From the NCBI GenBank assembly GCA_944324835.1, contig CALUXV010000002.1, positions 62,001-126,000 of the forward strand: DNA of 64,000 bases. The letters are read 5' to 3'. This stretch comes from Candidatus Gastranaerophilales bacterium. Lineage in GTDB: Bacteria; Cyanobacteriota; Vampirovibrionia; Gastranaerophilales; Gastranaerophilaceae. Shown here in pieces: positions 1-64,000 of the stretch. Both the position numbers and the translations under genes were made by a program. The notes beneath the pieces are model-generated. The model did not search any database and had not been told where the DNA came from. It was given only the letters and a program-made list of their open reading frames with translations. Position 1 is the first letter of the stretch. The number at the start of each line of letters is the position of its first letter.

Positions 1-7
1 TAAACCT

Positions 8-871
8 ATGGAAATATTTGATAAACTGACCAAAATTAATAACTGTTCTCTGGCTCTTGGCTTTTTTGACGGAGTACATACTGGGCATAAAAAAGTTATT
101 CAATCAGCCAAAAGGTTATACAATAATAAAACCGCAGTTATCACATTTAAAGAACACCCGTTTGCAAAAATATCCGATAAATATATAACAACAAGAGATA
201 ACAGAGCAAAACTAATTTCATTATTAGAAATAGATTACCTGTTTGAACTTGATTTTACGGAAAAATTTTCTCAAATATCAGCCGAAGAATATCTTAAAAT
301 GTTATATAACTTCTTTCAACCGTCGGTTATTTCGACAGGATTTAACCATACTTTCGGAAAAAATAAATCAGGGAATTCGGAATTTTTAAAAAAATATCAA
401 AAAAAATATAACTATAAATATGTTGAAGTCCCGCCGCAAACTATGGACGGAGAGGTTATTTCATCTTCTAAAATTAAAGAGTACCTGAATATGGGAGATA
501 TAATATCTGCCAATAAAATGCTCGGATACAATTTTTCAATAAAAGGAAGAGTAATTCACGGAAATCATATCGGCCGTACAATAGGTTTTCCGACCGCAAA
601 CATAAAATATCCGGATAAAATTATACAAATACCTTATGGGGCATACTCTGCAATGATTAATGGAATGAAAGCGGTTGTAAATTTCGGTAAAAAACCAACT
701 ATTGGAAAAGATTTGCAACCTGTTGTTGAAGCACATATTTTAAATTTTGACAAAAACATATATAATACTGATATTGAAATCAAATTTATAAAGAAAATAA
801 GAAACGAAAAAAAATTTAATTCGCTTGACGAATTAACCGCACAAATTAATAAGGATATCAAAGAATGCTAA
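8..871 (+). CDS. ribF: Bifunctional riboflavin kinase / FAD synthetase RibF
   Basis: Makes FMN from riboflavin and then FAD, in the cytoplasm. The N-terminal nucleotidyltransferase half carries GFFDGVHTGH (residues 18-27, HIGH-like), and the ISSSKIKEYL block closes that domain. The C-terminal flavokinase half starts at about residue 180 with GRTIGFPTAN and keeps EAHILNFD, which carries the catalytic Glu of the family, followed by FIKKIRNEKKF. The length of 287 residues is slightly short for the family (about 305-315) but both domains are complete. The ATG is 7 bases from the window edge, so its upstream context is not visible. The next gene overlaps its end by 7 nt, indicating co-transcription. 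Confidence 0.93.
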   Translation: MEIFDKLTKINNCSLALGFFDGVHTGHKKVIQSAKRLYNNKTAVITFKEHPFAKISDKYITTRDNRAKLISLLEIDYLFELDFTEKFSQISAEEYLKMLYNFFQPSVISTGFNHTFGKNKSGNSEFLKKYQKKYNYKYVEVPPQTMDGEVISSSKIKEYLNMGDIISANKMLGYNFSIKGRVIHGNHIGRTIGFPTANIKYPDKIIQIPYGAYSAMINGMKAVVNFGKKPTIGKDLQPVVEAHILNFDKNIYNTDIEIKFIKKIRNEKKFNSLDELTAQINKDIKEC

Positions 872-1833
872 AAGTTGTAATAATCGGCTACGGGGATATG
901 TTTACAAATATGATTGCAGGAACACTGGATTCCGGCTCTCAAATTGTCGGTGTATTTCGTCACGACAGAGTAAAGTACCCTCGTCCTATAAGATGGTTTA
1001 AGGATATTTTTTTATCTGACTGCGATTACAACTATATCCAAAGTTATAAACTACACGAAATAAAAGCAAAAAGTGCAAATTCAGAATCATTCCGCAGGCA
1101 GCTTTTAAAACTTAATCCGGACATTATGATTGTAGCCTCCTGGAGTGAAAAAATTAAAAAAGAAATTTTTGATATCCCCAAAATAGCAACTATCAACGTT
1201 CATCCGTCATTGTTGCCAAGATATAGAGGGCCTAATCCATATATGCAGACTATTCTGCACGAAGAAAAACAAAGCGGCGTAACGTTTCACCTGATGGATG
1301 AAAAATTTGATTCTGGTGCAATTCTTGACCAGAGAACTATTGAAATTTCCCCTTCTGACACAGGGAAAGAATTAAAAGCAAAGACCGTATTGATTGCTCG
1401 TGGTGCAATTTGTGAACTTCTCGAAAAACTTTCTGAAGATGTAATATTTCCTATTTCGCAAAACGAAGCAAATGCAACATATTTTTCTACAGATTTTGAA
1501 CCTGAAATTATTTTCAAAGATACTGCTTCTAAAATTTCAGCACAAATAAGATGTATACATCCCTGGAGCAGCACTTACTTTTTTACAAGAAAAAGCGTAT
1601 TTGTTCCAAATCCTTACCAAATTACCATCACTAACAATACAACTCACTATACAGAACCGGGAACAGTTGTAGACATCAATCTAAAAGATAGAAGTTTAAC
1701 TGTTGTAACAGGTGATAATAAGTTAATAAGACTTGGAGGACTAAAGCTGTATGGTCCTATAAATCACTTATTTACAAAAATTGCGCTTAAACATATCTGT
1801 ATTGGAGAACTTGTAAGTATAAATTTGTACTAA
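865..1833 (+). CDS. Fmt-like formyltransferase (probable methionyl-tRNA formyltransferase)
   Basis: A formyltransferase-fold protein of 322 residues, close to the usual length of Fmt. The catalytic triad of the fold is visible as Asn111 and His113 in INVHPSLLP and Asp149 in KFDSGAIL. The C-terminal part has the IR..HPWSS..F block and a small beta-rich domain (about residues 250-322) like the OB-like tRNA-binding domain of Fmt. It departs from typical Fmt after SLLPRYRG, where the usual AAPI is PNPY, so a sugar-nucleotide or other 10-formyl-THF-dependent formyltransferase cannot be excluded. It overlaps ribF by 7 nt (ATG inside the ribF end) and is therefore translationally linked to it. Confidence 0.65.
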   Translation: MLKVVIIGYGDMFTNMIAGTLDSGSQIVGVFRHDRVKYPRPIRWFKDIFLSDCDYNYIQSYKLHEIKAKSANSESFRRQLLKLNPDIMIVASWSEKIKKEIFDIPKIATINVHPSLLPRYRGPNPYMQTILHEEKQSGVTFHLMDEKFDSGAILDQRTIEISPSDTGKELKAKTVLIARGAICELLEKLSEDVIFPISQNEANATYFSTDFEPEIIFKDTASKISAQIRCIHPWSSTYFFTRKSVFVPNPYQITITNNTTHYTEPGTVVDINLKDRSLTVVTGDNKLIRLGGLKLYGPINHLFTKIALKHICIGELVSINLY

Positions 1834-1837
1834 TAAA

Positions 1838-3079
1838 TTATTTATAAATACCAATTACGCTTGATAATGCAATTCCACCTTTTACAGGAGGTTTATTAAC
1901 AATATTTCCATCTACATACATAACAGTTGAACCTCCACCATCAAGGTTCATTGCATTTACGCACCCAAGACTTTGCATAAGATATGCTAACTCATTAAGT
2001 GTAAGCCCAATTGATGAGCCTTCACGTCCATCAGCTGTAATCATAATAATATGGTTATCTTTTGTATATCCAATAGCAGTTCTAGGATTTCGACCACCTA
2101 TACAACCTAACTTTTGTGCAGTCATATCAACAAATATTTCTCCATCTTTAACTAAGTAAGGACCACCGCTTATTATATGCTTAACATCCTCCCAATCAGG
2201 CGTTGTATTAATATTAAGTGATACTCTGTCACCTATTTTTAACTCTCCTAATTTACTTTTAGGACCGACAAGCACATAACCGTTTTCCGGTATTTGAGTC
2301 CGGGAAACGGTTATGGCTGTAACCTTGTTATCTGCAACAACAACTTGCGTTCCATATTTTGGAGTAATTGTCGAGTATGTCCCCCAATCAGGAGTATATG
2401 CTATAACTGCTGTTGACAGCATTCTTGGCTGGTTTAAATTATCGACTGTTATTTTATCAAACCCTTTTTTAAGATAAGCATTAAATTGAATCTTATCCAT
2501 TGCAAAACCATTTTCAAAAAATCCCATTGATACACGATTATGAATTGGGCCTGTATACATTTTTCTATTTATCATTAATGTTCCAAGCGGGCATCCTGTT
2601 TGAGGTTTAAAGAAAGCACCGTTTACAGCTGCAAGTGAATTACTCTTACGTGCCATAGAAGAAATGGACGCCTTTCTTTGAAGCTTATCTGAGGCTATAA
2701 CCGGTGCAATTTTCAACTCAGGATTTATATTAAAATCAGCTTCAATTACATTTAATCTTACAGGTCTGCCTTTATAATACTTTGTCATCTTTATATGTTT
2801 TAGCCCGTCTTCAATAGTATATATAGTTCCATACTTATACTTGCGGCGAATTTGCTGATTGAATTCATTTAACTTATTCTCTTCTTTTATTATATCCCCC
2901 GCCGATCCATCAAGCCGAGTTTGATTTATCAGAGGCGAAACAGCAATTCCATTAACGATTCGTACGTTGTCCGCCAGTACAAATACACTTTGTGCAGAAA
3001 TTAATCCGCATAATAGTGCCAAATTAACACCTAACAACATAAGTTTTTCAAGATTCGGTCGTGCAAAAGTGGTATCCAT
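1838..3079 (-). CDS. Secreted phosphodiester-glycosidase-family (NAGPA domain) protein
   Basis: The C-terminal two thirds match the phosphodiester glycosidase (NAGPA, DUF2233-like) fold: NGAFF, GPKS.LGEL..GD, ISGGPYLVKDG, NPRTAIGYTKD, MQSLGCVNAMNLDGGGS. Family members act on exopolysaccharide or wall-linked sugar phosphodiesters outside the cytoplasm; the substrate here is unknown. A hydrophobic segment at about residues 14-35 serves as signal peptide or membrane anchor. An in-frame TTG lies upstream at 3160, but the ATG at 3079 has an AGGGTG Shine-Dalgarno 6 nt before it and places the hydrophobic segment near the N-terminus, so 3079 is preferred (413 residues). It is convergent with the fmt-like gene (stop codons 4 nt apart). 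Confidence 0.8.
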   Translation of the reverse strand: MDTTFARPNLEKLMLLGVNLALLCGLISAQSVFVLADNVRIVNGIAVSPLINQTRLDGSAGDIIKEENKLNEFNQQIRRKYKYGTIYTIEDGLKHIKMTKYYKGRPVRLNVIEADFNINPELKIAPVIASDKLQRKASISSMARKSNSLAAVNGAFFKPQTGCPLGTLMINRKMYTGPIHNRVSMGFFENGFAMDKIQFNAYLKKGFDKITVDNLNQPRMLSTAVIAYTPDWGTYSTITPKYGTQVVVADNKVTAITVSRTQIPENGYVLVGPKSKLGELKIGDRVSLNINTTPDWEDVKHIISGGPYLVKDGEIFVDMTAQKLGCIGGRNPRTAIGYTKDNHIIMITADGREGSSIGLTLNELAYLMQSLGCVNAMNLDGGGSTVMYVDGNIVNKPPVKGGIALSSVIGIYK

Positions 3080-3195
3080 TTGTGTCACCCTTGTGTTTAA
3101 AGTAACGCAGATACCTTTTTTATTAGAGAGTGGTGTGGGGCATAACACTCTGCAGGCCAAGTTATAAATTATATGCCTTGTATCCTTACACTATA

Positions 3196-3224
3196 ATTAT
3201 AATGTATATATTAAGCTTTTTCAA
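3196..3224 (-). promoter_or_regulatory. Sigma70-type promoter of the phosphodiester-glycosidase gene
   Basis: Reading the minus strand, TTGAAA (3224-3219) is followed after exactly 17 nt by TATAAT (3201-3196). Transcription would start near 3189, giving a leader of about 110 nt to the ATG at 3079. It is one of the best consensus promoters in the window and serves as a reference for the unusual promoter block described elsewhere. Confidence 0.65.
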
Positions 3225-3311
3225 CCCCTAAAACCCTTTAATAACAATATCTTTACAAAAGTAAATAATGTATAATCTACACTATTATTGAATTGTAGAG
3301 TTTACACTTTA

Positions 3312-3350
3312 AAAATTAAAAGGGCTAAATAAATTAGCCCTTTTAATTTT
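3312..3350 (-). terminator. Rho-independent terminator downstream of gatA
   Basis: A perfect 17-bp inverted repeat (3312-3328 with 3334-3350, loop of 5) has a GGGCTAA core flanked by A-tracts and T-tracts, so it works as a hairpin followed by U residues on either strand. It lies 31 nt beyond the gatA stop and upstream of the glycosidase promoter, insulating the two minus-strand units. Confidence 0.8.
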
Positions 3351-3380
3351 AATAATAAATTTTATAATAAATTAATTTCA

Positions 3381-4859
3381 TTAATGTACAAGACATAAAT
3401 CCGGAGCAAGAGATTTATAAAATTCATTTTCTTGTTCAAACTTATACGCTACATTAAATAACTTGGACTCATGAAGTTGAGGAGCCATAATTTGTAAACC
3501 GATTGGCATACCATCTTCATCAAAACCTGCAGGAACACTTAATGCAGGAATACCAGCAAGATTGGAAGAAATTGTGGCAATATCAGTTAAGTACATTGCA
3601 AGCGGATCTTCAGTTCTTGAACCTAAATCAAAAGCTGTATTCGGACAAGTAGGCGCAATCAATGCATCAACATTTTTAAATACTTCTACAAACTCATCCG
3701 TTACTAATCTTCGCATTTGTTGAGCTTTTTTATAATATGCATCATAGTAACCAGAACTCAATGCGTATGTACCAAGCATTATTCTTCTTTTAACTTCATC
3801 GCCAAAACCTTCTGCTCTTGATTTACAATATAAATCAAGCAAATTTTCAGGATTTTGTGTTCGATAACCATATCTTACCCCATCAAATCTTGCAAGATTT
3901 GAACTACATTCTGCAGTAGCAAGAATATAATATATACCAATAGAATACTTAATTTTAGGAAGCGAAACTTCTACAATTTCAGCGCCTAATTTTTTGTAAG
4001 TTTCAACTGCGTTCTGAATAGCTTTTTGAACACAAGGAGAAACGCCTTCTCCCATAAGCTCTTTTACAAGACCAATTTTAATACCTTTTATATCATTATT
4101 TAAAAATTCAGAATAATGTTCAACAGGTAAATTCAAAGAAGTTGAATCATGAGGGTCATGACCTGAAATTACTTCTAACAAATTTGCAGCATCTTCAACA
4201 GTTCTTGCAAAGGGTCCAATTTGGTCTAATGATGATGCAAATGCAATCAAACCATATCTTGAAACTTTACCATAAGTTGGTTTCATACCTACAACACCGC
4301 AAAAACTTGCAGGTAAACGAATACTTCCGCCGGTATCAGAGCCTAATGCAAGAGTTGACTCACAAGCTGCAACAGCTGCGGCTGAACCGCCAGATGAACC
4401 ACCAGGAACTTTGCTCAAATTCCAAGGGTTATGAACTTTTTTGAAAGCAGAGTTTTCGTTTGATGAGCCCATCGCAAATTCATCAAGATTTGTTTTTCCA
4501 ACAATAGGAACTAGGTTATCGAGAAGTTTTTGTGTAACCGTAGCATTGTAAGGAGATATAAAATTTTCTAGAATCTTACTTGAAGCGGTTGTTCTTGAAC
4601 CAATTAAATTCATATTATCTTTTAAAGCAAGAGGAACACCGGCTAAAAGAGGAAGTTCTTCACCTTTTGCAATTTTTTCATCAACTTTTTTAGCAGTTTC
4701 TAATGCTGTATCCTCAGTTAAAGAATTAAATGCTCCTAATTTATCATCAATTTCTTTAATTTTGTTTATAGTTGCAGATGTTAACTCAACAGCAGAAACT
4801 TCTTTGTTTCTTAAAGCTTTACTTTGCTCTGCAGCACTTTTCTTCAATAATTCGTTCAT
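3381..4859 (-). CDS. gatA: Aspartyl/glutamyl-tRNA amidotransferase subunit A
   Basis: Amidase subunit of GatCAB, which converts Glu-tRNA(Gln) (and Asp-tRNA(Asn)) to the amide form using ammonia from glutamine. The amidase Ser-cisSer-Lys triad is intact: Lys80 in LALKDN, Ser155 in the GGSSGGSAAA loop and Ser179 in SDTGGSIRLPA. The length is 492 residues from the ATG at 4859, which has TAGGAGA 5 nt upstream; an in-frame extension to 4949 is rejected because it has no Shine-Dalgarno and is not part of the family. gatB and gatC are not in the window. It follows the TPR gene by 76 nt on the same strand and ends at a strong terminator. Confidence 0.95.
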   Translation of the reverse strand: MNELLKKSAAEQSKALRNKEVSAVELTSATINKIKEIDDKLGAFNSLTEDTALETAKKVDEKIAKGEELPLLAGVPLALKDNMNLIGSRTTASSKILENFISPYNATVTQKLLDNLVPIVGKTNLDEFAMGSSNENSAFKKVHNPWNLSKVPGGSSGGSAAAVAACESTLALGSDTGGSIRLPASFCGVVGMKPTYGKVSRYGLIAFASSLDQIGPFARTVEDAANLLEVISGHDPHDSTSLNLPVEHYSEFLNNDIKGIKIGLVKELMGEGVSPCVQKAIQNAVETYKKLGAEIVEVSLPKIKYSIGIYYILATAECSSNLARFDGVRYGYRTQNPENLLDLYCKSRAEGFGDEVKRRIMLGTYALSSGYYDAYYKKAQQMRRLVTDEFVEVFKNVDALIAPTCPNTAFDLGSRTEDPLAMYLTDIATISSNLAGIPALSVPAGFDEDGMPIGLQIMAPQLHESKLFNVAYKFEQENEFYKSLAPDLCLVH

Positions 4860-4935
4860 AATATCTCCTAATAAATTTCTTTTGCTGGATAAATTATACC
4901 AGAAAAATAAATATTGTTTTAGTAGAATATAAAAC

Positions 4936-5709
4936 CTAAACAATTTCAAATGGATTAGTAACGGAATGTTTTTTACGAAGTTTTTCTAATTTTGAGTTTA
5001 CAAAATCAGCATGCTTTGAATTCGGCTTTAATTCTAAAAATTTTTTATAATAACGTTTTGCATCAGAGAGTTTATTCATATTTTCAAAACAAACACCAAT
5101 ACCAAGATAAGCTCTATGATAATTGGCATTTAATTTTATTATTTGGAAAAATACTTTACTAGCTTCATAATATTTTCCCTGACAAATTAAAAGAGATGCT
5201 TTATGAGCATAAGCTTTAAGATAACCTGTTTTTGTTTCAATAAGTTTATCATATATAAGCATAGCCAAATCATCTTCTCCAACAATTTCATGAGCAAGTG
5301 CCAGTTGTATTTGAGCTTCATTATTATCAGGATTTAAAACAATAGCTTTAATAAGCATTTTAATCGCTTCTTCAGGAACGCCCGATAACAGATAGCAAAT
5401 TCCCAGTTCATAAAAAGTATCAAATTTAGTCGAATCTTGCTCTGCAGCCTTTAAAAGACATTCTATAGCTTTGTCAAAATGACCTAAATATTTATATGAA
5501 ACACCTAAACCGTAATAAGAATCCGGATTATTACGTTTAAGCAAAACAGACTGCAAATACTTACTTATGGATGCCTGGTGTAAGTTTGCAAAACGCAGCG
5601 CGTCACCTCTAACGCACAACCTATATGCTTCAGAAGAATCATCTTGTCGATTAACTTTTACAGTAACATCTGAGAGTTTTTGCCTCTCGTCTTTTACTTC
5701 AATCTTCAT
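4936..5709 (-). CDS. TPR-repeat protein
   Basis: A 257-residue protein consisting mainly of tetratricopeptide repeats from about residue 30 to 240, with clear units such as YYGLGVSYKYLGHFDKAIECLL and AYLGIGVCFENMNKLSDAKRYY. No signal peptide or membrane segment is seen, so it is probably a cytoplasmic scaffold; the partner is unknown. The ATG at 5709 has a GAGAGG Shine-Dalgarno. It sits upstream of gatA on the same strand and is divergent from the secreted coiled-coil gene at 5823. Confidence 0.8.
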   Translation of the reverse strand: MKIEVKDERQKLSDVTVKVNRQDDSSEAYRLCVRGDALRFANLHQASISKYLQSVLLKRNNPDSYYGLGVSYKYLGHFDKAIECLLKAAEQDSTKFDTFYELGICYLLSGVPEEAIKMLIKAIVLNPDNNEAQIQLALAHEIVGEDDLAMLIYDKLIETKTGYLKAYAHKASLLICQGKYYEASKVFFQIIKLNANYHRAYLGIGVCFENMNKLSDAKRYYKKFLELKPNSKHADFVNSKLEKLRKKHSVTNPFEIV

Positions 5710-5769
5710 CTACCTCTCTCCACAGAACAATTTTATAAATTTAGGCTCTTTAAGGTAACATCCGTTTGG

Positions 5770-5798
5770 TTGATATTTATAGACCATTGGATTTATAT
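5770..5798 (+). promoter_or_regulatory. Candidate promoter of the paralogous coiled-coil pair
   Basis: TTGATA (5770-5775), 17 nt, TTATAT (5793-5798) gives a start near 5805 and an 18-nt leader before the ATG at 5823. A second -10-like TATAAA at 5811-5816 would leave an almost leaderless message. The match is moderate. Confidence 0.35.
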
Positions 5799-5822
5799 TT
5801 TCCGGTATGGTATAAAATAATT

Positions 5823-6635
5823 ATGAAAAAATTTCTGGCTAGTTTTATATTTATATCAATATTAACTCCTGTATTTGCAGCAGAAGAAGTTACTCTTGGT
5901 GATATGCCTAAAGAAACATACAAAATTCCGCCGCAGCAAAAGCTAATAACAGGCTCATTACTTTTAAATGATACAAAAGTTCTTGATGAATTAATAGAAC
6001 TACAAAAAGAAAAAGATGTTGCAGATATAGAACTTCTATGGAAAGGGACGGTTGAAAATAATAAGGTCATCGAGTTTGCACTAAAAAAACTTGCTACGCC
6101 GGAAAGTCAACGAAGGATTCACGCTTCATTGATGTCAAAAACTCTTTCTGCAATAGTTACCGGAGCATCATTTGTTCCCTCATTAATAGGCTCAAATGCA
6201 GCAATCCAAACATCTGCATTTTCCGCTGGACGGCTTGCACAATCTTTAATAAACAGAAAAAATATACCAACAGAAACACCTCTTACGGATACTGAGTTAA
6301 TAGAACTTGCAGGCCTTATTGAAGATTTACAGGATACTATAATTTCTACATACTATAATTACAAAAATGCACTAAACGCGATAAAAGATACACGTTCTAG
6401 AATGATTTTATATACTAAAAACTATGATAAAGCCATTGAAAAAAATGACTTACTTGATATTTCAATATCATCTTCTTTATATGATAACCTGATAATCCAG
6501 GAATACAAAGAAGAACAACTGGCAAAAAAATACCATTCAACATTGCAAAGACTTGCCGGAAAAAGTGCAGTTGATAAATTATCAATATATCAATACGACT
6601 TTAATTCTACTTTAATCAAAGGGAATCTTAAATGA
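5823..6635 (+). CDS. Secreted helical protein, OEP/TolC-like C-terminal half (paralogue 1)
   Basis: A 270-residue protein with a Sec signal peptide (MKKFLASFIFISILTPVFA). After a mixed region it has a long helical segment (about residues 170-260) with the pattern YKEEQLAKKYHSTLQRLAGKS, which resembles the periplasmic helices of TolC-family outer-membrane proteins but is too short for a full TolC. It is clearly homologous to the next gene: ADIELLWKGT..N.KVIEFALKKLATP aligns with ADLSILWQGA..SETIKYALYKLANP, and the helical part also aligns. The ATG at 5823 is preferred to a TTG at 5766 because it starts the signal peptide. The stop overlaps the next start as ATGA. The function is not known. Confidence 0.7.
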   Translation: MKKFLASFIFISILTPVFAAEEVTLGDMPKETYKIPPQQKLITGSLLLNDTKVLDELIELQKEKDVADIELLWKGTVENNKVIEFALKKLATPESQRRIHASLMSKTLSAIVTGASFVPSLIGSNAAIQTSAFSAGRLAQSLINRKNIPTETPLTDTELIELAGLIEDLQDTIISTYYNYKNALNAIKDTRSRMILYTKNYDKAIEKNDLLDISISSSLYDNLIIQEYKEEQLAKKYHSTLQRLAGKSAVDKLSIYQYDFNSTLIKGNLK

Positions 6636-7504
6636 AGAAAAAACTTGTTACAACATTATTGACAATATTCTTAATTCCACAAATAACTTGGGGTATTAAT
6701 TATGAAGATTTAAATACAGTAAAAGACCCTGCATATAGAGTTGGAACAAGTGATAACATTGAAAACAAAATTGATATTAACTCAACAATACAAAGTGCTA
6801 AACTTAGAATAGTTGAGCAAGGAAAAGTTGAAAACCTCACTTATGCGGATTTAAGTATCAAACGAATATCTGCAGAAATCTCACAAGCTCTAGAAATAGA
6901 TTATGATGTTATGCTGGCAGACTTATCAATCCTCTGGCAAGGAGCGGCAATTAAAAGTGAAACAATAAAATATGCATTATACAAACTTGCAAATCCTGAT
7001 AAAGATAAACCTGATAATAATTCAATTAAAAAAGTTTTAACAAGTATTGCAAGCATGTCTACACTGATTGGAGCAACAACAGGTAACCCGCTGTTAGCAT
7101 GTGCCTCATTAATTGGAGGTAATACACTAGGGATAATGTCACAAGATACTAAAGCCTTAAACTATAAATACACCAAGGTCGGCGATGCTGACATGATTAT
7201 CCTTGTAAGAAAAGTAGATGAACTCCAGCAAAAAGTTGTTAACAACTATTTTGACTATATGACTACCAGAAAAATCCTTGAAATGACAGAAGAAATGGCT
7301 GAGCGAAGGCAACAAAATTATGATAAGGCACAAAACGAATCTAGAGAAATCATTCTAATTACTGATGCTTATTATCGAGAAGCACTTAATCAAATGGCTA
7401 AAGCACAAGGAGATTTTAACGATGCACGTTCTAGATTGGAACAATTAGTAGGAAGTGATTCACTAAAACAATTTGAAAATAACTTGAAAACAAGAAAAGA
7501 GTAA
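6632..7504 (+). CDS. Secreted helical protein, OEP/TolC-like C-terminal half (paralogue 2)
   Basis: A 290-residue protein with a signal peptide (MKKKLVTTLLTIFLIPQITWG), paralogous to the upstream gene. It has a small Gly/Ala-rich hydrophobic patch (SMSTLIGATTGNPLLACASLIGG, about residues 140-165) where paralogue 1 has a similar one, then a long charged helix ending YREALNQMAKAQGDFNDARS and RLEQLVG, a TolC/OEP-like ending. The start overlaps the previous stop (ATGA), so the pair is translationally coupled and the two products probably form one complex at the cell envelope. The role is not known; the neighbouring HD-GYP and response-regulator genes hint at a signalling link. Confidence 0.7.
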   Translation: MKKKLVTTLLTIFLIPQITWGINYEDLNTVKDPAYRVGTSDNIENKIDINSTIQSAKLRIVEQGKVENLTYADLSIKRISAEISQALEIDYDVMLADLSILWQGAAIKSETIKYALYKLANPDKDKPDNNSIKKVLTSIASMSTLIGATTGNPLLACASLIGGNTLGIMSQDTKALNYKYTKVGDADMIILVRKVDELQQKVVNNYFDYMTTRKILEMTEEMAERRQQNYDKAQNESREIILITDAYYREALNQMAKAQGDFNDARSRLEQLVGSDSLKQFENNLKTRKE

Positions 7505-7517
7505 TCGGTTTTTCTTC

Positions 7518-7546
7518 TTGAAAAATTCACCTAATTGATATATAGT
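7518..7546 (+). promoter_or_regulatory. Sigma70-type promoter of the HD-GYP / response-regulator operon
   Basis: TTGAAA (7518-7523), 17 nt, TATAGT (7541-7546), with a start expected near 7553 and a short leader to the ATG at 7579. It lies in the only gap large enough for a promoter between the paralogue pair and the following tightly packed genes. Confidence 0.6.
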
Positions 7547-7578
7547 AAAGTAAAGAGTATACAATTATTTGAGGCAAT

Positions 7579-9216
7579 ATGAGCACTGAGAATTATATTT
7601 ATGACTGTTTAGATAAGATTGCAACCAATAAACATTTTACTCAAGACACAAATTATAATGCAGCATTTAACTGTTTATTGGGTTTAGATAATTACATAAA
7701 AAATCAATTTGAAATTTCGTTACAAAATTTTGAAGATGTCAATCTTTTACTAGAAAAAAACGATACATTTACTCATATATTATATGAATTTCTCTTAGGT
7801 TATATTAATTATAATGAAAATAACAATACTTTTTCTTTGCACTATAATAATGCAAAAAGATGCGCAAAAGCTTCAAATAATGACATTTTTTTAAACACAC
7901 TAATTGATAAGATTAATAAAATCAAAAATGGCAGCATGTATACAGCAGAGGTTCGTAAAGATCCTTTACTTGCACTTGTAAAAATAGGACAAGCAGTAGC
8001 TGCCGAAAAAAATATTGATAAATTAATGCAAACAATTGCAGAAGAAACAAAAGAAGCAATGCAAGCAGATAGATGTACCGTTTACTTGTATGATAAGGAA
8101 AATGATGAACTATGGTCTAAAGTCGCACTTGGACTTGGTAGTACAGAATTAAGATTCAAATCAAATCAAGGACTGGCCGGTCATGTTTTTCAAACCGGCG
8201 AAACGATTAACATTAAAGATGCATATTCAGACCCAAGATTTAATAAAAATATCGATAAAGAAACAGGTTACAGAACAAAAACAATACTTTGCATGCCAAT
8301 AAAAAATATTAATCAAGAAACTATTGGTGTATTTCAAGTTTTGAACAAAATTACCGGGCACTTTACAGAAGAAGATGAAGATTTACTCGTAACAATTGGT
8401 TCAAGTGCTGGTATTTCGTTAGAAAATGCAACCTTATTTGAACGCCAAAACGAACTTTTAAAAGAGCAGAAAAAAATATTTGACAGCTTTATCAGTACAC
8501 TTGGTGCTTCTATCGATGCTCGCGATAAAATCACTTCCGGGCATTCTACCAGAGTAAGAATGTATGCAACACTTATTGCGCAAGAATTTCAACTACCGGA
8601 TAATGATATTGAAATAATACAAAAAGCTGCAGCGCTTCATGATATCGGAAAAATCGGGATTAGAGACTCTGTCCTTCAAAAAGAAGGAAAGTTAACTCCT
8701 GAAGAATATAAGCATATACAGCAACACGTTGAAATTACTCATAATATATTAGAAAAAATTAACATGTCTGACGAATTTAAACTAATTACAGAAATCGCTT
8801 GTTCTCACCATGAAAAATATGATGGGACTGGATATTACAGGCATTTAAAAGGAGAAGAGATACCTTTTGGGGGAAGGATTTTAGCTGTTTCAGACGTTTT
8901 TGATGCTATTACATCCAAAAGGCATTATCGTGACAAAATGCCAATAGTAAAAGTAATTGGAATTCTTATAAGTGACTCAGGGACTCATTTTGATAAAAAT
9001 GTTGTTGATAAATTTTTACAAACAACCCTTGATAAAATTACAGAAGTATTTTTAACTGAAAACCATCTTATTTTAGATGAAAAAGATAAAGAACTACTTT
9101 CTAAGTATACATTACTTGATTTATACAATAGTATTAATGCAGGTATTAATACAGAACTTGTAGACAAATTCAATTTTTACTACACAGGAATTAATGTAAA
9201 TGCAACGCAAGTCTAA
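7579..9216 (+). CDS. GAF-domain HD-GYP phosphodiesterase (putative c-di-GMP hydrolase)
   Basis: Domains in order: an N-terminal helical region (1-120), a GAF sensor domain (about 130-290, with the QGLAGHVFQTG block), and an HD-GYP domain (about 300-480). The HD-GYP motifs are present: HDIGKIGI at 354-361, IQQHVEITH, CSHHEKYDGTGYY and HYRDKMP. The signature GYP is GYY here, a conservative change seen in some family members. HD-GYP proteins linearise cyclic dinucleotides, usually c-di-GMP. There is no membrane segment, so it senses a cytoplasmic signal. The ATG at 7579 has a TTTGAGG Shine-Dalgarno. It overlaps the next gene by 17 nt and leads an operon with two response regulators. Confidence 0.85.
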   Translation: MSTENYIYDCLDKIATNKHFTQDTNYNAAFNCLLGLDNYIKNQFEISLQNFEDVNLLLEKNDTFTHILYEFLLGYINYNENNNTFSLHYNNAKRCAKASNNDIFLNTLIDKINKIKNGSMYTAEVRKDPLLALVKIGQAVAAEKNIDKLMQTIAEETKEAMQADRCTVYLYDKENDELWSKVALGLGSTELRFKSNQGLAGHVFQTGETINIKDAYSDPRFNKNIDKETGYRTKTILCMPIKNINQETIGVFQVLNKITGHFTEEDEDLLVTIGSSAGISLENATLFERQNELLKEQKKIFDSFISTLGASIDARDKITSGHSTRVRMYATLIAQEFQLPDNDIEIIQKAAALHDIGKIGIRDSVLQKEGKLTPEEYKHIQQHVEITHNILEKINMSDEFKLITEIACSHHEKYDGTGYYRHLKGEEIPFGGRILAVSDVFDAITSKRHYRDKMPIVKVIGILISDSGTHFDKNVVDKFLQTTLDKITEVFLTENHLILDEKDKELLSKYTLLDLYNSINAGINTELVDKFNFYYTGINVNATQV

Positions 9217-10684
9217 ACTATTATTTACTATTATTTTATCGACAATATTTGCAAATACCGTATATTCTGAAATGGTATTTGATCCTATTCTGCAAACTGA
9301 TATTATAAAAATTGAGCCAGTTAAACAGAATTCGAATACTATATTCAAAAAGAATTTTAAAGGAGCAATTGATAAGTTTGAGAATTTGAATATTAAAATA
9401 TCATATGATGATTTTAATAAACTAATTTCAAAAAATCATAAAAATGATTTTTATCTTTTAATGTTAGCAGATAAAACCGCAGAATTTGGTTTTTTTGATT
9501 TATCAAAACAAGCATTTAGTAAAATAGAAGATTTTGATATTTCAAATAACATTATTGAAAATACAAAAAAATTCTATTTCCCGAAAAAAAATATTACAAA
9601 ATCAGATATACTAATTTTAGCTGAACTTTATTCCAATATAGTATTTAATGATCAAGCTAAAGAATCTGTATCAGAATTAAGCAGATACCCCCGGTTATTA
9701 AATGATTACGATTATGCTAATTATTTGATGGCACTTGGTTATTATAAACTTAATGATATACAAAATGCTAAGCAATATATTAAAATTGCAATAACCGAAA
9801 ATCCATCAAACATTAACTACAAAATACTTGAATCTCAAATTTTTACAGGAGAAAAAAAAGGTAAAATAACTAAAAAACGGATTAAAGAGATAAATTCAGA
9901 AAAAATAAACACCCAAAAGTTATGCGGGAAAATTAAGTCATCCAATGAATATATTGAATATCTTTTAGCCCAAAAGCCATTTGAAAAAGATTATTACCTT
10001 GGAAGATATTACTGGGCTGAAGGAGATTATCAAAAAGCTTCCAGAATTTTTATAACAGCCCTTGGAAAAAATAAAAAAAATAATGCACTTTTATATTCTA
10101 TGCTTGCAAGGTGTGCATTTTCACAAGGTGACTACAAAAAAGCAGACGAATATTGCGATAAAGCATATAAAATTACTCAAAACAACCCAGATTGCTTAAT
10201 TACAATGGGTGATATTGCAGCTAAAAACGGTGACTACAAAAATGCAATAAAATACTATAAGGAAACATTGTCCGATAAAAATGTAAAACAAGATGCACTG
10301 GAAAAAATGGCATCAGTATATACCAAAATGTCTAATCCAAAACGTGCCAATGAAATATATAATAAATTAATAAAAGATTTTGACAATTCTTATATTGCTT
10401 ATTATAAAATAGGTCTTGTTACTCCTGAAAAAGAACTGGACTATCTAAAAACATCTGTATCATTAAATCCGATGTACCAAGATGGCTGGATAGATTTAGC
10501 ACGTTTAATGCTTGAGAAAGGGAACATTTCTCTGGCCAAAAGTTATCTTGCAGTTGCAAACTACCTTGACGACAGCAACTTTAGATATTATTATTATCAA
10601 AGTCTGCTTAATAAAAAAGAGGCAGAATATAACAGTATTAAAAACAGCAACGATACATATAATAAGATTGCGGGAATTAAATGA
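9200..10684 (+). CDS. Secreted TPR protein
   Basis: A 494-residue protein beginning with a signal peptide (MQRKSKLLFTIILSTIFANT) and carrying TPR units over most of its length, clearest at residues 265-440 (YYWAEGDYQKASRIFITALG, LLYSMLARCAFSQGDYKKAD, CLITMGDIAAKNGDYKNAI). It is probably a periplasmic or outer-membrane-associated scaffold. The start lies inside the end of the HD-GYP gene (17-nt overlap) with AGGAA 9 nt upstream, and its stop overlaps the next ATG, so it is coupled on both sides. No specific partner is identifiable. Confidence 0.75.
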   Translation: MQRKSKLLFTIILSTIFANTVYSEMVFDPILQTDIIKIEPVKQNSNTIFKKNFKGAIDKFENLNIKISYDDFNKLISKNHKNDFYLLMLADKTAEFGFFDLSKQAFSKIEDFDISNNIIENTKKFYFPKKNITKSDILILAELYSNIVFNDQAKESVSELSRYPRLLNDYDYANYLMALGYYKLNDIQNAKQYIKIAITENPSNINYKILESQIFTGEKKGKITKKRIKEINSEKINTQKLCGKIKSSNEYIEYLLAQKPFEKDYYLGRYYWAEGDYQKASRIFITALGKNKKNNALLYSMLARCAFSQGDYKKADEYCDKAYKITQNNPDCLITMGDIAAKNGDYKNAIKYYKETLSDKNVKQDALEKMASVYTKMSNPKRANEIYNKLIKDFDNSYIAYYKIGLVTPEKELDYLKTSVSLNPMYQDGWIDLARLMLEKGNISLAKSYLAVANYLDDSNFRYYYYQSLLNKKEAEYNSIKNSNDTYNKIAGIK

Positions 10685-11328
10685 AATACAATATATTAAT
10701 AGTAGAAGACCACGAATTAACACGCTTCGGACTTAAAACGACTTTTGAAGGTGTAGAATATGTCGGCACAATATTTGAAGCAAAATCAGCAGAAGATGCA
10801 TATATTATTGTAAAAGAGAACAAAATTGATCTTGCAATAATGGATTTAGGTCTGCCGGAAATCGATGGTATTTCTGCAACAAAATATATAAAAGAATTAA
10901 ATCCTAACATAAAAATAGTTGTATTGACCTCACACAATGATGAGAAAGATGTTTTAAACAGTCTAAAAGCAGGTGCAAATGCCTATTGTTCAAAAGAGAT
11001 TAATCTTGATAGACTGATTCAAGTCGTAAATTCTGTTCTCGATGGAGCATCGTGGTTTGATCCTAGTATTTCGAGCATTGTTTTAAAAGCAGCAACAAAC
11101 ACCCAAATGAATGATGTATCGGATTCAAAAGCAATGTATAATTTAACATCGAGAGAAAAACAAATTTTGAAATTAATTACTGAAGGATATAGTAATAGTG
11201 AAATTGCCAAACAGCTGGTTGTAAGTATTAATACAACAAAAGTGCATGTCGCAAGTATCCTACAAAAATTAGAAGTAGACGATAGATTACAAGCAGCCGT
11301 AAAAGCTTTCAAAGAAAATATAGTTTGA
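10681..11328 (+). CDS. NarL/LuxR-type response regulator 1
   Basis: Receiver domain (1-125) with the acidic pocket ED at 9-10, phospho-acceptor Asp55 in IMDLGLPEIDG, Thr in VVLTSHN and Lys in YCSKEI; then a LuxR-type HTH (about 148-212; LTSREKQILKLITEGYSNSE, then TTKVHVASILQKL). All residues needed for phosphorelay and DNA binding are present. It overlaps the previous gene as ATGA and lies 7 nt before a second response regulator. No histidine kinase gene is adjacent; candidates in the window are at 28.7-29.8 kb (degenerate) and 54.6-55.4 kb. Confidence 0.88.
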   Translation: MKYNILIVEDHELTRFGLKTTFEGVEYVGTIFEAKSAEDAYIIVKENKIDLAIMDLGLPEIDGISATKYIKELNPNIKIVVLTSHNDEKDVLNSLKAGANAYCSKEINLDRLIQVVNSVLDGASWFDPSISSIVLKAATNTQMNDVSDSKAMYNLTSREKQILKLITEGYSNSEIAKQLVVSINTTKVHVASILQKLEVDDRLQAAVKAFKENIV

Positions 11329-11335
11329 GGGAAAA

Positions 11336-11965
11336 ATGGAAGATTTTGCAAAAATATTAATAGTTGATGATAATCCGAAATATTTAGAAGAAGCGTTACC
11401 AATGTACGGATACAATGTCGTAGTTGCACACGATGGAGTTGAAGCATTAAAAATATTATCAAAAGATTATAATACAATTAACCTTATACTACTTGATATA
11501 ATGATGCCAAATATGGATGGCTGGGATACATTAAAAGCAATACGAACTAATAAAAATACAAAATACATTCCAGTTATAATGATAACAGCAGTAAGTGAAG
11601 AGCATAAAATCGTTTCAGGGTTAAAAATTGGTGCAGACGACTACATAGTTAAACCATTTGTATTACCAAACCTTCTTGCACGTATTGAAGCTATTTTAAG
11701 ACGTTCTAAATGGCAAAATGAATCATCAAATAATTCGCTTGATATAACAATAAAACCAGAAGGCGATATTGAACCTTTAACTGAGCGGGAAAAAGAAGTT
11801 CTTTCACTTGCAGCAAAAGGAGCAAGTAATCAAGACATTGCAAAAAAATTATTTGTTAGAGATGTTACAGTAAAAACACATATGAATACTATTTTTAAAA
11901 AATTAAAAGTTACAAACAGAACACAAGCAGTCTTACTAGCATTACAAACTAAAATAATCAGTTAG
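11336..11965 (+). CDS. NarL/LuxR-type response regulator 2
   Basis: Receiver domain with VDD at 10-12, Asp54 in LLDIMMPNMDGWD, Thr in MITAVSE and Lys in DYIVKPF, followed by a LuxR-type HTH (LTEREKEVLSLAAKGASNQD, VTVKTHMNTIFKKL). The receiver resembles the OmpR-like KPF type more than that of its neighbour, so the two are not a recent duplication. The ATG has GAGGG 5 nt upstream. Two consecutive response regulators behind one HD-GYP gene suggest a phosphorelay or heterodimer controlling the same process. Confidence 0.87.
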   Translation: MEDFAKILIVDDNPKYLEEALPMYGYNVVVAHDGVEALKILSKDYNTINLILLDIMMPNMDGWDTLKAIRTNKNTKYIPVIMITAVSEEHKIVSGLKIGADDYIVKPFVLPNLLARIEAILRRSKWQNESSNNSLDITIKPEGDIEPLTEREKEVLSLAAKGASNQDIAKKLFVRDVTVKTHMNTIFKKLKVTNRTQAVLLALQTKIIS

Positions 11966-11978
11966 AGGAGTCACACTA

Positions 11979-12512
11979 ATGAAAACTAAAGATGAATTAA
12001 TAGCATTATTAATAGAAAACGTTGAAGAATTTAACAGCTATGTACAAGAAAATAACAAGTCAGGAATTGATTTAACAGAAATTGATTTATCAAATGTAAC
12101 CATCACAGATGCTGAATTCAACAATGTAGATTTATCATCTACAAGTTTCTCTGATGCACATCTAACAAATGTAAAATTTGAAAACTGTGACTTATCATCT
12201 GCAGATTTTACACGTTCTACATTATCTGAATGTTATTTTACCGGCTCTGTTTTAAATGGGACTGATTTTAGTTATGCAGTTGTTGATTACTGCAATTTTA
12301 ATGAAGCAGACATGGCAGGCAGCGTTTTACAGGAAACCGATTTAACGAATTCAGATCTTTCAACAAGTTTCAATTTAAATGCCTGCAGGTTTGATGATGG
12401 GACTATATGGCCTGATAATGATATGTTACCTGATGACTTTGACGGAATGTATTCTGCGGATCTTTCATCTTTAAAAGATGATGAAGATGAAGGCAGTAAT
12501 CAGGACTATTAA
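11979..12512 (+). CDS. Pentapeptide-repeat protein
   Basis: A 177-residue acidic protein whose middle (about residues 25-135) is built of A(D/N)LxX-type pentapeptides: IDLSN, VDLSS, CDLSS, ADFTR, TDFSY, ADMAG, TDLTN, SDLST. The family folds as a right-handed quadrilateral beta helix and usually mediates protein contacts; some members mimic DNA. The C-terminus is highly acidic (DDEDEGSNQD). Strong Shine-Dalgarno (AGAGGAG). It lies 13 nt after response regulator 2. No enzymatic role is suggested. Confidence 0.85.
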   Translation: MKTKDELIALLIENVEEFNSYVQENNKSGIDLTEIDLSNVTITDAEFNNVDLSSTSFSDAHLTNVKFENCDLSSADFTRSTLSECYFTGSVLNGTDFSYAVVDYCNFNEADMAGSVLQETDLTNSDLSTSFNLNACRFDDGTIWPDNDMLPDDFDGMYSADLSSLKDDEDEGSNQDY

Positions 12513-12543
12513 CAAAATTATAAGAATCAATTATTATTAAATT

Positions 12544-13626
12544 ATGGAAAAAAATTACTACGACATTTTGGGAATAAAGCCTGATGCGACTGAGAATGAA
12601 ATTAAATCAGCCTTCCGAAAACTTGCAAGAAAATGGCATCCAGATGTCGCTGGTAATACTTCTGATATTGTTCAAAAATTTAAAGAAATAAATGAAGCAT
12701 ATGAAATTCTATCAGATAAAGACAAACGTAAAAAGTATGATACTCTAAGAGGTATATTTAACAACCAAAGCAAGACAGCCAAAGAAGAATCACAACGGAA
12801 TACTTATCAAAAAACAAATGATAAGTTTGAAAAACAAGAAACCAAACAAAAACCACCGCCAAAATCAAAACAAGAATATAAAAAAGAAAAATCCGAAACC
12901 AATCAAAATAATAAAAATGCATTTCAAGATGCATGGGAAGCTTTTATAAAAAAAACAAAAGAAGCAGAAAAACCTAAACAAAATAAATATACTGCGAAAA
13001 AAATAAATGGCAGCGATATTACATCAGAAATATCAATTACAGTTACAGAAGCATTAATGGGCACAACAAGAACCGTTAATATATTACACACAGAGCCTTG
13101 TCCAAAATGTCATGGCAGAAAATTTGCAAATGGCAGCATTTGTGCATATTGTAAAGGTGACGGTGAAATATCTGTACACAAAAAACTATCCGTAAGAATC
13201 CCCGAAAAAATAAAAGAAGGTGCCAAAATCAGAATTGCCGGAGAAGGAAATCAAGGTCTAAATGGTGGTAAAAATGGAGATTTATACTTAATAATTAAAA
13301 TTGATATGGAATCATCTCCATATAAATATGATGGACTTAACATTTTACAAACAGTCCCACTTGAACCATATGAAGCAGTACTTGGATGTACTATAGAAGT
13401 AAAGACTCCAACAGGCATTGTACAGATGAAAATAATGCCAAATACAATGAATGGACAAAAATATAGACTTGCCAAAGAGGGACTCGAAAAAGATGGTAAG
13501 AAAGGAGATATGATAATAACAGTATCAATTGAAATTCCTAAAAACCTTTCAAAAGAAGAAATTAGTTTGTATGAAAAATTAAAACTTGCGTCAAACCGAA
13601 ATATAAGAGAGAAACAGTATGAGTGA
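12544..13626 (+). CDS. DnaJ-like co-chaperone with a reduced zinc region
   Basis: J-domain at residues 1-70 with the HPD motif (KWHPDVAGN), a long Lys/Gln/Glu-rich linker (about 75-150), then a DnaJ C-terminal region: only two Cys motifs (CPKCHG and CAYCKGDG, enough for one zinc site instead of the usual two) inside the substrate-binding domain, followed by KIRIAGEG and VPLEPYEAVLGC. It would stimulate an Hsp70 ATPase. It is 360 residues long, within the DnaJ range. No Shine-Dalgarno is visible upstream of the ATG. It sits at the end of the signalling operon and overlaps queE by 8 nt. A canonical dnaJ-dnaK locus is not in the window, so this is probably an accessory DnaJ. Confidence 0.82.
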   Translation: MEKNYYDILGIKPDATENEIKSAFRKLARKWHPDVAGNTSDIVQKFKEINEAYEILSDKDKRKKYDTLRGIFNNQSKTAKEESQRNTYQKTNDKFEKQETKQKPPPKSKQEYKKEKSETNQNNKNAFQDAWEAFIKKTKEAEKPKQNKYTAKKINGSDITSEISITVTEALMGTTRTVNILHTEPCPKCHGRKFANGSICAYCKGDGEISVHKKLSVRIPEKIKEGAKIRIAGEGNQGLNGGKNGDLYLIIKIDMESSPYKYDGLNILQTVPLEPYEAVLGCTIEVKTPTGIVQMKIMPNTMNGQKYRLAKEGLEKDGKKGDMIITVSIEIPKNLSKEEISLYEKLKLASNRNIREKQYE

Positions 13627-14362
13627 AAATAAAGCAAAAATTAAAGAAATATTCGCATCTGTACAAGGCGAAGGACTATACATAGGAACAAAACAATTAT
13701 TTATACGTTTTTGTGCATGCAACTTAAAATGTGATTATTGTGATACACCTCATTTACCTGAAAATATTAATGAAAAAGACAGTTATTATGAATTTACCCC
13801 TGACGAACTTGTTCATTATATAAATGAAAAATTTGATATAAAAACAATCAGTTATATTTCATTAACAGGTGGAGAACCATTAATATGGAACGAATTTTTA
13901 ACAGAGTTTCTTCCCAAAGTAAAAACAAAATTTTATCTTGAAACGAATGCAACAATTACAGACAATTTAGAAAAAATTCTTCCATACATAGAAGTAATAG
14001 CAGCTGATATTAAACTCCCTAGCTGTTCTGGCATAAAAAATTCTTTTGAACTTCACAATAAGTTCTTTAATGTTATAAAACACTATAAAGTAGATTGTGC
14101 AGTTACAAGACAATATGATTGCGAAGGGAAAAAACTATTTGCCAAAATCATATTTGATAAAAACATAACAAATGAAGAAATTGAAAATTGCATTTTCTTA
14201 GGAGAAAAATATAATTTAGAACTAATATTACAACCTAAAATGAATGGAAACGAAATATCTGTTGATTCAGAATTCATGATACATGTATTTAACAAATTTA
14301 TTGAAAAATATCAGCATGTAAGATTAATTCCGCAAGTACATAAATTTTTAGACATAGAATAA
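13619..14362 (+). CDS. queE: 7-carboxy-7-deazaguanine synthase QueE (radical SAM)
   Basis: Radical SAM enzyme that contracts 6-carboxytetrahydropterin to 7-carboxy-7-deazaguanine in queuosine/preQ0 synthesis. The cluster motif is C34-x3-C38-x2-C41 in ACNLKCDYCDT; the family N-terminal block IFASVQGEGLYIGTKQLFIR is present, as is SLTGGEPL. It is 247 residues long, typical of the family. It overlaps the dnaJ-like gene by 8 nt, with GAGAG upstream of the ATG. queH, a later step of the same pathway, is at 19.4 kb in this window; other que genes are not seen. Confidence 0.92.
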   Translation: MSENKAKIKEIFASVQGEGLYIGTKQLFIRFCACNLKCDYCDTPHLPENINEKDSYYEFTPDELVHYINEKFDIKTISYISLTGGEPLIWNEFLTEFLPKVKTKFYLETNATITDNLEKILPYIEVIAADIKLPSCSGIKNSFELHNKFFNVIKHYKVDCAVTRQYDCEGKKLFAKIIFDKNITNEEIENCIFLGEKYNLELILQPKMNGNEISVDSEFMIHVFNKFIEKYQHVRLIPQVHKFLDIE

Positions 14363-14382
14363 ACAAATTAATCTAACAAACT

Positions 14383-14946
14383 TTAGTCAAGCAAAAATTC
14401 TAAAATATCTTCATTGTATCTATGTTCAACAGCACTAAACGGCAGAACTATTCCACCAAATTCCTTTTTTATCTTTGTTATTACATTAAGAATTTTATTT
14501 TTAGGAACATAATCAATCTTAGTAGCAAGTGTAATTATTGGAAGGTTGTATGCACTCACCCACTCACGCATCTGAAAATCATTTTTTTGTATATCATGCC
14601 TTGCATCAATAAGCTGAATAAGAGATTTTATCTGAACTCTGTTTAAAAGATATTCCTCCAAATTTTTTTGCCAGTTTGCTTGAGCAACTCTGGAAACTTT
14701 TGCATACCCATAGCCAGGTAAATCAGCAACCATAAATTTATTAGAAAAATTAAAATAATTAATTAATCGTGTCTTACCGGGAGTATTTGAAGTTTTTGCA
14801 AGTTTTTTATTATTTGCTAGTGCATTTATAAAAGATGATTTACCGACATTTGAACGTCCTAATAATGGATATTCTGACAAATTAGTATCAGGACACTGAG
14901 AAAGTTTTTCTGCACTTGTAATAAATTGAGCAGTTAAATATTTCAT
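14383..14946 (-). CDS. engB: Ribosome biogenesis GTPase EngB/YsxC
   Basis: Small GTPase needed for 50S subunit assembly in many bacteria. G motifs: GRSNVGKSS (G1), TPGKTRLINYF (G2 region), DLPGYGYAKV (G3), TKIDYV (G4), FSAVEH (G5-like). The length of 187 residues matches the family. Its start overlaps the stop of the 81-residue gene by 4 nt, so the three minus-strand genes from 17122 to 14383 form one unit. Convergent with queE, with only 20 nt between the stops and no visible terminator. Confidence 0.93.
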   Translation of the reverse strand: MKYLTAQFITSAEKLSQCPDTNLSEYPLLGRSNVGKSSFINALANNKKLAKTSNTPGKTRLINYFNFSNKFMVADLPGYGYAKVSRVAQANWQKNLEEYLLNRVQIKSLIQLIDARHDIQKNDFQMREWVSAYNLPIITLATKIDYVPKNKILNVITKIKKEFGGIVLPFSAVEHRYNEDILEFLLD

Positions 14947-15188
14947 CTTTGCACCAGAACTTTTTCATCTTTTTTCTTTTTTACACGTTGAGAAACAAGA
15001 CTCAAAAGATTATAAACTTTTTCATTATTTATAACTGTTATCTGAGCCCTATTATTCAGTAAATCAACATTAATTGCCGATTTTTTTGCAAAAATATTAT
15101 CTTGAATATTTACAATCTGAATAAGACCATATTTAAAAATACTTAATGGTTCACGTAAAAACAATTCAAATGTTTTTAGTATATTCAT
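14943..15188 (-). CDS. Small hypothetical protein
   Basis: An 81-residue product with no recognised domain; basic C-terminus (VKKKKDEKVLVQR), no signal peptide and no membrane helix. It is supported as a real gene by tight packing: its ATG shares a base with the TPR stop (TAATG) and its stop overlaps the engB start by 4 nt. The function is unknown. Confidence 0.6.
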   Translation of the reverse strand: MNILKTFELFLREPLSIFKYGLIQIVNIQDNIFAKKSAINVDLLNNRAQITVINNEKVYNLLSLVSQRVKKKKDEKVLVQR

Positions 15189-17122
15189 TATTGATTTTCT
15201 TCCTGTTGTTGTACTGCAGGTACCAATTCCGGTTGCACAGGCTGTTCTTGAATATTAGAATCATTAACCGGAACAATATTTTTTTCTGAATTATTCATAC
15301 TATTTTTTGAATTTTTACGTTCAATCTTTGCAATCTTTTTATCAAGTTTGCGTGACCAACGAGCAACTTTTTTTATTTGTTTTTCATTATCAGAAGTTCC
15401 TAAAATAACTTTATAGCACTTATTGGCACCATAATAATCCTTTTCTTTCTTTAAGAGTTTTGCAAGCATTAAATTTGCATCTATATTATTCGGATCAAAC
15501 TTAATAGCTTTATTTAAATAAACCTTTTGGAAGAATTTATCACCTTCTTTTTTAAAATAAACAGCATTTTTGTACTGTTTTGCAGAATAATCAATCATTC
15601 TATTAATATAAGCAACATTACTTGCTGCATCCTCATTTGCGGGTTCTTTCTTTAATACATTATTTAAAGCATCCATTGCCGGTTTAAATTGTTTATTATA
15701 AGTAAAGTACTCCGCTAAATAAAGGTCATTTTCAATTGACTTTTCAAGTTTTGCTGCCTGAGTAAATATATTTCTTGCATCTCTAAACTGTTGTAACTGA
15801 ATATATGCATCGCCCTTAGTTAAAAGGTCAGAAATATTTACATTTGGAGCAGAAACTATCTTTAACAATACTTCTTTAGACTCAACTTGATTGTTAATCA
15901 ATCTAGTCAATTTTGATTTTGTCAGATACAATTCGAGATTATCGGGATTTTCTTTTATAGCTTGATTAATATAAGCAAGGGAATCAACAAGTCGTTTATT
16001 AGATTTAAACATAGACTTGTTTGCAGATTCTGTTGCTAAAGAAAAATAAGCAGAAGCTATCCCTTCAATAGATTGGGTTTTATACTTATCTGATAGCATT
16101 GAATAATATTTTACTGCATCTTCATACTGACCAGATGCAAGAATTAAATCTGCAAGCCCAAGTAATACTTCGTCGTTATTCGGTGCAATTGTATTACAAG
16201 TTTTTAATTGTTCAATAGCAGCTTCAATATCACCTCTTGATTCATAAATTCCTGCAAGATTAATATAAGGATCAGTATTTTCAGGCATTAAGAAAATTGA
16301 TTTTTGGAAAGAAGTAATTGCAGCGGCTTCATTTCCTTGTTTTTTATAAACTTCACCAATTAAGTTATAGGCATAAGTAGAGCGTTCATTTAATAATAAT
16401 GATTTATTTGCATAATAAAGCGCTTTTTGTAAGTCATCTTTTTTTAACGCAACCTGAGCAAGATGGTAATAAACAGTTGATGAATTTGGATTTAAGGTTA
16501 CAGCCTTTTTGAAGTAAGGCTCAGCTTTATCAAGTTCGTTAGTTATATAATAAATAGAACCTAAATTATCAAGAGCAGTTGCATATTTTTGATTAACTTG
16601 AGTTGCCTTTTCAAAGTTTACCTGAGCCTGGTATAAATCACCACGTTTCAATTCTGCAACACCTAATGCATTATAAACTTTAGCATTTTTTGGATTAATT
16701 TTTAAGGCATAATTAAATTGATTAATTGCAAGTTGAATTAATTCATCATTTTTTTGTCTAAAACGCATATCTGATGAATCAATTCTTTTTAGATATATAG
16801 CACCTTGTGCATAATAGTAATCCGAATATTTTAAAGAAGATTTTTTAATTGTGTCTAAAATATCTTGTGCAGAATCAAGTTTATCTTGTTGAGTTAAAGA
16901 TATTGCAGAAAGTATCTGAAACTGAACATCTCCGGGATAAACCTGCAATGATTGACATATAAGTTTGTCAGCATTTTTAAAATCATTATTTTCAATACAA
17001 AGGTTTATTTCTAATATTTTTTTATCTAAAGGTACTGTATTATTTTTAACAGGCTCTGCTACCGAAATATTTGCTGCAACAGCAAGTGCCAAAACGGACA
17101 TTGTAATCTTCTTTAACTTCAT
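15188..17122 (-). CDS. Large secreted TPR protein
   Basis: A 644-residue protein with an N-terminal signal peptide (LKKITMSVLALAVAANISVA), then about 14 TPR units covering residues 30-590 (for example VYNALGVAELKRGDLYQAQV, ALDNLGSIYYITNELDKAEP, YAYNLIGEVYKKQGNEAAA). It ends in a Gln/Pro/Glu-rich tail. It is probably a periplasmic assembly scaffold; the client is unknown. Good Shine-Dalgarno (GAGGTTGG). It is first in a three-gene minus-strand unit with engB. Confidence 0.8.
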   Translation of the reverse strand: MKLKKITMSVLALAVAANISVAEPVKNNTVPLDKKILEINLCIENNDFKNADKLICQSLQVYPGDVQFQILSAISLTQQDKLDSAQDILDTIKKSSLKYSDYYYAQGAIYLKRIDSSDMRFRQKNDELIQLAINQFNYALKINPKNAKVYNALGVAELKRGDLYQAQVNFEKATQVNQKYATALDNLGSIYYITNELDKAEPYFKKAVTLNPNSSTVYYHLAQVALKKDDLQKALYYANKSLLLNERSTYAYNLIGEVYKKQGNEAAAITSFQKSIFLMPENTDPYINLAGIYESRGDIEAAIEQLKTCNTIAPNNDEVLLGLADLILASGQYEDAVKYYSMLSDKYKTQSIEGIASAYFSLATESANKSMFKSNKRLVDSLAYINQAIKENPDNLELYLTKSKLTRLINNQVESKEVLLKIVSAPNVNISDLLTKGDAYIQLQQFRDARNIFTQAAKLEKSIENDLYLAEYFTYNKQFKPAMDALNNVLKKEPANEDAASNVAYINRMIDYSAKQYKNAVYFKKEGDKFFQKVYLNKAIKFDPNNIDANLMLAKLLKKEKDYYGANKCYKVILGTSDNEKQIKKVARWSRKLDKKIAKIERKNSKNSMNNSEKNIVPVNDSNIQEQPVQPELVPAVQQQEENQ

Positions 17123-17165
17123 TTTCCAACCTCAATCAACTATCAACTCAGTAAGTAAATATAAC

Positions 17166-17201
17166 TTACTCTATTATAAAAATTATTGTATAATATACTA
17201 A
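17166..17201. promoter_or_regulatory. Divergent promoter region between the TPR gene and xerC/D
   Basis: A 113-nt gap separates the two divergent starts. On the plus strand TTACTC (17166-17171), 17 nt, TATAAT (17189-17194) faces xerC/D. On the minus strand TTAGTA (17201-17196), 17 nt, TATAAT (17178-17173) faces the TPR gene. Both -10 boxes are perfect and both -35 boxes weak; the two promoters overlap back to back, so they should compete. Confidence 0.4.
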
Positions 17202-17235
17202 GTGAAATTGCAATAAATTATACGCAGGAGATTTA

Positions 17236-18135
17236 ATGCAGAAAGAATATTTGGAAGAATTTAAAACCTATCTTTCATTTGAAAAAAATTATTCAGAACA
17301 TACTATAGCCGGTTACTCGTCTGATATTACAAGTTTCCTTATATGGCTAGATTCTGATTGTCTTAAAGTAAACTTAGAAAAAATCAGAGAATATCTGCAC
17401 TTTATCCAAAGATTTAATTATAAGAAAACAACAATTTTACGTAAAATAGCTTCAATTAGAGGTTTTTATAAGTACTTAAATAGAGAAAAATTAATTGACA
17501 CAAACCCTGCAGAAGCATTGATTGCACCGAAAAGAGGTAAAACTCTGCCTAAATTTCTCACAGACGATGAAATGGAAAAAATACTCGATAATGTACCAAT
17601 TACAACCCCTGCAGGATTTAGAAACAAAGCAATACTGGAGCTTTTATGGGCAACTGGCATGCGAGTATCAGAATTAAGCGGACTAAATTTTCGAGATTTA
17701 GAATTAGATAACAATGAAATTAGAGTTTTTGGTAAAGGTGCCAAAGAACGTATTGTACTTGTATCAAATAGAGCAAAACGATACCTTGAACAATACATTC
17801 ACACCGCACGACCGCTTGTTATAGGTAAAAATGGTATTAAAACGGATGTATCAGATGACAGCCCGGTTTTTATCAATAATACAGGTTATAGACTTCAAAC
17901 CAGAACTATAAGAAACGTTATAAATGAAATTGTAAATCGAATACACTTACCAAAACATGTAACACCGCACGTATTTAGACACAGTTTTGCAACCAGATTA
18001 ATTGAGCATGGTGCAGATTTAAGAGTTGTTCAAGAACTTCTTGGGCACACAAGCATTTCAAATACTCAAATTTATACCCACGTTTCAACTCAACACCTTA
18101 AAGACGTCTATAATACTGCACATCCACATGCATAA
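17236..18135 (+). CDS. Tyrosine recombinase XerC/XerD
   Basis: A 299-residue recombinase of the chromosome-dimer-resolution type. N-terminal SAM-like core-binding domain (1-95), catalytic domain with Arg143 (ATGMRVSEL), Lys167 (FGKGAKER), His245-x2-Arg248 (PHVFRHSFA), His271 (LLGHTS) and nucleophile Tyr280 (TQIYTHVS), so the full catalytic set is present. The length and [11 protein letters not shown] block fit XerC/D rather than phage integrases. GCAGGAG lies 7 nt before the ATG. Nothing around it looks like an att site or mobile element. XerC and XerD cannot be told apart with confidence here. Confidence 0.88.
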
Positions 18136-18223
18136 ATTATTAGTATATATGGTTAGTTCAATGTTCTATTGAAAATTAATTTTAATACGATTATGATTTA
18201 AAAGAATATAAATGGAGATTAAA

Positions 18224-19393
18224 ATGAAAAAGAACTTATCTATTGGGTTAATTGCCTTTATAGGTTTTATTACCACAATTAAACTTGCAATTATTTATTA
18301 TGAATCTAACTATAATCCATATGCTTTATCCAGTTTTTGTTCAATTAATGATTTAGTTGATTGTGACGGTGTCGCAAAAACCACAGCATCGCAGTTTTTG
18401 GGTATCCCTCTTGCATATTGGGGAATGTTCTTTTACCTGTTTGTTATAATGCTTTTATTTATTGATAAACTTAAGAATATTAAGTTTTTGAATTTTTTAT
18501 CTGTATTTAAACGCCCGATGTCTTATATTTCCTCATTAGGTTTGATATCTTTCGTTATATCTGTTTATCTTGCTTTTGACAGTGTGTTTATTTTGCACAA
18601 AATTTGTATACTCTGTTTCTTTACCTATATTTTAAATACATTAATTGCTCTTATTGCAACAGATTTTGAAAACGGAGGCTTTATAAAATCAATAAAAGAC
18701 AGTTTTGTTGATTTTATTAACGGAGTAAAAAATTACACAGTTCATTTTGTTACTGCCTTACTGGCTGCAATAATATTACTTACATATACATCAACTACAA
18801 ATGTATTTACTCCGCAGGTAAAAAAATTGAAATCAATAAAAACGTTCTTAAAAATGGAAGTTAATCCTTACGCAGTTTCGGGAAACAATCTGGGGAATCC
18901 GAATTCACCGATTAGAGTTCAGTTGTATTCTGATTTTGCCTGCCCTATGTGTTTTGCATACAATATTATGATACATAAGGCAGTAAAAGAATTAGGGAAT
19001 GTCTATATAGAGCCGCATAACCTTCCACTCGACAGAGAATGCAACAAATACTTAAGAAAACAGGTTCATAAAAACGGCTGCAGATATGCAAAATATGCTG
19101 TTGCTGCAAAAAATCAGGGTAAATACTGGGATATGTCAACATTACTCTTTGAACATCATCCGAAAAATGATGAAGAAGCTGTACAGTTAGCTCAAAAAAT
19201 CGGATTAAATATTGATAGATTTAAACAAGATATTCAATCAAAAGAAACAATGAAAAAGATTACAGATGATATTGATTATGCGGTATCTCAAGGAGTTATT
19301 GCAACACCTACAATAGTTATTGACGGGGAAAGGTATCTTGGTATAAAACCTTATTATGAACTAAAAGAATTAATTAAAAAGAAAGCGGAATAA
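18224..19393 (+). CDS. VKOR-DsbA (thioredoxin-like) fusion, disulfide-bond-forming protein
   Basis: A 389-residue fusion. The N-terminal membrane domain (1-200, four to five helices) is a vitamin-K-epoxide-reductase homologue with loop cysteines Cys39 and Cys47 and the quinone-site pair Cys128-x2-Cys131 (KICILC). The C-terminal periplasmic thioredoxin-like domain has Cys240-Pro-Met-Cys243 (FACPMC) and the cis-Pro loop ATPTIV. It oxidises envelope proteins and passes electrons to quinone, replacing DsbA plus DsbB. Such fusions are typical of Cyanobacteria and a few other phyla. The ATG at 18224 has GGAG at the right spacing; the ATG at 18212 lacks one. It is followed by queH after 5 nt. Confidence 0.9.
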   Translation: MKKNLSIGLIAFIGFITTIKLAIIYYESNYNPYALSSFCSINDLVDCDGVAKTTASQFLGIPLAYWGMFFYLFVIMLLFIDKLKNIKFLNFLSVFKRPMSYISSLGLISFVISVYLAFDSVFILHKICILCFFTYILNTLIALIATDFENGGFIKSIKDSFVDFINGVKNYTVHFVTALLAAIILLTYTSTTNVFTPQVKKLKSIKTFLKMEVNPYAVSGNNLGNPNSPIRVQLYSDFACPMCFAYNIMIHKAVKELGNVYIEPHNLPLDRECNKYLRKQVHKNGCRYAKYAVAAKNQGKYWDMSTLLFEHHPKNDEEAVQLAQKIGLNIDRFKQDIQSKETMKKITDDIDYAVSQGVIATPTIVIDGERYLGIKPYYELKELIKKKAE

Positions 19394-19398
19394 AATTT

Positions 19399-19950
19399 AT
19401 GAGCGATGAGGTAAAAAAAATATTATTACACGCCTGCTGCGGTATATGTTCAGGAAAACCTATAAGACAACTAAGAGATTTGGGCTACGAACCTGTTGTG
19501 TATTTTTATAATCCTAATATTGATACAAAAGAAGAATTTGACCGACGTTTAGAAGCTCAGAAAACCGTGTGTGATTTTTTAAATACGAAATTAATTGTTG
19601 AAACTTATTGCCCTTCAGAATATATCAACGTTGTTCAAGGGTATGAAAATGAACCCGAACACGGGAAACGATGTATTTTGTGTTTTAAACTCAGACTTTT
19701 AAAATCGGCATACAAAGCAAAAGAATTGGGGATTAACTATTTTACTACATCAATGGTAATCAGTCCTCACAAGGACTTTGAACTGTTATCTAAAATAGGT
19801 TTTGATATTGCATCTCATATTGATGATTTGGAATACGTTTCCGTTAATTTCAAAAAGAAAGACGGATTTCTAAAAACAAACCAACTGGCAAAAGAACTTA
19901 ATCTTTACCGCCAAAACTACTGCGGGTGCAAGTTTGCAAAAAGGGCATAA
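19399..19950 (+). CDS. queH: Epoxyqueuosine reductase QueH
   Basis: QueH (DUF208) performs the last step of queuosine synthesis, reducing epoxyqueuosine in tRNA, as a non-orthologous alternative to QueG. Family hallmarks: LLHACCGICS with Cys13, Cys14 and Cys17, the YNPNIDTKEEFDRR block, CILCFKLRL (a second Cys pair) and the C-terminal YCGCKFA. The length of 183 residues is normal. It is 5 nt after the VKOR-DsbA stop, probably co-transcribed, although the functions are unrelated. Only a weak Shine-Dalgarno is visible. Confidence 0.92.
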   Translation: MSDEVKKILLHACCGICSGKPIRQLRDLGYEPVVYFYNPNIDTKEEFDRRLEAQKTVCDFLNTKLIVETYCPSEYINVVQGYENEPEHGKRCILCFKLRLLKSAYKAKELGINYFTTSMVISPHKDFELLSKIGFDIASHIDDLEYVSVNFKKKDGFLKTNQLAKELNLYRQNYCGCKFAKRA

Positions 19951-20018
19951 TATACTCCGTTTACCCCTTGCGAAAGAGTTTTTTTAGTGTTTAATAAATA
20001 TACTAAAAGGAGTTTCTT

Positions 20019-20231
20019 ATGGAATGTAAAAGAGAAGAAAATTTAATTGACTGTACCTGCACCGCTACAACATGTTCAAATCGAGGAACATGTTGTGACT
20101 GCGTAAGACATCATAGAGAAAAAGAACAAATCCCGGGATGTTTTTTTACCCCTGCAGGAGAGAGAACCTGGGATAGGAGCATAGAAAACTTTGTTAGAAT
20201 TATGGCTAAAAAATATAATATAAGTTTATAA
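20019..20231 (+). CDS. Small Cys-rich protein (DUF6485-like)
   Basis: A 70-residue cytosolic protein with eight cysteines arranged as CTCTATTCSNRGTCCDC plus flanking Cys, followed by RHHREKEQIPGCFF and a conserved TWDRSIENFV ending. It resembles the DUF6485 family found in anaerobes, probably a metal-binding mini-protein; the function is unknown. Strong AAAGGAG Shine-Dalgarno. It lies 15 nt before pepA and probably forms a unit with it. Confidence 0.75.
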   Translation: MECKREENLIDCTCTATTCSNRGTCCDCVRHHREKEQIPGCFFTPAGERTWDRSIENFVRIMAKKYNISL

Positions 20232-20246
20232 GAAAGGAGTCCGTTT

Positions 20247-21641
20247 ATGAAAATAAATATTACGGCAGATATCAAGAGTACTGTTTGCGATATTCTTGTT
20301 ATAAACCAGTTTGAAGGTGAAAAAACAACAGAAGAACTTGCAAATAAGTATGCTATTGATGAGGACAAATTTGAAGGAAAATTAGGAACAACCTATTTAT
20401 TACCTACTTACGGCAAACAAGCAGCAAGAAAAATTCTTGTTTTGGGTCTTGGTAAAAAAGAAGAATTAAACACTGATAAGTTCAGAATTGCCGTTTACAA
20501 AGCTATTAAAAAAGCAATGCAAATGGAAGCTAAAAAGGTTGCATTTGAGTTCACCGGTGTAGATTTCAATTGGGCAGAACAATTTGTTTACGGTTCATAC
20601 ATGGCTGATTATTCTTTCGATAAATATAAAACTAAAAAGGATAAGAAGGTTGAAGAAATCTATGTTAATTGTGATGAAGGCTTGTTAAGACGTGCTGAAA
20701 TTGTTACTTCCGGTATGAAATTGACAAGAGATTTAGCAAATGAACCTGCACAATTTGCTACACCTTCTAAACTTGCAGAAATAGCTTTAGGACTTGGACT
20801 TGATACCAAAGTATATGAAAAAGAAGATTGTGAAAAAATGGGAATGGGCGCATACCTTGCCGTTGCTAAGGGTTCTTCTCAGCCGCCTAAATTTATTCAT
20901 ATAAAATATACCTGTCCTAACCCTCGTAAGAAAATTGCGATTATCGGTAAAGGTATAACATTTGATAGTGGCGGATTGGATATTAAACCTCCAGCATCCA
21001 TGCTTACAATGCGTGATGATATGTCAGGTGCAGCCTGCGTATTAGGCATAATGAGCAAAATTAATGAATTAAAACCTGATGTTGAAGTTCACGGTATCAT
21101 TGCAGCATGTGAAAATATGCCTGGCTGTTCAGCATACAAACCGGGAGATATCCTGACAGCTAAAAACGGTAAAACAATTGAAGTAGATAATACGGATGCA
21201 GAAGGCAGATTAACACTGGCTGATGCCTTGTGTTTTGCTTGTGAACAAGGCGTTGATGAAGTGATTGACATCGCAACCTTAACAGGTGCTTGTATGGTTG
21301 CTTTAGGCAATGTTGCTGCAGGTATTGTCGGTAACGACTGCGATATGGTTCATAATATAATCAATGCCGCAAAAGAAGTTGGTGAAAGATATTGGGAACT
21401 TCCAATGTATGAAGAATACAAAGACTCTCTAAAAAGTGAAGTTGCCGATATGCAAAATACTGGTTCCCGCTGGGGCGGAGCATCTACAGCAGGCCTATTC
21501 TTGAAAGAATTTGTTAAAGATGCAAAATGGGCTCATATCGATATTGCAGGTGTTGCATTTATGGATAAACCAATGAACGAGTTTATCAAAGGAGCAACCG
21601 GTGCAGGAGTCAGAGCGTTGATTAATTATATTAGTAAATAA
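20247..21641 (+). CDS. pepA: Leucyl aminopeptidase (M17)
   Basis: Two-metal cytosolic aminopeptidase. The C-terminal catalytic domain has IGKGITFDSGGLDIKPP (metal-binding Lys and Asp), MRDDMSGAA and NTDAEGRLTLADAL (Asp/Glu ligands and the bicarbonate-site Arg), all intact. The N-terminal macro-like domain is present. The length is 464 residues, slightly shorter than E. coli PepA (503). AGAAAGGAG precedes the ATG. It ends at a strong terminator shared with convergent ileS. Confidence 0.93.
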   Translation: MKINITADIKSTVCDILVINQFEGEKTTEELANKYAIDEDKFEGKLGTTYLLPTYGKQAARKILVLGLGKKEELNTDKFRIAVYKAIKKAMQMEAKKVAFEFTGVDFNWAEQFVYGSYMADYSFDKYKTKKDKKVEEIYVNCDEGLLRRAEIVTSGMKLTRDLANEPAQFATPSKLAEIALGLGLDTKVYEKEDCEKMGMGAYLAVAKGSSQPPKFIHIKYTCPNPRKKIAIIGKGITFDSGGLDIKPPASMLTMRDDMSGAACVLGIMSKINELKPDVEVHGIIAACENMPGCSAYKPGDILTAKNGKTIEVDNTDAEGRLTLADALCFACEQGVDEVIDIATLTGACMVALGNVAAGIVGNDCDMVHNIINAAKEVGERYWELPMYEEYKDSLKSEVADMQNTGSRWGGASTAGLFLKEFVKDAKWAHIDIAGVAFMDKPMNEFIKGATGAGVRALINYISK

Positions 21642-21662
21642 TCAATCCATAAAATAACAATA

Positions 21663-21694
21663 AAAAAGGATGACTTTCAAATGTCATCCTTTTT
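21663..21694. terminator. Bidirectional terminator between pepA and ileS
   Basis: A 12-bp perfect inverted repeat (21663-21674 with 21683-21694, loop of 8) with an A5-GGATGAC / GTCATCC-T5 layout serves both convergent genes. The same GGATGAC/GTCATCC core is reused in the terminator at 27624-27658. Confidence 0.85.
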
Positions 21695-21699
21695 GTTTA

Positions 21700-24525
21700 T
21701 TATACCTTTATTGCTTCATAACAATCTGAACAAATTGTTTCGTAGCCTTTATGTTCTCCGAGTTGTCTATATTTCCAGCAGCGTTCACATTTTTCGCCTT
21801 CTGCTTTTACAACCCATACGGTATAATCATCTTCTGAATACTCATTGAGAATACCATTAGGGGCAGAATCTGTTACATAGGCTTGTGATGTAATGAAGAT
21901 ATCACAAAGGTCTTTTTCGTTTGCTTTCAAGACATCGGCTGCTGTATTTGATTTTACATATACCCCGACTTCAAGAGAACTTCCGACTTTTTTATCGGCT
22001 CTTAAAGGTTCAATAGCCCTTGTTACAACTTCTCTTGTTTTTAGAATCTTGGTAAAATCTTCTTCAAGTTTTTCATTGTTCCATTCAGATTTAATCTTTG
22101 GCCAATCAAGTAATAATGCACTTTCAAATCCGGAACGTTGACATTCAGGCGTATTTTGCCATATGTCTTCTGCTTGATGTGGCATTACAGGAGTCAATAT
22201 TCTCACTAATACCTGTAACGTTTCATACAATACTGTTTGACAAGCTCTTCTTGATAATGATTTCTTACCTGCAGTGTAGAGTCTGTCTTTTACAATATCT
22301 AAATAAAATGAACTTAAATCAACCGCAGCAAAGTTTTGTAAACATTGGAAGTATTTATAGAATTCATAGCTGTCAAATGCTTTTGTTACTTCTTCCACTA
22401 CTTTGTTTAATTTGTGCAATGCAAATTTATCAATATCTTTAAGTTCTTCATATTTAACATAATCAACTGCCGGATTAAAATCAAAAAGATTTCCCAGTAA
22501 GAATCTTGCAGTATTTCTGGTTTTCTTAAATATTTCTGCAAGTTGTTTTATAATGTTATCCCCGATTTTGATATCGTTTCTATAATCAACTGATGCTGCC
22601 CATAGTCTTAGGATATCAGCACCATAAGTTTTTATAATATCATCAGGTCTAATATAGTTCCCTAAAGACTTAGACATTTTTCTACCGTCTTCACCAAATA
22701 CAAATCCGTGAGTCAAAACTTCTTTATATGGAGATTTGTCTTGACAGGCAATTGATGTTAGAAGTGATGATTGGAACCATCCTCTATGCTGGTCAGAACC
22801 TTCAAGGTACATATCAACAGGTGTATGTCCTAATTCGTCGGCACGCTTTTCTACAACCGCTCTCCAGGATGAGCCAGAATCAAACCATACGTCCATGATA
22901 TCTTTTTCTTTTCTGAAATGAGTTTTACCGCATTTAGGACATTTAAATCCTTCAGGTAAAAGTTTTAATTCATCATATTTTACCCATGCATCTGATGACT
23001 CTTTTTCAAATATTTCTGCAACATGGTTAATGGTTTCGTCTGTACAAATAACTTCTCCGCAGTCTTCACAGTAGAAAATAGGTATTGGTACCCCCCAAGC
23101 ACGTTGGCGAGAAATACACCAATCAGAGCGGTTTTCAACCATATTACCGATTCTGTTTTCTCCGCTTGCAGGTATCCATTTTACCCCTTTGATAGCTTCA
23201 AGAGTCTTATCTCTGAATTTATCTACTTTTACAAACCATTGAGGTGTTGCTCTATATATAACAGGATGTTTGCATCTCCAGCAGTGCGGATAACTATGTT
23301 GAATATCATCTTGAGCAAGTAATGCTCCGCAATTTTTAAGTTTTTCTATTACAATTGCATTACCTTTGTAATACGGCACACCTTCTAAATCTTTGTCTCC
23401 GACAATATCAGTCCAAATACCTTTGCTGTCTAATGGAGAAAATACTTCAATACCATATTTACATCCGACTTCATAGTCCTCAAGACCGTGTCCGGGAGCC
23501 GTATGAACTGCACCTGTACCGGCATCTGTAGTTACATGTTCCCCTAAAATAATCGGAGATTTTCTGTCATACAAAGGATGTTTTGTATTTAACAATTCTA
23601 AATCCTGACCTGTACAAGAACCAATAACTTTGATATCAGTTTCTTCCCAGCCAACACCATTCAAGAATTGTCCCAAGAGTTCTTGAGCAGCAAAATATAC
23701 GTCATTATCTTTAATAAAGAATGTATATTCCAATCTAGGATGTAAACTTATTGCCATATTTGACGGGATTGTCCAAGGAGTTGTTGTCCAAATTACCGCA
23801 TATACATCTTTCCCTTGAGTATCAATAAATTGATTAATTTTATTTATACTTTCATTATCAAATTTGAATCTGACGTAAATAGAAGTTGAAGTATGATCAG
23901 CGTATTCGACTTCAGCTTCCGCAAGGGCAGTTTCGCAGGATGCACACCAGTAAACAGGTTTCAAACCTTTTTCGATGTAACCTTTTTTATACATGTCTCC
24001 GAATATTCTAACCTGTTCTGCTTCATATTCAGAATCAATTGTAAGATATGGGTGTTCCCAGTTTCCTAAAACGCCTAATCTTCTAAATTCTTTTTCTTGT
24101 CCTTTGAGGTTTTTGTGGGCAAATTCTCTGCATTTCGCTCTTAATTCCGCAGGTGTAAGAGCTTCTCTGCCGCCTTTTATATTTTTAACAACTGCATTTT
24201 CAATTGGAAGCCCATGTCCGTCATAGCCCGGAACATAAGGTGCATAAAATCCTTGTTGCGATTTATACTTTATAAGTATATCTTTTAAAATTTTATTTAA
24301 TGCCGTACCCACGTGAATTTTTTCAGAACTTAAATACGGCGGTCCGTCATGTAAAATAAAGGAATTTGTTTTATCTTTATTCTCAATAATCTTATTATAA
24401 ATATTATTTTCTTCCCAGAACTTTTGAATTTCCAGTTCACGAACTGTTGCATTTGCTCTCATTGCAAGTGTTGTTTCTGGTAGGTTTAATGTCTTTTTGT
24501 ACTCAACTTTTTCTTCTGTTTCCAT
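21700..24525 (-). CDS. ileS: Isoleucyl-tRNA synthetase with atypical HIGH motif
   Basis: Class I synthetase of 941 residues with catalytic core, CP1 editing insert, KMSKS loop (GRKMSKSLGNYI), anticodon domain and a C-terminal zinc finger (CERCWKYRQLG...CSDC), as in the bacterial type-1 enzyme. The nucleotide-binding signature, usually HIGH or HMGH, reads HVGT here (residues 71-74, inside EKIHVGTALNKILKD), so the second His is Thr; the codon is ACG. The neighbouring block GYDGHGLPIE has Gly where Cys is usual. The enzyme is otherwise complete and is the only ileS in the window. ATG at 24525 with AAAGGAT; it starts 3 nt after the symporter stop. Confidence 0.95.
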   Translation of the reverse strand: METEEKVEYKKTLNLPETTLAMRANATVRELEIQKFWEENNIYNKIIENKDKTNSFILHDGPPYLSSEKIHVGTALNKILKDILIKYKSQQGFYAPYVPGYDGHGLPIENAVVKNIKGGREALTPAELRAKCREFAHKNLKGQEKEFRRLGVLGNWEHPYLTIDSEYEAEQVRIFGDMYKKGYIEKGLKPVYWCASCETALAEAEVEYADHTSTSIYVRFKFDNESINKINQFIDTQGKDVYAVIWTTTPWTIPSNMAISLHPRLEYTFFIKDNDVYFAAQELLGQFLNGVGWEETDIKVIGSCTGQDLELLNTKHPLYDRKSPIILGEHVTTDAGTGAVHTAPGHGLEDYEVGCKYGIEVFSPLDSKGIWTDIVGDKDLEGVPYYKGNAIVIEKLKNCGALLAQDDIQHSYPHCWRCKHPVIYRATPQWFVKVDKFRDKTLEAIKGVKWIPASGENRIGNMVENRSDWCISRQRAWGVPIPIFYCEDCGEVICTDETINHVAEIFEKESSDAWVKYDELKLLPEGFKCPKCGKTHFRKEKDIMDVWFDSGSSWRAVVEKRADELGHTPVDMYLEGSDQHRGWFQSSLLTSIACQDKSPYKEVLTHGFVFGEDGRKMSKSLGNYIRPDDIIKTYGADILRLWAASVDYRNDIKIGDNIIKQLAEIFKKTRNTARFLLGNLFDFNPAVDYVKYEELKDIDKFALHKLNKVVEEVTKAFDSYEFYKYFQCLQNFAAVDLSSFYLDIVKDRLYTAGKKSLSRRACQTVLYETLQVLVRILTPVMPHQAEDIWQNTPECQRSGFESALLLDWPKIKSEWNNEKLEEDFTKILKTREVVTRAIEPLRADKKVGSSLEVGVYVKSNTAADVLKANEKDLCDIFITSQAYVTDSAPNGILNEYSEDDYTVWVVKAEGEKCERCWKYRQLGEHKGYETICSDCYEAIKV

Positions 24526-24528
24526 AAT

Positions 24529-25851
24529 TTATCCTTTATTATATACTTCAAAATCGTGTTCAAAACTTACGTTGCTTTCTTCATCTTTTAGAGAAGTTGT
24601 AATTCCCTTTCTTTGTGCAATAAACTTGTGCATTTTATTATAATCAAACGAGTTTTCCCATCTTGCAATAACAACAGTTGCCACACAGTTTCCGATAAGG
24701 TTGACAGTTGTTCTGCCCATATCAAGAACCTGATCTATTCCAAGCAGAAGTGCAACACCTAAAATTGGAATATGAAAACTGGTTAGAGTTCCGGCAAGAA
24801 CAACCAGAGCAACTCTTGGCATTCCGGCCATACCTTTACTTGTAAGCATAAGTGCAAACATAATAATTAACTGCTGCTCTATAGAAAGATTAATTCCGAC
24901 TAATTGTGTAGAGAATATAACAGCCATTGCAAGATACAGTGTGCTGCCGTCTAGATTAAAGGTATATCCGGTCGGCATAACAAAGCCTACGATAGATTTT
25001 GGAACCCCAAAATCTTCCATAATTGTCATAGCTTTAGGTAAAGCAGCTTCTGAACTGGCAGTTGTAAATGCAAGAAAAGCAGGGTCTGCAATTGCTCTAA
25101 TAAAATCTCTGAGCGATATTTTAACAATTTTACAAGCCGCAAAAACAACAAGTATAACAAATAAAAATAATGCAAAATACAGTGAGCATATTATTTTGGC
25201 ATAATTTTTGAGAATTGTAATACCGTTAGAGCCTATCGTATATGATATTGCGCCAAAGATTCCTAAAGGAGCAAATAACATAACGTATTCTGTAAACTTA
25301 AACATAATACTTGAAGTTGCCTGCAATACATCCATAACAGGTTTTGCTTTTTTACCGATTGCACAAATTGCCAGAGCAAAAAATATTGAAAATACAACTA
25401 TTTGTAATAAATTTCCATCAGACATTGACTGGAATATACTTGTTGGAACAAGGTTAACAAAAAATTCGCTAAAGGAATTATGTTGTGAAGCTGTTGACAT
25501 TTGCGCAATATCATTTAATTTTGCTAAGCTTGATGATGCAATATTAATCCCTTGTCCCGGGTTTAAAAAGTTTGCTATTCCAAGTCCTAAGAAAAGCGCT
25601 ATTGTTGTAACCACTTCAAAATATATAATGGTTTTTACACCAATTCTTCCGAGACTTTTAGGGTCACCATGTCCAGCTATCCCAACTACGAGAGTTGCAA
25701 ATAACAGTGGTGCAATTATCATTTTTACCATTCTTAAAAAGATGGATGCAAGAGGATGCATTTGCACAGCGAAATCAGGAGCTACCCATCCTGTAATTAT
25801 GCCGGCAATAAGTGCAATAAATATTAAAATACTTAATTGTGAGCTCTTCAC
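24529..25851 (-). CDS. Dicarboxylate/amino acid:cation symporter (DAACS family)
   Basis: A 440-residue membrane carrier of the GltP/DctA family, with about eight helices and two re-entrant loops. Family signatures: the Ser-rich hairpin FTTASSEAALPKAM, PTGYTFNLDGSTLY, SKGMAGMPRVAL and DQVLDMGRTTVNLIGN, which form the substrate- and Na+/H+-binding core. The likely substrate is glutamate/aspartate or C4-dicarboxylate. The start is GTG at 25851, with AGAGG 9 nt upstream. It is followed by ileS after 3 nt, so they are likely co-transcribed. Confidence 0.88.
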   Translation of the reverse strand: MKSSQLSILIFIALIAGIITGWVAPDFAVQMHPLASIFLRMVKMIIAPLLFATLVVGIAGHGDPKSLGRIGVKTIIYFEVVTTIALFLGLGIANFLNPGQGINIASSSLAKLNDIAQMSTASQHNSFSEFFVNLVPTSIFQSMSDGNLLQIVVFSIFFALAICAIGKKAKPVMDVLQATSSIMFKFTEYVMLFAPLGIFGAISYTIGSNGITILKNYAKIICSLYFALFLFVILVVFAACKIVKISLRDFIRAIADPAFLAFTTASSEAALPKAMTIMEDFGVPKSIVGFVMPTGYTFNLDGSTLYLAMAVIFSTQLVGINLSIEQQLIIMFALMLTSKGMAGMPRVALVVLAGTLTSFHIPILGVALLLGIDQVLDMGRTTVNLIGNCVATVVIARWENSFDYNKMHKFIAQRKGITTSLKDEESNVSFEHDFEVYNKG

Positions 25852-26008
25852 GATATCATACCTCTAATAACGCCTCATGCTATCATAAATAGTGTATTAT
25901 AAATATAACTCTTATTCAAGCATGTAAGGGGTAAGTGATTAGACAAGTACTAAGCAGTGAGTAGACATTTAATATCTGATAAAATGATTGCTTAATCATT
26001 CAGTCCCT

Positions 26009-26129
26009 TAATCATTAATCATAAATATCGTTATAGTAGTGGGTACAATTTTATTGACCAATTATTAAAAAAAAGATTACTTCACTTCGTTCGTAATGAC
26101 ATATAAATGACTAATCACTAATCATAAAT
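26009..26129. repeat. Short imperfect direct repeat pair in the symporter-lplA gap
   Basis: TAATCATTAATCATAAAT at 26009-26026 recurs with one change (TAATCACTAATCATAAAT) at 26112-26129. The second copy runs into the 3' end of the lplA-like gene (stop at 26122-26124). The 270-nt gap 25852-26121 otherwise holds no ORF; GTGATTAG near 25935 is the complement of the CTAATCAC in the second copy. Confidence 0.45.
26075..26100. repeat. GTCATT-type intergenic palindromic repeat copy
   Basis: On the minus strand this reads GTCATTACGAACGAAG followed by TGAAGTAATC. It resembles the GTCATTGCGAGCGAAGCGAAGCAATC-like intergenic element seen in many bacterial genomes (from memory). ATTAC/GTAAT ends allow a small hairpin. 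Only one copy is in the window. Confidence 0.45.
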
Positions 26130-26772
26130 TCATTGCAACATTAATAATATCTTCTAATGTAATATTCGGATTTATTTCTTTTAATGAAATTATTGAATCA
26201 GTTGATATTTCTTCTTTAAAAAGTTCTTCTAATAGTTCTTTATTATAATCCAATAATATTGAACCGTGCTGCAAAATATACCCTTGTTTTCTGCATTGTG
26301 CGGAACCAATAAACTTTTTACCCTTGTAACACAAATCCGCTCCAGTTGAAATCAGCATACAATAGTCAAATTTTGTATGTATACTTTTATCCCCACCTAA
26401 TGTTAATTCAATCCCAAGTTTATTAAATATATTTATTAATATTTGCGATATTTCTTTGTATGATTCTATTACACTTTCACCATTTTTAAGTTTTTCAATC
26501 GAAGTTATATAACTGTACGTAATCTCTTTATCATGCAACAAAGCCCTGCCACCAGTTATTCTTTTGACAATATCAATCTTATGTTTTTTCAAAAGTTGGT
26601 AATCAATAAAATTATCCGCCTGATTTTTTCCTAAAGAAATACAAGCAGGCTTCCACCCATAAAGTCGAAAAATAGGCTCACTCCACTGATTCAAAATAGC
26701 TTTATCAAGCAATTCTGAATCAATTTTCATATTTTCGACCCCGGTTTTAACACTATATGGAATAATTTTCAT
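26122..26772 (-). CDS. Lipoate-protein ligase / octanoyltransferase family (LplA/LipM-like)
   Basis: BPL/LplA/LipB-fold protein of 216 residues. Family blocks: FRLYGWKPACISLGKNQ, KRITGGRALLHDKEITYS (the RRxxGGGAVxHD equivalent) and KGKKFIGSAQCRKQGYILQHGSILLD with the conserved lysine. It would attach lipoate or octanoate to a lipoyl domain. It is shorter than E. coli LplA and lacks the accessory C-terminal domain, as in LipM-type octanoyltransferases; a Cys in SAQCRKQG could be relevant, but ligase and transferase cannot be separated from sequence alone. No lipoyl-domain enzyme or lipA is in the window. Confidence 0.78.
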   Translation of the reverse strand: MKIIPYSVKTGVENMKIDSELLDKAILNQWSEPIFRLYGWKPACISLGKNQADNFIDYQLLKKHKIDIVKRITGGRALLHDKEITYSYITSIEKLKNGESVIESYKEISQILINIFNKLGIELTLGGDKSIHTKFDYCMLISTGADLCYKGKKFIGSAQCRKQGYILQHGSILLDYNKELLEELFKEEISTDSIISLKEINPNITLEDIINVAMNL

Positions 26773-26841
26773 ACTTAAATTTTACAACAAATCATAAATT
26801 TGTAATATTTCTTAATAAAATTGTTATTTTTTAACGTATCT

Positions 26842-26866
26842 AAAACGCAGATATAACGTGCGTTTT
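26842..26866. promoter_or_regulatory. Inverted repeat upstream of the 208-residue protein gene
   Basis: A perfect 8-bp inverted repeat AAAACGCA / TGCGTTTT with a 9-nt spacer (26842-26849 and 26859-26866). The right arm continues as TGTTTTATT, so it could act as a weak plus-strand terminator or as an operator. It immediately precedes the TGTAAC element of the downstream promoter block, whose CGTTTT it shares. Confidence 0.4.
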
Positions 26867-26943
26867 GTTTTATTGTAACGAATTGTAAACGAAAATAAAG
26901 CAAAAAAAGCAATTTTAGCAATTAAAAAAACTTTATATTAATA
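26861..26943 (+). promoter_or_regulatory. GCAATTT-N14-ACTTT promoter block (copy C) with TGTAAC element
   Basis: Upstream element CGTTTTGTTTTATTGTAAC at 26861-26879; GCAATTT at 26909-26915, exactly 14 nt, then ACTTTATAT from 26930, followed by TACGAGG. The G-to-ACTTT distance of 21 matches the other four copies in the window. It precedes the gene at 26974. Confidence 0.6.
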
Positions 26944-26973
26944 CGAGGACACTAAAGACGGAGTTTAAAGCAA

Positions 26974-27600
26974 ATGGGCTTATTGTTAATGCAATATGAA
27001 TATCAAAAGGCGAAGCAAAAAGCCACCGTGTACGAATTGCGTTCGATACGTTTACACGATCAACAAGAAATGTACACAAAACGTATTGCTAACATTGAAA
27101 AACTCTTCTCAAAGAAAAAGTCTACAGTTGAAAACGCTTGGAACCAAAAAGCACAATACGTAAACTCAATATTAAATAATGCAAGAGTTAGTCAAGCAAG
27201 TTTCACTTCAGCCATTGGATCTTTGGGTAATATCTTTGGTGCTGAAGTATTAGCAGGTATGGGAATTACTGCCGGTATGACAGTTACCCCAGAAATTGCG
27301 GCTGATGCAAGTGAAACAGAAAAAGCAAGTGCAATAGCATCAGCATTATCAGCTGCAGCAAGTCAAATGCAAGTTGTTATCTCATCTATTCTTGAAGCAA
27401 TGAAACAGGCTCAATTAGAAGAATTAGAAGCAATGGAAGACAGACAACGAGAACCAATCGCAGAAAAAGATGCGGAAATCCAAGCCGAAGTTGCAGAAGT
27501 CGATACTTTGATGGAACTTGCAAAGGAACGCGAAGAAGCAGCAAAAGGAAGACTTCCTCAAACAGTAAAAGGCTCTGTTGCTCACTACGGATTAAGCTAA
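26974..27600 (+). CDS. Hypothetical coiled-coil protein
   Basis: A 208-residue product with an N-terminal charged helix (about 8-60), an Ala/Gly/Ser-rich middle (75-140, ITAGMTVTPEIAADAS) and a strongly acidic C-terminal coiled coil (140-190, LEELEAMEDRQREPIAEKDA). No signal peptide or membrane helix. Its overall plan (short helical head beginning MG, variable centre, coiled-coil tail) is like that of the 887-residue protein at 51956, but identity is low. The ATG is 10 nt after GGAG. It stands alone between a lipoate-ligase-like gene and a bidirectional terminator and is driven by promoter block C. The function is unknown. Confidence 0.7.
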   Translation: MGLLLMQYEYQKAKQKATVYELRSIRLHDQQEMYTKRIANIEKLFSKKKSTVENAWNQKAQYVNSILNNARVSQASFTSAIGSLGNIFGAEVLAGMGITAGMTVTPEIAADASETEKASAIASALSAAASQMQVVISSILEAMKQAQLEELEAMEDRQREPIAEKDAEIQAEVAEVDTLMELAKEREEAAKGRLPQTVKGSVAHYGLS

Positions 27601-27623
27601 TAATTATAATAATTTTAATGAAT

Positions 27624-27658
27624 AAAAACAGGATGACTATTTGGGTCATCCTGTTTTT
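27624..27658. terminator. Bidirectional terminator after the coiled-coil gene
   Basis: A 14-bp perfect stem (27624-27637 with 27645-27658), loop of 7, A5-CAGGATGAC / GTCATCCTG-T5. It terminates the plus-strand gene at 26974 and the convergent ABC ATPase gene, whose stop it touches. Confidence 0.85.
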
Positions 27659-28707
27659 TAATTAAGAATATTTTTACCTTCTGAATCAAAGAATAACATA
27701 TTATCAGGAGAAATACCAAGTATAAGTTCATCTCCTATATGAAAATCAGAATTTAATCTAGCAGAACATTTTTCATCACCAATATTAAAATATGCAATTT
27801 GCTCAGAACCTAACATTTCAGAGATATCAACTTTTACAGCAAATTTTATATTTCCTCCGGACATATTTTCAGGTCTAATACCTATTGTAACTTTATCCAT
27901 TCCTGAAATTTGACTTTTTACGTTTTCTGGAATTGGGACACAAACATTATTAAATTTCAGTACATCACCATCAACTACTGTTTCAATAAAATTCATTTGT
28001 CCAATAAAACCGGCAACAAAAGTATTCGCAGGTTTCGAATAAATATTTTGCGGGGTATCAACTTGCTGAACAACTCCTTTATCCAAAACAACAATTCTAT
28101 CCCCCATCGTTAAAGCTTCTGTTTGGTCATGAGTAACATAAACAAAAGTAGTTTGTAATTTTTTATGCAATTTTTTTATTTCAGATCGCATTTGTACTCT
28201 TAATTTAGCATCAAGATTAGATAACGGTTCATCCATTAAAAATACTTTAGGGTTCCGTACAATTGCGCGTCCTAACGCAACTCTTTGACGCTGTCCACCA
28301 GACAACTGTTTAGGTTTTCTATCTAAATATTGTGTAAGATTAAGAATCTCTGCTGCCTCTTTTACTTTGGTATCAATAGTTTTTTTATCAACCTTACGCA
28401 TCTTCAAACCAAATGCAATATTATCATATACGCTCATATGTGGATATAAAGCATAACTTTGAAAAACAAATGCAATATCTCTATCTTTTGGGTGAACATT
28501 ATTAACAACTTTATCATCAATAAGAATTTCACCTGCAGTAATTTCTTCTAAACCAGCTATCATCCTCAGTGCCGTAGATTTTCCGCAACCGGAAGCACCT
28601 ACCAGAACAATAAACTCTTTATCTTTAATATCAAGAGAAACATTATTTATGATAAGTTTTTTATTATCATAACTCTTATTTACATGTTTAAATGTTACAC
28701 TACTCAT
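27658..28707 (-). CDS. Sugar ABC transporter ATP-binding protein (MsmX/UgpC type)
   Basis: A 349-residue ATPase: Walker A GASGCGKST, Q-loop FVFQSYALYPHM, signature LSGGQRQRVALGR, Walker B VFLMDEPLSNLDAKLR, H-loop VTHDQTEA, then a regulatory TOBE/OB domain (about 240-349). This arrangement is typical of carbohydrate-uptake (CUT1) ATPases such as MsmX and UgpC, which energise several permeases. No permease or binding-protein gene is nearby. The ATG at 28707 is preferred over a TTG at 28722. It overlaps the end of the kinase-like gene by 8 nt. Confidence 0.9.
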   Translation of the reverse strand: MSSVTFKHVNKSYDNKKLIINNVSLDIKDKEFIVLVGASGCGKSTALRMIAGLEEITAGEILIDDKVVNNVHPKDRDIAFVFQSYALYPHMSVYDNIAFGLKMRKVDKKTIDTKVKEAAEILNLTQYLDRKPKQLSGGQRQRVALGRAIVRNPKVFLMDEPLSNLDAKLRVQMRSEIKKLHKKLQTTFVYVTHDQTEALTMGDRIVVLDKGVVQQVDTPQNIYSKPANTFVAGFIGQMNFIETVVDGDVLKFNNVCVPIPENVKSQISGMDKVTIGIRPENMSGGNIKFAVKVDISEMLGSEQIAYFNIGDEKCSARLNSDFHIGDELILGISPDNMLFFDSEGKNILN

Positions 28708-29806
28708 TAACGTCTTTCTCAAATGGTAAAATCATTTTAAAAGCAGTACCCTTTAATGGTACAGTTTCAGCCCAAATAATACCATTCATATAATTCATAA
28801 TATTTCTAACACTTGCAAGAGCAATAGCACGAAGTATAGTACGTTTATTTGAACGATCAATAACAGCATACGGGTCAAAAAGTGTCGGAATTTCAGATTC
28901 AAGGATAGCATTACTGCTACTCGTAACAGTAATTACCATTGCAGAACAAGCTACCAGATTATGGGTTGCAAGAAATTCATCATCTGCATTTTCTAAATCA
29001 ACAGTTAATGTTCCTATATCTGTAGCACGAATCAACGTTTCAATAAGAGTATTAAACATCAGACGAAATGCTTTTTCGTCTGAATAAATAGTTTTTTTTG
29101 TATTCTCTGCGATATTAAAACTAATTTCAATATTTTTATCAGAATACAATTGTTCATTTGTTTTAATAGCAGAACTTATTGTATTTGATATATCAAAAAA
29201 TTTCATATCTTTGTCATAAATACCGCTTTCAGTTTGTGACAATTCAATTAATTTATTATAAAAATATAATAAATCTGAGGAATTTTTATTTATTATTTTT
29301 AAGTATTTTTCCTGTTTTTCACTTATATCTCCACCTAAGCCATCGATAATAGCTTGGGAAAATCCAATTATAGAATGCAGAGGTGATTTCAAATCATTAC
29401 CTAATTTTATTATAAAATTATTTTTATCATAATTAATTTTTCGGTTATTTTCTTGTTCTTCTAAAAGATTATTAACCGTTTTAAATTTTTGCGTAGAATC
29501 ACGCATGGAAACAACATATGCTCCTTCAATTGCTTTAGCAGTAATTTCTACATATTTATCGCTATCAATTAATTTAGCAATTATAGGTTTATTGGTTTCA
29601 GCCGCTTCAATTACAGAACTTAGTCCCTTTTCTATATAATCATTTACATCAGTATTAACCAATCCTGCAGAATGTTGAAGCAAAGATTCAGCAACAAGAT
29701 TGGTCCATTGAATAATACCTTCTAATGTAATTAAAATTACACCATCAGGGAGACAAGATTGTATATCTATCACACGTGTTTTTGATAAAAAGTTTTTAAT
29801 ACCCAT
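28700..29806 (-). CDS. Degenerate PAS / histidine-kinase-like protein
   Basis: A 368-residue protein with a PAS-like domain (about 12-105; LPDGVILITLEGIIQWTN), then a HisKA-like helix pair and a HATPase-like domain. The H-box reads KLGNDLKSPLHSIIGFSQ: Asn137 occupies the phospho-acceptor His position (codon AAT). The N-box is eroded (FNTLIETLIRATD) and no DxGxG motif is found; only the G-rich ending GTAFKMILPFE remains. It is therefore unlikely to autophosphorylate and may act as a pseudokinase sensor or scaffold. No membrane helix. It overlaps the ABC ATPase gene, so the two are co-expressed. Confidence 0.75.
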   Translation of the reverse strand: MGIKNFLSKTRVIDIQSCLPDGVILITLEGIIQWTNLVAESLLQHSAGLVNTDVNDYIEKGLSSVIEAAETNKPIIAKLIDSDKYVEITAKAIEGAYVVSMRDSTQKFKTVNNLLEEQENNRKINYDKNNFIIKLGNDLKSPLHSIIGFSQAIIDGLGGDISEKQEKYLKIINKNSSDLLYFYNKLIELSQTESGIYDKDMKFFDISNTISSAIKTNEQLYSDKNIEISFNIAENTKKTIYSDEKAFRLMFNTLIETLIRATDIGTLTVDLENADDEFLATHNLVACSAMVITVTSSSNAILESEIPTLFDPYAVIDRSNKRTILRAIALASVRNIMNYMNGIIWAETVPLKGTAFKMILPFEKDVNE

Positions 29807-29886
29807 TATTCTATATCCTTTTAGGATTATTCTAACATCAAAACCTTTACAGGTAAAGAGGGTGTCCTAGTTCAATACATATTAAA

Positions 29887-31185
29887 CTAATTATGTTTTT
29901 CTTGAGAATGTAAAATTGCTTTTGCTCTGTTCTTGTGAAAATAGCTGTTTCCATTATTATCTTTTTTATTACATAACGTTGTATATTTTATTAAATCAGA
30001 ATCCGTATTACATTTTTCGACCAAAGAATTCAAGAAATTAACAGCATCGTTACTAACCAATTCATTACCTTCAGAATCGTTTACTTTTAAATTACTTATT
30101 ACTACAGGTACAGTAGCAGGAGAATAAGATTTAACTAATAAATTTTTTGCAATATTTTGTAAAGTTTCATCAATATGCGAAACATCATTTGATTTCTTTA
30201 ATTTAGTAGCATTTACAATATCAGCAGCTGTACTTGTAGGAATTCCACGTTTTCTTAACAAATTAACATAAGCATAAGAAGAATCATCAATATAAACATC
30301 ATCATTTTTTGAAGAAATAACAGTATCCATTAATACAGGTAAATCATTAAATTTTTCGCCTTTATCAATTAATTTCATTTCTAAATTGTATCTATCTTTC
30401 GAAAATATTTCATCACCATTTTCATTATAAGTTTTGGCTAGATTAAGTATCATTTTTGTCTTTATATTTTTATTTGAAGGGAAACTATTCAATGCAAGAT
30501 ATCCTGACTTTAGTAAATCTTCATCTACACGTTCATTCCCATTTGATTCTTTTAATTTAGAAAGATTAAAAATATCTATCAACTCAGAAGATGAATAAGA
30601 ATTATTATTCTGTATAAAAGAATTCATTAGAGTCGCTGATAACTTTTTATTATTATTTTTTTGTATAGTACAAGCTTCAAACATTTTATTTCTTAAATTA
30701 GTTGTACTAAAACGATTCTCTACAGCTTTTTTAAAATTATTTATTGATTCTTGAAGAGGAAATGTAGGAAAATTCATTGGCGTTTCCGTAGGTAATTTTT
30801 TTTCTTCATAATCATATACATCCGGCATTTTTGAAGTTAAAGGTTCTGAACGATCCATTCTATAATCAAAATCTATGATATTTTTAAATTGTCTATTTGG
30901 TTTTATATCATTATCATCATATCTGAAATAATCCGGTGTAATATAATCATTATATTCATCAAAAAGTTCTTCATCCCTAAAAGTAGATGAAATAATTGGA
31001 GACTCTTCTTGCTCTTCAGAGATTTCATTTTCTGCTTCAGGATAAAAATAAGGATAAGACATTCCCTTATTATCATATATAGAAAATATTTCTGTTTCCG
31101 TATCTTTTAAAGAATTATTATTAAATTTTACCGACTTAAAATTGAAATTATTATGAAATTTTGTATTAAAAATTGATATCATCAT
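29887..31185 (-). CDS. Hypothetical protein with about 45-residue helical repeats
   Basis: A 432-residue protein with no signal peptide. Residues 1-150 are acidic and low in complexity. Residues 160-430 contain repeated units of roughly 40-50 residues with a pattern like N-G-(D/N)-E-x(5)-(D/N)-x(6)-L(I/V)xK-x(8)-P (for example NENGDEIFSKDRYNLEMKLI, NDSEGNELVSNDAVNFLNSL), suggesting an alpha-solenoid. The N-terminus has a KSVKFNN block like the TVTFTA block of the protein at 62648. The function is unknown. It is 57 nt from ilvD on the same strand. Confidence 0.65.
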   Translation of the reverse strand: MMISIFNTKFHNNFNFKSVKFNNNSLKDTETEIFSIYDNKGMSYPYFYPEAENEISEEQEESPIISSTFRDEELFDEYNDYITPDYFRYDDNDIKPNRQFKNIIDFDYRMDRSEPLTSKMPDVYDYEEKKLPTETPMNFPTFPLQESINNFKKAVENRFSTTNLRNKMFEACTIQKNNNKKLSATLMNSFIQNNNSYSSSELIDIFNLSKLKESNGNERVDEDLLKSGYLALNSFPSNKNIKTKMILNLAKTYNENGDEIFSKDRYNLEMKLIDKGEKFNDLPVLMDTVISSKNDDVYIDDSSYAYVNLLRKRGIPTSTAADIVNATKLKKSNDVSHIDETLQNIAKNLLVKSYSPATVPVVISNLKVNDSEGNELVSNDAVNFLNSLVEKCNTDSDLIKYTTLCNKKDNNGNSYFHKNRAKAILHSQEKHN

Positions 31186-31242
31186 ATGCTATTAATCCTA
31201 CCTATAAGTAAATTAAAACGCATAAAAATATTTTTTGCTATT

Positions 31243-32898
31243 TTAAATTATTGCGCCATGACTTGCATCTTGAACACACTTTGCATATTTTGCAAGATAT
31301 CCTTTTTTTACTTTAATTTCAAACGGAGCCAAATGTTTTTTTCGTTCTTTTAAAATTTCATCAGATACAAGGACATTAATTTTTCTATTCGGAATATCTA
31401 TAACAATCTTGTCACCGTTTTTAATTAAAGCTATGTTCCCGTCGTTTGCAGCTTCAGGGCAAATGTGTCCGACACAAATTCCTCTTGTACCGCCGGAAAA
31501 ACGTCCGTCAGTAATTAAGGCAGCCTTTGTTCCAAGCCCTTTACCTACAAGAAGGGATGTTGGAGCAAGCATTTCACGCATCCCCGGAGAGCCTTTCGGG
31601 CCTTCATAACGAATAACTATAACGTCACCTTCTTTTATCTCATCGTTTTCAAGTGCGGCCATAGATTCTTCTTCTGAATCAAAAACTTTAGCCGTACCTT
31701 CAAAATAATAGCATGATTCATCAACTCCTGATATTTTTATTACACATCCGTCAGGTGCAATATTCCCGTATAATACTCCTAACCCCGGCTGTGTGGTTAT
31801 AGGATTATCAGGAGAATGAATCAAATCAGAATTATACCAGACATTTTTTACTATATCTTTAATAGGTATACCCGTCACACCTGTTGTATTATTAAATTCT
31901 GAAATATTCTCCGACAAAACTCTCAAAAGACCACATATTCCGCCGGCATTATGAAAATCAACCATATTAGGAAGTGCCGTCGGGTCTAATTTTACAATCT
32001 GTTTAATCTTAGAAGTAAGTTCTTCAAAATCATCAAGTTTAAGTTCAATACCGCCGGCATGAGCCACTGCAAGAAGATGTAAAAAAGAATTTGTTGAACC
32101 GCCGAGAGCATAATCACAAAGAATTGCATTTCTTAATGATTCTTTTGTCACAATATCAAGCGGACACAAATTTTCTTTAACCAGTTCAACAGCTCTGTAT
32201 CCGCTGTCAAATGCAATTCTGCGTTTTTTGGAAGATACAGCGGAAGAAGTTGCACATTCAGGCAGACTCATTCCAAGAACCTCTGTCAGACAAGCCATAG
32301 TATTTGCCGTATATAGTCCCTGACAAGAACCTGCAGTAGGACAGGCTTCTGCCTCTAAATCTGCTAACTGTTCTTCAGTTATTTCACCGTTTCTATATTT
32401 CCCGACAGCTTCAAAAGTACTTTTAATAAAACTTGTTTTTTCACACTGACATTCACCTGCAAGCATTGGCCCTGCAGTAACAATAATTGTAGGAATATTT
32501 AATCTGACAGCAGCAATAAGCATCGCAGGTGTTATTTTGTCACAGTTTGACAAAAGGACAAGCCCGTCAAGCTGGTGTGCTTCTGCAACAGTTTCTACGC
32601 AATCTGCTATCAAATCTCGGGACGGAAGTGAATATCTCATTCCTTTATGCCCCATTGCCAAACCGTCACACACTGCAGGAACACCAAATATAAACGCCTG
32701 ACCGCCCGCAGATTGTATCCCTTTTTCAATCTGGCGTTCTAAATCTCTCATTCCGATATGTCCCGGAACAATGTCAGAAAAAGAACTAGCAATTCCGATA
32801 AAAGGTTTATCAATATTTTTTTTACTCACTCCTGTTGAATACAATAATGCACGATGCGGAGCACGTGCCGCTCCTTTTTTTATTGTATCACTTCGCAT
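31243..32898 (-). CDS. ilvD: Dihydroxy-acid dehydratase
   Basis: Fe-S dehydratase of the common branched-chain amino acid pathway, making 2-oxoisovalerate and 2-oxo-3-methylvalerate. Signatures: SNCDKITPAML, PTAGSCQGLYTANTM and DGRFSGGTRGICVGH, all intact, including the cluster-binding cysteines. The start at 32898 has AAGGAG 7 nt upstream and gives 551 residues, normal for the family; the longer in-frame extension to 32961 is rejected. It overlaps the end of the NagA-like gene by 11 nt and is the last of four overlapping genes starting at 37026. The other ilv genes are not in the window. Confidence 0.95.
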   Translation of the reverse strand: MRSDTIKKGAARAPHRALLYSTGVSKKNIDKPFIGIASSFSDIVPGHIGMRDLERQIEKGIQSAGGQAFIFGVPAVCDGLAMGHKGMRYSLPSRDLIADCVETVAEAHQLDGLVLLSNCDKITPAMLIAAVRLNIPTIIVTAGPMLAGECQCEKTSFIKSTFEAVGKYRNGEITEEQLADLEAEACPTAGSCQGLYTANTMACLTEVLGMSLPECATSSAVSSKKRRIAFDSGYRAVELVKENLCPLDIVTKESLRNAILCDYALGGSTNSFLHLLAVAHAGGIELKLDDFEELTSKIKQIVKLDPTALPNMVDFHNAGGICGLLRVLSENISEFNNTTGVTGIPIKDIVKNVWYNSDLIHSPDNPITTQPGLGVLYGNIAPDGCVIKISGVDESCYYFEGTAKVFDSEEESMAALENDEIKEGDVIVIRYEGPKGSPGMREMLAPTSLLVGKGLGTKAALITDGRFSGGTRGICVGHICPEAANDGNIALIKNGDKIVIDIPNRKINVLVSDEILKERKKHLAPFEIKVKKGYLAKYAKCVQDASHGAII

Positions 32899-33808
32899 AA
32901 TATTCTCCTTTTCTGACCTTGATAATATTATACTCATCATCCCATTCAATTTCGCCGTCAATTGAAAGATTATGATAATCGTACACGTTATTAATCAATT
33001 GAACGGAGAACAAATCTTTTTTACCGAGTATTTTTATGATTTTATCAAGTAATGTTGTACTTCCTGCAATTGTACCGTTTGCAGAAGTAGCTTTTACTCC
33101 GTCATAGTAAATTTTTTCATCAGCAAATACTGCAGCTTTTTTACTGCTGTAAGTAATCGGTAACGCATCGCTTATCAGAATAATTCTATTTAAAGGTTTC
33201 GATTTAAATATAAGCCTAATTATTTCATCACTCAAATGAACTCCGTCCGCAATAATTTCAGTATACAATCTGTCATCAATTAAGGCGGATAATGCAGTAG
33301 AAGAACTTCTGTGAGAAATCCCTTTCATCCCGTTAAATAGATGTGTCACGCCGCTGCAATCTTCTAAATTCCCTCCGACACAATGTCCGGCCTGAATTTT
33401 TATATTTTTAGATTTTAAATAATCAATTAAACCTTCATCCAGTTCAGGAGCAAGAGTTATAATTTTAATAAAATCATCCTCAATTTGTTGAAAATTTTCA
33501 ACAGTTAAAGGTAAAAAGTGTTCATGATTATGAATCCCTTTTTTTTCAACGTTAATAAATATTCCTTCAAGATGAATTCCTAAAATATCAGCACAATCAT
33601 TTCTGTTATTTTGCGCCGCCTCTTTTATAACTTTAACCTGCCTTTTGATATTTTCAACAGTATCTGTTACAAGTGTCGGGAAAAAACCGCCGATACCGTG
33701 CTTTAAGAGTTCTTTTGCAGCAAAGATTACTTCTTCAACAGTTGCCTTGTTAAAATCAATACCAAATGCACCATGCATGTGCTGTTCAACAAGTAAAGCC
33801 GTTTTCAT
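32888..33808 (-). CDS. Compact N-acetylglucosamine-6-phosphate deacetylase (NagA-like)
   Basis: Amidohydrolase of 306 residues with NagA motifs: EQHMHGAFG (HxH-type block), GIHLEGIFI (metal Glu), QAGHCVGG, THLFNGMKGISHR, ADGVHL and LISDALP (catalytic Asp), then NGTIAGST. NagA converts GlcNAc-6-P to GlcN-6-P, feeding wall recycling. The usual N-terminal beta-sandwich of about 50 residues is absent, and the C-terminal part that normally completes it is replaced by a short IDGEIEWDDEYNII strand pair. The start at 33808 lies 1 nt after the murE stop with a TTTGGGG Shine-Dalgarno, so the shortness is real and not a mis-called start. Coupling to murE supports a wall-sugar role. Confidence 0.82.
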   Translation of the reverse strand: MKTALLVEQHMHGAFGIDFNKATVEEVIFAAKELLKHGIGGFFPTLVTDTVENIKRQVKVIKEAAQNNRNDCADILGIHLEGIFINVEKKGIHNHEHFLPLTVENFQQIEDDFIKIITLAPELDEGLIDYLKSKNIKIQAGHCVGGNLEDCSGVTHLFNGMKGISHRSSSTALSALIDDRLYTEIIADGVHLSDEIIRLIFKSKPLNRIILISDALPITYSSKKAAVFADEKIYYDGVKATSANGTIAGSTTLLDKIIKILGKKDLFSVQLINNVYDYHNLSIDGEIEWDDEYNIIKVRKGEYYAK

Positions 33809-33809
33809 C

Positions 33810-35267
33810 TTATACCCCAAAAACTTTTCTTGCTTCTTCTCTGTCGTCAAAATGAATTGTTTTATCAGCAAGGATTTGATAGTCTTCGTGACCTTTACCT
33901 GCAATGACTACAACATCATTTTCTTTAGCAATTGTTTTTAATAGTTCGATTGCTTTTCCTCTATCAGCTTCTACTGTAATATCATTTACAGACTTAAATC
34001 CTGCCAGTATATCAGTAATAATTTGCTGCGGGTCCTCACTTCTTGGGTTATCAGAAGTAACTATAACTTTATCTGCAAGTTTTTCAGCAATTGCCCCCAT
34101 TTTAGGACGTTTTGTAGCATCTCTATCGCCGCCGCAGCCAAATACACAAATCAGATTGCTGCCTTGAGGAGTAATCTCTCTTGCAGCATTTAAGACATTT
34201 TGTAGCCCATCAGGAGTGTGTGCATAGTCCACAATTACCAGCGGATGATGAACAACTACTTCGAATCTGCCGGCTACACCTTTAACAGGCTCTAACGCTT
34301 TTATTGCATTATCAATATTTAATCCCATTGCATAAGCAACTGTTAAAGCAGCCAAAACGTTATAAACACTGAACATACCATTCATAGATAAATGAACCGG
34401 ATGAACGCTACCTTCAATCACACATTCAAAAGATACCCCTTTAGGAGAGAAGGAAATGTTACGTGCAGTTAGCGTTGCATTACTCTTAACACCGTATGTA
34501 TAAAGTTTTACACCGTCTTTTAAAACATTTTTGAATCTTTCAGCATAAGAATCATCGTTATTTATAACAGCAACATCTCCTGATTTTAAGCGTTCAAAAA
34601 GCATTGCTTTTGCGTTGAAATATCTGTCCATTGTAATATGGTAATCTAAATGGTCTTGAGTTAGGTTTGTTAAAACAGCACAATTGTATTCGCAGAAACC
34701 TACTCTGTTTTGAACAAGTGCGTGAGAAGATACTTCCATCGCCACATTTTTTATTCCTGCGTCATCTTTTATCATCTTAAGAGTATGCTGTAATTCAGGA
34801 GCTTGAGGAGTTGTATGTTTTGCTTCTTTATATTCCCCATCTGATGACAATTTATAACCTAATGTCCCAATTAAAGCACATTTATCACCTGAAGATTCCA
34901 TTATTCTTTGTACAAGATGTGTAACAGTTGTTTTTCCGTTAGTTCCGGTTACACCTATCATATTTAATTCTTTTGAAGGAGAGGCATAGAACTGATTTGC
35001 AAGCCCTGCAATAGACTGTTCCGCAGAATTAACAATAATTTGAGGTACCGGCAAATCGAGTTTTGTTTCGCACATAACAGCTGCAGCCCCTTTATTTACA
35101 GCATCCGCTGCAAAATTATGACCGTCAACATGTTCTCCTCTCAGACATACAAAAATATCACCTTTTTGCGTTGTCTTAGAATTATAATTTATTCCTGTAA
35201 CTTCAACATCTTCAAAATTATATTTTTCAACTACATCTACATCTTTAATTAGTTCTGACAGTTTCAT
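33810..35267 (-). CDS. murE: UDP-MurNAc-tripeptide synthetase MurE (meso-DAP type)
   Basis: Mur ligase adding the third residue to UDP-MurNAc-L-Ala-D-Glu. Domains: N-terminal UDP-binding (1-95), central ATPase with VTGTNGKTTVTHL, TTPQAPELQ and EVSSHALVQNRV and the carbamoylated-Lys block FNAKAMLF, and a C-terminal domain with VTSDNPRSEDP. The DNPR motif is diagnostic for meso-diaminopimelate, so the wall is DAP-type. It is 485 residues from the ATG at 35267, which has AAAGGAG; an ATG 10 codons upstream lacks one. It overlaps the PBP gene by 23 nt. Confidence 0.95.
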   Translation of the reverse strand: MKLSELIKDVDVVEKYNFEDVEVTGINYNSKTTQKGDIFVCLRGEHVDGHNFAADAVNKGAAAVMCETKLDLPVPQIIVNSAEQSIAGLANQFYASPSKELNMIGVTGTNGKTTVTHLVQRIMESSGDKCALIGTLGYKLSSDGEYKEAKHTTPQAPELQHTLKMIKDDAGIKNVAMEVSSHALVQNRVGFCEYNCAVLTNLTQDHLDYHITMDRYFNAKAMLFERLKSGDVAVINNDDSYAERFKNVLKDGVKLYTYGVKSNATLTARNISFSPKGVSFECVIEGSVHPVHLSMNGMFSVYNVLAALTVAYAMGLNIDNAIKALEPVKGVAGRFEVVVHHPLVIVDYAHTPDGLQNVLNAAREITPQGSNLICVFGCGGDRDATKRPKMGAIAEKLADKVIVTSDNPRSEDPQQIITDILAGFKSVNDITVEADRGKAIELLKTIAKENDVVVIAGKGHEDYQILADKTIHFDDREEARKVFGV

Positions 35268-37026
35268 TTTGTATATTCTCCTTTGTCGTCCTTGCATTAT
35301 GTTTATCAGGTGTCAGGTTCATTATACTTGCAACCTGTGATGAAATAGCTTTGAATATAGGAGCCGCAACGGTATTTCCCCAAATTTCTCCGCCTTGAGC
35401 TGAATCCACTACAACGTATATAAGTACCTGAGGATCAGTTGCAGGCAAATATCCTACAATTGATGTGTATAATTTATTTGTATAACCTGTATCATTTTCT
35501 TTTGGTTTACGGGAAGTCCCTGTTTTTGCCGCAATATAATAATCACTCATTTTTATAGGTGAATTTCCGGCTTCAATACTTTTTGTCAACAATTCCGTAA
35601 CCGTTTTTGCTGTTTCAGGCGGCATAACCTGTACGCTTTTTACCTTTGTTGCCGATTCTTCCTGAGAGTATTTAATAACGTGAGGCGTGACTCTTACACC
35701 GTTATTGGCAATTGCAGAAACAGCAGACACAAGCTGTATTGCAGTAACAGAAGAGCCATAACCGTAGCCCATGCAGGCATGGTCAGACACATCCCATTTG
35801 CTTGCAGGTTTCAAAAGCCCGATAGATTCTCCCGGCAAATCGATGCCTGTTTTGTGTCCGAATCCGAATTTTTCAAGAATATCATGAAATTCAGCAGAAG
35901 TCATGGTTTGTGCAATTCTTACAGCACCAACGTTACTTGAATGTAAGAAGAAGTAAACCAGGTCAATCATTCCCGGTGCTCCTCTTTGCTTGTAATCGTA
36001 ATTTGATATTGTCCACCAGCCGATTTTGATTTTACCGGTATCATTTATCTTTGTATTCTTATTAATTTTTCCAAGTGCCATTGCGGATGCTACAGTAATT
36101 GTTTTAAATGTAGACCCCGGAGGAAATATATCAGTCAAAGTCCAATTTTTTGTCTGAATCATAGAAGCTTCTCTGTAATGATTCGGATCATAAAAAGGAT
36201 AAACCGCATAAGCTAATATTTCACCATTTTTAGGATTCATCACAATAACTGCTCCGCGCTGTGCTTTGAATTTTGATACGGCATGGTCTAATTCTCTTTC
36301 ACAAATATGCTGTATAGCAGTATCAATAGTTAAAGTAACATCTTCACCTTTTAAAGGTTCTGTTGCAGCTACAGGGTCGGTTGAAAAAGTATAAATCAAA
36401 TTTCCTGAAGGCGTTTTTTCAATATTAGGGCGCTGGGTAACATGTTCCAATTTGTCTTTGGCAGTAAACTCAACACCAGCAGACACATCGGCATCAAAGT
36501 TATAATACCCGAGTATATGAGAAGCCAGACAGCCTTGAGGATAAACTCTTATACTTTTTTTATCAATCGGAATTTCTCTTAAACAGAGTTTTACAATAGC
36601 ATCACGTTCTGCTTTACCCACACCTTTTTTTAAAAGAATAACATTTTCGTTTTTATCAGATTCAAACTTTGCCATTAAAGTTGCCGGCTGCATTTTTAAA
36701 ATAGGAGCTAAGGCTTTAGCAAGTTCTTCTTTGGTGTGAATTTTGTCATCAAAGTCTTTAGGCCTGGCATACACATCGTAATAAACCATGTCAGTAGCAA
36801 GCTTTATTCCATTACGATCATAAATATCTCCACGCATAATAAACGAACTTGATGCTCTTTGACGTTTTGCCTTTGCACGGTAATGTTTTACATCAAGAAT
36901 TTGTATACAAAACAGGTGGAGAATCAATAGTAATGCAAAAACTGCAAAGAAAATCTGTGTTCTCCCAAGCCGTTTATTAAATACTTTTATCCTTTGATCT
37001 TTTATTTTAAATAAATCATCTCTCAC
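35245..37026 (-). CDS. Penicillin-binding protein transpeptidase (FtsI/PBP2-3 class)
   Basis: Class B PBP of 593 residues: one N-terminal membrane helix (about 24-44), a PBP dimerisation domain starting at RGDIYDRNGIKLA (66-78), and a transpeptidase domain with Ser305-TFK, HSSNVGA (SxN) and AAKTGTSRKP (KTG). It crosslinks peptidoglycan. Position directly upstream of murE is the FtsI position of the dcw cluster, so FtsI is likely. The start is GTG at 37026 without a clear Shine-Dalgarno; no better start precedes the membrane helix. Confidence 0.88.
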   Translation of the reverse strand: MRDDLFKIKDQRIKVFNKRLGRTQIFFAVFALLLILHLFCIQILDVKHYRAKAKRQRASSSFIMRGDIYDRNGIKLATDMVYYDVYARPKDFDDKIHTKEELAKALAPILKMQPATLMAKFESDKNENVILLKKGVGKAERDAIVKLCLREIPIDKKSIRVYPQGCLASHILGYYNFDADVSAGVEFTAKDKLEHVTQRPNIEKTPSGNLIYTFSTDPVAATEPLKGEDVTLTIDTAIQHICERELDHAVSKFKAQRGAVIVMNPKNGEILAYAVYPFYDPNHYREASMIQTKNWTLTDIFPPGSTFKTITVASAMALGKINKNTKINDTGKIKIGWWTISNYDYKQRGAPGMIDLVYFFLHSSNVGAVRIAQTMTSAEFHDILEKFGFGHKTGIDLPGESIGLLKPASKWDVSDHACMGYGYGSSVTAIQLVSAVSAIANNGVRVTPHVIKYSQEESATKVKSVQVMPPETAKTVTELLTKSIEAGNSPIKMSDYYIAAKTGTSRKPKENDTGYTNKLYTSIVGYLPATDPQVLIYVVVDSAQGGEIWGNTVAAPIFKAISSQVASIMNLTPDKHNARTTKENIQNETVRTN

Positions 37027-37103
37027 GTGTAAAATTTTACCACAATTAAATATTTTTTTAAATTAAAGATATTTTTTTTAGTAAATTAATAAATTTATTC
37101 TAC

Positions 37104-38471
37104 TTAATATTTATTTCCATTTTTACAAACAAATTCTATTGCCTCTTCTTTTGTTGAAATATTTCCCTCAAATTGTTCATTTCTTAATTCAGATATAATC
37201 TTGCCTAAAATAGGTGATTGCTCAATATGAAGCAATTCCATAATTTCATTTCCAGTCAACAATTTAGGAAGTGGTTTTAATGAATCTCTTATATCAATAT
37301 AATATTTTAAAAGTTTATCAAGATTATTAATATTCTCGTTAATAATATCATCTGTTATTGCAGGACCTTTTGCAGACAATCTATCAGCTTTTGCAAGTAT
37401 TATATTATCAATAGAATTTTCTCCCATTTTCCTGATGTATCTCATATAAATTTTATCAGTAATATTTGGAGCAGACACAACTTGTGATGGATAAATATGG
37501 GTTTTAATCATATTAGAAATATATTCTATCTGCTTTTTAGAAAACTTGTTTTTTCTCAAAATTTCTTTTACCATTTTTGAGCCTACATCATCATGTTTTA
37601 TAAATCTATGACGTTCACCCTCTATTGTCCATGTCGAAAATTTACCTATATCATGAAAAAAACCTGCGAATTTTAAATGAGCAAGTCTTGAAAACCCGCC
37701 AAAATCAACATTATCTAAATGCTGCTTCACAATATTATTTGATTTTTCATAAAGATTTTGAATCTGGTTAACTGTTTCAACAGAATGCTCATATAAATCC
37801 AAATGGTGATGAGTATTTTTAGGAACTTTTTTTACATCAATAAATACAGGATAAATTTTTTCTATAAGTTTATCCGCTTGTAGTAAAACACCAGCAGTAT
37901 ATTTCCCTTCAAATAGTTTCATTATCTCATACGTAATTCGTTCGGCAGCAGGTTTTTCAATCAAGTCAAAGTACTTATGAAAAAGATTGATTGTATTCTT
38001 ATCAATTTCAAATCCTAACGTTGCAGCAAAACGATATCCTCTAAGAATCCTCAGAGGATCATCGACAAGATTTTCTTCCGAAATGCATCGTATAATACCC
38101 TGTTTCAAATCAGATATTCCACTATTAATATCAATAACTTCATCATTTTTAAGATTAATTGCAATTGAATTTATTGTAAAATCTCGGCGTTGTAAATCTT
38201 CTTCAATATTAGCAGATTCTGTAATATCAACATAATTCAGTTTATCAGGAAGAACAACCCTATAAATTTTATTTTCGCTATCAAGTTCTATAAAAGTTCC
38301 ATTAGTTTTTTGGGCAAAGTTTCTTGCAAATACTTCAGAGGATTGAACAATAATATCTTTATCGAATGTTGTCTTATCTAACAAAGAATCTCTTACGGCT
38401 CCACCAACAAGATAAATATTTTCATCCACCGATTTTATTAACTTTATAACTTCATCATTTTCTAAATTCAT
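37104..38471 (-). CDS. tRNA nucleotidyltransferase (CCA-adding or poly(A) polymerase family) with HD domain
   Basis: Class II nucleotidyltransferase of 455 residues. Head domain IYLVGGAVRDSLLDKTTFDKDI (GG and the DxD-like pair), then RRDFTINSIAINL and DDPLRILRGYRFAATLGFEI, the template-like neck; the C-terminal half contains an HD phosphohydrolase region with FHDIGKFSTW. This is the architecture of bacterial CCA-adding enzymes with HD domains; A-adding or CC-adding specialisation cannot be excluded. The start overlaps the rsmE end by 17 nt. Confidence 0.88.
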   Translation of the reverse strand: MNLENDEVIKLIKSVDENIYLVGGAVRDSLLDKTTFDKDIIVQSSEVFARNFAQKTNGTFIELDSENKIYRVVLPDKLNYVDITESANIEEDLQRRDFTINSIAINLKNDEVIDINSGISDLKQGIIRCISEENLVDDPLRILRGYRFAATLGFEIDKNTINLFHKYFDLIEKPAAERITYEIMKLFEGKYTAGVLLQADKLIEKIYPVFIDVKKVPKNTHHHLDLYEHSVETVNQIQNLYEKSNNIVKQHLDNVDFGGFSRLAHLKFAGFFHDIGKFSTWTIEGERHRFIKHDDVGSKMVKEILRKNKFSKKQIEYISNMIKTHIYPSQVVSAPNITDKIYMRYIRKMGENSIDNIILAKADRLSAKGPAITDDIINENINNLDKLLKYYIDIRDSLKPLPKLLTGNEIMELLHIEQSPILGKIISELRNEQFEGNISTKEEAIEFVCKNGNKY

Positions 38472-39189
38472 ATACTATATTTCCGATAGTTACAATTACA
38501 GCTGTTTCAGCTTTCAATATTAAATCACCTAGCGTCACTCTTGGTATAGAATGAGTTTTAAAATATTTAAACTCATTATCTGAAAAACCACCTTCCGGTC
38601 CAATAATAATTAAGACCTTTTCTCCTGGCATAATTGGAATATCCGATAAATATTTTTTTAATGATATTTCTGTATCACGTTCGCAAAGAGCTAGAATTTT
38701 ATCGAATTTTTGGCATCCAACTACTTCATCTAATGTAGATAACGGATAACAAGTAGGAACATTTGCTCGTTCACACTGCTTTGCTGCTGCATACATAGTA
38801 TTTTGCCATTTGTCTACTTTTTGTTCTATTACGCTTTTTTTTAAAACGCAGTTATCAGTATATATTGGATAAACTCCTGTAACACCTAATTCTGTAGCTT
38901 TTTCTATTATTGTTATTTGTGCATCACTTCTCAAAGGTGTTTGAGCAAGATAAAGTTCAAAACCGAGTTTCCTAGTTGATTTATGAGACTCTATAATCTC
39001 TGCAATTATTGAATTATCACGTATTTCTTTAATGGATGTTAAATATTCTATTTCATTTTCATCTATTAAAAGTAATTTTTCTCCGACTTTAGTTCGTAAA
39101 GATTTCACTATATGCTGATAATTTGAACTATCAGCCACTGTAATCCTACTATCTTTTACAGAATTTGAATTAATAAAAAAGTGCGGCAT
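38455..39189 (-). CDS. rsmE: 16S rRNA (m3U1498) methyltransferase RsmE
   Basis: SPOUT methyltransferase of 244 residues acting on U1498 of 16S rRNA. N-terminal PUA-like domain (1-70), then EKATELGVTGVYPIYTDNC, IIGPEGGFSDNEFKYF and the knot-forming VTLGDLILKAETAV, the cofactor pocket of the family. AAGGAAG lies just before the ATG. It starts 9 nt after the M16 protease stop and overlaps the tRNA nucleotidyltransferase gene. Confidence 0.93.
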   Translation of the reverse strand: MPHFFINSNSVKDSRITVADSSNYQHIVKSLRTKVGEKLLLIDENEIEYLTSIKEIRDNSIIAEIIESHKSTRKLGFELYLAQTPLRSDAQITIIEKATELGVTGVYPIYTDNCVLKKSVIEQKVDKWQNTMYAAAKQCERANVPTCYPLSTLDEVVGCQKFDKILALCERDTEISLKKYLSDIPIMPGEKVLIIIGPEGGFSDNEFKYFKTHSIPRVTLGDLILKAETAVIVTIGNIVYEFRK

Positions 39190-39198
39190 AATCTTCCT

Positions 39199-41778
39199 TT
39201 ATTTCGTTGTAACTATAGACGTTGTATAATTATTTTTAAAATACTTGTTTGCAACTTCTACTATATCAGAAACAGTAACATTATTTATTAATTTTTCATA
39301 TTCATCAATAAATGTATAACCTCTGCCTGATGCTTCAAACCAACCGATTGTAGTTGCTTTATCATTATTTGTTTCAAGTGCAATAACAAACTCTCCTAAA
39401 AGCCGTTCTTTAGCTTCTTTTAACTCTTTTCCACTTACAAATTGAGTCTTAAACTTTTCTATTTCATTAAGCATTTTTTGTTTTGCTCTTTCAGTAGTTT
39501 TTGGATTAGTTCCTACATAAACATTGAATGACCCAGCAAGTACATTAGGACTATATGTTGAACCAACTTGATAAGCAAGTCCTTCTTGTTCTCTTATACT
39601 TTTGAATAATCTTGAACTCATACCAGAACCTAATATTGTATTTATAACTTCTAATGTCGCATAATCTTTTATATTATTTACTCCATTTGTCTGCCAGCCT
39701 AATATAATCCAGGATGTTTGCTGTTTATCGGCTTTTTGAATAATTTTAGTTTGTGATGATAGTTTTGGAATAGAAAATTTCGAATAATCAAATTTTGCTT
39801 GGCTTGATTCAGTAAACATATTTCCAAACTTATTTACAAGCATCTCTTTATCAACTTTACCGTTTACAGAAATTACAATATTATTCGGATTCAAGATTCT
39901 TGATTGATATAATTTTATATCTTCTCTTGTAACATGCGGTAAAGATTTTTCTAAAAGTTTTGATGAAGTTGAATAAACAGAATCCTTATATATATTTGAT
40001 TTATACCCGTCAACTGCTAAATTTAAAGGATTATCACGATTTTGTTTAATTTTGTTAAGCAAAACCGTTCTATCTTTTTCAATATCTACATCATCAAATG
40101 AGGAATTATTAAGCATATCACTGAGTAGATCAAGAGCAGTTTCAACCTGATTCTTTGTGGTCAATATATCTATATTAAAACTGTCCGAATTTGGAGAAAA
40201 AGTTATATTAATGCCATTTTCATCAAGAGCTTTAGCAAGTTCTATTGCCGAATATTTTTTTGTTCCTTTCATTAATAAATCCGCAAACATTCGACTAGTA
40301 CCACGCTTGGGCTCTAAAAAGTTTCCACCTTTAACAAATATAGCAATTGCAACAATATCATTATATTGATTATCAGTAAGTAACAATGTTGCATTGTTAT
40401 CAAGTAAATATTTATTAGTTACACCATTTGTTGACACTTCTTTTGCTGTATGTGAAAGAAGCTTGGAAGAATTATCTTGCACGTTTTTTTGTGATTCAGG
40501 TAATACAAGTGATATTGCACTATTATTTTTTGTTAAATATCTGTTTGCAACACGCTTAACATCAGAGGCCGTAACCTTATTTATTTTATCAAGATATTCA
40601 TTATAATATTTGCTGTCACCTGTTAATGTTATTACATAGCCAAGTTCTTGCGCTATATTTGAGACAGATTCTCTTGAATAATATGTGTCCGTTTCTATAA
40701 TTTTCTTTGCAATTTTTAAATCATCTTCACTTATTCCGGATTCTTTTATTCTGTCAATTTCTGAAAATATTGCATTCTCTACTTTTTGTACATTTTGAGG
40801 GACAAAACTCGTACTTACAACAAATATCCCATCATCTTTCATTGTTGAATTTGATGCCGAAACCGAATTTACAAGCTGCTTTTGTTCCTTTAATGACTGA
40901 TAAAGCTTTGATGACTGTCCATCGCCAAGTATTGTTGCTAAAACGTCTAAAGCATATGTATCACTTGAAGAAACATTTACACTTCTAAATCCCATCATCA
41001 TATAACCTATTTGTGTCGGCATATATCTAATATTTCTTTTTTGCGATGTTAATAATTTTTCTTTTTTATAATTATTAACAACAGGTTTTCGATATGGGGC
41101 ATTGAAATTTTGTTTAATAACCTGCATTACATGTTCAGGCTCAACATCCCCCACAATCAATGTCGTCATGTTGGATGGAGTATAATACTTTTTGTAATAA
41201 TTTAGTATAGTTTCACGACTTACATTTTCAACAACTTTTGCAGAACCTATAACTTTTCTCTTATAAGGATGCGCTGTATACAATAGTTCATTCAAATTTT
41301 CATAACAAATACTTGATGGATTATTTGCATCTTTTGCTATCTCTTCTAATACCACTTTTCTTTCTTTTTCCATTTCTTTTCGGGGAATTTGCGGATTCAA
41401 AAGCATATCAGCATGCAATTCTAATGCTTTATCAAAATATTGAGATGAAATAGTTATATAATAATGTGTGAAATCTTTACTTGTTGCAGCATTTGTTAAA
41501 GCACCTTTTGACTCTAATATTTTATCAAATTCACCAGCCGGATGTTTTGTAGTACCTTTGAAAAATAAATGTTCTAAAAAATGAGAAATACCATTATTAG
41601 AATCATTTTCATTAATTGACCCGGTTCTAATCCAAGTATCAATTGTAACAATTGGATTATTTTTAACTTGCTCAATAACCACAGTTTGCCCATTATCAAG
41701 TTTATATGTTGAAATCTCATTTGCAAAACAAGATACACCAACGAGAAACAATGCAGCAACTATAAATATTTTTTTCAT
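39199..41778 (-). CDS. Secreted tandem M16 (insulinase-family) metalloprotease
   Basis: An 859-residue protein with a signal peptide (MKKIFIVAALFLVGVSCFA). Two M16 units lie in one chain: the first has the inverted zinc motif H66-F-L-E-H70 (ISHFLEHLFFKGT) and downstream Glu-containing helix; the second (from about residue 440) aligns as FVKGGNFLEPKRGTSRMFAD but lacks HxxEH, so it is the inactive half that closes the chamber. This active/inactive pair in one polypeptide resembles PqqL/Ydd-type periplasmic peptidases, which degrade short peptides. GGAG lies 8 nt before the ATG. It leads the rsmE-cca unit. Confidence 0.9.
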   Translation of the reverse strand: MKKIFIVAALFLVGVSCFANEISTYKLDNGQTVVIEQVKNNPIVTIDTWIRTGSINENDSNNGISHFLEHLFFKGTTKHPAGEFDKILESKGALTNAATSKDFTHYYITISSQYFDKALELHADMLLNPQIPRKEMEKERKVVLEEIAKDANNPSSICYENLNELLYTAHPYKRKVIGSAKVVENVSRETILNYYKKYYTPSNMTTLIVGDVEPEHVMQVIKQNFNAPYRKPVVNNYKKEKLLTSQKRNIRYMPTQIGYMMMGFRSVNVSSSDTYALDVLATILGDGQSSKLYQSLKEQKQLVNSVSASNSTMKDDGIFVVSTSFVPQNVQKVENAIFSEIDRIKESGISEDDLKIAKKIIETDTYYSRESVSNIAQELGYVITLTGDSKYYNEYLDKINKVTASDVKRVANRYLTKNNSAISLVLPESQKNVQDNSSKLLSHTAKEVSTNGVTNKYLLDNNATLLLTDNQYNDIVAIAIFVKGGNFLEPKRGTSRMFADLLMKGTKKYSAIELAKALDENGINITFSPNSDSFNIDILTTKNQVETALDLLSDMLNNSSFDDVDIEKDRTVLLNKIKQNRDNPLNLAVDGYKSNIYKDSVYSTSSKLLEKSLPHVTREDIKLYQSRILNPNNIVISVNGKVDKEMLVNKFGNMFTESSQAKFDYSKFSIPKLSSQTKIIQKADKQQTSWIILGWQTNGVNNIKDYATLEVINTILGSGMSSRLFKSIREQEGLAYQVGSTYSPNVLAGSFNVYVGTNPKTTERAKQKMLNEIEKFKTQFVSGKELKEAKERLLGEFVIALETNNDKATTIGWFEASGRGYTFIDEYEKLINNVTVSDIVEVANKYFKNNYTTSIVTTK

Positions 41779-41843
41779 ATGATTAACTCCATAATAATAA
41801 CCTTAACTAACATCATAGAGTTAATCTAAATAAATTTCAAGAA

Positions 41844-42221
41844 TTAATATTCTTGTACAAATTCAGCGCCATCATCAATTCTGGTTTTTACTTTTTTTAG
41901 ATTTCCTTCTTCGTCATAAATAAAGTCAGAAATTGCGGTATAATCACCGACACCATAATTTGAACGATAAATTTCACGTATTGGCTGTCCTTGATTGTTA
42001 TAATAAATATGAGATTTTAACTTCCCATCATTATGTAAAAAATCGACCTGTATAGGCTTGTTTCCTTCATCAAATTTTTGAATATAAACATTACGTTTAT
42101 ATTTATGTTGGATTTTGGGCTGGAATTTCAAACTTTCAATTTCTGCATCAACAACTTTATTAACATTATATCTTTCTGCAATTATACTGTTTGTTGCATA
42201 ATGATTTTGTTTGTTTCCCAT
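41844..42221 (-). CDS. Small hypothetical protein with YD-repeat-like strands
   Basis: A 125-residue product. The C-terminal 75 residues form antiparallel-strand units reminiscent of YD/toxin_YD repeats (YYNNQGQPIREIYRSN, FIYDEEGNLKKVKTRI). No signal peptide. GGGGAT precedes the ATG, and promoter block E lies 40-75 nt upstream. A CAAGAAT/ATTCTTG hairpin overlaps the stop. The 190-residue protein at 57352 has similar YYN..G and GNL units. The function is unknown. Confidence 0.65.
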   Translation of the reverse strand: MGNKQNHYATNSIIAERYNVNKVVDAEIESLKFQPKIQHKYKRNVYIQKFDEGNKPIQVDFLHNDGKLKSHIYYNNQGQPIREIYRSNYGVGDYTAISDFIYDEEGNLKKVKTRIDDGAEFVQEY

Positions 42222-42261
42222 ATTTTAATCCCCAAATAATAACTTAAACTTAATCCCTGAT

Positions 42262-42295
42262 ATTCTTATAAAGTATTTTATTACAAAAAAATTGA
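42262..42295 (-). promoter_or_regulatory. TCAATTT-N14-ACTTT promoter block (copy E)
   Basis: On the minus strand TCAATTT starts at 42295 and ACTTTATA starts at 42274, the same 21-nt distance as in the four GCAATTT copies. It faces the 125-residue gene and is divergent from copy D, 60 nt away, with the shared TGTAAC element between them. Confidence 0.55.
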
Positions 42296-42315
42296 CTAAA
42301 TATATACATAATTTA

Positions 42316-42390
42316 CGTTTTGTTAAATTATGTAACAAAAATATCAGATATATGCAATTTGTATATACAAAAATACTTTATATATATGTA
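42316..42390 (+). promoter_or_regulatory. GCAATTT-N14-ACTTT promoter block (copy D) with TGTAAC element
   Basis: The upstream element CGTTTTGTTAAATTATGTAAC occupies 42316-42336 and contains GTTA-N7-TAAC. GCAATTT is at 42354-42360, followed after exactly 14 nt by ACTTTATATATATG (from 42375). No protein gene follows on this strand; the transcript would run into the terminator at 42473-42499. Confidence 0.6.
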
Positions 42391-42392
42391 AG

Positions 42393-42499
42393 CATTAAGC
42401 TTAGAAAAAAGATTTCATACATAACCTACACACACTAACCTTCTACACACGAGGAATTACACAAAAAATTCCAACCTTCCATTTCGGAAGGTTTTTTTT
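42393..42499 (+). ncRNA. Candidate intergenic small RNA
   Basis: A stretch of about 105 nt lies between promoter block D and a strong plus-strand terminator, in a 315-nt gap with no ORF. Features: an unstructured C/A-rich stretch (42424-42450) with CCTTCT (42439-42444), complementary to Shine-Dalgarno sequences; a hairpin GGAATT/AATTCC (42453-42458 with 42467-42472); then the terminator hairpin. The layout (own promoter, unstructured anti-SD stretch, terminator with eight Ts) is that of a trans-acting sRNA. No start codon with a Shine-Dalgarno is present, so a peptide is unlikely. Confidence 0.5.
42473..42499 (+). terminator. Terminator of the small-RNA candidate
   Basis: AACCTTCC (42473-42480), 5-nt loop, GGAAGGTT (42486-42493), continuing as an eight-T run (42492-42499). 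A good plus-strand rho-independent terminator with no plus-strand protein gene upstream for 1.9 kb or more. Confidence 0.8.
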
Positions 42500-42503
42500 A
42501 TAA

Positions 42504-42532
42504 AAAAGGTCTTATAAAAAATAAGACCTTTT
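42504..42532 (-). terminator. Terminator downstream of accC
   Basis: A 12-bp stem AAAAGGTCTTAT / ATAAGACCTTTT (42504-42515 with 42521-42532), loop of 5, lies immediately beyond the accC stop. It is adjacent to but distinct from the plus-strand terminator of the sRNA candidate. Confidence 0.75.
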
Positions 42533-42536
42533 ACTT

Positions 42537-43889
42537 CTATTTCTTACCTTTTCGTTTATAAAAATCCTCAATAAACCCAGTATTGAAATTCCCGCTTATA
42601 AATACTTCATCTTCAACAATTTCTTGATGGAATGGTATTGTTGTCTTAATACCGGTTACAACATACTCTTTCAAGGCCTGATACATTCTACGTCTTGCAG
42701 CATTACGTGTTTCACCCCAGCAAATAAGTTTACCAATCATAGAATCGTAATATGGAGGTATAGAATACCCCGGATAGACATGCGAATCAACTCTTATACC
42801 AAAACCGCCTGGAGCAAAATACCCATCAATTTTTCCCGGACACGGCATAAAATCTTTATCAGGATCTTCTGCATTAATACGACATTCAATCGCATGCCCT
42901 CTTAACTGTACTTGTTCTTGTGTGTAACCAAGTTTTTCTCCAGTTGCAACAAGTATTTGTTCTCTTACAATGTCTATTTGAGAAATCATTTCTGTAACAC
43001 AATGTTCTACCTGAACACGTGTATTCATTTCCATAAAGTACCATTTACCATCATGGTCAAGCAAGAATTCACAAGTTCCTGCACCTTCATAATTAATTGC
43101 TTTTGCAGCTCTTACAGCAGCAGCCCCCATTTCAGCACGTGTTTTTTCATCAATAGCAGGAGATGGAGCTTCTTCCAAAAGTTTTTGGTGACGTCTTTGA
43201 ATAGAACAATCTCTTTCGCCTAAATGAATAACGTTACCATGTTGGTCTGCCAATATTTGAACCTCAATATGTCTAGGATTTTCAAGATATTTTTCGGCAT
43301 ATACATCAGGATTACCAAAGAAACTTTGAGCTTCTGACTGACAAAGACTAAGATTTACTTCTACATCTGCATCTTCTCTACAAATTCTCATTCCTTTACC
43401 GCCGCCTCCGGCTGTTGCCTTTAATATGATCGGATAACCAACCTTGTGAGCGAACTCTTGAACTTCTTCGACTGTTTTTACTATTCCTGTACCAGGAGTA
43501 ACAGGGACATCATTTTCAATCATTGTTTTTCTTGCAGTTGCTTTATCCCCCATTTTTCTCATTGCTTCAGCTGTAGGTCCAATAAATTTAATACCATGCT
43601 GATCACAAATATCAACAAAATCAGCCCTTTCAGACATAAATCCATATCCAGGGTGAATAGCATCCGCACCGGTCATAATTGCAGTAGACATTATTGCAGG
43701 AATACTTAAATAACTTTTATTACTTGGTGCAGGACCGATACAATATGCATCTGTCGCTAATCGTACATGTAAAGAATCAGCGTCAGCCTCCGAATAAATT
43801 GCAACAGTCGGAATACCAAGTTCTCTGCATGCTCTGATAACTCTTACAGCAATCTCACCTCTATTTGCAACTAAAACCTTTTTAAACAT
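42537..43889 (-). CDS. accC: Biotin carboxylase subunit of acetyl-CoA carboxylase
   Basis: Carboxylates biotin on BCCP in the first step of fatty acid synthesis. ATP-grasp fold, with FKKVLVANRGEIAVRVIRA at the N-terminus, the Gly-rich lid KATAGGGGKGMR, GERDCSIQRRHQKLLEEAP, MNTRVQVEHCVTE (catalytic Arg/Glu) and ECRINAEDP. It is 450 residues from the ATG at 43889, which has GGGAAG at proper spacing; an ATG two codons earlier abuts the Shine-Dalgarno. It follows accB after 68 nt that contain a strong hairpin. Confidence 0.96.
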   Translation of the reverse strand: MFKKVLVANRGEIAVRVIRACRELGIPTVAIYSEADADSLHVRLATDAYCIGPAPSNKSYLSIPAIMSTAIMTGADAIHPGYGFMSERADFVDICDQHGIKFIGPTAEAMRKMGDKATARKTMIENDVPVTPGTGIVKTVEEVQEFAHKVGYPIILKATAGGGGKGMRICREDADVEVNLSLCQSEAQSFFGNPDVYAEKYLENPRHIEVQILADQHGNVIHLGERDCSIQRRHQKLLEEAPSPAIDEKTRAEMGAAAVRAAKAINYEGAGTCEFLLDHDGKWYFMEMNTRVQVEHCVTEMISQIDIVREQILVATGEKLGYTQEQVQLRGHAIECRINAEDPDKDFMPCPGKIDGYFAPGGFGIRVDSHVYPGYSIPPYYDSMIGKLICWGETRNAARRRMYQALKEYVVTGIKTTIPFHQEIVEDEVFISGNFNTGFIEDFYKRKGKK

Positions 43890-43911
43890 AACCATCTTCC
43901 CAATCTTAACT

Positions 43912-43941
43912 AATTCGAGGCAGAATAAACTGCCTCGAATT
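43912..43941. other. Strong hairpin between accB and accC
   Basis: AATTCGAGGCAG / CTGCCTCGAATT is a perfect 12-bp stem with a 6-nt loop (43912-43923 and 43930-43941) in the accB-accC gap. In the direction of the operon it is not followed by a T-run, so it is more likely an mRNA-processing or stability element or partial attenuator than a full terminator. Confidence 0.55.
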
Positions 43942-43957
43942 TTACATTTCTTATAAA

Positions 43958-44419
43958 CTATTCAATATACATCAGAGTTTGACCGTATTCAACAGGTTGA
44001 CCGTCTTTTACACAAATTTCGGTAACAGTTCCGGAGAACTCTGATTCAATTTCATTCATTAATTTCATAGCTTCAACTATACAAACAACATCTCCTTGAG
44101 AAATAGATTTGCCAACTTCTACAAACGGGTCTGCATCCGGAGATGGAGCAGAATAAAACGTACCAACCATAGGAGAAGTAATTGCTTTACCCTTATGCGC
44201 ACTTTCTGCTTTTGGAGTATCTGTCTGTACCGGAGCAACTTGCTGTGGAGCCGCCTGAGGTGCAGAATATGCAGGGACAGGAGCCGCAGCAGCTATAACT
44301 TCAGGTAAATCTTTTCTTATAGTTATTGCTTGTTCTCCTTCTTCAAGAGATATTTCTGTCAGACCGTTATCAGCAATAACTTTAGCTAATTTTTCTATAT
44401 AATCTACATCAAATTTCAT
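43958..44419 (-). CDS. accB: Biotin carboxyl carrier protein of acetyl-CoA carboxylase
   Basis: A 153-residue BCCP. The N-terminal domain (1-40) is followed by an Ala/Pro/Gln-rich linker (about 43-75) and the biotinyl domain (80-153), with Lys119 in IVEAMKLMNEI as the biotinylation site. It carries carboxyl groups between AccC and the carboxyltransferase. It lies between efp and accC, the common bacterial order. Confidence 0.96.
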   Translation of the reverse strand: MKFDVDYIEKLAKVIADNGLTEISLEEGEQAITIRKDLPEVIAAAAPVPAYSAPQAAPQQVAPVQTDTPKAESAHKGKAITSPMVGTFYSAPSPDADPFVEVGKSISQGDVVCIVEAMKLMNEIESEFSGTVTEICVKDGQPVEYGQTLMYIE

Positions 44420-44440
44420 TTTGTATCCTTCTTAATTCTA

Positions 44441-44998
44441 CTAGCAACGATCCAAATATTCGTTTGTACGGGTATCAACACGTATAACATCTCCGTTTAC
44501 AACAAAGAATGGAACGTTTACAACCGCACCTGTTTCCAATGTAGCAGGTTTTGTACCACCTTGAGAAGTATTTCCTTTTTCTGATGGCGGAGTATCAACA
44601 ACTTCTAACTCAACGTGAGCAGGGATATCAAGTCCGATAATTTTACCATCATGGAATAATACTTGAACATTCATATTTTCTTTTAAATATTTTTTACCAT
44701 CGCCAATATGATTTTCAGGAACAGGAATTTGTTCATAAGATTCCATATCCATCATCACATAATCATTACCTTCTTTATAAAGGTATTGCATTTCACGTCT
44801 ATCAAGTGTTGCTTTTGCAACTTTTTCACCGGCTCTAAATGTTTTTTCAACAACTTGTCCGGTTTCTACGTTTTTAAGTTTTGAACGAACAAAAGCCGCT
44901 CCTTTACCTGGTTTTACATGTAAAAATTCAACTACAGACCAAAGTCCGTTATCTAATTGTAAAGTTAAACCTGTTTTAAGATCATTTACGGAAATCAT
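44441..44998 (-). CDS. efp: Elongation factor P
   Basis: Promotes peptide-bond formation at polyproline stalls. 185 residues, three beta-barrel domains; the modification loop is present as KPGKGAAFVRSKLKN, with the Lys normally lysylated in PGKG. The C-terminal ending VPFFVVNGDVIRVDTRTNEY is standard. The ATG at 44998 has AAAGGAG 5 nt upstream; a GTG at 45004 is less likely. First gene of the efp-accB-accC unit. Confidence 0.96.
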   Translation of the reverse strand: MISVNDLKTGLTLQLDNGLWSVVEFLHVKPGKGAAFVRSKLKNVETGQVVEKTFRAGEKVAKATLDRREMQYLYKEGNDYVMMDMESYEQIPVPENHIGDGKKYLKENMNVQVLFHDGKIIGLDIPAHVELEVVDTPPSEKGNTSQGGTKPATLETGAVVNVPFFVVNGDVIRVDTRTNEYLDRC

Positions 44999-45033
44999 AA
45001 ACACTCCTTTAAATATGTATTCACTTTTTTATG

Positions 45034-45061
45034 ATAATATCATAAACCTATGATTTTTCAA
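45034..45061 (-). promoter_or_regulatory. Promoter of the efp-accB-accC unit
   Basis: On the minus strand TTGAAA (45061-45056), 16 nt, TATTAT (45039-45034). Expected start near 45027, about 29 nt before the efp ATG. The region also has an ATGATATTATCAT palindrome overlapping the -10. Confidence 0.5.
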
Positions 45062-45143
45062 AATTAAATGTAAATTATTATTTATTTACTAGCAAAAAAA
45101 ATAATTAGAATGTTTTAACATAGTTATAGAAGGTTTATATCGT

Positions 45144-46049
45144 ATGGCAGAAATTCAAGCAACAACATCAAATAATCTTATTACACAAACATTAAATAAC
45201 ACGTCAAAAGTGCATACAACTCAACCAAATGTAAAAAAAGAAATAATACCTGACACATTTGTAAATACGGTTGATAATTCTGTTTCGAAAAATAAAATTT
45301 CTAACAAAACACTTGCCAAAGTTTTAGATTTCGCAACATCACTTTTATTATTCGGTGGATTTTTCTTTCTACCTGATATAATTGTTGCTTTAAAAAACAA
45401 GAAAAGTAATGGAATCCTGAAAAATTTCAAAAAATTTAAACCATTTATTGGAGAAACAGTCACATCGCAAAAACAAGAAGTATTAAAGAATGGCAGAACG
45501 AAAATAACCCTTGAGAATATTAAAGGAAGATTTAAATTTAATGAAATACTTATTCTTGATAAACAAGGCAAAATGAAACAACGAATTATTATAAGAAAAG
45601 AAGAAATGCCAAACGGGAAATATATAACCCGAACTATAAGAAGTTTTAAAGGTGATAATCTAGTCAATAATAATGAAATTTGCAAAAATCCAGACAAATA
45701 TCTGTTTAAAGAATACAAAAGATCTAATCAAATTAATAAGGAATACAAAACAACAGTAAAAAGGAAAGGTAAAACGCCGGAAACAACAACATACATAGGA
45801 ACATCAGACGGCAAACCGGTATTTAGGAAAATAATTACTCCTGAATATAAAATCAATACAGCATTTTTATACGATTCCAATACATGTATTGGAACAGATT
45901 CTCAAATTGTACCTTTAAACAATAAAGAAGAGCAATATAGTCTTTTAAATATTCCAAAGCAAGGTATTATTAATAAAAAATATAATGTTGACAAAGACGG
46001 GCAACAGTATGATAAGCGATATCTTAATCAGTTACTGAGTAACTTCTAA
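45144..46049 (+). CDS. Hypothetical protein with one membrane segment
   Basis: A 301-residue protein, very basic (pI clearly high from Lys content). Residues 1-55 are polar and Asn/Thr-rich, a single hydrophobic helix follows at about 60-85 (FATSLLLFGGFFFLPDIIVA), then a Lys-rich soluble region with strand-like repeats (YITRTIRSFKGD, TTVKRKGKTPETTTYIGTSD). No recognised domain. The mRNA leader has TAGAAGGTT, complementary over 9 nt to the CCTTCT region of the small-RNA candidate at 42.4 kb. Divergent from efp. The function is unknown. Confidence 0.6.
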   Translation: MAEIQATTSNNLITQTLNNTSKVHTTQPNVKKEIIPDTFVNTVDNSVSKNKISNKTLAKVLDFATSLLLFGGFFFLPDIIVALKNKKSNGILKNFKKFKPFIGETVTSQKQEVLKNGRTKITLENIKGRFKFNEILILDKQGKMKQRIIIRKEEMPNGKYITRTIRSFKGDNLVNNNEICKNPDKYLFKEYKRSNQINKEYKTTVKRKGKTPETTTYIGTSDGKPVFRKIITPEYKINTAFLYDSNTCIGTDSQIVPLNNKEEQYSLLNIPKQGIINKKYNVDKDGQQYDKRYLNQLLSNF

Positions 46050-46055
46050 AGATTC

Positions 46056-46080
46056 TATAACACAACACTATTGTGTTATA
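46056..46080 (+). terminator. Weak hairpin terminator between convergent genes
   Basis: TATAACACAA / TTGTGTTATA stem (46056-46065 with 46071-46080), 5-nt loop, followed by AATTTATTT. The stem is perfect but AT-rich and the T-run is interrupted. Confidence 0.4.
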
Positions 46081-46087
46081 AATTTAT

Positions 46088-47512
46088 TTAATTACTCTTT
46101 AAAAGAGTATATTTTTTCCCTTGTTTAACAATTATGAAATACTTGCTAATATAATCTATATCAGCCTTATTTTTCATATTTTTGTTTTTATAAATCAGCA
46201 TTACTTCAGGATGTTCAGATACTGCTTTTTTCAAATCATCTAAATTATCATCAAGTATCAAATCTGCATAATCTTTTCTATAGTTCAAAAAGATTGATGG
46301 TTTTACCGGCATGTTGTATGTTATCAAATGATATTTTGAATTTTGTGCAACCGTTGAATATTCAACAAGTTCACTCATACCGCCTGTATAAACAACTGTT
46401 TTCAGGAGAATAATTGCAACGAATGTAGCAATTATCGCAAAAGAAACAGGAATTGTAAGCCATTTTTTATCCTTGTCATAAACCCAGTACCCAACCATAA
46501 ATGCAGCAGGGGGAACAGCCGGCAACACATACGTAGGAAGTTTTCCGCTTGCAACACTAAATAAACCGAATATTACAACAAAATATATCGCAAAAAATAA
46601 AATCATTTTGTTTTCGTACAATTTCTTTTTGAAGAAATCAACAATTGCTCCGATAAAATGGAATGACCACGGTAAAAAACCTACAAAAAACACCGGAACA
46701 AAATACAAAAACGGTCGTGTTTTCCCGAGAGCATCAGCATTTACAAGACGTTCAAAATGATGCAGAATAAAGTATACCCAGATAAATTCAAAGCCATACT
46801 GTTTATACATTGCAATATGCCAAGGCAGGTTAATTAAAAGAAACATAATAACACCCGGTAAAATATTAACAGGACGGAATATTTCTTTAACATTTTTATT
46901 AATAAGCCTGTGAATACCAATTATTGCGACAGGAAAAACTATTGCCAAAAGCCCTTTTGCAAGAAATGCAAAGGATGCAAAAGTATAAAAACCCCACCAC
47001 AGATATTTTTTATTTTTATCTTCAACAAAATCAGTCAAAAGCCCGCAATAAATTGTCCAGGTCAAAAATGCAGTAAATACCATATCAATAATTGCAACAC
47101 GTGTCAGCATGACGAAATAAACATTTGCCAAAAGTATTAATGCTGCATAAAAACCGAGTTTAGGAGATTTTATTTTTTTACCGGTATAATATGTAAAAAA
47201 TACAGTAACCAGGGCTAATAATGCCATAGGAAGTCTTATAGCAAATTCATGAAAACCAAAAAGTTTAATTGATAATGCCGTAAACCAGAAATACAACGGC
47301 GGTTTTTCAATAAACGGAACCCCGTTAAGCATAAGAAAATTCCAATTATGTCCCAGCAAATCTCTGGACATAACCGCATATCTTGTTTCGTCAACATCAA
47401 CCAGAGGGTAAGAACCCATTCCTAGAAATAAAAATACAACTGACAAAATACCTAAAAGTATTAAATAAAACTTTTCAGGATGTTCTCTATAAAACTCTTT
47501 TATCTTTTCCAT
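46088..47512 (-). CDS. GT39/GT83-type membrane glycosyltransferase (ArnT-like)
   Basis: A 474-residue polytopic membrane protein with about 11 helices. The first periplasmic loop has the DVDETRYAVMSRDLL acidic motif and IEKPPLYFWF, typical of ArnT/PMT-family transferases, which use polyprenyl-phosphate sugars and act on the periplasmic face. The short C-terminal soluble part (about 380-474) is reduced compared with ArnT. The next gene upstream makes the probable polyprenyl-phosphate sugar donor (10 nt apart), so the pair forms a donor-and-transfer module. The acceptor (lipid A, protein or glycan) cannot be told. Confidence 0.82.
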   Translation of the reverse strand: MEKIKEFYREHPEKFYLILLGILSVVFLFLGMGSYPLVDVDETRYAVMSRDLLGHNWNFLMLNGVPFIEKPPLYFWFTALSIKLFGFHEFAIRLPMALLALVTVFFTYYTGKKIKSPKLGFYAALILLANVYFVMLTRVAIIDMVFTAFLTWTIYCGLLTDFVEDKNKKYLWWGFYTFASFAFLAKGLLAIVFPVAIIGIHRLINKNVKEIFRPVNILPGVIMFLLINLPWHIAMYKQYGFEFIWVYFILHHFERLVNADALGKTRPFLYFVPVFFVGFLPWSFHFIGAIVDFFKKKLYENKMILFFAIYFVVIFGLFSVASGKLPTYVLPAVPPAAFMVGYWVYDKDKKWLTIPVSFAIIATFVAIILLKTVVYTGGMSELVEYSTVAQNSKYHLITYNMPVKPSIFLNYRKDYADLILDDNLDDLKKAVSEHPEVMLIYKNKNMKNKADIDYISKYFIIVKQGKKYTLLKSN

Positions 47513-47522
47513 AACTAACTAC

Positions 47523-48413
47523 CTAAATATTATATTTATCTTTTATTATATACAATGGCCTATGTTTAACTTCATCATAAATTCTGCCGATATACGTTCC
47601 GGCAAAACCTAATCCCAAAAGCTGTACTGAAACCGCAAAGAAAATTGCAAACGTTAACATATTAAGCTTTGCAAGGGATATTACTGCAAGTAAAAACATA
47701 AATAACGATAAATAGTAAATTGCCTGCAGCGGTTTTAGAGAAAATGAGAATATCCCGTTCCCTGCAAGTCTTAGCATCGCCTTCAAAGGATAATGTGTTT
47801 CTCCGGCAAATCTCTCATCCCTATCAAATTCAACAGGAGCAGACTTGAACCCGACCCAAGGAACCATGCCTCTTATAAATCTGTTATGTTCCGGCATGTT
47901 CTTTAAAACATCTGCAACTTTTCTTGTTATTAACCTGAAATCCCCTGTATCTGTCGGAATATCAAGATTACATAAACTATTTAATACACGATAAAAACCA
48001 AATGCAGTAACCTTTTTAAACAAAGTTTCATTCTGGCGTTTCTTGCGTTTTCCATATACAATATCAAATCCCTCAAGAGATTTATTATACATATCAATAA
48101 TTAATTCCGGAGGATCTTGTAAATCTGCATCAATAATCACAATATAATCAGCATCACTGTTTTCAATACCTGCCGTTACTGCTATCTGATGTCCAAAATT
48201 TCTTGAAAAACCGATAACTTTAACATAAGAATATTCCTCAGATAATCTTTGCAATATATCAAGACTTGAATCTCTTGACCCATCATTAACAAAAAGAAAA
48301 CTTACTTCCAATTGATTGGCTAAGTTGTCTCTTACTTTATTTAAACGTCCGACTATTTCATCAAGGCACTCTTCTTCATTATAAACAGGAATAATTATAT
48401 CCAGCGTATTCAA
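47523..48413 (-). CDS. Polyprenyl-phosphate glycosyltransferase (GT2, ArnC/GtrB-like)
   Basis: A 296-residue GT2 enzyme: DIIIPVYNEEE nucleotide-sugar fold start, FVNDGSRDSS, IDADLQDPPELI (DxD region) and GDFRLITR, then two C-terminal membrane helices (about 225-275) ending with YIGRIYDEVKHRPLYII, a hallmark of ArnC/GtrB/DPM1-type transferases. It would load a sugar onto undecaprenyl phosphate on the cytoplasmic face. The start is TTG at 48413, chosen because GGGGAG lies 7 nt upstream and no ATG is available. Confidence 0.87.
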   Translation of the reverse strand: MNTLDIIIPVYNEEECLDEIVGRLNKVRDNLANQLEVSFLFVNDGSRDSSLDILQRLSEEYSYVKVIGFSRNFGHQIAVTAGIENSDADYIVIIDADLQDPPELIIDMYNKSLEGFDIVYGKRKKRQNETLFKKVTAFGFYRVLNSLCNLDIPTDTGDFRLITRKVADVLKNMPEHNRFIRGMVPWVGFKSAPVEFDRDERFAGETHYPLKAMLRLAGNGIFSFSLKPLQAIYYLSLFMFLLAVISLAKLNMLTFAIFFAVSVQLLGLGFAGTYIGRIYDEVKHRPLYIIKDKYNI

Positions 48414-48437
48414 ACTATCACTCCCCTTATAGTTTCG

Positions 48438-48947
48438 TTATAAAAACTTCTTTAATTCCAAAACTTTTTCTTTAAATTCGTCATAAGAAGAATTATTATC
48501 TATAACATAATCCCAATCTTTTATATGGTCAAGTCCGATTTCAGTTATATCATCTTCGCCGACAAGATTCCCTCTTTGAGCACGGACCTCACGTGATGCT
48601 TCGACCCTTATTGTTATAGCACCTGCAGCTTTAAATACGTCATACTCATGCTGAACACGAACATCTGTAACCATAATTTTGCCATCAGTTTCAATAATTT
48701 TCTTAAGCCAGTAATCAGGATTTTGAGCTCTGCCCCAGTTTCCTAATTCAATCAAACCGGCACGATACTGAGCCTTATTTTGCTCTATTTCTTCATAAGT
48801 CAAATTATGCTGTCTGCCGTATTCAAGCTTTATAATATCTCCCATCGCACATCTTTTATATTCTGGAAGCTCTGCAAGAAGAATTTTCGCAGCAGTATCC
48901 TTGCCGGAATATTGTTTGCCTGAAAAAATAACAATCTTATCAGCCAT
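48438..48947 (-). CDS. P-loop kinase resembling animal-type phosphomevalonate kinase
   Basis: A 169-residue NMP-kinase-fold protein. P-loop FSGKQYSGKDTAAK; then GDIIKLEYGRQHNLTYEEIE, WGRAQNPDYWLKKI, VTDVRVQHEYDVFKAAGA, RVEASREVRAQRG and GLDHIKDWDYVIDN. This order matches PF04275-type phosphomevalonate kinase (the animal enzyme: SGKRKSGKD, WGE, SDxRR, RxxRG, DWV-EN) better than adenylate or dephospho-CoA kinases. No mevalonate-pathway gene is in the window, so a nucleotide monophosphate or other phospho-substrate is possible. The ATG at 48947 is 1 nt after the MFS gene stop, with AGAGGA upstream. Confidence 0.65.
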   Translation of the reverse strand: MADKIVIFSGKQYSGKDTAAKILLAELPEYKRCAMGDIIKLEYGRQHNLTYEEIEQNKAQYRAGLIELGNWGRAQNPDYWLKKIIETDGKIMVTDVRVQHEYDVFKAAGAITIRVEASREVRAQRGNLVGEDDITEIGLDHIKDWDYVIDNNSSYDEFKEKVLELKKFL

Positions 48948-48948
48948 A

Positions 48949-50340
48949 CTATTTAGTCCTCTCATTGATAGAGAATGCGGTCAATGCTGCAAGGAGCAAG
49001 CATAAAGCCCCGACATAAAATGCATATTCCCAATGATAATTGATACCAAGAGGGGTTTCAAATACACATTTTTTAATCATCCAAGATACAAATGTACATA
49101 CAACAACCTGAGGACCGGCAATAAAGATATTGAATATACCCATTACAGAACCTTCTGTACCAGGAATTATAAACTTAGATAACATGGCAAACGGTAATGC
49201 TGAAACACTCGCCCAGCCAATACCTGATAAAGCCATCAAAGCTGCAACCTTTGTAGGGTCATTGTTATATACAGCCATACCTAAATATGCTAAAACCATT
49301 GATAATAAACAAATTATATGTATACGTTTATTTCCGTATGCTTCTGCCAAAACCCCGATAGGTATAGCAATTAAGAAACAAACTAAATTGAATATTGCAA
49401 AACAAATTGATGAGTAATTTGTTGCTTTTATTTGTAAGGCAGAAAATTTGTCAACTAATTCCAACGACATGCTGCTTAAATCAGGAATTTGATATACCGT
49501 ATGAATAGAATAACTTGTAAAGAATATCATCATACACATCATACCAATCCAGGTAAAGAATTGCATCAAACATATCTTTGGGACTTGAGGTGATAAAAGA
49601 AAGAAGTTTCTTAAATCTTCCCAGAAGCTTGAGGTTTTAACATTTTCATCTTTTTCATCAGCAGAAGATATGTTTCTGGAATCTTTTTCCTGTATAGTCA
49701 AACATGTCCAGGTCATAGCAAGAACAAATGCCAATGCTGCCATTACAAACTGAGCCGTTATAGACATTTGATAATGGCATACATATTGTAAAAATGGTGC
49801 TGTACCTGCAGCAATAACAGAACCTAAACCTATTGCAAGGGAAATATAAGAGTTTGCAACAGAATGCTGTTCTTTAGGCACAATATCCGGAATTAAAGCT
49901 CTATAAGGGCCTTGAGCCACATTGATACAGGCATCAATAATCCAAATCATTACAGCCGCAATAAATAAACCAAGCCAGATAGGTATCGGAAACCCAAAGG
50001 TTTTACCTAAAAAACCTGCAATATTAGCAGAATTAGGAAATGCCCACAAAGCCAACGCAGCAATAAAAGCACCCATAAACAAATATGGACGGCGTCTACC
50101 GAATCTGGAATGTGTATTATCACTCAATGCACCGATAATTGGCTGTACAACCATTCCTGTAAACGGCCCTGCAAGCCAAATTAATCCGTAAATAAACGGA
50201 GATGCTCCCAGTCCTTCTGTTACCGGTGCAGATAAAATTATTCTCATCTGCCAGGCAAATTGCAGCCCTAAAAAACCTAATGCAAAATTTAAAAATTTTG
50301 CTGTATTAAATCTTTTTAATTCCGAATGTTCTTCAACCAT
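48949..50340 (-). CDS. MFS transporter, sucrose/SLC45-like (GPH-type)
   Basis: A 463-residue permease with 12 predicted helices. Motifs near the first cytoplasmic loops, [20 protein letters not shown] and [15 protein letters not shown], match the sucrose/SLC45 branch of H+-coupled sugar transporters, as do [11 protein letters not shown] and the central acidic loop. It probably imports a di- or oligosaccharide with protons. It lies 27 nt after glgC, linking uptake to glycogen synthesis. Good Shine-Dalgarno (GGGAG). Confidence 0.83.
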
Positions 50341-50366
50341 TTATATTCTCCCACACTGTGTACTAT

Positions 50367-51605
50367 TTATTTCAATTTTGCGCCTTTAGGCACTACGGTT
50401 ACTCCTCCTTCTGACACATAAAAACCTCGGCTTTCATCTTCTTCACGGTTAAAACCAATCTTAGTATAAGGCGGAATATCCACGTTCTTATCTATAATAG
50501 CACGTTTGATTTGAGAATATCTACCAATTGTAACATTTTCCATCAAAATTGATTCATTTATCTGGCAATAACTATTAATACGTACTTTCGGAGAAAGTAC
50601 ACATCTTGAAAGAGTACCGCCTGAGACAATACAGCCTTCCGAAATCATGGAATCTGTCGCCATGCCCACTCTATCTCCTTGTTTCCAAATAAACTTTGCC
50701 GGCGGATAATTATAATTATAAGTTCTTAAAGGCCATTCCTTTGAATATAAATTCAATTCAGGATCATACGCCAATAAATCCATATTTGCCTGCCAGTAAG
50801 CATCTATACAGCCTACATCTCTCCAATATCCCTTTTCACGAGGAGACATGCCTGCAAATTTATTCTCTTTAAAATTATAAACCCTTATATTCTTCCCCTG
50901 ATTCAATAACATAGGGATGACATTCTTACCAAAGTCATGATGAGAACCTTCAATTGCTGCATCCTCTTTTAAAGCATCAATCAAAATGTTTCTGTCAAAA
51001 ATATAATTCCCCATAGAAGCCAGACACATATCAGGATTATCCGGCATGGGTTTTGGAGGTGTTTGAGGTTTTTCAATAAAATTTGTTAAGCGCCAGTGTT
51101 CATCAACCTCCATAATTCCAAATTCTGATGCCTGTTCTATTGGTATAGGTATTGCAGAAATCGTTAATGCCGCATTATTCTTCTTGTGAAATTTAAGCAT
51201 GCGGGATACATCCATCTTATATATATGATCTCCGCCAAAAACACAAACAAACTTCGGATCTTCATCTATAATATGAAGAATATTTTGATAAACTGCATCT
51301 GCAGTACCTTGGTACCATGCTCCGCCGGTTCTCATCTGCGCCGGTACTAACTCGACAAACTGATTCCAAAATGGAGACAAGGCCCAACCTCTTACGATAT
51401 GTTTATTTAAAGAATCAGACTTATACTGGGTTAAAACTTTTATTCTTTGAAACCCTGAATTGACAAAATTATTAAGTACAAAATCTATAATCCTATATCT
51501 ACCGCCAAAAGGTACTGCAGGTTTTGCTCTATCCTTCGTTAACGGATATAACCTTTTCCCTTCTCCTCCTGCCAAAATCATAACCAACGCATCATTAACA
51601 TTCAT
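50367..51605 (-). CDS. glgC: Glucose-1-phosphate adenylyltransferase GlgC
   Basis: Makes ADP-glucose for glycogen synthesis. 412 residues: nucleotidyltransferase domain with AGGEGKRLYPLTKDRAKPAV, GGRYRIIDFVLNN, WYQGTADAV, FGGDHIYKMD and NFIEKPQ, then a left-handed beta-helix (about 300-400) with hexapeptide turns such as ISEGCIVSGG and ILMENVTIG. The allosteric Arg/Lys region at the N-terminus is kept. First gene of a five-gene minus-strand unit (glgC, MFS, kinase, GT2, GT39). GAGG precedes the ATG. glgA and glgB are not in the window. Confidence 0.94.
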   Translation of the reverse strand: MNVNDALVMILAGGEGKRLYPLTKDRAKPAVPFGGRYRIIDFVLNNFVNSGFQRIKVLTQYKSDSLNKHIVRGWALSPFWNQFVELVPAQMRTGGAWYQGTADAVYQNILHIIDEDPKFVCVFGGDHIYKMDVSRMLKFHKKNNAALTISAIPIPIEQASEFGIMEVDEHWRLTNFIEKPQTPPKPMPDNPDMCLASMGNYIFDRNILIDALKEDAAIEGSHHDFGKNVIPMLLNQGKNIRVYNFKENKFAGMSPREKGYWRDVGCIDAYWQANMDLLAYDPELNLYSKEWPLRTYNYNYPPAKFIWKQGDRVGMATDSMISEGCIVSGGTLSRCVLSPKVRINSYCQINESILMENVTIGRYSQIKRAIIDKNVDIPPYTKIGFNREEDESRGFYVSEGGVTVVPKGAKLK

Positions 51606-51705
51606 AATTACACCTCACTAATAAATAAGATTATAAACTGGACATAAGATGATTGCACTAATCATAATTAATTATTTTTATCATATAAATTAAGAAAATA
51701 AGATG

Positions 51706-51734
51706 TTGACTAAAAAAAATATTTATGGTATAAA
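51706..51734 (+). promoter_or_regulatory. Sigma70-type promoter in the leader of the GLUG protein gene
   Basis: TTGACT (51706-51711), 17 nt, TATAAA (51729-51734), expected start near 51741. It is followed only 20 nt later by a rho-independent hairpin, 165 nt before the next gene start. Confidence 0.6.
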
Positions 51735-51747
51735 ACAAGTGGGGTAA

Positions 51748-51804
51748 ATGTATATTTTTGAGTCTTGCACAAACTGCAAGGCTTTCTTTTTGAGAGAATA
51801 CTAA
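51748..51804 (+). CDS. Possible 18-residue leader peptide
   Basis: ATG at 51748, TAA at 51802, GGGG 3 nt upstream (tight spacing). The product would be MYIFESCTNCKAFFLREY, with a CxxC pair; the reading frame runs through the hairpin at 51761-51791. Its position between a promoter and a terminator is like that of an attenuation peptide, but there is no run of one regulatory codon, so the gene is uncertain. Confidence 0.25.
   Translation: MYIFESCTNCKAFFLREY
51761..51791 (+). terminator. Leader terminator / attenuator upstream of the GLUG protein gene
   Basis: AGTCTTGCA (51761-51769), loop CAAAC, TGCAAGGCT (51775-51783), then TTCTTTTT. Nine pairs including one G-T. With the promoter at 51706-51734 it yields a transcript of about 50 nt unless read through. 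The rest of the 350-nt gap 51606-51955 has further AT-rich promoter-like boxes (TATAAT near 51871) but no ORF I can support. Confidence 0.6.
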
Positions 51805-51955
51805 ACCACTTTAAATACTTGATTGAGACCCTTTTACTAATTATTAACTTTTGTAACAAATTCCTATAATATTTAAAGTTTACTGGTAAATAAGCCGTTA
51901 GACATAACATAATATCAAATTATGTACATGTAAGAAATTAGGAATCGATTCAATT

Positions 51956-54619
51956 ATGGGAATGTCGTCATCACAAGCTAGATTATTATCACTGACTGCC
52001 AGACAGCACGATGTGGAATGGCGTGCTCAAAAATTGCAAGCAGAAAAACTACAGCTTGCAAACGATTCTGATCATGTATACAACAAATACTTAAGAGAAT
52101 TAAATGCAACTAAAATTCAAACAAGAATTTATGATGAATACAATGGAGATTCATTTGTAAATGCAAGTTTAGCAATATTAGAACACGGTTTATTAGAAAA
52201 TCCAACCGGAAAAACTGCTGCAGTGCCGTTATTCTTGCAAGAATTTGACGAAAACGGCGGTACAACAATTCTAGTAACCAAGGCGATTGCAAATCAATAC
52301 GGAATAACCGAATCAACTACACCATATCCGGGAACACTTGATGATTTTTTAACTGCAGAATTAATACCTAATGATGACTATAAAAAAGTAGTTGGAGAAT
52401 ATGATGCAGGTGGCTCTTGGAGCGAAGACAAATCAAATGTAACCGGTATAACAATTAATGCAAAAAATAATGCATCTGCATTCCATAGAGGTATTAATCC
52501 GGCAGCTGTTGAAAATAGTGCAGATTCAACCGATACAACTGTATATGATAATTTTACGCATAAACCGGATGGTAGTACAGAAGGATTTACAAGAACAGAC
52601 ACTACATCTATAACTGATATAACAACCGTAAGTTCACTTTCAAGCGGACAAACGTACAAAATTACAGACGCTGCCGGATTAAACAAGTTAAAAACACTTG
52701 TTAATGGAGGTGCAAATACAAATGGTGTTACGATTATTATGGGAAGCGACATTGACATGAAAGATATCACATGGGATGGTATCAACAACTTCAATGGTAC
52801 ATTTGATGGTAACGGCTATCTAATTAAAAATCTTAATGGTTCAAAAGGTTTATTTAACACTATTAATGCTTCAGCAGTAATTAAAAATGTAGGTCTAAAA
52901 GACGTTAATATAAGTGGATCTAGTACCACAGGTGGTATTGCATCATTATCTAGCGGCGGTAAAGTTTATAACTGTTTTGTTACAGGTACAATTACTGGCG
53001 GTGCACACACAGGTGGTATCACCGGCGAAAACATGAATGGCGGAACAATTGAAGATTGTAATGTAAAAATTACATTATCAGGCGGCGGCTCATGTGTAGG
53101 AGGTATATCCGGTCACAATTCAGGTACTGTTGACGGTTGTCATGCAACAGGTACTGTTCATGGTTCGAACTGGGTCGGCGGTCTTGTTGGGCACAATACT
53201 GGTACAACTGTTATTAAAGATTCTATAACAAGTGTAGATGTAACAGGATCCAGCCAGGTCGGTCATGTAATTGGATATGATGATGGTGCTAATCTAACAA
53301 TTACCAATATTACATATAACAACGACGGAACACTTCAAATATGCGGTAACAGACCGGATACAGATTGGACATCAGGGACATTTAAGACCCAAATTGCGGC
53401 TCCGTTTATAAATACAACTGACTGGAGCGGTGATTTTTACAACAACGTACTTGCAGCATATGTTAAGGCAAAAGGTATCGACATTACAGATAATGCAGCA
53501 TTGGCTGATGCAGAATCAAAATGTAAAGATTATGTTAAAAACATATACGGTGCAGGCAGTGATGCAGACTTATTTAATATCGTTAATATTAACAGCTTTA
53601 TATGTAACTGGGTTAACAGGAATACGGATACAGATGGATTCGCAGCTGCATTAGTAACAGATGTCGATAATGGCATTACAAATAGTACCAGAAATGCAAA
53701 ATATCAAGGTGTTTATACTACTGATAGATACAACGTTTCTATGAGTGCAACAGATACCGGATACAATGCAATAAATAATAGTAATGGGGTTATTAATATC
53801 CCTGCAAAAAGTATGATACTGGCAAACTTAAAAGCAGCATTAGAGTTAGCCGGCTGTCCGGAATATGCAGCACAAGCAGAAAGCTTTATTAATAGCTACG
53901 ATACTAACGTTCAAGCAGATAAAGCGACACTTGCTTATATCAATGAACTCGTAACAGATTATGCAGAAGGGAGAAGAGTAAAAGAATTTATGGATGTACT
54001 TTTGGAGGCTGTAAAAACTAATGAAACGAGTGCAAGTTTCAATGGAAAAATGCCGACAATTATAGCAGATCCTGCTCATCTTCCTAATTATACAATCAAT
54101 GTAGGTGCAGCCGGAGGAGGAACTCCTAACATAAATTATGATAAAACATATAATGCTAATATGCAGCCCAAAAAAGATTGGGATTATTCACTAAAAGAAG
54201 TTCAGGATAAAATGAAAGAATATCTACTTCGTCAATCCGGAATCCGAATTGTTGAAGATGCAGAAGCATATAGTGAAGAGTGGTTAACAAACTATGTACA
54301 ATCAGGTCAAGCACAATTCTGTTATTTTGATATTGAGTCTGCTTTAGCCGACGGTAAAGTTGATCCTGAAAAATTAGCAATTGTTGGCACAAGTGTAGCA
54401 AACGAAACATCTCTACAAGAAGTTCAAGATAAAGCTCAATTGAATGCTGCAGAAGCAACTTATGAAAGAGATATGAAAAAGATTAACAAAAAAGAAACAA
54501 AAGTTGATACAGAACTTCAAAAACTTGAAGCAGAAAGAAGCTCTATCAAAACAGAACAAGATGATTTAAAAACAGTTATCAACGATAACGTTAATCTTAC
54601 ATTCAAATTATTTAGCTAA
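51956..54619 (+). CDS. Large GLUG-repeat protein with coiled-coil ends, no Sec signal
   Basis: An 887-residue protein. N-terminal helical head (1-55; SLTARQHDVEWRAQKLQAEK), a middle domain, then a beta-helix-like GLUG/M26-type region (about 215-445: FDGNGYLIKNLNG, TTGGIASLS, HTGGITGEN, SCVGGISGHNSG, NWVGGLVGHNTG), a globular part, and a C-terminal charged coiled coil (about 830-887). GLUG repeats occur in adhesins and surface-exposed bacterial proteins, yet no Sec signal peptide, anchor or lipobox is present, implying another export route or intracellular use. The first residues MGMSSSQAR are, from memory, shared by a family in gut Melainabacteria. Likely start 51956, with AGGA about 12 nt upstream. 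Confidence 0.72.
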   Translation: MGMSSSQARLLSLTARQHDVEWRAQKLQAEKLQLANDSDHVYNKYLRELNATKIQTRIYDEYNGDSFVNASLAILEHGLLENPTGKTAAVPLFLQEFDENGGTTILVTKAIANQYGITESTTPYPGTLDDFLTAELIPNDDYKKVVGEYDAGGSWSEDKSNVTGITINAKNNASAFHRGINPAAVENSADSTDTTVYDNFTHKPDGSTEGFTRTDTTSITDITTVSSLSSGQTYKITDAAGLNKLKTLVNGGANTNGVTIIMGSDIDMKDITWDGINNFNGTFDGNGYLIKNLNGSKGLFNTINASAVIKNVGLKDVNISGSSTTGGIASLSSGGKVYNCFVTGTITGGAHTGGITGENMNGGTIEDCNVKITLSGGGSCVGGISGHNSGTVDGCHATGTVHGSNWVGGLVGHNTGTTVIKDSITSVDVTGSSQVGHVIGYDDGANLTITNITYNNDGTLQICGNRPDTDWTSGTFKTQIAAPFINTTDWSGDFYNNVLAAYVKAKGIDITDNAALADAESKCKDYVKNIYGAGSDADLFNIVNINSFICNWVNRNTDTDGFAAALVTDVDNGITNSTRNAKYQGVYTTDRYNVSMSATDTGYNAINNSNGVINIPAKSMILANLKAALELAGCPEYAAQAESFINSYDTNVQADKATLAYINELVTDYAEGRRVKEFMDVLLEAVKTNETSASFNGKMPTIIADPAHLPNYTINVGAAGGGTPNINYDKTYNANMQPKKDWDYSLKEVQDKMKEYLLRQSGIRIVEDAEAYSEEWLTNYVQSGQAQFCYFDIESALADGKVDPEKLAIVGTSVANETSLQEVQDKAQLNAAEATYERDMKKINKKETKVDTELQKLEAERSSIKTEQDDLKTVINDNVNLTFKLFS

Positions 54620-54631
54620 GAAAGTTACCAT

Positions 54632-55396
54632 TTAAATCGGTAATAAAAAATGGAATGTACTTCCTTCTCCAAGCTTAGATTTAACACCAATTTGCCCATT
54701 ATGGGCTTCAATTATTGATTTGCACAATGCAAGTCCAATTCCTGAGCCCATTTGTCTTTTATAAATATTATCGTTTGTCTGGGCAAAAAATTCAAAAATC
54801 ACATTATAATTTGACTCTTCTATTCCATCACCATAGTCTGTAATTTCAAAATTAAAACCATTATCTATATAGGTTAAAATTTTAATTTTATACCCGGGTT
54901 TGTTAAACTTAACCGCATTTGAAGTCAAATTATATATAAGCTGTCTGAATCGTTTAACATCAGCCTTGATTTCTGCAGAAACCAAAGTGTAATCGAATTC
55001 AACATTCGGATAAGAATTTATAACTTCAAGAATAATATCTCTAGTTTCAATTTTATTACAATTTAATTCCATCGGAGTGTACTGTGCCCTTATTAAATCA
55101 AGCAAATCTTGTATTAAATCCAGCATATGATGAGAACTACTCAAAATATTATTCAAAAAATCAAGTTCTTTTTCAGATTGTTTATACGCTTTTAGTAAAT
55201 TAGAAAAACCAATTATTGAATTTAAAGGAGTTTTAAATTCATGAGATATTTTTGCCAATAACAGGCGCATAACATTCCATTTATCTTCTTGTTCAAGATA
55301 TTTATTTACATATTTAAATTTATCTTCTTCGGCCTTATTAAGTTGCTCTAATAATTCTTCACGGCTTAATGTATCATAACTATTCATTTGATACAT
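54632..55396 (-). CDS. Soluble sensor histidine kinase
   Basis: A 254-residue kinase without membrane helices: short coiled-coil head (1-45), HisKA with the phospho-acceptor His52 (AKISHEFKTPLNSIIGFSN), and an intact HATPase: N-box YNLTSNAVKFNKPG, DYGDGIEES (G1) and QMGSGIGLALCKSIIEAH (G2), ending EGSTFHFLLP. It is complete, in contrast with the degenerate kinase at 28.7-29.8 kb. No response-regulator gene is adjacent; the two orphan regulators at 10.7-12 kb are possible partners. The start may be residue 1 or the Met three codons later; no Shine-Dalgarno is visible. Confidence 0.87.
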   Translation of the reverse strand: MYQMNSYDTLSREELLEQLNKAEEDKFKYVNKYLEQEDKWNVMRLLLAKISHEFKTPLNSIIGFSNLLKAYKQSEKELDFLNNILSSSHHMLDLIQDLLDLIRAQYTPMELNCNKIETRDIILEVINSYPNVEFDYTLVSAEIKADVKRFRQLIYNLTSNAVKFNKPGYKIKILTYIDNGFNFEITDYGDGIEESNYNVIFEFFAQTNDNIYKRQMGSGIGLALCKSIIEAHNGQIGVKSKLGEGSTFHFLLPI

Positions 55397-55441
55397 AATA
55401 ATGTAAAATACAATAAAATTTAATAAGCTGACAAGGTTATT

Positions 55442-57307
55442 TTATTTCGAAAGCATTACCATCAGCACAGAAATATCAGCAGGCTTGACACCGCCAATAC
55501 GAGATGCCTGAGCAAGATTTACAGGTCTGATTTTCGCCAGTTTTTCTTTTGTCTCCCCTGAAATATGTTCAATTGACATATAATCAATATTGTCAGGAAT
55601 TTTGTACTTTTCGAGTTTTGTTGATTGTTCTATTTGAATTTCTTGCCGTTTTATATACCCATCATACTTGATTTGAACTTCGACCTCTTCATAAATATCT
55701 TTTCCCAGATTTAAAGAATTTGTTTCATCATCCAACTCTTTTAAAATAGAATATGTAATATTAGGTCGTTTAAGCAGTTCTGTTAATCTTATACCTCTAT
55801 CAATATGTTCCCCGTATTTAGCAAGAACAGAATTAGTTTTTTCCGTCGCAGAAACTTTTGTAAGTGATAAACGTTCTTTTTCTTTTTTTATCATTTCTTG
55901 CTTTTCTTTAAACCGCATATATTGTTCATCATCAATTAAACCAATGTTATGTCCTGTTTCAGTAAGTCTTGAATCTGCATTATCCTGACGCAAAAGAAGT
56001 CTGTATTCAGAGCGGGATGTAAGCATTCTATACGGTTCCTCAATATCTTTTGTTACTAAATCATCAATCAAGGTTCCTATATAGGAAGAACTTCTTGAAA
56101 GTTCTAACATTTCAGACGAATTTAGATAATTTACCGCATTTATACCCGCAACTAATCCTTGAGCAGCAGCTTCTTCATAACCGCTCGTACCATTAATCTG
56201 TCCTGCACAAAATAAACCGTCAACAGCTTTTGACATCAAAGAATGTTTTGTTTGAACTGCTGGTATATAATCATACTCAACGGCATAAGCAGGTTTAATA
56301 ATATGAGCTTTTTCTAGACCTGGCAGAGTATGCAGCATTTCAACCTGAACATCAGCAGGCAGGCTTGTTGAAAAACCTTGAATATAAATTTCATAATTAT
56401 TCAACCCTTCCGGCTCTATAAAGATATGATGAGAAGGATTAGAAGCAAACCGTTTTACTTTATCCTCAATTGACGGACAATAACGTGGACCTACACCATG
56501 AATCAGCCCTTGATACATAGGTGACTTATCAAGATTAGCACGAATAATTTCATGCGTTCTTTCATTTGTTCGTGTAAGATAACAAGGGACCTGTTTTCTT
56601 ATAGGTCTATTCGGTTTAAACGAATAGAAATGTAATTCATCATCTCCGGGTTGTATAGTCATTTTGGAATAATCAATGGTTCTTTTATCAACCCTTGCCG
56701 GTGTTCCAGTCTTAAGTTTTTTTATTGTAAGTCCGAGTTTTTCAAGTGATTCTGATAAGCCATATGCCGGACGTTCTCCTAATCGGCCTGCAGGATAAGA
56801 ATTAAGACCAATAAATATTCTGCCGTTTAGAGATGTTCCTGTTGTTAGAATTATTGCACGGCAAGAATATTCAAGTCCGAATTCATCAATTGCACCCGCA
56901 ATTTTTCCATCTTTTGTTACTAAATCTGTTATACAACACTGTTTTAAATAGATATTTTCTTCGGATTCCAAAATATGACGCATATACTGAGTATACTCAG
57001 CCTTATCTGATTGAGCCCGCAAAGCACGAACAGCAGGACCTTTAGATGAATTCAATATTTTCATCTGAATATAAGTTGCATCAGCAACTTCCCCCATAAC
57101 ACCACCCAATGCATCAATTTCTCGTACAAGTGTTGATTTAGCAGGACCGCCTACTGCAGGATTACAAGGCATAAGAGCTATATGTTCCAGATTCAAAGTA
57201 CATAATAATACCTTTGCTCCTAATCGAGCAGCGGAAATGGCTGCTTCGCATCCGGCATGACCGGCTCCTACAACTATCACATCAAATTTATTATTTAAGT
57301 AATCCAT
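55442..57307 (-). CDS. mnmG: tRNA uridine-5-carboxymethylaminomethyl modification enzyme MnmG
   Basis: FAD-dependent partner of MnmE that installs cmnm5 at U34 of tRNAs. 621 residues from the ATG at 57307, matching the family. FAD site [16 protein letters not shown], then [42 protein letters not shown] and [16 protein letters not shown]; the C-terminal helical domain ends with [14 protein letters not shown]. The longer in-frame extension to 57427 reads an AT-rich leader and is rejected. mnmE is not in the window. It is 45 nt from the divergent small secreted-protein gene. Confidence 0.95.
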
Positions 57308-57351
57308 AAAATAATTATAGTATAATAATAAAAAAAGTGGAGAAAATAACA

Positions 57352-57924
57352 ATGAAAAAATTATTACTAATATTTGCATTATTAATCGGATGTACTGCTT
57401 TTGCCGTAGATATATTTGATGATACAACTGATATTACAAAACTAGATAATAATGGCAAGCTAACATATCTTACAGATTTAAAACAAGAAATTTTTTCCCA
57501 CGATTGTGCATTTTCACTAGAATCTGATGAATTTAAAAAAATGATAAAAACTCATAAAAAAGATAAAAACTATATTGAAAATTATTATGCAGCGCAAGCC
57601 GGATATACATCATTCAAAAATAACAATATCTCAGGAATGTTTTCTCCCAAAATGGATATCATGTATATGTATGCCCTGCAAGAAAAACAAAATATTAGAA
57701 TTACCTATTATTACAATGCAATAGGGCATTTGAAATACATAGATTTCATGTACGGGAATTATCCTAATTTCCCATATTTTGCACGCAAATACACAACTCG
57801 AGGTAATCTACACAGCACTCTTTACTGCATAGATGAAATGACACAAATAAAATTTAACCAAGATGGTTCAATTGCAGAAATTTGGCATAAAGGGAAACAG
57901 ATAGATAAAATTAAAAATATTTAA
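57352..57924 (+). CDS. Small secreted or lipoprotein-like hypothetical protein
   Basis: A 190-residue protein starting [22 protein letters not shown] fits a lipobox with Cys14, and AFA could alternatively be a signal-peptidase-I site. The mature part has strand-rich YD-like pieces ([41 protein letters not shown]). GGAG lies 9 nt before the ATG at 57352; a GTG at 57337 is less likely. It resembles the 125-residue protein at 42221 in repeat style. Convergent with thrB (7 nt between the stops). The function is unknown. Confidence 0.65.
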
Positions 57925-57930
57925 CGTTTA

Positions 57931-58872
57931 TTAAGCATTAATAATCGTAGCACCGTTATTTTCTACTTTTAATGACTTTATATCAGCTTTAACATTTAGA
58001 TTATTCATAACTTCTGATATTTTGGACTTAGCCTTATCAACTGCAGATTGTTTTGCAACCACAAGAACAGCTGAACCTGCTCCGCTTAAAACACATCCCA
58101 AAATATCATCATCATGTTTAATAGATTCAGAAATTTCATCCATCCAAGGAACAAGCTTTGAGCGATACGGCTGGTGGAGTTTATCCGATAATGCTGCTTT
58201 CATCAGTTCATCATCAACAGTATTTACAGCTTGAATTAACATCCCCATACGTTTTGTATTATAAACGGCATCTTGTAAAGGAACCGTTTCAGGTAGTACA
58301 GAACGAGAAATTTCAGTTGCGAGTTCCACATCAGGAATACATACAATAATTGCCCATTCATCCGGCCAGTGAATTTTTCGGTATAAAATACTGCCGTCAT
58401 CCTCCATTGAAGAGAGAACCAAACCTCCAACAACAGCAGGAGTAACATTATCAGGATGACCTTCTATTTCTGTTGCGATAGAAAGTATAGCAGATTCATC
58501 AGCTGGTTCGCCAAGAAGATGATTGGCCGCCATTAATGCCCCGACAATAACCGCTGCAGAACTTCCTAGTCCGCGGGTTACAGGGATTGTTGTCTGAATG
58601 TTAATCTTAAGTTCAGACGGAGTTTGACCGATAGAATTATATAAGAGTTCTACTGCTTTATAAACTATACTATTTTCATCTCTTGGAATATGATCTATTA
58701 TAAGGTCATCATAACTTTCATCCTGTGCAAGAATATTTATCTCTACACCTGTACCCGGCAAAACTGTTTCATCAATTGTCACAGTATTATAAATTGGTAG
58801 AGCAAGTCCTAAACAATCAAATCCAGGACCTAAATTTGCGGATGTTGCAGGAACTTTTACACTTACTTTCAT
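57931..58872 (-). CDS. thrB: Homoserine kinase
   Basis: GHMP kinase phosphorylating homoserine in threonine synthesis. 313 residues: VPATSANLGPGFDCLGLALP at the N-terminus, ATP loop TRGLGSSAAVIVGAL and EGHPDNVTPAVVGGL, then the C-terminal GAGSAVLVV. All GHMP motifs are present. AAAGGG precedes the ATG. It lies 11 nt after the YhaM-like gene on the same strand. thrA and thrC are not in the window. Confidence 0.94.
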   Translation of the reverse strand: MKVSVKVPATSANLGPGFDCLGLALPIYNTVTIDETVLPGTGVEINILAQDESYDDLIIDHIPRDENSIVYKAVELLYNSIGQTPSELKINIQTTIPVTRGLGSSAAVIVGALMAANHLLGEPADESAILSIATEIEGHPDNVTPAVVGGLVLSSMEDDGSILYRKIHWPDEWAIIVCIPDVELATEISRSVLPETVPLQDAVYNTKRMGMLIQAVNTVDDELMKAALSDKLHQPYRSKLVPWMDEISESIKHDDDILGCVLSGAGSAVLVVAKQSAVDKAKSKISEVMNNLNVKADIKSLKVENNGATIINA

Positions 58873-58883
58873 AATACCCTTTC

Positions 58884-59711
58884 TTATAACATAGTAACAC
58901 TTGTTTTTCCATATTTTGCTGATAAATCATCAATATGATGAATAAAATATACGTATGATTCTAAATCTTTTTCATTTAAATCAACTATTGCACCCCAATC
59001 AGTACGTCCATGATGCGCCGCAATCATTTTTGCAACATGCTTGAAACCATTATTCATACATATTGAATATCCATACAAAGAATGGGTAATCCACTCTTTA
59101 TGAAAATCCTCATCATAATCTATCATACCGTTTTCTGTATCAATAGTGTATTCAAATATTTTTCCAATATCATGCAAAATACACGCTGCAATTGCCTCAT
59201 CTCTATTAATATTCTGAAATAAAATCTTAATATTATTTTCCGCTATTTCAATACACTCAAGAATATGAACTAAAAGCCCCCCCAAATAATTATGATGCAT
59301 TGTCTTTGCTGCTGGAGAAACCTTAATCTTATCTTCATATTTTTTAAAGAAATCAAGAATAAATTTTTTTAATTCTAAATCCGAAATACTATTTATGTAT
59401 TCAACGATTTTATTATAAGTTTTGTTTCTTTCTTCTTCTGAAAGTCCCATTTTCGCTTCTTTTATAAGTTCAAGAGATGTAATAAGACAGTTATTAAACC
59501 TTTCATTGAATGATGCCGTAACAATTCTCACAATATTACCGATACGGAAGAGTTTTAAATCCATTCGATTTAACGCTTCTTCCCAGAGGACACAATTAAG
59601 AACCGTTTCTGTAGCAGGATCTTTCAATTGCAATTTTCCCATCTTTGTTCCGGCTTTTGTGTCTCCTACTGAAAAAGAAACGACTTCATAATTAATTTCT
59701 GTACTAAACAT
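58884..59711 (-). CDS. HD-domain nuclease, YhaM/CBF1 family
   Basis: A 275-residue protein: OB-fold (about 1-85; KLQLKDPATETVLNCVLWEE), then an HD domain with TMHHNYLGGLLVHILECI, CILHDIGKIFEYT and IAAHHGRTDWGA. This OB-plus-HD plan matches YhaM 3'-5' exoribonuclease, which needs divalent metal. The role is probably RNA or ssDNA end trimming. The start is taken as ATG at 59711 with GGGAG at proper spacing; the preceding TTG codon is less likely. It forms a two-gene unit with thrB. Confidence 0.85.
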   Translation of the reverse strand: MFSTEINYEVVSFSVGDTKAGTKMGKLQLKDPATETVLNCVLWEEALNRMDLKLFRIGNIVRIVTASFNERFNNCLITSLELIKEAKMGLSEEERNKTYNKIVEYINSISDLELKKFILDFFKKYEDKIKVSPAAKTMHHNYLGGLLVHILECIEIAENNIKILFQNINRDEAIAACILHDIGKIFEYTIDTENGMIDYDEDFHKEWITHSLYGYSICMNNGFKHVAKMIAAHHGRTDWGAIVDLNEKDLESYVYFIHHIDDLSAKYGKTSVTML

Positions 59712-59767
59712 CAATATCTCCCATAGTATTAACTTTTATATAGTACTACAAACAAGGATTTTTTGTG

Positions 59768-59840
59768 GTTTGTTAAAAAATGTAACTTTAAAACAAAATA
59801 AATAGCAATTTTTTTTATATTAAATACTTTGTATATATGT
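59768..59840 (+). promoter_or_regulatory. GCAATTT-N14-ACTTT promoter block (copy A) with TGTAAC element
   Basis: Upstream element GGTTTGTTAAAAAATGTAAC, with GTTA-N7-TAAC, at about 59767-59786. GCAATTT is at 59805-59811, then 14 nt, then ACTTTGTATATATG from 59826, followed by TAAGCGGG. It faces the ribbon-helix-helix gene, 50 nt from its ATG. Confidence 0.62.
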
Positions 59841-59891
59841 AAGCGGGAACTAAGAGTAATATCTTATACAAAAAATAAAGGGAATTTAATT

Positions 59892-60080
59892 ATGTCAAGA
59901 GTTTTAATATCAATGCCAGAAAGATTTTTAGATGAAATAGATAACGTAGCAGAAAACGAAAACCGTTCACGTTCAGAACTTATTCGTGAAGCACTACGTA
60001 CATACATTCATCGTAACCGTGTAAGAAATTCTGCATACGCACAACGCAATGCTGAACTTCTTGATGCATTATTAGATTAA
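59892..60080 (+). CDS. Ribbon-helix-helix (CopG-type) transcriptional regulator
   Basis: A 62-residue protein with the RHH fold: N-terminal strand SRVLISMPERFLDEI, then a helix-turn-helix pair with the family turn ENENRSRSELIREALRTYI and a short Arg-rich tail (IHRNRVRNSAYAQ). RHH dimers bind short inverted repeats. No toxin gene follows, so it is a stand-alone regulator rather than an antitoxin. The ATG at 59892 has AAGGGAA upstream; the in-frame extension from 59829 is not coding-like. It is monocistronic (terminator at 60126) and driven by promoter block A. It could recognise the GTTA-N7-TAAC element found upstream of its own promoter. Confidence 0.87.
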   Translation: MSRVLISMPERFLDEIDNVAENENRSRSELIREALRTYIHRNRVRNSAYAQRNAELLDALLD

Positions 60081-60125
60081 TAATTAATTTTGGGAATTAG
60101 ATAAATTTTAAGTAAATGTATTTTT

Positions 60126-60151
60126 AGACTGGCATACATGCCAGTCTTTTT
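60126..60151 (+). terminator. Terminator of the ribbon-helix-helix gene
   Basis: AGACTGGCA / TGCCAGTCT stem (60126-60134 with 60139-60147), loop TACA, then TTTTT. It makes the regulator gene monocistronic. Confidence 0.85.
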
Positions 60152-60205
60152 ATGTTATATAATTATTCAAATCAAAGCACAAAATATTGACTTTCATAAA
60201 ATTAT

Positions 60206-60275
60206 CGTTACAATACTTAATATAATGTTATAAAAAAAGCAATTTTTTTTGAGTTATATACTTTGTATATATACG
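60206..60275 (+). promoter_or_regulatory. GCAATTT-N14-ACTTT promoter block (copy B)
   Basis: GCAATTT at 60239-60245, 14 nt, ACTTTGTATATATACGAGG from 60260. Nearly identical to copy A over 19 bases. The upstream element occurs here in inverted form (CGTTACAAT, 60206-60214). The GAGG inside the block tail also serves as the Shine-Dalgarno of the gene at 60284, so the mRNA leader is very short. Confidence 0.6.
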
Positions 60276-60283
60276 AGGTCCCT

Positions 60284-60478
60284 ATGAATAAAGATAAATT
60301 CAAAAACTTTACAGTAATTGATGGTGTTAAACCTGACACGGAACCAATTCAGGAAACATCAGAGAAAACTTATCAATCGAATCCGATGAAGTCCGATTTG
60401 TATTCAAGGCTTGCAGCATTTCGTAATTCTCAAAGAAAATTCGGCATTAAAGACGTTATCAAAGATTCTTTGAAATAA
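60284..60478 (+). CDS. Small hypothetical protein (64 residues)
   Basis: A short polar protein, MNKDKFKNFTVIDGVKPD..., with a basic C-terminal helix (LYSRLAAFRNSQRKFGIKDV). No known domain. Supported by GAGG at proper spacing before the ATG, promoter block B directly upstream and a coupled downstream gene (2-nt gap). The function is unknown. Confidence 0.65.
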   Translation: MNKDKFKNFTVIDGVKPDTEPIQETSEKTYQSNPMKSDLYSRLAAFRNSQRKFGIKDVIKDSLK

Positions 60479-60480
60479 AT

Positions 60481-60990
60481 ATGTACGAAGTCAAGAAGAG
60501 AATATATTTGGATTTGGATAAGACTCAAAAAAGTGCATTATGCAACTTTTTGAGAGCGCTGGTTAAACAAAATTCTGATATGGATGTTGAGAATTTGTTT
60601 TACAAATTTCTTGAAGATGAAACTTATTATCAGGAGATTAACGCTTCAAGGTTTCCTTTTTTGAAGGATATTTTAGATGATGAAACCTTTAAGAGTGACT
60701 CTCTGCTTTATATAAAAGAGTGCAAGAAGTATTATGAATACAAGAAGGCTCAGGCTCCTTTGATTGAGAAGCAAAAAGAGTTTGAGAAAAAGAAGCGTAA
60801 ATTTTTGCAAGAAGTTAAAATGTCAAAAGAAGTCCCAACAAAAAAACAACTTTACTATTATGACAGATTATGCAAAAAATATAATATAGAAAAATTAAAT
60901 GTAGAAGAGTTATCAAGATTAGATTTGAAAAGAGAGATTGGGAAAATTATAGATGAACATTCAGGAGATTGTTGCCATACTGGTGAATAG
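60481..60990 (+). CDS. Hypothetical protein upstream of prmC
   Basis: A 169-residue charged protein with a Lys/Glu-rich helix (about 85-118) and a C-terminal segment VPTKKQLYYYDRLCKKYNIE...SRLDLKREIGKII that resembles small PTxKQxxxL-type helical modules found at the ends of nucleic-acid-binding proteins (from memory). It starts 2 nt after the previous stop, with no Shine-Dalgarno of its own, and overlaps prmC by 38 nt, so translation is probably coupled in both directions. The function is unknown. Confidence 0.65.
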   Translation: MYEVKKRIYLDLDKTQKSALCNFLRALVKQNSDMDVENLFYKFLEDETYYQEINASRFPFLKDILDDETFKSDSLLYIKECKKYYEYKKAQAPLIEKQKEFEKKKRKFLQEVKMSKEVPTKKQLYYYDRLCKKYNIEKLNVEELSRLDLKREIGKIIDEHSGDCCHTGE

Positions 60991-61777
60991 CGGAATTCAT
61001 CCAAATGAAGCTAGAATAGAAGTAAAAATGATGATAGAACATTATTGTAACTATACAGCTCTTGATGTTATAAGAGGGGTGCCATTAGACTATGAAAAAC
61101 TTAAATTGGTTAAAGAAAAAGCTCAACTCCGTGCGAGAACTAAGCTTCCTATTCAGTATATTATTGGGAACGCTTATTTTATGGGGAGTAAATATATTGT
61201 TAACGAAGCTGTTTTAATCCCAAGAGGAGAAACTGAACAGCTTGTTATGCGAGTCCTGGATGCAATTCGTTCACACAATTATAAAACCGTTTTAGATATA
61301 GGTACCGGAACCGGCTGTATTTCATGTGCAATAGCACAAAATGCGGATGTTGATATAACTGCGGTGGATATTTCTGAAAAAGCAATAAATATCGCAAAAG
61401 AAAATGCAAAATGCTTAGATGTTGCAAAAAAAATAAATTTTGTAGAATCAGATTTATTTTCTTCACTCAATAACAGGAAATTCGATGTAATCGTATCAAA
61501 TCCGCCTTACATCCCAAAAGATACAGAAGTCCAAAAGGAAGTAACTTTTGAACCTGCATCCGCATTATTTACAATAGATGACAAAGGATTAGAATTCTAC
61601 GAAAAAATAATTCCTGAGTCTTTGAATTATATTAATGATAACGGTTTTCTTGCTTTTGAAATTGGCTTTAATCAAGGACAAGATGTATATAATTTGATGG
61701 AAAAATCTGAATATAAAAATATAATGATTGAAAAAGATATGATGGGACTTGATAGAATTGTATACGGGATAAAATAG
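60953..61777 (+). CDS. prmC: Peptide chain release factor N5-glutamine methyltransferase
   Basis: Methylates the GGQ glutamine of release factors RF1/RF2. 274 residues: N-terminal helical domain (1-75), PIQYIIGNAYFMG, SAM motif VLDIGTGTGCISCAIA and the catalytic VSNPPYIPKDTE (NPPY). The start lies 38 nt inside the preceding gene; the family expects an N-terminal helical domain, which this start supplies. Last gene of the unit led by promoter block B. prfA is not in the window. Confidence 0.92.
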   Translation: MNIQEIVAILVNSGIHPNEARIEVKMMIEHYCNYTALDVIRGVPLDYEKLKLVKEKAQLRARTKLPIQYIIGNAYFMGSKYIVNEAVLIPRGETEQLVMRVLDAIRSHNYKTVLDIGTGTGCISCAIAQNADVDITAVDISEKAINIAKENAKCLDVAKKINFVESDLFSSLNNRKFDVIVSNPPYIPKDTEVQKEVTFEPASALFTIDDKGLEFYEKIIPESLNYINDNGFLAFEIGFNQGQDVYNLMEKSEYKNIMIEKDMMGLDRIVYGIK

Positions 61778-61778
61778 A

Positions 61779-62648
61779 TTATTTTGTATTTATTTCTGCT
61801 TTTGCTTTATTACTTAATTTAAAACCGTTAATATGTTCAAGAATATTTTGAGCGTATTCTTCCGGGATTTTCCAGTCATTTTTACGGCCTTGGATTTCTT
61901 TAACTGTATCATTATCAAAACATATTCCGATTTTTGTAACCCCTTTATCCAATAACAAATGAAAATCACCTTTTGCTAGATATGGTTCAGCTTTATAGGA
62001 TTTTGTACACCAGCTGTTTTGGGATAAGATTTTTAACCTTGTAACATTCTTACTAAAATTTTCACTATCATGTTCTTTTGATGGCAAAATTATCCATTTT
62101 GAATTTGTTGTAGTAATACCAAGTTCTGACAATGCATAATTTTTCAAATTCTTATTATAAATTTTACTGATATCAGCATCCGTTTGATTAATGTCATCTA
62201 AAGTTTTCTTCAATACTTCTTTATTAAAAATTGGAGGCAGCATATCACTATTGGGTTTTAAATTTTTGGTTATTCCAAACATAATAAGAGCTTTTTCTGC
62301 ACTAGTTGTTTGAGTATCTTTTTCTGTAAGATATTTATACCACTCTCTTAGAATTATTTTCTTGTGAACCCTGCTTCTTTTGGTTCTGCCGCCATAATCT
62401 TTATTATAAAGTTCATTAAACTTTTTATCAGCCCAATTTTGAAAATCCTTATCTTTATTAAATTTTTCTATCGGAGCTTTAAATTTTTCAACGCATACCA
62501 AATTTAAACCCGAAAACTGTTTTTTCTTCATCGCAGTAAATGTAACCGTATCATATTCTAACGGCTTAAGCTGATGATATTTATTATTATTTTCGGCTTT
62601 TTTATTTTGAAAATTATTATATTGTAATAACGTTGATATAATTTTCAT
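61779..62648 (-). CDS. Hypothetical protein with WCTK...GDFH...EIQG domain
   Basis: A 289-residue protein. The C-terminal part (about 200-275) has a conserved-looking block SWCTKSYKAEPYLAKGDFH (from 212), KIGICFDNDTVKEIQG and IPEEYA. From memory, similar W-C-T, G-D-F-H and E-I-Q-G blocks occur in uncharacterised PcfJ-like or related proteins of gut bacteria. The N-terminus (1-60) is Asn/Lys-rich with a TVTFTA block and no Sec signal. Convergent with prmC (1 nt between stops). No Shine-Dalgarno is visible. The function is unknown. Confidence 0.62.
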   Translation of the reverse strand: MKIISTLLQYNNFQNKKAENNNKYHQLKPLEYDTVTFTAMKKKQFSGLNLVCVEKFKAPIEKFNKDKDFQNWADKKFNELYNKDYGGRTKRSRVHKKIILREWYKYLTEKDTQTTSAEKALIMFGITKNLKPNSDMLPPIFNKEVLKKTLDDINQTDADISKIYNKNLKNYALSELGITTTNSKWIILPSKEHDSENFSKNVTRLKILSQNSWCTKSYKAEPYLAKGDFHLLLDKGVTKIGICFDNDTVKEIQGRKNDWKIPEEYAQNILEHINGFKLSNKAKAEINTK

Positions 62649-62657
62649 AATATTTGT

Positions 62658-63728
62658 TTAAAGAATATTTTCACAAATATTAGTATTTGGAGCATATTCT
62701 TCCTTTTCCTGAAGATTAGCTTTTTTAATAATTTGTCTACGTTTTTTCCTAAACAACATATCAATAAAAGCTTCAAGTCTTGTTACAAAACCGGCTTCGC
62801 CAGTATGTTCATCAATTGTTAAAATTAAAAGAGGCTTTCCAAATTCTTTTGCTTTCCTTGTAATTTTTTCAACCATTAATGAATCCGGTCCACAACCAAA
62901 AGAATTAACAGTAATAAGTCCGTCTATTTTGTTATCTTTCAGATAATGACCGGCAGTACCATTCATTTCCAACTCATTTGCCCAGTACATTTTTTGTTCA
63001 AGAGTGTTAAGCCCTTCCATTTTCTTTTCATCAGTAAGATTTATTGAACTATATACTTTTACACCCATTTTTTTAAGTTTATCAAATATTTTCATACTGG
63101 CATGTTCATCAAAAATATTGTAGTCATGAGCAGCTATTGCAACAGAGATAGAATACTCATTTTCATCATTATCTAAAACAATATTCCCTTCTAATGCATT
63201 TTTAAATGCCTGGTTATAAGGTAAACCGCTTCTAGCCATTACTAAAAAATTATTGTAAAGTTTCCACCCTTCTTTTGAAGCAGCTCTAATAGTATCGAAA
63301 TCAGTAATTCCAAAACATTCAACACTTTCTGATAAGAATTTATATAATCCTTGATCTTTTTCAGATTTATCAAGTGTTGGTTCAATAAGTTCAAAATCTC
63401 TTTTTATTATATTACGAATCAAGTCCGGTAAGCCCCTGATTTTTGAGCAATTATAAATTTTGGGAGCAATTGATTGAATTGATGGAACAAATATCTTTTG
63501 AACTCCTTTATCAAGAAGGTTAATAACATGTCCGACAAATATTTTAATAGGTAAACAGGTTTCTGTTACCACAAGCGAAGCACCATTTGAAACAGTCTCT
63601 TTTGTAGTTTTATCCGATAATACAACATTTATTCCCAGTGCATTAAAAAAGCCATACCAAAATGGATAATGTGTATAATAAGACATTGCACGCGGAAATC
63701 CTATTACTTTTTTGTCATCATTTGTCAC
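62658..63728 (-). CDS. DUF2229 / acyl-CoA dehydratase activase-related protein
   Basis: A 356-residue protein of the family related to 2-hydroxyacyl-CoA dehydratase activases: VIGFPRAMSYYTHYPFWYGF at the N-terminus, VVTETCLPIKIFVGHV (Fe-S Cys), FVPSIQS, CSKIRGLPDLIR and SFGCGPDSLMVEK, DEHTGEAGFVTRLEAFID. These proteins carry cysteines for an Fe-S cluster; the cellular substrate is unknown. The GTG at 63728 is preferred, with GGGGG 9 nt upstream, since the family begins just before IGFPRA. The in-frame TTG at 63806 would add a hydrophobic stretch of 26 residues with no Shine-Dalgarno. It is usually fused to or paired with an activase ATPase, not seen here. Confidence 0.83.
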   Translation of the reverse strand: MTNDDKKVIGFPRAMSYYTHYPFWYGFFNALGINVVLSDKTTKETVSNGASLVVTETCLPIKIFVGHVINLLDKGVQKIFVPSIQSIAPKIYNCSKIRGLPDLIRNIIKRDFELIEPTLDKSEKDQGLYKFLSESVECFGITDFDTIRAASKEGWKLYNNFLVMARSGLPYNQAFKNALEGNIVLDNDENEYSISVAIAAHDYNIFDEHASMKIFDKLKKMGVKVYSSINLTDEKKMEGLNTLEQKMYWANELEMNGTAGHYLKDNKIDGLITVNSFGCGPDSLMVEKITRKAKEFGKPLLILTIDEHTGEAGFVTRLEAFIDMLFRKKRRQIIKKANLQEKEEYAPNTNICENIL

Positions 63729-63839
63729 TATTACATACCCCCTGTGTATTAAATAATAACACAAAAAAATTAGAATTATTGTGCAGAAAAATATTTTAAT
63801 GCGCAAAAAAATTCTTTAGAAGTTTTATAAACAATTAGA

Positions 63840-64000
63840 ATGATTAAACTTAATACAATCAAGCTGTATAATAAAGCCAAACAAATATGCAAACGTTCCA
63901 TCAATAATATTTTTGAACGTTCTCCAAAGCATGATTATTTTTTAGCTGCCAAAACTGAAAGACTTCCGATTTCTAATTTACCAGCAACATCATGGGCTGT
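63840..64000 (+). CDS. Partial gene at the window edge
   Basis: An open frame of 53 codons starts with ATG at 63840 and runs off the window without a stop. The visible N-terminus is basic (MIKLNTIKLYNKAKQIC) and then reads FERSPKHDYFLAA and TERLPISNLPATSW. It is divergent from the DUF2229-type gene. No Shine-Dalgarno and no domain can be assigned; the true start could differ. Confidence 0.45.
   Translation, partial: MIKLNTIKLYNKAKQICKRSINNIFERSPKHDYFLAAKTERLPISNLPATSWA

Follow-up and report, generated by a model that had tools for sequence, protein, structure and literature searches.

The window, i.e. the whole 64,000-nt stretch of Candidatus Gastranaerophilales DNA analyzed here, contains a predicted small RNA gene on its plus strand. 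Its neighbours, a 125-aa ORF and accC, both lie on the minus strand, in agreement with the initial annotation, which had proposed a small RNA with no plus-strand gene nearby. The accC gene has a terminator-like minus-strand hairpin of its own (42532-42504). The sole plus-strand ORF at this locus (48 codons, TTG start, 42292-42438) begins upstream of the promoter, so no credible gene is present there. A hidden ORF within the RNA was rejected; the start-like triplet ACATGAGG is present in only some copies. As shown in Table 1, the promoter block, the 6-bp hairpin and the strong terminator with eight Ts that had been annotated were all located, and the predicted transcript, which has no credible ORF, is of the size estimated earlier.

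Table 1. Features of the predicted small RNA gene (window coordinates).
Feature	Position	Strand	Remark
TGTAAC upstream element	42331..42336	+	precedes most RNA copies and many promoters of the same class
Promoter: GCAATT (-35-like, 42354-42359), 17-nt spacer, TTTATA inside ATACTTTATATATATGTAAG at 42373-42392 (-10 region)	42354..42392	+	present in nearly all units
Predicted small RNA, about 110 nt	42390..42499	+	5' end inferred from promoter, 3' end in T-run
UAACCU motif no. 1, predicted pairing site 1	42422..42427	+	
Near-invariant core ACACACTAACCTTCTACACACGAGGAATT	42430..42458	+	contains CUAACCUU
CUAACCUU, predicted pairing site 2	42435-42442	+	within core ACACACTAACCTTCTACACACGAGGAATT
Hairpin 1, GGAATT/AATTCC, 6 bp, A-rich loop	42453..42472	+	
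Intrinsic terminator AACCTTCC-ATTTC-GGAAGGTT	stem 42473-42493, eight Ts to 42499	+	

The promoter-like block is a poor match to TTGACA/TATAAT and was missing from the list of consensus promoters for the window. The same block was found again ahead of other genes, and this promoter type is common to the RNA and its predicted target genes. Judged from the promoter position, the 5' end of the RNA would lie at about 42388-42392. In the predicted fold about 35 to 40 nt are left unpaired 5' of hairpin 1, and the C/A-rich unpaired stretch spans about 42417-42450. None of 200 dinucleotide shuffles folded as stably as the RNA, whichever of two choices of ends was taken (z = -4.2 and -4.8). An alternative CUUC/GAGG hairpin was set aside; it is invariant and therefore uninformative. 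Elsewhere in the window, the same promoter type (AGCAATT ... AAATACTTTGTATATATGTAAG) occurs at 59805-59842, ahead of a ribbon-helix-helix-like ORF starting near 59893.

The window's genome has a second copy of the RNA, which is 92% identical. Relatives with a shared 24-26 nt core were found at no fewer than 113 places in GTDB genomes, and the genomes of relatives and GTDB contigs together gave 126 distinct RNA units. Where the record title is informative, the source is nearly always a Candidatus Gastranaerophilales or Melainabacteria MAG from an animal gut or the rumen; the few RNA-bearing MAGs carrying other labels (Brachyspira, Acinetobacter) we infer to be mislabelled bins. The core ACACACTAACCTTCTACACA(C/T)GAGGAATT, part of which was fixed by the search pattern itself, is near-invariant, whereas the linker and terminator sequences vary. 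The layout is unchanged in divergent subfamilies, and some genomes have tandem copies. Using a covariance model (R1), the RNA was detected at E <= 1e-3 in 344 of 383 sampled genomes of the order, mostly in 2-4 copies, and in a sample of the phylum it was almost confined to the window's family, Gastranaerophilaceae. The conserved RNA is near-universal in one widespread gut family of non-photosynthetic cyanobacteria and is usually multicopy.

In an alignment of 87 sequences, which was fitted to the covariance model and thus leans towards the structure, 97.4% of pair cells were paired. Compensatory changes were seen in all eight pairs of the terminator and in three of the six pairs of hairpin 1, where 98.8% of cells were paired. 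The covariation score was 0.543; shuffles scored 0.196, and slid structures did not exceed 0.147. Conservation of the stem and terminator in close relatives, on which the annotated small RNA depended, thus extends with compensatory changes across the order.

The window had no match in Rfam 15, the best permissive matches being far below gathering scores, and by sequence comparison the RNA family is a new one outside Rfam. The RNA was not found in IMG/VR or in phage and plasmid collections, and a phage or plasmid origin was rejected. Literature searches found no report on regulatory RNAs in Gastranaerophilales. Hfq (PF17209), which the genome would have to encode for an Hfq-dependent sRNA, was found in none of the 29 genomes searched, with positive controls.

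The unpaired 5' part of the RNA has almost no G and carries two or three UAACCU/CUACCU motifs. Of 62 distinct RNAs, 61 have two or more ACCU-type motifs; the mean is 2.5, compared with 0.35 in shuffles. The complement of UAACCU is AGGTTA. Among 1,435 genes from three genomes, 8 had two or more copies of AGGTTA within the 65 nt preceding the start; for each of the 89 further hexamers with this composition, the number of such genes was at most 2. Over all hexamers AGGTTA ranked third for clustering in leaders, and it alone in the top 15 is complementary to the RNA. The initial annotation had assigned pairing with Shine-Dalgarno (SD) sequences to CCTTCT within an unpaired C/A-rich stretch. The stretch was borne out, but pairing probably involves the repeated UAACCU/CUAACCUU motif instead of CCTTCT alone; 12-nt perfect complements of the CCUUCU-spanning part exceeded the control only at the RNA genes themselves.

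Most leaders with AGGTTA repeats sit behind the promoter type of the RNA. We searched for the pattern TTTATATA-N0-14-AGGTTA-N3-33-AGGTTA and obtained 164 matches in 117 genomes, some of them nested in one leader. The reversed pattern gave 3 matches, and AGGATT in place of AGGTTA gave 5. A typical leader reads TTTATATAAGTAAGGTAGGTTAAAATTAATTTGGAGGTTAGGTTATG. In 38 leaders, a set selected by the motif itself, there were on average 3 AGGT(T/A)(A/G) sites, and the last was at most 20 nt from the start in 31. This last site usually overlaps the SD sequence or the start codon (GGAGGUUAGGUUAUG); further repeats lie at the opposite, 5' end, right after the promoter and away from the SD. The SD consensus AGGAG was derived from gene starts, since 16S rRNA, and with it the anti-SD, was not found in the window's assembly.

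The genes behind these leaders encode lineage-specific proteins, often of the glycine-zipper kind. One Met/Gly-rich family matches the glycine zipper weakly, below the Pfam cut-off; there are also a short coiled-coil-like family and others without a confident Pfam assignment. In the window's genome, of which 0.4 Mb was covered, only two predicted target leaders are complete (L209:6684 in G000:C2 and L194:8337 in G000:C8, both clear cases), and two more run off contig ends. The strict leader pattern was found in none of the RNA-bearing genera g16, g22, g26, g27, g36 and g37. Outside the family there were matches in G072, G062 and G093; of these only the G072 ones resemble true genes, so this co-occurrence was given no weight. 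Genome-wide duplex-energy target scans did no better than shuffled RNAs, and the promoter directly followed by a single AAGGTTAG was only slightly above control.

Variation in the RNA was accompanied by variation in the leaders. Leaders with AGGTAG were found in 19 of 39 cases where the RNA carries CUACCU and in 2 of 25 otherwise (p = 0.0008, uncorrected for phylogeny). In genus g6 the RNA has CUGACCU and the leaders read GGAGGTCGG (AGGUCGG); with RNA and leaders taken from different genomes of the genus, the g6 leader duplex was -15.9 kcal/mol with the g6 RNA, whereas the four other RNAs compared gave values between -10.0 and -13.1 kcal/mol. A broad swap of own and foreign RNAs gave no advantage, the own RNA being better in 21 of 64.

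Like a trans-acting sRNA, the RNA appears to form an independent transcription unit with its own promoter and terminator, and its conserved unpaired region is complementary to mRNA leaders encoded elsewhere. We consider it probable that this is a stand-alone, multicopy trans-acting sRNA which pairs independently of Hfq with co-expressed mRNA leaders and blocks ribosome binding. If the gene is expressed as its structure suggests, one promoter class would transcribe both the sRNA and its target mRNAs. The UAACCU/CUACCU repeats would then pair, without Hfq, with tandem AGGUUA/AGGUAG sites in the leaders, and this multi-site pairing would cover the ribosome-binding site and block translation. Pairing with the AGGUUA leaders is likely in our judgement. 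Repression as its outcome is favoured a little less strongly; because the last site usually overlaps the SD or start codon, pairing would most likely act by blocking ribosome binding. The sRNA may in this way cap the output of the regulon, as an incoherent feed-forward loop. On a broader and more tentative view, for which the chances are somewhat short of even, a clade in which Hfq was not found would have a multivalent RNA regulon. A multicopy sRNA bearing tandem seeds, and mRNAs whose tandem sites match those seeds, would jointly control a lineage-specific set of glycine-zipper proteins under one specialised promoter class, with compensatory co-evolution of RNA and leaders and at least one further sRNA family sharing the promoter. 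If borne out, the proposed sRNA would show multi-site control that apparently operates in nature without Hfq, and its predicted regulon consists of proteins found only in these bacteria; post-transcriptional control in Gastranaerophilales becomes directly testable.

The negative energy scans and swap test would also fit a real, conserved sRNA whose ACCU repeats titrate or scaffold an RNA-binding protein; the AGGUUA leaders would then be bound by another factor or represent an extended SD, and their complementarity to the RNA would be incidental. The overlap of AGGTTA with SD-like sequence and the genera having the RNA without a strict leader point the same way. However, what complements the leader sites is precisely the stretch that the RNA repeats and keeps invariant, the hexamer clustered in leaders is one of just 33 that complement the region, AGGTAG co-varies with CUACCU, and repeats also occur at the 5' end of the leader, away from the SD. 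We regard this explanation as unlikely. Pairing may instead be real while the leaders mainly sponge the RNA, or while it stabilises or activates the mRNAs rather than repressing them. The first sites lie where the mRNA begins, an end that pairing could protect; against this, the position of the last site in 31 of the 38 leaders makes such an outcome rather improbable.

The genomic neighbours bear on whether the RNA is a cis-acting attenuator or leader. The glutamine synthetase gene (glnA) neighbours it in 48 of 157 units and an FNR-like gene in 14, so that one or the other adjoins it in 62, sometimes downstream on the same strand. Yet the RNA is divergent from glnA in some units and upstream in others, and other neighbours include a glycoside-hydrolase-like gene, an aminotransferase and, in the window's genus, the 125-aa ORF. 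Because neighbours and orientation vary, and glnA and the FNR-like gene each have their own conserved promoter, the RNA is not taken as their cis-acting leader, and downstream of the window copy there is no gene on the plus strand; a cis-acting role is very improbable. Order-wide conservation with compensatory changes is more than chance would give, and leaves a negligible probability that promoter and terminator came together by chance, with no gene product. The conserved RNA gene is almost certainly real, and a stand-alone trans-acting small RNA, as initially annotated, is its best-supported reading.

In a recurrent arrangement (48/157 units; e.g. L226, L044 and L084), the RNA has glutamine synthetase on one side and an alpha-mannosidase-like gene on the other, and its orientation differs between units. 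This placement may hint at nitrogen control or may simply be ancestral synteny.

LhrC (LhrC1-5) of Listeria monocytogenes is a multicopy RNA with little G and three redundant C/U-rich sites; it binds at the SD region, upstream of the start codon, and blocks translation without dependence on Hfq (PMC4132741). The window RNA is likewise multicopy and G-poor, has redundant sites and is proposed to block translation independently of Hfq. LhrC is its nearest working analogue, from a different phylum and with no sequence relation. The LhrC motif is UCCC in contrast to UAACCU here, its sites are also in loops, and the targets of the window RNA differ in carrying tandem sites and sharing the sRNA's promoter class. 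UCCC is absent from the window RNA, and there was no Rfam match to the LhrC family; lacking both motif and sequence similarity, the RNA is not an LhrC member. RsaE, FsrA and other UCCC-motif sRNAs of low-GC bacteria mask ribosome-binding sites with a C-rich single-stranded motif (PMC4132741). They resemble the window RNA in having such a motif but belong to other phyla, and no homology was found. Yfr1 of Cyanobacteria has 54-69 nt, with two hairpins around the ACUCCUCACAC undecamer (PMC2190773). It is likewise a cyanobacterial-lineage sRNA with an invariant unpaired C-rich motif beside a terminator hairpin, whereas the window RNA has an unpaired 5' part, a hairpin and a terminator, in several copies. 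Identity with Yfr1 was rejected, ACUCCUCACAC being absent from the window RNA and from 3.0 Mb of DNA searched.

The promoter class TGTAAC ... GCAATT-N17-TTTATATA drives lineage-specific Gly/Asn/Met-rich or glycine-zipper proteins in three genomes, and may be served by a sigma factor or regulator of its own. The same promoter class is also shared by another small-RNA family, unrelated to the first, with a G-poor ACCCTAATTCCCTTCCTAATTC followed by an ACTCC/GGAGT terminator. Its loci are L205:8842 (+) and the L195 minus strand near 3152 (G000:C19 and G000:C8), and it is also found in L144; one of these copies lies divergently to the main RNA's second copy in the window's genome. Near both complete target genes, L209:9056-10654 and L194:7457-8116 encode one protein family starting with MGL(A/S)ASQARLL(S/N)LTAR. 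A repeated unit, TTTATATACATGTAAAGGTTATTTAAAAA...TTAGGTTA, has the promoter and AGGTTA sites with no clear ORF after them. It is found at contig ends in the window's genome (G000:C8:50926 and G000:C16:35763) and as two nearby copies in G003 (G003:C2:32637 and 33504).
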